A DNA stretch of 10,410 nucleotides from contig JALWZI010000285.1 of assembly GCA_027002755.1 (NCBI GenBank), positions 1 to 10,410 of the forward strand. Direction: 5' to 3'. Positions 1 through 10,410 of the stretch are shown in pieces. Source of the DNA: Campylobacteraceae bacterium. GTDB lineage: Bacteria; Campylobacterota; Campylobacteria; Campylobacterales; Sulfurovaceae. The position numbers were made by a program, and so were the translations under genes. How positions within the stretch are numbered: position 1 is the first letter of the stretch; each line of letters starts with the position of its first letter. The notes beneath the pieces are model-generated. The model ran no database searches and was not told where the DNA came from. It worked only from the letters and a program-made list of their open reading frames with translations.

Positions 1-1
1 G

Positions 2-283
2 GCTATCGCCAAGGCCCGCAGCGGCATGGAGGCGCGGCAGGTCGACGCCCTGGCGCGGGAGGTGATCGAGAAGGCGGGCTACGGGAAGTATTTCGTCCAC
101 TCCACCGGACACGGGGTCGGGCTGGACATCCACGAGATGCCCTACATCTCCACCCGCAGCCGTACCCGGATCGAAGACGGCATGGTCTATACCGTCGAAC
201 CGGGGATCTATCTGCCTGGGGAGTTCGGCATCCGGATCGAAGACACCGTCGTCATGCAGGGCGGACGGGCCGAGGTCCTCTAA
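2..283 (+). CDS. pepP: Xaa-Pro aminopeptidase / proline dipeptidase (M24), C-terminal fragment
   Basis: This is the last 93 codons of an M24 ('pita-bread') metallopeptidase; its N-terminus lies before the window, so the first full codon is at position 2. The family removes an N-terminal residue ahead of proline, or splits Xaa-Pro dipeptides, using two metal ions in the cytoplasm. Visible active-site blocks are the substrate/metal histidines in [13 protein letters not shown], the metal glutamate in [11 protein letters not shown], and the last metal glutamate in GIRIEDTVV just before the stop. An ATG at 26 is internal to the domain and is not a real start. folK begins 6 nt after the stop, so the two are probably co-transcribed. 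The order pepP/pepQ, folK, flhF is familiar from Campylobacterota. Whether this is PepP or PepQ cannot be settled without the N-terminal half. Confidence 0.9.
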
Positions 284-289
284 GCCCTC

Positions 290-874
290 ATGGCGGTCCT
301 GCGCAAAAGCATCTCCCCTGAGCTGACGCTGCTGCGCACACCGTTCTTTCCGTGGCGGAGTCCCCGACAGGCACTGCGACAGGGGGAGCATGAGGTCTGG
401 CTGGGGATCGGCGGCAACCTGGGGGATCCGCTGCGGCGTTTCGGGCACCTCTGGCACTTTCTGAAGCGTCAGAAGGATCTGCGTCTGCTGGAGAGTTCTC
501 CGATCCTCGTCAATCCTCCCTTCGGGTATCTGGAACAGCCCGATTTTCACAATGCGGTCCTGCGGATCGCTACGTCGCTGCCCCCGCGTCGGCTTCTGCG
601 CCGGCTTCAGGAGATCGAATGGCGTTTTGGAAGGGTCCGGAGCTTCAAGGACGCCCCCAGGACACTGGATATCGATATACTCTTTTACGAGGATCGGCAG
701 GTGCAACGGCCGGAGCTGACGATCCCCCATCCCCGATGGGCGGAGCGTCCGTCCGTGACCATCCCGCTGGCCAGGATGCAGACATTGCCGCCGCTCGCCC
801 ACAGAAGAATGCAAACGATCCGAAACCATAAAAAAGCCCCCGGGCCCCAGGCCCCGGAGAAAAGGAGCCAATCC
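290..874 (+). CDS. folK: FolK, 6-hydroxymethyl-dihydropterin pyrophosphokinase (HPPK), reads in frame into FlhF
   Basis: HPPK transfers pyrophosphate from ATP to 6-hydroxymethyl-7,8-dihydropterin in cytoplasmic folate synthesis. Residues 39-46 (GIGGNLGD) form the N-terminal nucleotide/pterin motif, 76-90 the loop PPFGYLEQPDFHNAV, 112-131 the HPPK signature with RFGRVRSFK and RTLDIDIL, and 145-161 IPHPRWAERPSVTIPLA. About 30 residues precede the core, including TPFFPWRSP; an extension of this type is what I associate with campylobacterial FolK. The start is the ATG 6 nt after the upstream stop; it has no good Shine-Dalgarno, suggesting translational coupling. No stop codon occurs before the flhF ATG at 875, so the frame runs from 290 to 1936 as one 548-codon ORF. 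The given end is the last base before that ATG, not a stop. The folded HPPK domain should end near residue 165-175, leaving about 20-30 linker residues rich in Lys, Arg, Pro and Gln. Confidence 0.88.
839..857. other. GC-rich hairpin at the folK-flhF junction
   Basis: GGGCC (842-846) and GGCCC (850-854) pair around a 3-nt loop. The stem is extended by CC (839-840) with GG (856-857) across one C-C mismatch. A run of six A (830-835) precedes it, so read on the minus strand it looks like an intrinsic terminator followed by T6. On the plus strand it sits a few bases before the flhF Shine-Dalgarno, where it could tune flhF initiation or stabilise an RNA end. Function is inference. Confidence 0.4.
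862..867 (+). promoter_or_regulatory. Shine-Dalgarno for internal flhF start
   Basis: AAGGAG lies 7 nt before the ATG at 875. This is a strong, correctly spaced site and the main reason to think FlhF is made from its own start even though no stop separates it from FolK. Confidence 0.8.
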
Positions 875-1936
875 ATGATCGAAGAGACCTTCGAAGCCCC
901 GACGCCCAAAGAGGCCTTCGCCCTGGCCCGTTCCAAGTATCCCCATGTCAGCGATCTGCAGCTGCTTCGGGCCCGTCAGACCGTCGGGCGGGACGGGAAA
1001 CTGGTAGCGGAGATCACCGTGGCCGTCCCCGAAGATGACTATCTGGCCAGCCTCGGCCTGAGCGAAGAGGAGGAGCTGATCCGTGAGATGCATGAGCTTC
1101 AGGATCAGATGGAGCGGATGAAGGCAGCGGCGGGGATCCGTGACAAGAGCTCCGAGACCGTGGAAAAGGTCGTCGGGCTTTTGAGCTCCAAAGGACTGCG
1201 CCGCGACTGGCTGATGCAACGGGTGGAACCGATGCTGGGGACGGCGGTGGCGGAGGATGAGAAGCTGCTGCTGAGCTATCTCCTGGAAGAGGTGGACGAG
1301 GGGCTGCGGGTGGTTCCGGAAGATCTCTCCCGTCCCCGGGTGATGATGATGGTGGGGCCGACCGGTGTGGGCAAGACCACGACCATCGCCAAACTGGCGG
1401 CGCGCTACAGCTACCTCCTGGATCGGGACTACCGGGTGGCGCTGATCAATCTGGACAGCTGGCGGGCCGGAGCCTACGAGCAGCTGGACAACTTCGCCCG
1501 GATCCTCCACCTGGAGCATCGCCGGGTGGAGCGGATCGAGGAGTTCGCGGAGCAGTTGGACGCGCTGGCGGACTACGACGTGATCCTGGTGGACACGGCG
1601 GGGATCTCCCCCTTCGACACTGACCGTCTGATCCGAACGGTGGAGTTCCTCAAAAGCGTCCGGGACCGGGAGATCTCCACCTCACTGGTCATCTCCGCCA
1701 CCGCCAAATACGAAGATATCCGTGAGATCTACGAGCACTTCAACTTCATCAATGTGGAGAACGCGATTGTCACCAAATTTGACGAGACGCAGCGGGTGGG
1801 GGACCTGATCGCCTTTTTGACCGAGCGTCATCTGCCGGTGAGCTATCTCAGTACCGGACAGAAGGTCCCCGACGACCTGATCCCGGCGGAAAAAGAGCGG
1901 ATCCTGGACGCCTTCACGGGAGAGCTGCATGCTTGA
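875..1936 (+). CDS. flhF: FlhF, SRP-family GTPase of flagellar biogenesis
   Basis: FlhF is the third SRP-type GTPase beside Ffh and FtsY. It places flagella at the cell pole and, in Helicobacter/Campylobacter, is needed for flagellar gene expression. From the ATG at 875 it is 353 aa. Residues 1-90 form a short B-like region (basic/acidic segment with a likely coiled coil around 62-86), about 90-150 an N-type helical region, and 155-350 the NG GTPase. The G motifs are complete: GPTGVGKTTT (161-170), DSWRAGAYEQL (194-204), DTAG (240-243), TKFDE (300-304) and STGQKVPDDL (326-335). Other campylobacterial FlhF proteins are about 450-480 aa, so the B region looks shortened. The frame is also open upstream through FolK, so a 548-aa fusion is possible. 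The next gene starts inside its last codons. The usual partner flhG is not adjacent. Confidence 0.92.
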   Translation: MIEETFEAPTPKEAFALARSKYPHVSDLQLLRARQTVGRDGKLVAEITVAVPEDDYLASLGLSEEEELIREMHELQDQMERMKAAAGIRDKSSETVEKVVGLLSSKGLRRDWLMQRVEPMLGTAVAEDEKLLLSYLLEEVDEGLRVVPEDLSRPRVMMMVGPTGVGKTTTIAKLAARYSYLLDRDYRVALINLDSWRAGAYEQLDNFARILHLEHRRVERIEEFAEQLDALADYDVILVDTAGISPFDTDRLIRTVEFLKSVRDREISTSLVISATAKYEDIREIYEHFNFINVENAIVTKFDETQRVGDLIAFLTERHLPVSYLSTGQKVPDDLIPAEKERILDAFTGELHA

Positions 1937-2387
1937 GACCCAGGCGCTGCGCCTCAACCGTTCCCGACTTCGGCATCTGCGGGAGGGGGAGTACTGTCTC
2001 TGTCTGGAGCCTCTCTCCCTCAAAAGCAAACATCTGGAGCGTCTGCTCCCCGGTGCCTGGATCGATCTGGGCGGGCAGCTTCCCGAGCTCCAGATCCGTC
2101 GGGACGGCCGAAAGGTCGCCCGGGTTCATCCGGCATCCGAAGGATGGTATGTGGGAGAGTGTGTCGAGGAGGAGCCGGATCTGGCGGAGCGTAAACGGGT
2201 GCTGCTGGAGGGGAGGATCGCGGTCCTTCCGGCAGAGCGTGTAATGCCCGGAGAGCGGATCGAACTTCCCCCTTCGGTCTTCGAACAGGTCCTGCTCTGT
2301 CGGGGAGAGGAGCCTGTGGCGCTGGCGGCACTGGCCCGCTGTTCCGAGGGATACGGTCTGCAGGTGCGGGAGCGTTGTGATGGCTGA
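1929..2387 (+). CDS. Hypothetical 152-aa protein with two SpoA-like (FliN/FliM C-ring type) repeats
   Basis: The ATG overlaps the flhF stop by 8 nt, with GGGAG (1918-1922) 6 nt upstream, so it is translationally coupled to flhF; its own stop overlaps mnmA by 8 nt. I do not recognise the gene by name. It contains an internal duplication: residues 36-79 (start [12 protein letters not shown]) align with 102-149 (start [12 protein letters not shown]). Both continue with a beta-rich stretch, a G-x-x-x-VA turn and an SEG-[WY] segment. That pattern (hydrophobic-PG-x-x-I-[DE]-L, then short strands) resembles the SpoA fold of FliN, the FliM C-terminus, FliY and type III SctQ. Position directly after flhF makes a flagellar or secretion C-ring role plausible. 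There is no signal peptide or membrane segment. The match is by eye and the sequence is divergent; it could be an unrelated small beta-barrel protein. Confidence 0.7.
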
Positions 2388-3399
2388 AAAGGTCCTGGTG
2401 GGGATGAGCGGCGGCGTCGACTCCAGCGTGACGGCGCTGTTGCTGCAGGAGCAGGGATACGACGTTACCGGCGTCTATATGAAACTCCACGACAACGAAG
2501 CCTACCATCGGGAGAACTTCGCCAAAGCCAAGCGGGTGGCGGAGTATCTGGGGATCGAGGTGCACTTCCTGGATATCTCCGATGATTTCCGTCAGGAGGT
2601 CTACGACTACTTCGTCCGGGAATACGAGGCCGGGCGCACCCCCAACCCCTGCGTGGTCTGCAACCGGCAGATCAAATTCGGCCGGATGGTGGCCTTCGCC
2701 GACTCCCTGGGGATCGAGAAGGTCGCCACGGGCCACTACCTGCGTTGTGACGGCCGCTACGTCTATATGGCGGCGGACCGTAACAAGGATCAGAGCTATT
2801 TCCTGGCGGAGGTACGGCGGGAGGTTCTGCCGCGGCTGATCTTCCCCCTGGGGGAGATGCACAAAGAGGAGGTCAAGGCGATCGCCTCCCGGATCCCGGT
2901 TCTGGCGGATATCGCTACCCAGAAAGAGAGTAGCGAGATCTGTTTCGTGGAGAACGACTACACCGAGGTCCTGGCCCGCCATATGGAGATCGACCGGGAG
3001 GGGGAGGTGCTCAACGAAGCGGGCGAGGTGGTGGGAATCCACCGGGGCTATATGCACTACACCGTGGGCAAACGGCGGGGCTTCACCGTCCATGGGGCCC
3101 ATGAACCCCACTATGTCCTCTCCCTGGACCCGACGAAGAACCGGATCGTTGTCGGGACCCGGGAGCGTCTGGAGGAGCGTCGTTTCGAGATCGGACGCAT
3201 CAACCTCTTCGAGGCTCTGGAGAGCTTCGAGTGTCAGGTCAAAGTCCGTTACCGCACCCGGGCCATCCCTGCCCGCGTCCACATCAAGGGAGAACAGGGC
3301 GAAGTGGAACTCGCCGAACCGGTCTACGGTCTGGCGAGGGGGCAGTTCGCCGTCTTCTACGACGGGGAACGGCTGCTGGGTGGTGGAGAGATCCTGTAA
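2380..3399 (+). CDS. mnmA: MnmA, tRNA-specific 2-thiouridylase
   Basis: MnmA puts the 2-thio group on the wobble uridine (U34) of tRNA-Lys, -Glu and -Gln, adenylating the base with ATP and using persulfide sulfur from the IscS/Tus pathway. The 339-aa protein has the PP-loop SGGVDSS (10-16), [13 protein letters not shown] (89-101) with the expected nucleophilic Cys94, TGHY (117-120), KDQSYFL (136-142), and the second catalytic Cys188 in SSEICFV. Next come the central-domain motif YTVGKRRG (227-234) and a C-terminal beta-barrel ending in the GGGEI motif. All catalytic residues are present and the length is slightly under the usual 350-370. The ATG at 2380 is chosen over the GTG at 2377 because GGGAG (2368-2372) is 7 nt upstream. 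It overlaps the preceding gene by 8 nt and ends the block; no clear intrinsic terminator follows. Confidence 0.96.
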
Positions 3400-3550
3400 G
3401 GATCCCGTCAGGAGCCGAAAGAGATATCAGGGTATGCCGAAGCCTGCAGGTGAAATTGTCAACCCGGCAGGCAGCATAGTGTCATGGAGGCGGACCGGTC
3501 AAAGAGACGGATAACATGTGAGGCATGAGCCGGGTTTATCTCTCTTGGAG

Positions 3551-3556
3551 TAGAAT
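3551..3556 (+). promoter_or_regulatory. Candidate -10 element upstream of the peptidase/ligase operon
   Basis: TAGAAT sits 39 nt before the chosen start at 3596, in a relatively AT-rich patch (3535-3562) of an otherwise GC-rich 196-nt gap after mnmA. No good -35 is visible, which is common for campylobacterial sigma-70 promoters. If used, transcription would begin near 3563, which argues against the ATG at 3566 as a start. The rest of the gap (3400-3545) shows only weak inverted repeats. Confidence 0.35.
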
Positions 3557-3595
3557 ACATTTCGGATGGGTCAAGGAAGCGGAAAAAGGATGGTC

Positions 3596-4720
3596 ATGGA
3601 GTCGAATAGGGAACGGGAAGACTGGATCGGGGATCTCAAAGAGCTGATAGAGATCAACTCCTACACCCGGAACAAAGCCGGTGTCGATGCAGTGGGGAGA
3701 GTCTTTCGCTCCTGGCTCGAAGAGCTGGGTTACGAGACCGAGGTCCACGCCCGGGAGCTGATCGGAGATCATCTGCTCTTCAGATCTCCGGTCAAAGCGG
3801 GGCAGCGCATTCTGCTGCTCGGGCATCTCGATACGGTCTTTCCTCCGGGAACCTTCGAGGGATTCCGTGAGGACGAAGAGTGGGTCTACGGTCCGGGTGT
3901 CTGTGATATGAAAGGCGGCAACCTGGTGGCGGTGGAGGCGCTGCGGGAGATCCGACGGCGTTTCGGAGCGATCGAAAACATCGATTTTCTGCTGGTCAGC
4001 GACGAGGAGACCGGCAGTGACGACTCCCGGAGACTCACCTCGGAGCTGGCGAAGGAGTACGATCTCTGCTTCGTCTTCGAGGCGGCGGGACCGGACATGA
4101 ACGTGGTCGTCGGGCGCAAAGGAATCGGGACCTTCGAGATCGAGATCGAAGGCAGAGCGGCGCATGCCGGCACCAGCTACGCCGAAGGGATCGACGCCAA
4201 CCTCGAAGCGGCCCGCAAACTCGAACGACTCGTTGCACTGACCGATCTCGAGAAGGGAACGACCGTCAACGTCGGCAAGATCGAAGGGGGCATCGGCGCC
4301 AACACCGTCAGTCCCCGTTCGCGGATTCTCCTGGAGATGCGTTTCGCGAATCTCAACGAGAAGGATCGACTGCTCCGGGCGCTCGAGGAGATCGTACAGG
4401 CCGATTATGTCAAAGGAACGAAAGCGCGCCTCTCGGGCTCCATCCAGCGTGATGTCATGGAACCCGACCGCCGACAGGAGGAGCTGATCCGGACGATGGA
4501 GCGTCTCAGCGGTCACGCCCTGCCGACAGAGAGACGCGGAGGGGTAAGCGACGCCAACATCGTCGCCGCTGCGGGGACCGTGACGCTCGACGGGCTTGGG
4601 CCTTACGGCGACGGGGACCATACGGAGAAGGAGCGGGCGCTCAAAAAGAGTTTCGAGGAGAGAATCGGGCTGATGGTCGCCGTTCTCTCCCGTCATCAGG
4701 AGAAAGGGAGGATCGAATGA
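3596..4720 (+). CDS. M20 family zinc metallopeptidase, carboxypeptidase G2-like
   Basis: This is a 374-aa two-metal M20 hydrolase. Residues resemble carboxypeptidase G2, which removes C-terminal glutamate from folates and peptides. They are His77 and Asp79 in GHLDTVFP, bridging Asp104 in GPGVCDMKGG, catalytic Glu137 and metal Glu138 in SDEETGS, Glu162 in FEAAGP, His190 in the dimerisation-domain RAAHAG, and His342 in GDGDHTEKE. A GVSDAN motif (316-321) precedes the last block. Order and spacing are intact, so it should be active. There is no signal peptide, unlike CPG2 itself, so a cytoplasmic location is inferred. The ATG at 3596 is preferred to those at 3566 and 3590 because AAAAAGGA (3583-3590) lies 5 nt upstream. 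The stop overlaps the next ATG (ATGA). M20 also contains ArgE/DapE/LysK deacylases, so the exact substrate is open; coupling to ATP-grasp ligases suggests an amide it or its partners make. Confidence 0.9.
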   Translation: MESNREREDWIGDLKELIEINSYTRNKAGVDAVGRVFRSWLEELGYETEVHARELIGDHLLFRSPVKAGQRILLLGHLDTVFPPGTFEGFREDEEWVYGPGVCDMKGGNLVAVEALREIRRRFGAIENIDFLLVSDEETGSDDSRRLTSELAKEYDLCFVFEAAGPDMNVVVGRKGIGTFEIEIEGRAAHAGTSYAEGIDANLEAARKLERLVALTDLEKGTTVNVGKIEGGIGANTVSPRSRILLEMRFANLNEKDRLLRALEEIVQADYVKGTKARLSGSIQRDVMEPDRRQEELIRTMERLSGHALPTERRGGVSDANIVAAAGTVTLDGLGPYGDGDHTEKERALKKSFEERIGLMVAVLSRHQEKGRIE

Positions 4721-5652
4721 GTACGAAGAGAAGAGTGGGGATCTGGCTCTACCAGAACGGAGGGGGTGACATCATCGAGGCCAAGATCGTCGCCAAACTG
4801 GCCGAACGCGGCATCGAGGCGGTCACGGGACTCAACCTGCGCAACGCTTATGTGGAGAACGGCTCGATCCTCTGCCAGGACCGCAAGGGGGAGACGGTGC
4901 GGATGGAGGAACTGGATGCCTTCTACAGCTACAACGCCGGCGAACAGACCCAATATCAGATGTATCTCTACGAAGCACTGGACCGGATCGTTCCCTGTGT
5001 CAACAACTACCGCTCCTTCGCCCTGACGGAGGATAAGTTCCAGACTGCCCATCTGCTGCGCAATCACGGCGTGCCGACCCCCGACTTCCGGCTCTGCCAT
5101 CGCGACGACGCCGATCGACTGCGGCAGTTCATGGAGGAGTGGGACCAGATGGTCTACAAGCCCACCGACGGCTGGGGCGGCGTGGGACTGACCAAGATCG
5201 ACTCGCGGGAGACGCTGGATATGCTGTTGCCCTTTCTCAATCAGATGGACCTGCGTTTCTTCTACGTGGAGAAGTTCATCGACTACGACAAGACCGACTA
5301 CCGGGTCGACATCGTCGACGGAGAGTTCATCGGATGCTACGGGCGCAAGGCAGGCGGCGGGGATTGGCGCACCAACGTCACCAGCGGCGGCAGCGTCTTT
5401 CTGCGCGATCCCGAGCCCGAGGTGATCGAACTGGCGAAGAGGGCGGCGGAGGTGACGGGCCTCGAGATCGCCGGTGTGGATATCATCTACGACCTGGGTC
5501 GGGAAGAGTTCGTCGTCCTGGAGGTCAACGGCATCCCAGCGTTCGCCACACCCGAGCAGGAGAAGATGGGACTCGATTTCAATGACCGGAAGATCGAGAA
5601 GGTCGTCGACATCCTGGACCGAAAAAGCACCGAAAACGAGAAACTGAAGTAA
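4717..5652 (+). CDS. RimK-like ATP-grasp amino-acid ligase
   Basis: ATP-grasp enzymes of the RimK/LysX/MptN group form an acyl-phosphate with ATP and join it to an amino acid amine, for example adding glutamate to ribosomal protein S6 or to cofactors. In this 311-aa protein residues 1-95 are the N-terminal alpha/beta lobe. NYRSFALTEDKF (97-108) and HGVPTP (117-122) form the usual entry to the ATP-grasp fold, followed by KPTDGWGGVGL (148-158), the DYRVDIVDGEFIG segment (194-206), and WRTNVTSGGS (217-226) like the RimK T-N-x-x-x-G-G motif. AGVDII (252-257) and LEVNGIPAF (268-276) supply the magnesium-binding Glu and Asn. All core ligands are present. The start has a strong Shine-Dalgarno (AAGGGAGG, 4704-4711) and overlaps the M20 stop, so the two products are made together. 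No LysW-type carrier is adjacent, which weighs against a lysine/arginine biosynthesis role. The acceptor is unknown. Confidence 0.88.
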   Translation: MSTKRRVGIWLYQNGGGDIIEAKIVAKLAERGIEAVTGLNLRNAYVENGSILCQDRKGETVRMEELDAFYSYNAGEQTQYQMYLYEALDRIVPCVNNYRSFALTEDKFQTAHLLRNHGVPTPDFRLCHRDDADRLRQFMEEWDQMVYKPTDGWGGVGLTKIDSRETLDMLLPFLNQMDLRFFYVEKFIDYDKTDYRVDIVDGEFIGCYGRKAGGGDWRTNVTSGGSVFLRDPEPEVIELAKRAAEVTGLEIAGVDIIYDLGREEFVVLEVNGIPAFATPEQEKMGLDFNDRKIEKVVDILDRKSTENEKLK

Positions 5653-5684
5653 AAACACCAAAAAAGATCAAGGAACAGAGAACC

Positions 5685-7046
5685 ATGGCCAAAAAACAGA
5701 AACTCCCCAAGATCGGACTCCTCTATCTCGACTATGTCCTGCGCTTCTTCGACCGCTCCAACTTCAAGGGGTGGCCCGACAGGATCGAAACGGTGGTCTA
5801 CCACTGGGGCAACGACAAAGACCGCTTCATCGAAGAGGTCAAACGCAAGAAGATCGACATCCTGGTGGGCAACATCCCCGCCACCGCCTACGAAACCTTC
5901 CGGGAGATCGCCAGGGCGCTGCCCCATGTGCGCTTTGTCCCCTCCATCGAGACGCAGTTCGCCAACAAGTCCAAAGAGAACGTCACCCTCTTTTGCGAAA
6001 AGCACAATCTCTCCCACCCCGAGACGAAGATCTTCTACGACCGGGAGGAGGGGTACAAATATCTGGAAGAGTGCGAATACCCGATCATCGTCAAGCGCAG
6101 CTACGGCCCCAGCAACTACGGCGGTTACTATGTCCACAAGGTCAAGAGCAAGGAGGAGGCGAAAAAGCTCTTCGACGAGAAGAAGTATCTGCCGATGTAC
6201 ATCCAGGAGTGCATTCCCCTTCGGGCCGACATCCGCGTCATGCTGATCGGCCACAAGCCTGCCTGCGCCTTCTGGCGGGTCGCCGGAGAAGACATGGAGC
6301 TTACCAATACCTCCCAGGGCGGCTATATGACCTACGACGGGGTACCCATGGGAGCTCTGGAACTGGCGGTGGAGGCCTCCAAGGCGGCCAAGGCCGAATA
6401 CTGGGCCTGCGACATCGCCGAGTACGACGGAAAGTACTACATCCTCGAATGCGCCACGGCCTTCGCCGCCTTCCCCTACTTCCGCGACTGGATCGGCCAG
6501 TATCTGATGTGGGACTTCAGCGACGGCTACTTCAAGAAACCCCACATCCCCCTCTACAACTGGGAGGAGCTGGGCAAGATCAACCCTTCGCTGCTGCGGA
6601 CGATGCGCCACATCGAGTTCAGCCGCTACATCCCCTCCACCGACGGCGCGTATTACCTCAACGACAAAGAGGCCGACTGGGACATCGAGTTGACCGAAGA
6701 GAGTGTGCCCGAAGACATTCCGGATGATTCACATCTGCACAAAGCACCTCTGAAAAAGGAGGAGGAGATCCCCGAGCCGGTGCTGGAGGAGGCGAAAAAG
6801 GGAGCCGAGGTGCATCAGGAGCCGGAAGAGGGTGAAATGGACCTGGAGAGCGTGACGCTGACAGAACTGATGACCCTCCACGGTATGGAGGAAGAGATCG
6901 CCGTGGAGGTGATCCGCTACATCAAAAGCCACGACATCCAAAGCCTGGACCAACTGCTGGAAATCGAAGGGATCGACAGGCAGACACTGAAAGTCTGGGC
7001 CGAAGAGCTCCATAGCAAAACGCAACGTGATGATGTAGCCATCTGA
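5685..7046 (+). CDS. Divergent ATP-grasp protein with acidic linker and C-terminal helix-hairpin-helix domain
   Basis: This 453-aa protein begins 32 nt after the previous stop, with AAGGA (5670-5674) upstream of the ATG, and is likely in the same operon. Residues 8-100 are an alpha/beta lobe. The ATP-grasp core follows: YPIIVKRSYGPSNYGG (132-147), MYIQECIPLRADIRVMLIG (171-189), TNTSQGGY (207-214, matching TNVTSGGS of the neighbour) and ACDIAEYDGKYYILECATAF (241-260). In the last motif the metal Glu is kept, but the Asn two residues on (EVN in the neighbour) is Ala. Residues about 335-387 form a Glu/Pro/Lys-rich disordered linker. Residues 388-443 form two helical hairpins (LTLHGMEEEIAVEVI, then LLEIEGIDRQTLKVW) resembling the ComEA-type HhH fold that binds nucleic acid. 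I do not know a named family with this architecture. It may be a second ligase, an amino-acid or acceptor recognition partner, or an inactive paralogue. Confidence 0.82.
   Translation: MAKKQKLPKIGLLYLDYVLRFFDRSNFKGWPDRIETVVYHWGNDKDRFIEEVKRKKIDILVGNIPATAYETFREIARALPHVRFVPSIETQFANKSKENVTLFCEKHNLSHPETKIFYDREEGYKYLEECEYPIIVKRSYGPSNYGGYYVHKVKSKEEAKKLFDEKKYLPMYIQECIPLRADIRVMLIGHKPACAFWRVAGEDMELTNTSQGGYMTYDGVPMGALELAVEASKAAKAEYWACDIAEYDGKYYILECATAFAAFPYFRDWIGQYLMWDFSDGYFKKPHIPLYNWEELGKINPSLLRTMRHIEFSRYIPSTDGAYYLNDKEADWDIELTEESVPEDIPDDSHLHKAPLKKEEEIPEPVLEEAKKGAEVHQEPEEGEMDLESVTLTELMTLHGMEEEIAVEVIRYIKSHDIQSLDQLLEIEGIDRQTLKVWAEELHSKTQRDDVAI
6834..7013 (+). other. Helix-hairpin-helix tail domain of the second ATP-grasp protein
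   Basis: Codons for residues about 384-443. Two hairpins, each with a small-residue turn (HGM and EGI), are separated by a helix with hydrophobic spacing, as in ComEA/HhH_3 domains. The canonical G-x-G turns are only partly kept, so DNA binding is uncertain and a protein-protein role is equally possible. Confidence 0.5.
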
Positions 7047-7119
7047 GGGCGAAGGGAGCCTCACCCCGGGGATCGATCATGGGGAGCAGCTTCGCATAGA
7101 CTCGATCGTTCGAATGGCA

Positions 7120-7134
7120 GGCTGTGAAACAGCC
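7120..7134 (+). terminator. Hairpin between the ATP-grasp operon and the M14 gene
   Basis: GGCTGT (7120-7125) and ACAGCC (7129-7134) form a perfect 6-bp stem with a GAA loop. A T-rich run with CTTTTGATTTT (7143-7153) begins 9 nt downstream. The tract is not directly adjacent, so termination would be weak. The AT-rich stretch 7141-7170 could instead hold a promoter for the M14 gene, but I see no convincing -35/-10 pair. Confidence 0.3.
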
Positions 7135-7181
7135 ATACTGAACTTTTGATTTTCACTATTTACCAAATAAGGACACTGACT

Positions 7182-9776
7182 TTGAAACAACTCTACCACT
7201 CCTACGACGAAGCGGCGGCTCTTTTCCGTGAACTGGCCGAGCGGCGGCCCGATCTTTTCGCCGTGGAGGTGATCGGCCAGACGTGGGAGAAGCGCGACAT
7301 TATCGCCGTGACCATTTCGCAGAACGTGGAGCAGGCTCATGAAAAGCCGGCGCTCTTCTACACCGGAACGATCCATGCCAGAGAGTGGATCGGTCTGGAA
7401 CTGGCGATCGGTTTCGCCCAGTACGTCGATCGCAACATTGCCTACGACCACGATGTCCGGCAGGTGCTGGCCGATGCGGCCATCTACATGGTCCCCTGTG
7501 CCAATCCCGACGGCTTCGAGTACAGCCGCAACCACTTCAGCTTCTGGCGCAAGAACCGCCGCCAGAACGCCGACGGCAGCTATGGAGTGGATCTCAACCG
7601 CAACTTTCCGATAGGATTCGTCAAGAGCAAGAACCCCACCTCCAACGTCTACGGCGGGCCGGAGCCCTTCAGCGAGCCCGAGACCCGTGCCCTTCGCGAT
7701 TTCGTCGAGAGCCATCCCAATATCGCCATCGCCCTGGATTACCACAGCCAGGGGAACGTCTTCTTCCCGGCCCACGACTTTCGCCACGAAGATACGACCG
7801 ACACCACCGACATGAACGTGCTCTGCGCCAATATGGCCGAAGAGATCCGAAAGATAAGCGACCGGGAGTACGGCATCCATCAGGGAAAGCCTCCGACGAA
7901 GCTGATCTCCGGCAGCGGGCGGGAGTTCTACTACTCCAAAGGGATCCTGGCCACCGTCGTGGAGGTGGGCACCCGCAACATCTCTGACTATCTCGACGAT
8001 ATGATCGAGCATATCCGCGAGCACATCCCCGCTCTCATCGCCGCACTCAAAGAGGCGCCCAACTATGCCAAAGAGGGGCTCATGCCCCGCCCCGAAAACT
8101 TCCGGGCCACCTTTGTGGGCAAAGATACCGTGACGCTGGAGTGGGAACCCTACCCTTGTGGCGAGGGTGAGGAGATCTACTTCGAAATCTACCGCAGCCA
8201 CCGGGAGAAGAGCTACTGCCGCCCCTTCAACCTGATGGGGCTGACCCAGGCCAACCGCTACGCCGACGCCAACCTCTGGAGCGACACCGCCTACTTCTAC
8301 CACATTCGCGCCGTCGACAAGCGCAGCGGCCGAAAATCTCCCTTCGCCCCGGTTCTGGCGGTGCGCACGAGCGTGAGCGAAGACGAGTTTCACCGCACCT
8401 ACTTCCCGCTCCCCGACAAGACCGGCTACGTCGCCCAGAAGGCCAAGGACAACGCCGCCCATTTCGGCGTCAACTCCCTCTTCGTCGGTGTGAACGAGAC
8501 AAAGGGGATCAGCTACACGATGCTCAATTTTCCACTGAAGACGATCCCCGAAAACGCCAAGATCAAGCATGCACGGCTGCGCCTCTACCCCCTCAACCGG
8601 GTCGGGGTGACGGTGGAGAAGTATGGCGAGTGGGATGCCGGCATCGTGGAGCCGGAGAGCGTGAAGGACGTCACGAAATTCGATGAGGTGGACAGAGCGG
8701 AGATCCGCTCCTACGTCGGGCGCCCGACGCCCAGCAACCACCTGACCCAGGGGATCTGGCGCAGCTGGGATTTCAGTGAGATCGAGTGCCGCGAGCTGCA
8801 GAAGTGCATCGGGGACAAAGCGGTGACCTTCCGTATCGAGGGGCCCAAAACGCTGCCCGTAGGCCGGACGTCGCAGATGATGCAGTGGGACCTGGGATAC
8901 GGCAAGTTTGGCGGCGGCCTGGCCTTTCGGCCGCAGCTGGAGATCACCTACACCCTGGAGCCCAACACCATGGAGCTCTTTCCGCGTCAAAGCTACACCG
9001 TCAGTGCAGAGGGTGTGGAAGAAGGGAAGATCCTCGCCGGTTTCGACGCCAAGGGGCGCAAGATCTACGCCACTTTCGACGTGGAGCTGGGGTCGCTGCC
9101 CGATTGGGAGTTCATGCAGATCACCCGGGCCTACGTGATCCTCAAACCGGTCAACGTCTATGCCAAAGAGAATATCCGCTTCCATCTGGAGATGATCGAT
9201 GCCGACACCGAGCGCAACTACGAGGCGATCAAAAACCGGCAGATCATCGAAAACATCGGCTACGACGTCAGCGTCAGCGAGCTGAAGAACCAGGAGCAGA
9301 TCTTCCTCTTCGACAGTTACGCGATCCAGGAACTGGGCAACCGGTTACGGGACAAGAAGTCGATCGCCTTTCTGCTGCGCCCAAGCGCCGCCCAGAAGCT
9401 GGTGAAAAACTCGGTGGTGGAGTGGCACAGCTCCCATCCCGAATTCACCCCCAAACTGGTGATCGAGTATCTCCACAAACGCCGCCGTCCCGTGGCCCCG
9501 GTGAGCGACCTGAAATACAAAATAGAGAACGGCAAGATCAAACTCACCTGGAAGAACCCGTCGGACAAGGATTTCAAAGGGGTCTTCGTCATCAAAAACC
9601 CCTTCCGAAAGCCCATCAATCCCTACGACGGCGACAAGCTCTACGGCGGCCCCGACAACTGGACTTTTGATGACTTCGGGGCGCTGGACGTGAAGAAATA
9701 CTATGCCGTCTTCACCTACGACGACGTCCCCAATTTCAGCGAACCGGTGATATTGGAGTACCGGCCCAGGAAGTAG
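7182..9776 (+). CDS. M14 zinc carboxypeptidase fused to FN3-like and beta-sandwich (DNRLRE/CBM96-like) modules
   Basis: The protein is 864 aa from TTG at 7182, with AAGGA (7169-7173) 8 nt upstream. No ATG lies between the in-frame stop at 7125 and the catalytic motifs, so the start must be non-ATG. Residues 1-290 are an M14 carboxypeptidase: zinc ligands His65 and Glu68 in HAREW and His188 in DYHSQ, substrate-binding residues in FWRKNR (Arg123) and DLNRNF (Arg140), catalytic Glu261 in VVEVGT. Aligning SGSGREFYYSKG (243-254) with carboxypeptidases A/B puts Arg247 at the S1' specificity position, which predicts acidic C-terminal residues. Residues 301-397 look like an FN3 domain, 398-595 and 600-768 like two DNRLRE-type beta-sandwich modules (LRLYP at 466-470), 769-864 a second FN3-like domain. 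There is no signal peptide or membrane segment, odd for such modules. It lies 135 nt after the ATP-grasp genes and is probably functionally linked. Confidence 0.88.
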   Translation: MKQLYHSYDEAAALFRELAERRPDLFAVEVIGQTWEKRDIIAVTISQNVEQAHEKPALFYTGTIHAREWIGLELAIGFAQYVDRNIAYDHDVRQVLADAAIYMVPCANPDGFEYSRNHFSFWRKNRRQNADGSYGVDLNRNFPIGFVKSKNPTSNVYGGPEPFSEPETRALRDFVESHPNIAIALDYHSQGNVFFPAHDFRHEDTTDTTDMNVLCANMAEEIRKISDREYGIHQGKPPTKLISGSGREFYYSKGILATVVEVGTRNISDYLDDMIEHIREHIPALIAALKEAPNYAKEGLMPRPENFRATFVGKDTVTLEWEPYPCGEGEEIYFEIYRSHREKSYCRPFNLMGLTQANRYADANLWSDTAYFYHIRAVDKRSGRKSPFAPVLAVRTSVSEDEFHRTYFPLPDKTGYVAQKAKDNAAHFGVNSLFVGVNETKGISYTMLNFPLKTIPENAKIKHARLRLYPLNRVGVTVEKYGEWDAGIVEPESVKDVTKFDEVDRAEIRSYVGRPTPSNHLTQGIWRSWDFSEIECRELQKCIGDKAVTFRIEGPKTLPVGRTSQMMQWDLGYGKFGGGLAFRPQLEITYTLEPNTMELFPRQSYTVSAEGVEEGKILAGFDAKGRKIYATFDVELGSLPDWEFMQITRAYVILKPVNVYAKENIRFHLEMIDADTERNYEAIKNRQIIENIGYDVSVSELKNQEQIFLFDSYAIQELGNRLRDKKSIAFLLRPSAAQKLVKNSVVEWHSSHPEFTPKLVIEYLHKRRRPVAPVSDLKYKIENGKIKLTWKNPSDKDFKGVFVIKNPFRKPINPYDGDKLYGGPDNWTFDDFGALDVKKYYAVFTYDDVPNFSEPVILEYRPRK

Positions 9777-9820
9777 CGCCCAGTCCCTCTTCAGTCTTTT
9801 GAACAGGAGAATGAGAAGCA

Positions 9821-9836
9821 GCCGCCGGGAGGCGGC
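9821..9836 (+). terminator. GC-rich hairpin after the M14 gene
   Basis: GCCGCC (9821-9826) and GGCGGC (9831-9836) form a perfect stem around a GGGA loop, 45 nt past the M14 stop. There is no adjacent T-run; TATATTTTCC follows only about 15 nt later. It may be a weak or factor-assisted terminator between the M14 gene and the next promoter. Confidence 0.4.
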
Positions 9837-9873
9837 GAGAGCTCCTGAAAGTATATTTTCCATTAGATTCAGC

Positions 9874-9879
9874 TATCAT
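9874..9879 (+). promoter_or_regulatory. Candidate -10 element for the DUF2059-type gene
   Basis: TATCAT lies 31 nt before the ATG at 9911, in an AT-rich stretch (9850-9882) with TATATTTT upstream but no clear -35. A start near 9886 would give a leader of about 25 nt carrying the strong AAGGAGA (9900-9906) Shine-Dalgarno. Confidence 0.45.
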
Positions 9880-9910
9880 ACCTCCACCGTTAATTTTCCA
9901 AGGAGACTTC

Positions 9911-10410
9911 ATGAAGAAAAAACTGCTGAAGACAATGGCGTTCTGTACCCTTTTGTGCCTCGGAGGCACGGCTTTGGCTGAGATGCCCGCTACTGCCACC
10001 GCACCTGAAGCCACAGCAGCGGCCAAGGTCGATCCCGCCGCTGTGGCAGAGGCCCAGAACCTTTTCAAGAGCATGGAGCTCTCCAAGATCTATTCCCAGA
10101 TGGTCGATCAGGCTACCGAGGGGCTGGTGAAACGCCAACCCGCCCTGGCCGCAGTCAAGAAAGAGATCCGGGACTTCTACGCCAAATATATCGGCTGGGA
10201 TGCGGTCAAAGATGATCTGGCCAAAGTCTACGCCAAATACTTCACCCCCAGGGAACTCAAAGACCTTGAAGCTTTTTACAGCACCCCCACCGGCCGTAAA
10301 GCCCTGCACCTCACCCCCCAGATCATGGCCGAGGGACGGCGGATCGGGATGGAGAAGGTGATCGCTCATCGGGACGAGCTCAAAGAGCTGGTGGTGAAAG
10401 CACTGCAGAA
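9911..10410 (+). CDS. Exported DUF2059-type protein, 3' truncated by the window
   Basis: The frame is open from the ATG at 9911 to the window edge (166 full codons plus 2 nt, no stop seen). AGGAG is 5 nt upstream of the start. Residues 1-23 are a Sec signal peptide: KKK n-region, hydrophobic core, then ALA before Glu24. The Cys residues in the core are not in a good lipobox, so it is probably soluble periplasmic rather than a lipoprotein. Residues 24-45 are Ala/Thr/Pro-rich. From about 46 the sequence is helical, with LAKVYAKYFTPRELKDLEAFYSTPTGRK spread over 103-130. The F-[ST]-x-x-E-[LI]-x-x-[LI]-x-x-F-Y-x-[ST]-P-x-G-[KR]-K pattern is that of DUF2059 proteins, whose function is unknown to me beyond an envelope location. 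It appears to have its own promoter and need not belong to the peptidase/ligase group. Confidence 0.85.
   Translation, partial: MKKKLLKTMAFCTLLCLGGTALAEMPATATAPEATAAAKVDPAAVAEAQNLFKSMELSKIYSQMVDQATEGLVKRQPALAAVKKEIRDFYAKYIGWDAVKDDLAKVYAKYFTPRELKDLEAFYSTPTGRKALHLTPQIMAEGRRIGMEKVIAHRDELKELVVKALQ

Follow-up and report, generated by a model that had tools for sequence, protein, structure and literature searches.

Four genes lie on the same strand of a Campylobacterota draft genome within the window (the whole stretch of DNA analysed, 10,410 nucleotides): those for an M20 metallopeptidase, two ATP-grasp proteins here termed AG1 and AG2, and an M14 zinc carboxypeptidase (Table 1). Both the open reading frames and the Pfam scores, which are above cut-off, agree with an earlier reading of the letters alone (the sequence-only reading) as to their place and strand. 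The start codon of AG1 and the stop codon of M20 overlap in an ATGA. Eight ORFs of the window were scanned, and of these M20 and M14 alone pass any peptidase-family cut-off, with no aspartic peptidase family being found.

Table 1. Genes, domains and diagnostic residues of the four-gene set; residue numbers for M20 and M14 Arg259 are those of the ORFs
Feature	Position	Strand	Basis or remark
M20 metallopeptidase, carboxypeptidase G2-like	3596..4720	+	ORF from 3566; PF01546 and PF07687
M20 catalytic residues H87, D89, D114, E147, E148, E172, H352		+	invariant in 18 sequences including the window
AG1, RimK/MptN-like ATP-grasp ligase	4717..5652	+	PF08443
AG2, second, LysX-like ATP-grasp protein with helix-hairpin-helix (HhH) tail	5685..7046	+	RimK Pfam family
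AG2 E255-C256-A257, Ala where RimK and AG1 have the Asn of E-x-N	6447..6455	+	invariant, 39/39 sequences
AG2 C-terminal HhH tail, residues 386-439	6840..7001	+	HHH_3, sub-threshold; predicted helices
M14 zinc carboxypeptidase, CPA/CPB type, with fn3-like and beta-rich domains	7182..9776	+	ORF 7146-9776; Peptidase_M14
M14 Arg259, equivalent to carboxypeptidase A (CPA) specificity residue 255	7920..7922	+	aligned with Ile of CPA4 SGSSIDW
M14 C-terminal two thirds: fn3-like (residues 315-395), DNRLRE-like (435-491), beta-rich to 876	8088..9773	+	sub-threshold matches and model

The two peptidases

The most likely M20 start is the ATG at 3596, as had been proposed from the letters; by alignment and codon check it is Met11 of the ORF 3566-4720 and nearly invariant. 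The protein has the catalytic and dimerisation domains of an M20 peptidase (Peptidase_M20 75.3 bits, M20_dimer 64.7 bits, both above the Pfam cut-offs) together with the metal ligands, and its closest solved relative is 1cg2, carboxypeptidase G2 (CPG2; E 3.6e-42), so that its description as CPG2-like holds. The roles of its catalytic residues we take, via the alignment, to be those of CPG2. Of the CPG2 residues that bear on glutamate specificity, Asn275, Arg288 and Arg324 align with conserved positions and Lys208 with one that is not conserved, on alignments compared by hand.

For M14 (Peptidase_M14 199.8 bits, above the Pfam cut-off) the most likely start is the TTG at 7182, where aligned sequences almost always have Met. 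Its best structural matches are of the CPA/CPB type, and its fold and catalytic residues match theirs (HxxE and the equivalents of R127, N144/R145, H196 and E270). In the profile a residue other than Tyr aligns with CPA Tyr248, the alignment there being perhaps off by a few residues. What would such an enzyme remove? Arg259, at the position that governs specificity, is invariant in 41 sequences, and GSGRE is present at all 44 loci and in all 8 gammaproteobacterial homologues examined, the three sets partly overlapping. Characterised carboxypeptidases with Arg255 have an accompanying specificity for acidic C-termini, and Xenopus Cpo.1 cleaves a Glu-Glu test substrate and not the other two substrates (PMC9925722, in the text available). 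M14 is accordingly predicted from its sequence to be CPO-like in preferring acidic C-termini; the acidic preference voiced in the sequence-only reading finds its predictive residue in every copy examined.

The C-terminal two thirds of M14 are almost all beta in the predicted model, with matches to PF00041 (22.7 bits, cut-off 25) and DNRLRE (24 bits, cut-off 34) that are both sub-threshold; fn3 is found at E<=0.05 in 35 of 41 M14 proteins. Domains of the fn3-like and DNRLRE-like kinds are more usual in secreted proteins. Export of M14 is not evident, because in the forms examined the chain begins right at the catalytic domain with no N-terminal extension ahead of it.

The two ATP-grasp proteins

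AG1 has a RimK-like ATP-grasp domain (PF08443 63.9 bits against a Pfam cut-off of 21). Its best NCBIfam score is to MptN_Meth (NF040720; 124.8 bits, cut-off 350), and it scores 120.3 bits to rimK_fam (TIGR00768, RimK family alpha-L-glutamate ligase; cut-off 143.4), both being below cut-off. The metal motif D255...E269-x-N271 is complete and aligns with RimK, the substrate-loop motif DWRTN...GG is present, and D255, E269, N271, D216, N220, G224 and G225 are invariant in 24 sequences, 80 of 130 AG1 relatives having been kept for inspection.

AG2 belongs to the RimK Pfam family (37.9 bits, above cut-off) and by sequence its nearest relative is LysX, at 59.8 bits to TIGR02144 where the cut-off is 275.6. 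The nearest relatives of the two ATP-grasp proteins are ligases for acidic amino acids: RimK, MptN, LysX and ArgX. AG2 homologues at E<=1e-5 numbered 1325 among 7994 scored, of which the best 120 were inspected, numbers that do not set the family boundary. In 39 sequences K137, R184, N208, D243 and E255 are invariant, the TNTSQGG loop is nearly so, and the D243-to-E255 spacing of 12 is the same as in RimK. Since Ala replaces the Asn of E-x-N, AG2 could be inactive or of other chemistry; its family and remaining motifs suggest a ligase.

Beyond the ATP-grasp part is the tail. The HhH assignment made in the sequence-only reading holds across AG2 proteins as a group, with matches at E<=0.05 to HHH_5 in 24 of 39 tails and to HHH_3 in 11 of 39, and hence HhH in at least 24 of 39. 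The tail sequence is widely variable, and the window's own match (HHH_3 21.8 bits, E 2e-4) is below the Pfam cut-off of 27. AG2 residues 391-440 are predicted to be helical with a block pLDDT of 77-88, and the structure-search comparisons were mainly of the ATP-grasp and M14 catalytic domains.

Inheritance and surroundings

The four genes are a real conserved module, whose members share inheritance and loss across many marine bacteria. Of 200 genomes in the class, 17 have both AG2 and M14 at near full length, and neither is found at that length in any other; AG1 occurs in these 17 and G044, and M20 above 500 bits in these 17, G044 and G109. On the assumption, itself untrue, that the genomes are independent samples, the AG2/M14 overlap would have a chance of ~5e-25; the occurrence of set-positive and set-negative species within one genus, seen in five genera, points the same way and is less affected by relatedness. 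Among 60 relatives all four genes are present in 21, part of the set in 6, and none or only remnants in 33. Genomes in which the genes lie apart can still have the full set (G046, G020, G029, G051, G173). Exceptions that are not due to a contig end are G027 without M14, G044 with M20 and AG1 only, and G109 with M20 only, while as remnants there is an AG2 piece alone in G088 and M20 and M14 pieces in G018. The co-occurrence in 200 genomes and these remnants reject a chance assembly of unrelated housekeeping neighbours, and with the genes clearly co-occurring beyond the window genome, the notion that they form one conserved functional unit has come through the test proposed for it.

The set is present in Malaciobacter halophilus and Hydrogenimonas, and in Photobacterium sp. 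DA100, one of the Gammaproteobacteria, all four genes are contiguous, implying transfer of the set between phyla. Gammaproteobacterial M14 homologues at E<=1e-50 number 1357, of which the best 120 were inspected, and the other three genes were seen in this class in Photobacterium sp. DA100 only. As for phage carriage, 50,697 phage records gave no AG2 match at E<=1e-10, and no viral contigs matched patterns of the Photobacterium AG2.

In 107 loci, to which one genome may supply more than one, the neighbours of the set in relatives include no fifth gene travelling with it. The commonest outside neighbours, TrmD (19/107) and RplS (18/107), both reflect a single location, behind the rplS operon, that recurs. 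ORFs of >=45 aa adjoining the set include no recurrent partner that would be a precursor-peptide gene beside the ligases, and in neighbour lists judged by eye no cofactor biosynthesis gene recurs. The four-gene module, then, is compact, clearly delimited and found in named bacteria. The set was not recognised in the sequence-only reading, and among the matches listed the titles and abstract starts of the open-licence literature yielded no description of it.

A reversible cycle of acidic addition?

We favour, at roughly even odds, a horizontally mobile cassette of four genes whose products would add acidic residues to an acceptor in a reversible cycle. AG1 (RimK/MptN-type) and AG2 (LysX-type) would carry out ATP-driven ligation of acidic amino acids, most simply glutamate, onto the acceptor, probably in the cytoplasm; M14 would remove acidic residues singly from the C-terminal end, and M20 would hydrolyse the remaining amide-linked amino acid or a released dipeptide. 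Going by families, the labour may be split such that AG2 makes, and M20 undoes, the first or side-chain linkage, with AG1 elongating and M14 trimming the chain; the order of these steps is likewise our surmise. Against the cycle speak the Ala in the AG2 metal motif, the unconserved Lys208 position in M20 and the missing Tyr248 equivalent in M14, the RimK, MptN and LysX scores below the NCBIfam cut-offs, the beta-rich domains of M14 with their secreted character, S6 tails that do not follow the system, and the exceptions to co-occurrence given above. The attachment and trimming supposed in the sequence-only reading are thereby partly supported, through the conserved unit, the CPG2-like M20, the acidic-preference residue of M14 and the recurring HhH tail, with the add-and-trim chemistry itself still what we infer.

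Need there be an acceptor at all? The product could instead be free, an acidic peptide or reserve polymer that is made and mobilised, with the two ligases alternating or starting and extending, M14, held by its beta-rich domains, degrading from the C-terminal end and M20 splitting the last dipeptides. Cyanophycinase and isoaspartyl dipeptidase, which degrade cyanophycin, are a model for such roles of M14 and M20. A pair of ligases with a pair of exopeptidases and no dedicated fifth gene beside them, and an M14 whose export is not evident, fit this; the HhH tail is unexpected on it, and neither ligase has a Mur-ligase domain. RimK makes poly-alpha-L-glutamate (PMC11957791, available text), and MyfB makes free polyglutamate in vitro, though that is called a likely side activity (PMC8141765, available text). 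All told we hold a free product to be rather unlikely. Alternatively AG2 would be no ligase at all: as a pseudo-ATP-grasp partner it would recruit AG1 to substrate or nucleic acid through its HhH tail. This idea draws on the Ala that replaces a metal ligand in every sequence and on the recurrence of the tail. It is countered by the constancy of the other motif residues, and some active ATP-grasp enzymes, such as PurK, are without this Asn; we judge it unlikely too.

If there is an acceptor, the translation apparatus comes to mind, given RimK and ribosomal protein S6. In G020 and G029, both of one genus, rpsF is the second gene past M14; in G051 and G173, again a single genus, AG2 comes immediately behind efp; and M20 follows rplS in the 18 loci above; independent relocations are few, however, and the remaining neighbours unrelated. 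S6 matches were found in 55 of the 60 relatives (all but G000, G009, G030, G036 and G042), giving 23 system-positive genomes (including the incomplete G003, G027 and G044) and 30 system-negative, with G012 and G018 set aside as fragments only. An acidic S6 C-terminal tail, taken as 4 or more Asp/Glu after an author-chosen motif, is present in 21/23 of the positive but also in 21/30 of the negative genomes (p=0.09), and tails are alike in positive and negative members of one genus. As they do not track the system, S6 is without support as the acceptor, and a translation protein in general appears improbable. Similarly long odds attach to a polyacidic side chain on a small cofactor or metabolite, as with MptN and tetrahydromethanopterin or MyfA/MyfB and methylofuran: MptN is the best NCBIfam score of AG1, and the methylofuran chain is built by two ATP-grasp enzymes, MyfA and MyfB, but no cofactor gene recurs beside the set and the methylofuran pathway as described in the available text has no trimming enzymes (PMC8141765). 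Least credible, indeed very improbable, is a carrier-protein pathway of LysW type, despite the nearness of AG2 to LysX. LysW is over cut-off in 0/60 relatives (weak matches at E<=0.1 in 10) versus 3/14 control genomes, and so has no support as carrier or acceptor, and M14 would be left unexplained.

The substrate question is directly testable under either reading. A free polymer or peptide would mean a new storage or solute pathway, whereas the acceptor cycle would give bacteria an acidic-tag system with two writers and two erasers, and one that is simple enough for rebuilding in E. coli.

Comparison with known systems

Several known systems score well below cut-off: cya_phycin_syn (42.9 bits, cut-off 850), N-acetylglutaminylglutamine synthetase (TIGR03103; 29.7 bits, cut-off 569), the GAK system (TIGR04356; AG1 61.8 and AG2 31.4 bits, cut-off 300) and graspetide ligases of the MvdC/MvdD type (20.3 and 16.1 bits, cut-offs 425 and 475). 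Iyer and colleagues in 2009 reportedly predicted amidoligase-peptidase neighbourhoods of the same general kind, with ATP-grasp ligases linked to peptidases. The cyanophycin system has two ligation activities and two exopeptidase steps, with peptidase families unrelated to the M14 and M20 here, and in place of its synthetase there are two separate short ATP-grasp proteins. LysX/ArgX with LysW and LysK, the last an M20 hydrolase, shares with the set a LysX-like ATP-grasp protein and an M20 enzyme; unlike LysX, AG2 has no intact E-x-N, and that pathway has no counterpart of M14 or of the RimK-like AG1.

MyfA and MyfB of methylofuran synthesis likewise place two ATP-grasp enzymes in one polyglutamate pathway, with a cofactor as acceptor and, in the text available, no peptidases described (PMC8141765). 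RimK with RimB performs reversible poly-glutamylation of S6, a RimK-type ATP-grasp ligase being paired with a glutamate-removing enzyme; there, as far as the available text goes, one ligase works with a retropepsin-like aspartic endopeptidase (PMC11957791), whereas here there are two ATP-grasp proteins and two zinc exopeptidases, and S6 is without support.

There is also a likeness to the tubulin TTLL/CCP enzymes, with their gamma-linked initiation, alpha-linked elongation, shortening by carboxypeptidase and separate branch-point eraser (PMC10404701, available text). It is one of working only, as no TTL family is found for AG1 or AG2 at E<=0.01, the second eraser here is an M20 enzyme and M14 best fits CPA/CPB-type structures. 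On a bolder and quite tentative version of the reversible cycle, the cassette would be the equivalent in bacteria of the glutamylation ‘code’ of tubulin: AG2, held near target or nucleic acid by its HhH tail, would set the first acidic residue, AG1 extend, M14 shorten and M20 remove the branch-point residue, so tuning the charge of an intracellular acceptor, and the cassette would spread whole between Campylobacterota and marine Gammaproteobacteria. Were that true, the initiate, elongate, shorten and remove logic of tubulin would have a bacterial parallel drawn from other enzyme families.

Joint occurrence of the four genes

The genes for a CPG2-like M20 peptidase, two ATP-grasp proteins (RimK/MptN-like AG1 and LysX-like AG2, the latter with an HhH tail) and an M14 carboxypeptidase form one unit. 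The sequence-only reading had proposed that they belong to a single system, to be checked by their conservation together across genomes, and that conservation was found in both samples. Among 200 genomes, sampled evenly across the class and searched at E ≤ 1e-30 (a sample sharing genomes with the 60 relatives considered below), AG2 has matches in 18, of which 17 are near full length, and M14 is present in exactly those 17. AG1 occurs in the same 17 plus G044, and M20, at more than 500 bits, in the same 17 plus G044 and G109. The M20 of G109 is a single full-length gene without the other set genes (locus L175, 9172-10260), and the eighteenth AG2 match, in G088, is a lone remnant of about 100 codons with internal stops (L176, 9716-9976), the rest of the set being absent. 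Six weaker M20 matches in this sample, at 180-196 bits, are in another genus. The distribution of AG2 is patchy (10 of the 47 genera sampled), with several genera mixing set-positive and set-negative species.

For the 60 relatives, strong matches were defined by thresholds set by eye (at least 85 bits for AG1, 400 for AG2, 400 for M20 and 700 for M14), and on this basis AG1, AG2 and M20 were each found in 23 genomes and M14 in 24. The set is complete in 21, counting G037, where it is divided between two contigs and both AG1 and AG2 are partial. Six relatives have part of it only. In G003, G009, G030 and G012 (the last with just an M14 fragment) the absent neighbours would fall past the contig end; that explanation alone is insufficient for G027, which has no M14 although its contig runs 1.3 kb beyond AG2, and for G044, with M20 and AG1 only and a contig running 0.6 kb beyond AG1. 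The remaining 33 have no strong match, one of them (G018) retaining short M20 and M14 remnants (L177, 2489-3127).

Gene order, linkage and relocation

The draft genome containing the window is 1.57 Mb and 76% complete; going by AG1 identity, its closest named relatives among the matches listed are Nitratifractor and Hydrogenimonas MAGs. M20 and AG1 overlap by ATGA, 32 bases separate AG1 from AG2, and 135 separate AG2 from the M14 start. On the 5' side are a folK-flhF frame, a 152-aa ORF and mnmA, and on the 3' side a DUF2059 protein gene. The first of these has an HPPK domain and an FlhF-type GTPase in a single 548-aa open frame, so that the genes appear fused; the 152-aa ORF, between flhF and mnmA, gave no family match in Pfam and NCBIfam at E ≤ 0.01.

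Coordinates of features in the window
Feature	Position	Strand	Remark
folK-flhF	290-1936	+	
152-aa ORF	1929-2387	+	
M20	3596-4720	+	start most likely
AG1	4717-5652	+	
AG2	5685-7046	+	
M14	7182-9776	+	TTG start, most likely

Linkage was surveyed in the best 80 of 130 AG1 relatives from a contig search, all 80 titled Campylobacterota. The order M20-AG1-AG2-M14 in a single direction accounts for 26 loci and an arrangement with divergent M20 for 25; nine have M20-AG1-M14 without the intervening AG2, and 20 are partial. Many of the 29 loci without all four genes stop at a contig or stretch end; others (e.g. L114, L116, L129 and L148) do not, and linkage is therefore strong rather than absolute. Across 44 loci with all four full length, locus L253 included, the correlation between the proteins' pairwise distances is 0.71-0.94; none of 1000 permutations attains the observed value, to which shared host ancestry contributes.

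Five genomes retain all four genes with linkage broken: G046 has them on four different contigs, G020 and G029 have M20 and M14 apart from AG1-AG2, and in G051 and G173 AG2 is relocated. The separated AG2 of the last two, which are of one genus, is directly 3' of efp (elongation factor P) and 5' of dnaE, both named by eye (L068, 8336-10418; L189, 6020-8040). The separated M14 of G020 and G029, again of one genus, is followed by a 95-aa ORF, rpsF (encoding S6, the known acceptor of RimK), ssb and rpsR, the last two named by eye (L223, 3155-6501, minus strand; L224, 2437-5795, plus strand).

The set outside Campylobacterota

Searched with AG2, 72,556 plasmid records gave a single match (68% identity over 71%), which lies in Photobacterium sp. 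DA100 on a replicon of 2.1 Mb. Adjoining this AG2 are M14 (47% identity over 98%), AG1 (54%) and M20 (56%). A divergent M20 comes first, followed by AG1, AG2 and M14, whose stop and start codons overlap; we interpret this arrangement as the entire set having been transferred horizontally. Among the best 120 of 1357, M14 homologues with 55-95% identity to that of Photobacterium, nearly all along the full length, occur in Vibrio, Grimontia, Moritella, Endozoicomonas, Halomonas, Thalassotalea, Alteromonas, Agarivorans and others. Seven of eight gammaproteobacterial M14 proteins read (P0249, P0270, P0275, P0295, P0325, P0338 and P0333) have a Glu/Asp-rich C-terminal tail, which the window M14 does not; in the eighth, P0343, the end is shorter and of another kind.

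Proposed function and relation to known systems

LysX and RimK couple acidic amino acids to the carboxylate of a Glu, and AG1 and AG2 resemble enzymes of this activity. The prediction for M14 is removal of acidic residues from the C-terminus; M20 belongs with enzymes cleaving amide-linked amino acids. The simplest function common to all four would be reversible addition of acidic residues, in which AG2 and M20 may make and remove the first linkage, with AG1 and M14 perhaps making and trimming the chain. A serious rival is that the product is a free polymer and not a tagged acceptor. As acceptors, S6 and LysW (the carrier protein of the LysX/ArgX pathway) were each tested without gaining support, and a search for a fifth conserved neighbour of the four genes found none.

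For reversible tagging, precedents for such a cycle are RimK with RimB (PMC11957791) and TTLL with CCP (PMC10404701). In literature titles and the starts of abstracts no description was found of the four-part set, a cross-phylum cassette of two different writers (the ATP-grasp proteins) and two different zinc exopeptidases; reversible acidic tagging by an ATP-grasp ligase with a peptidase is of an already known kind.
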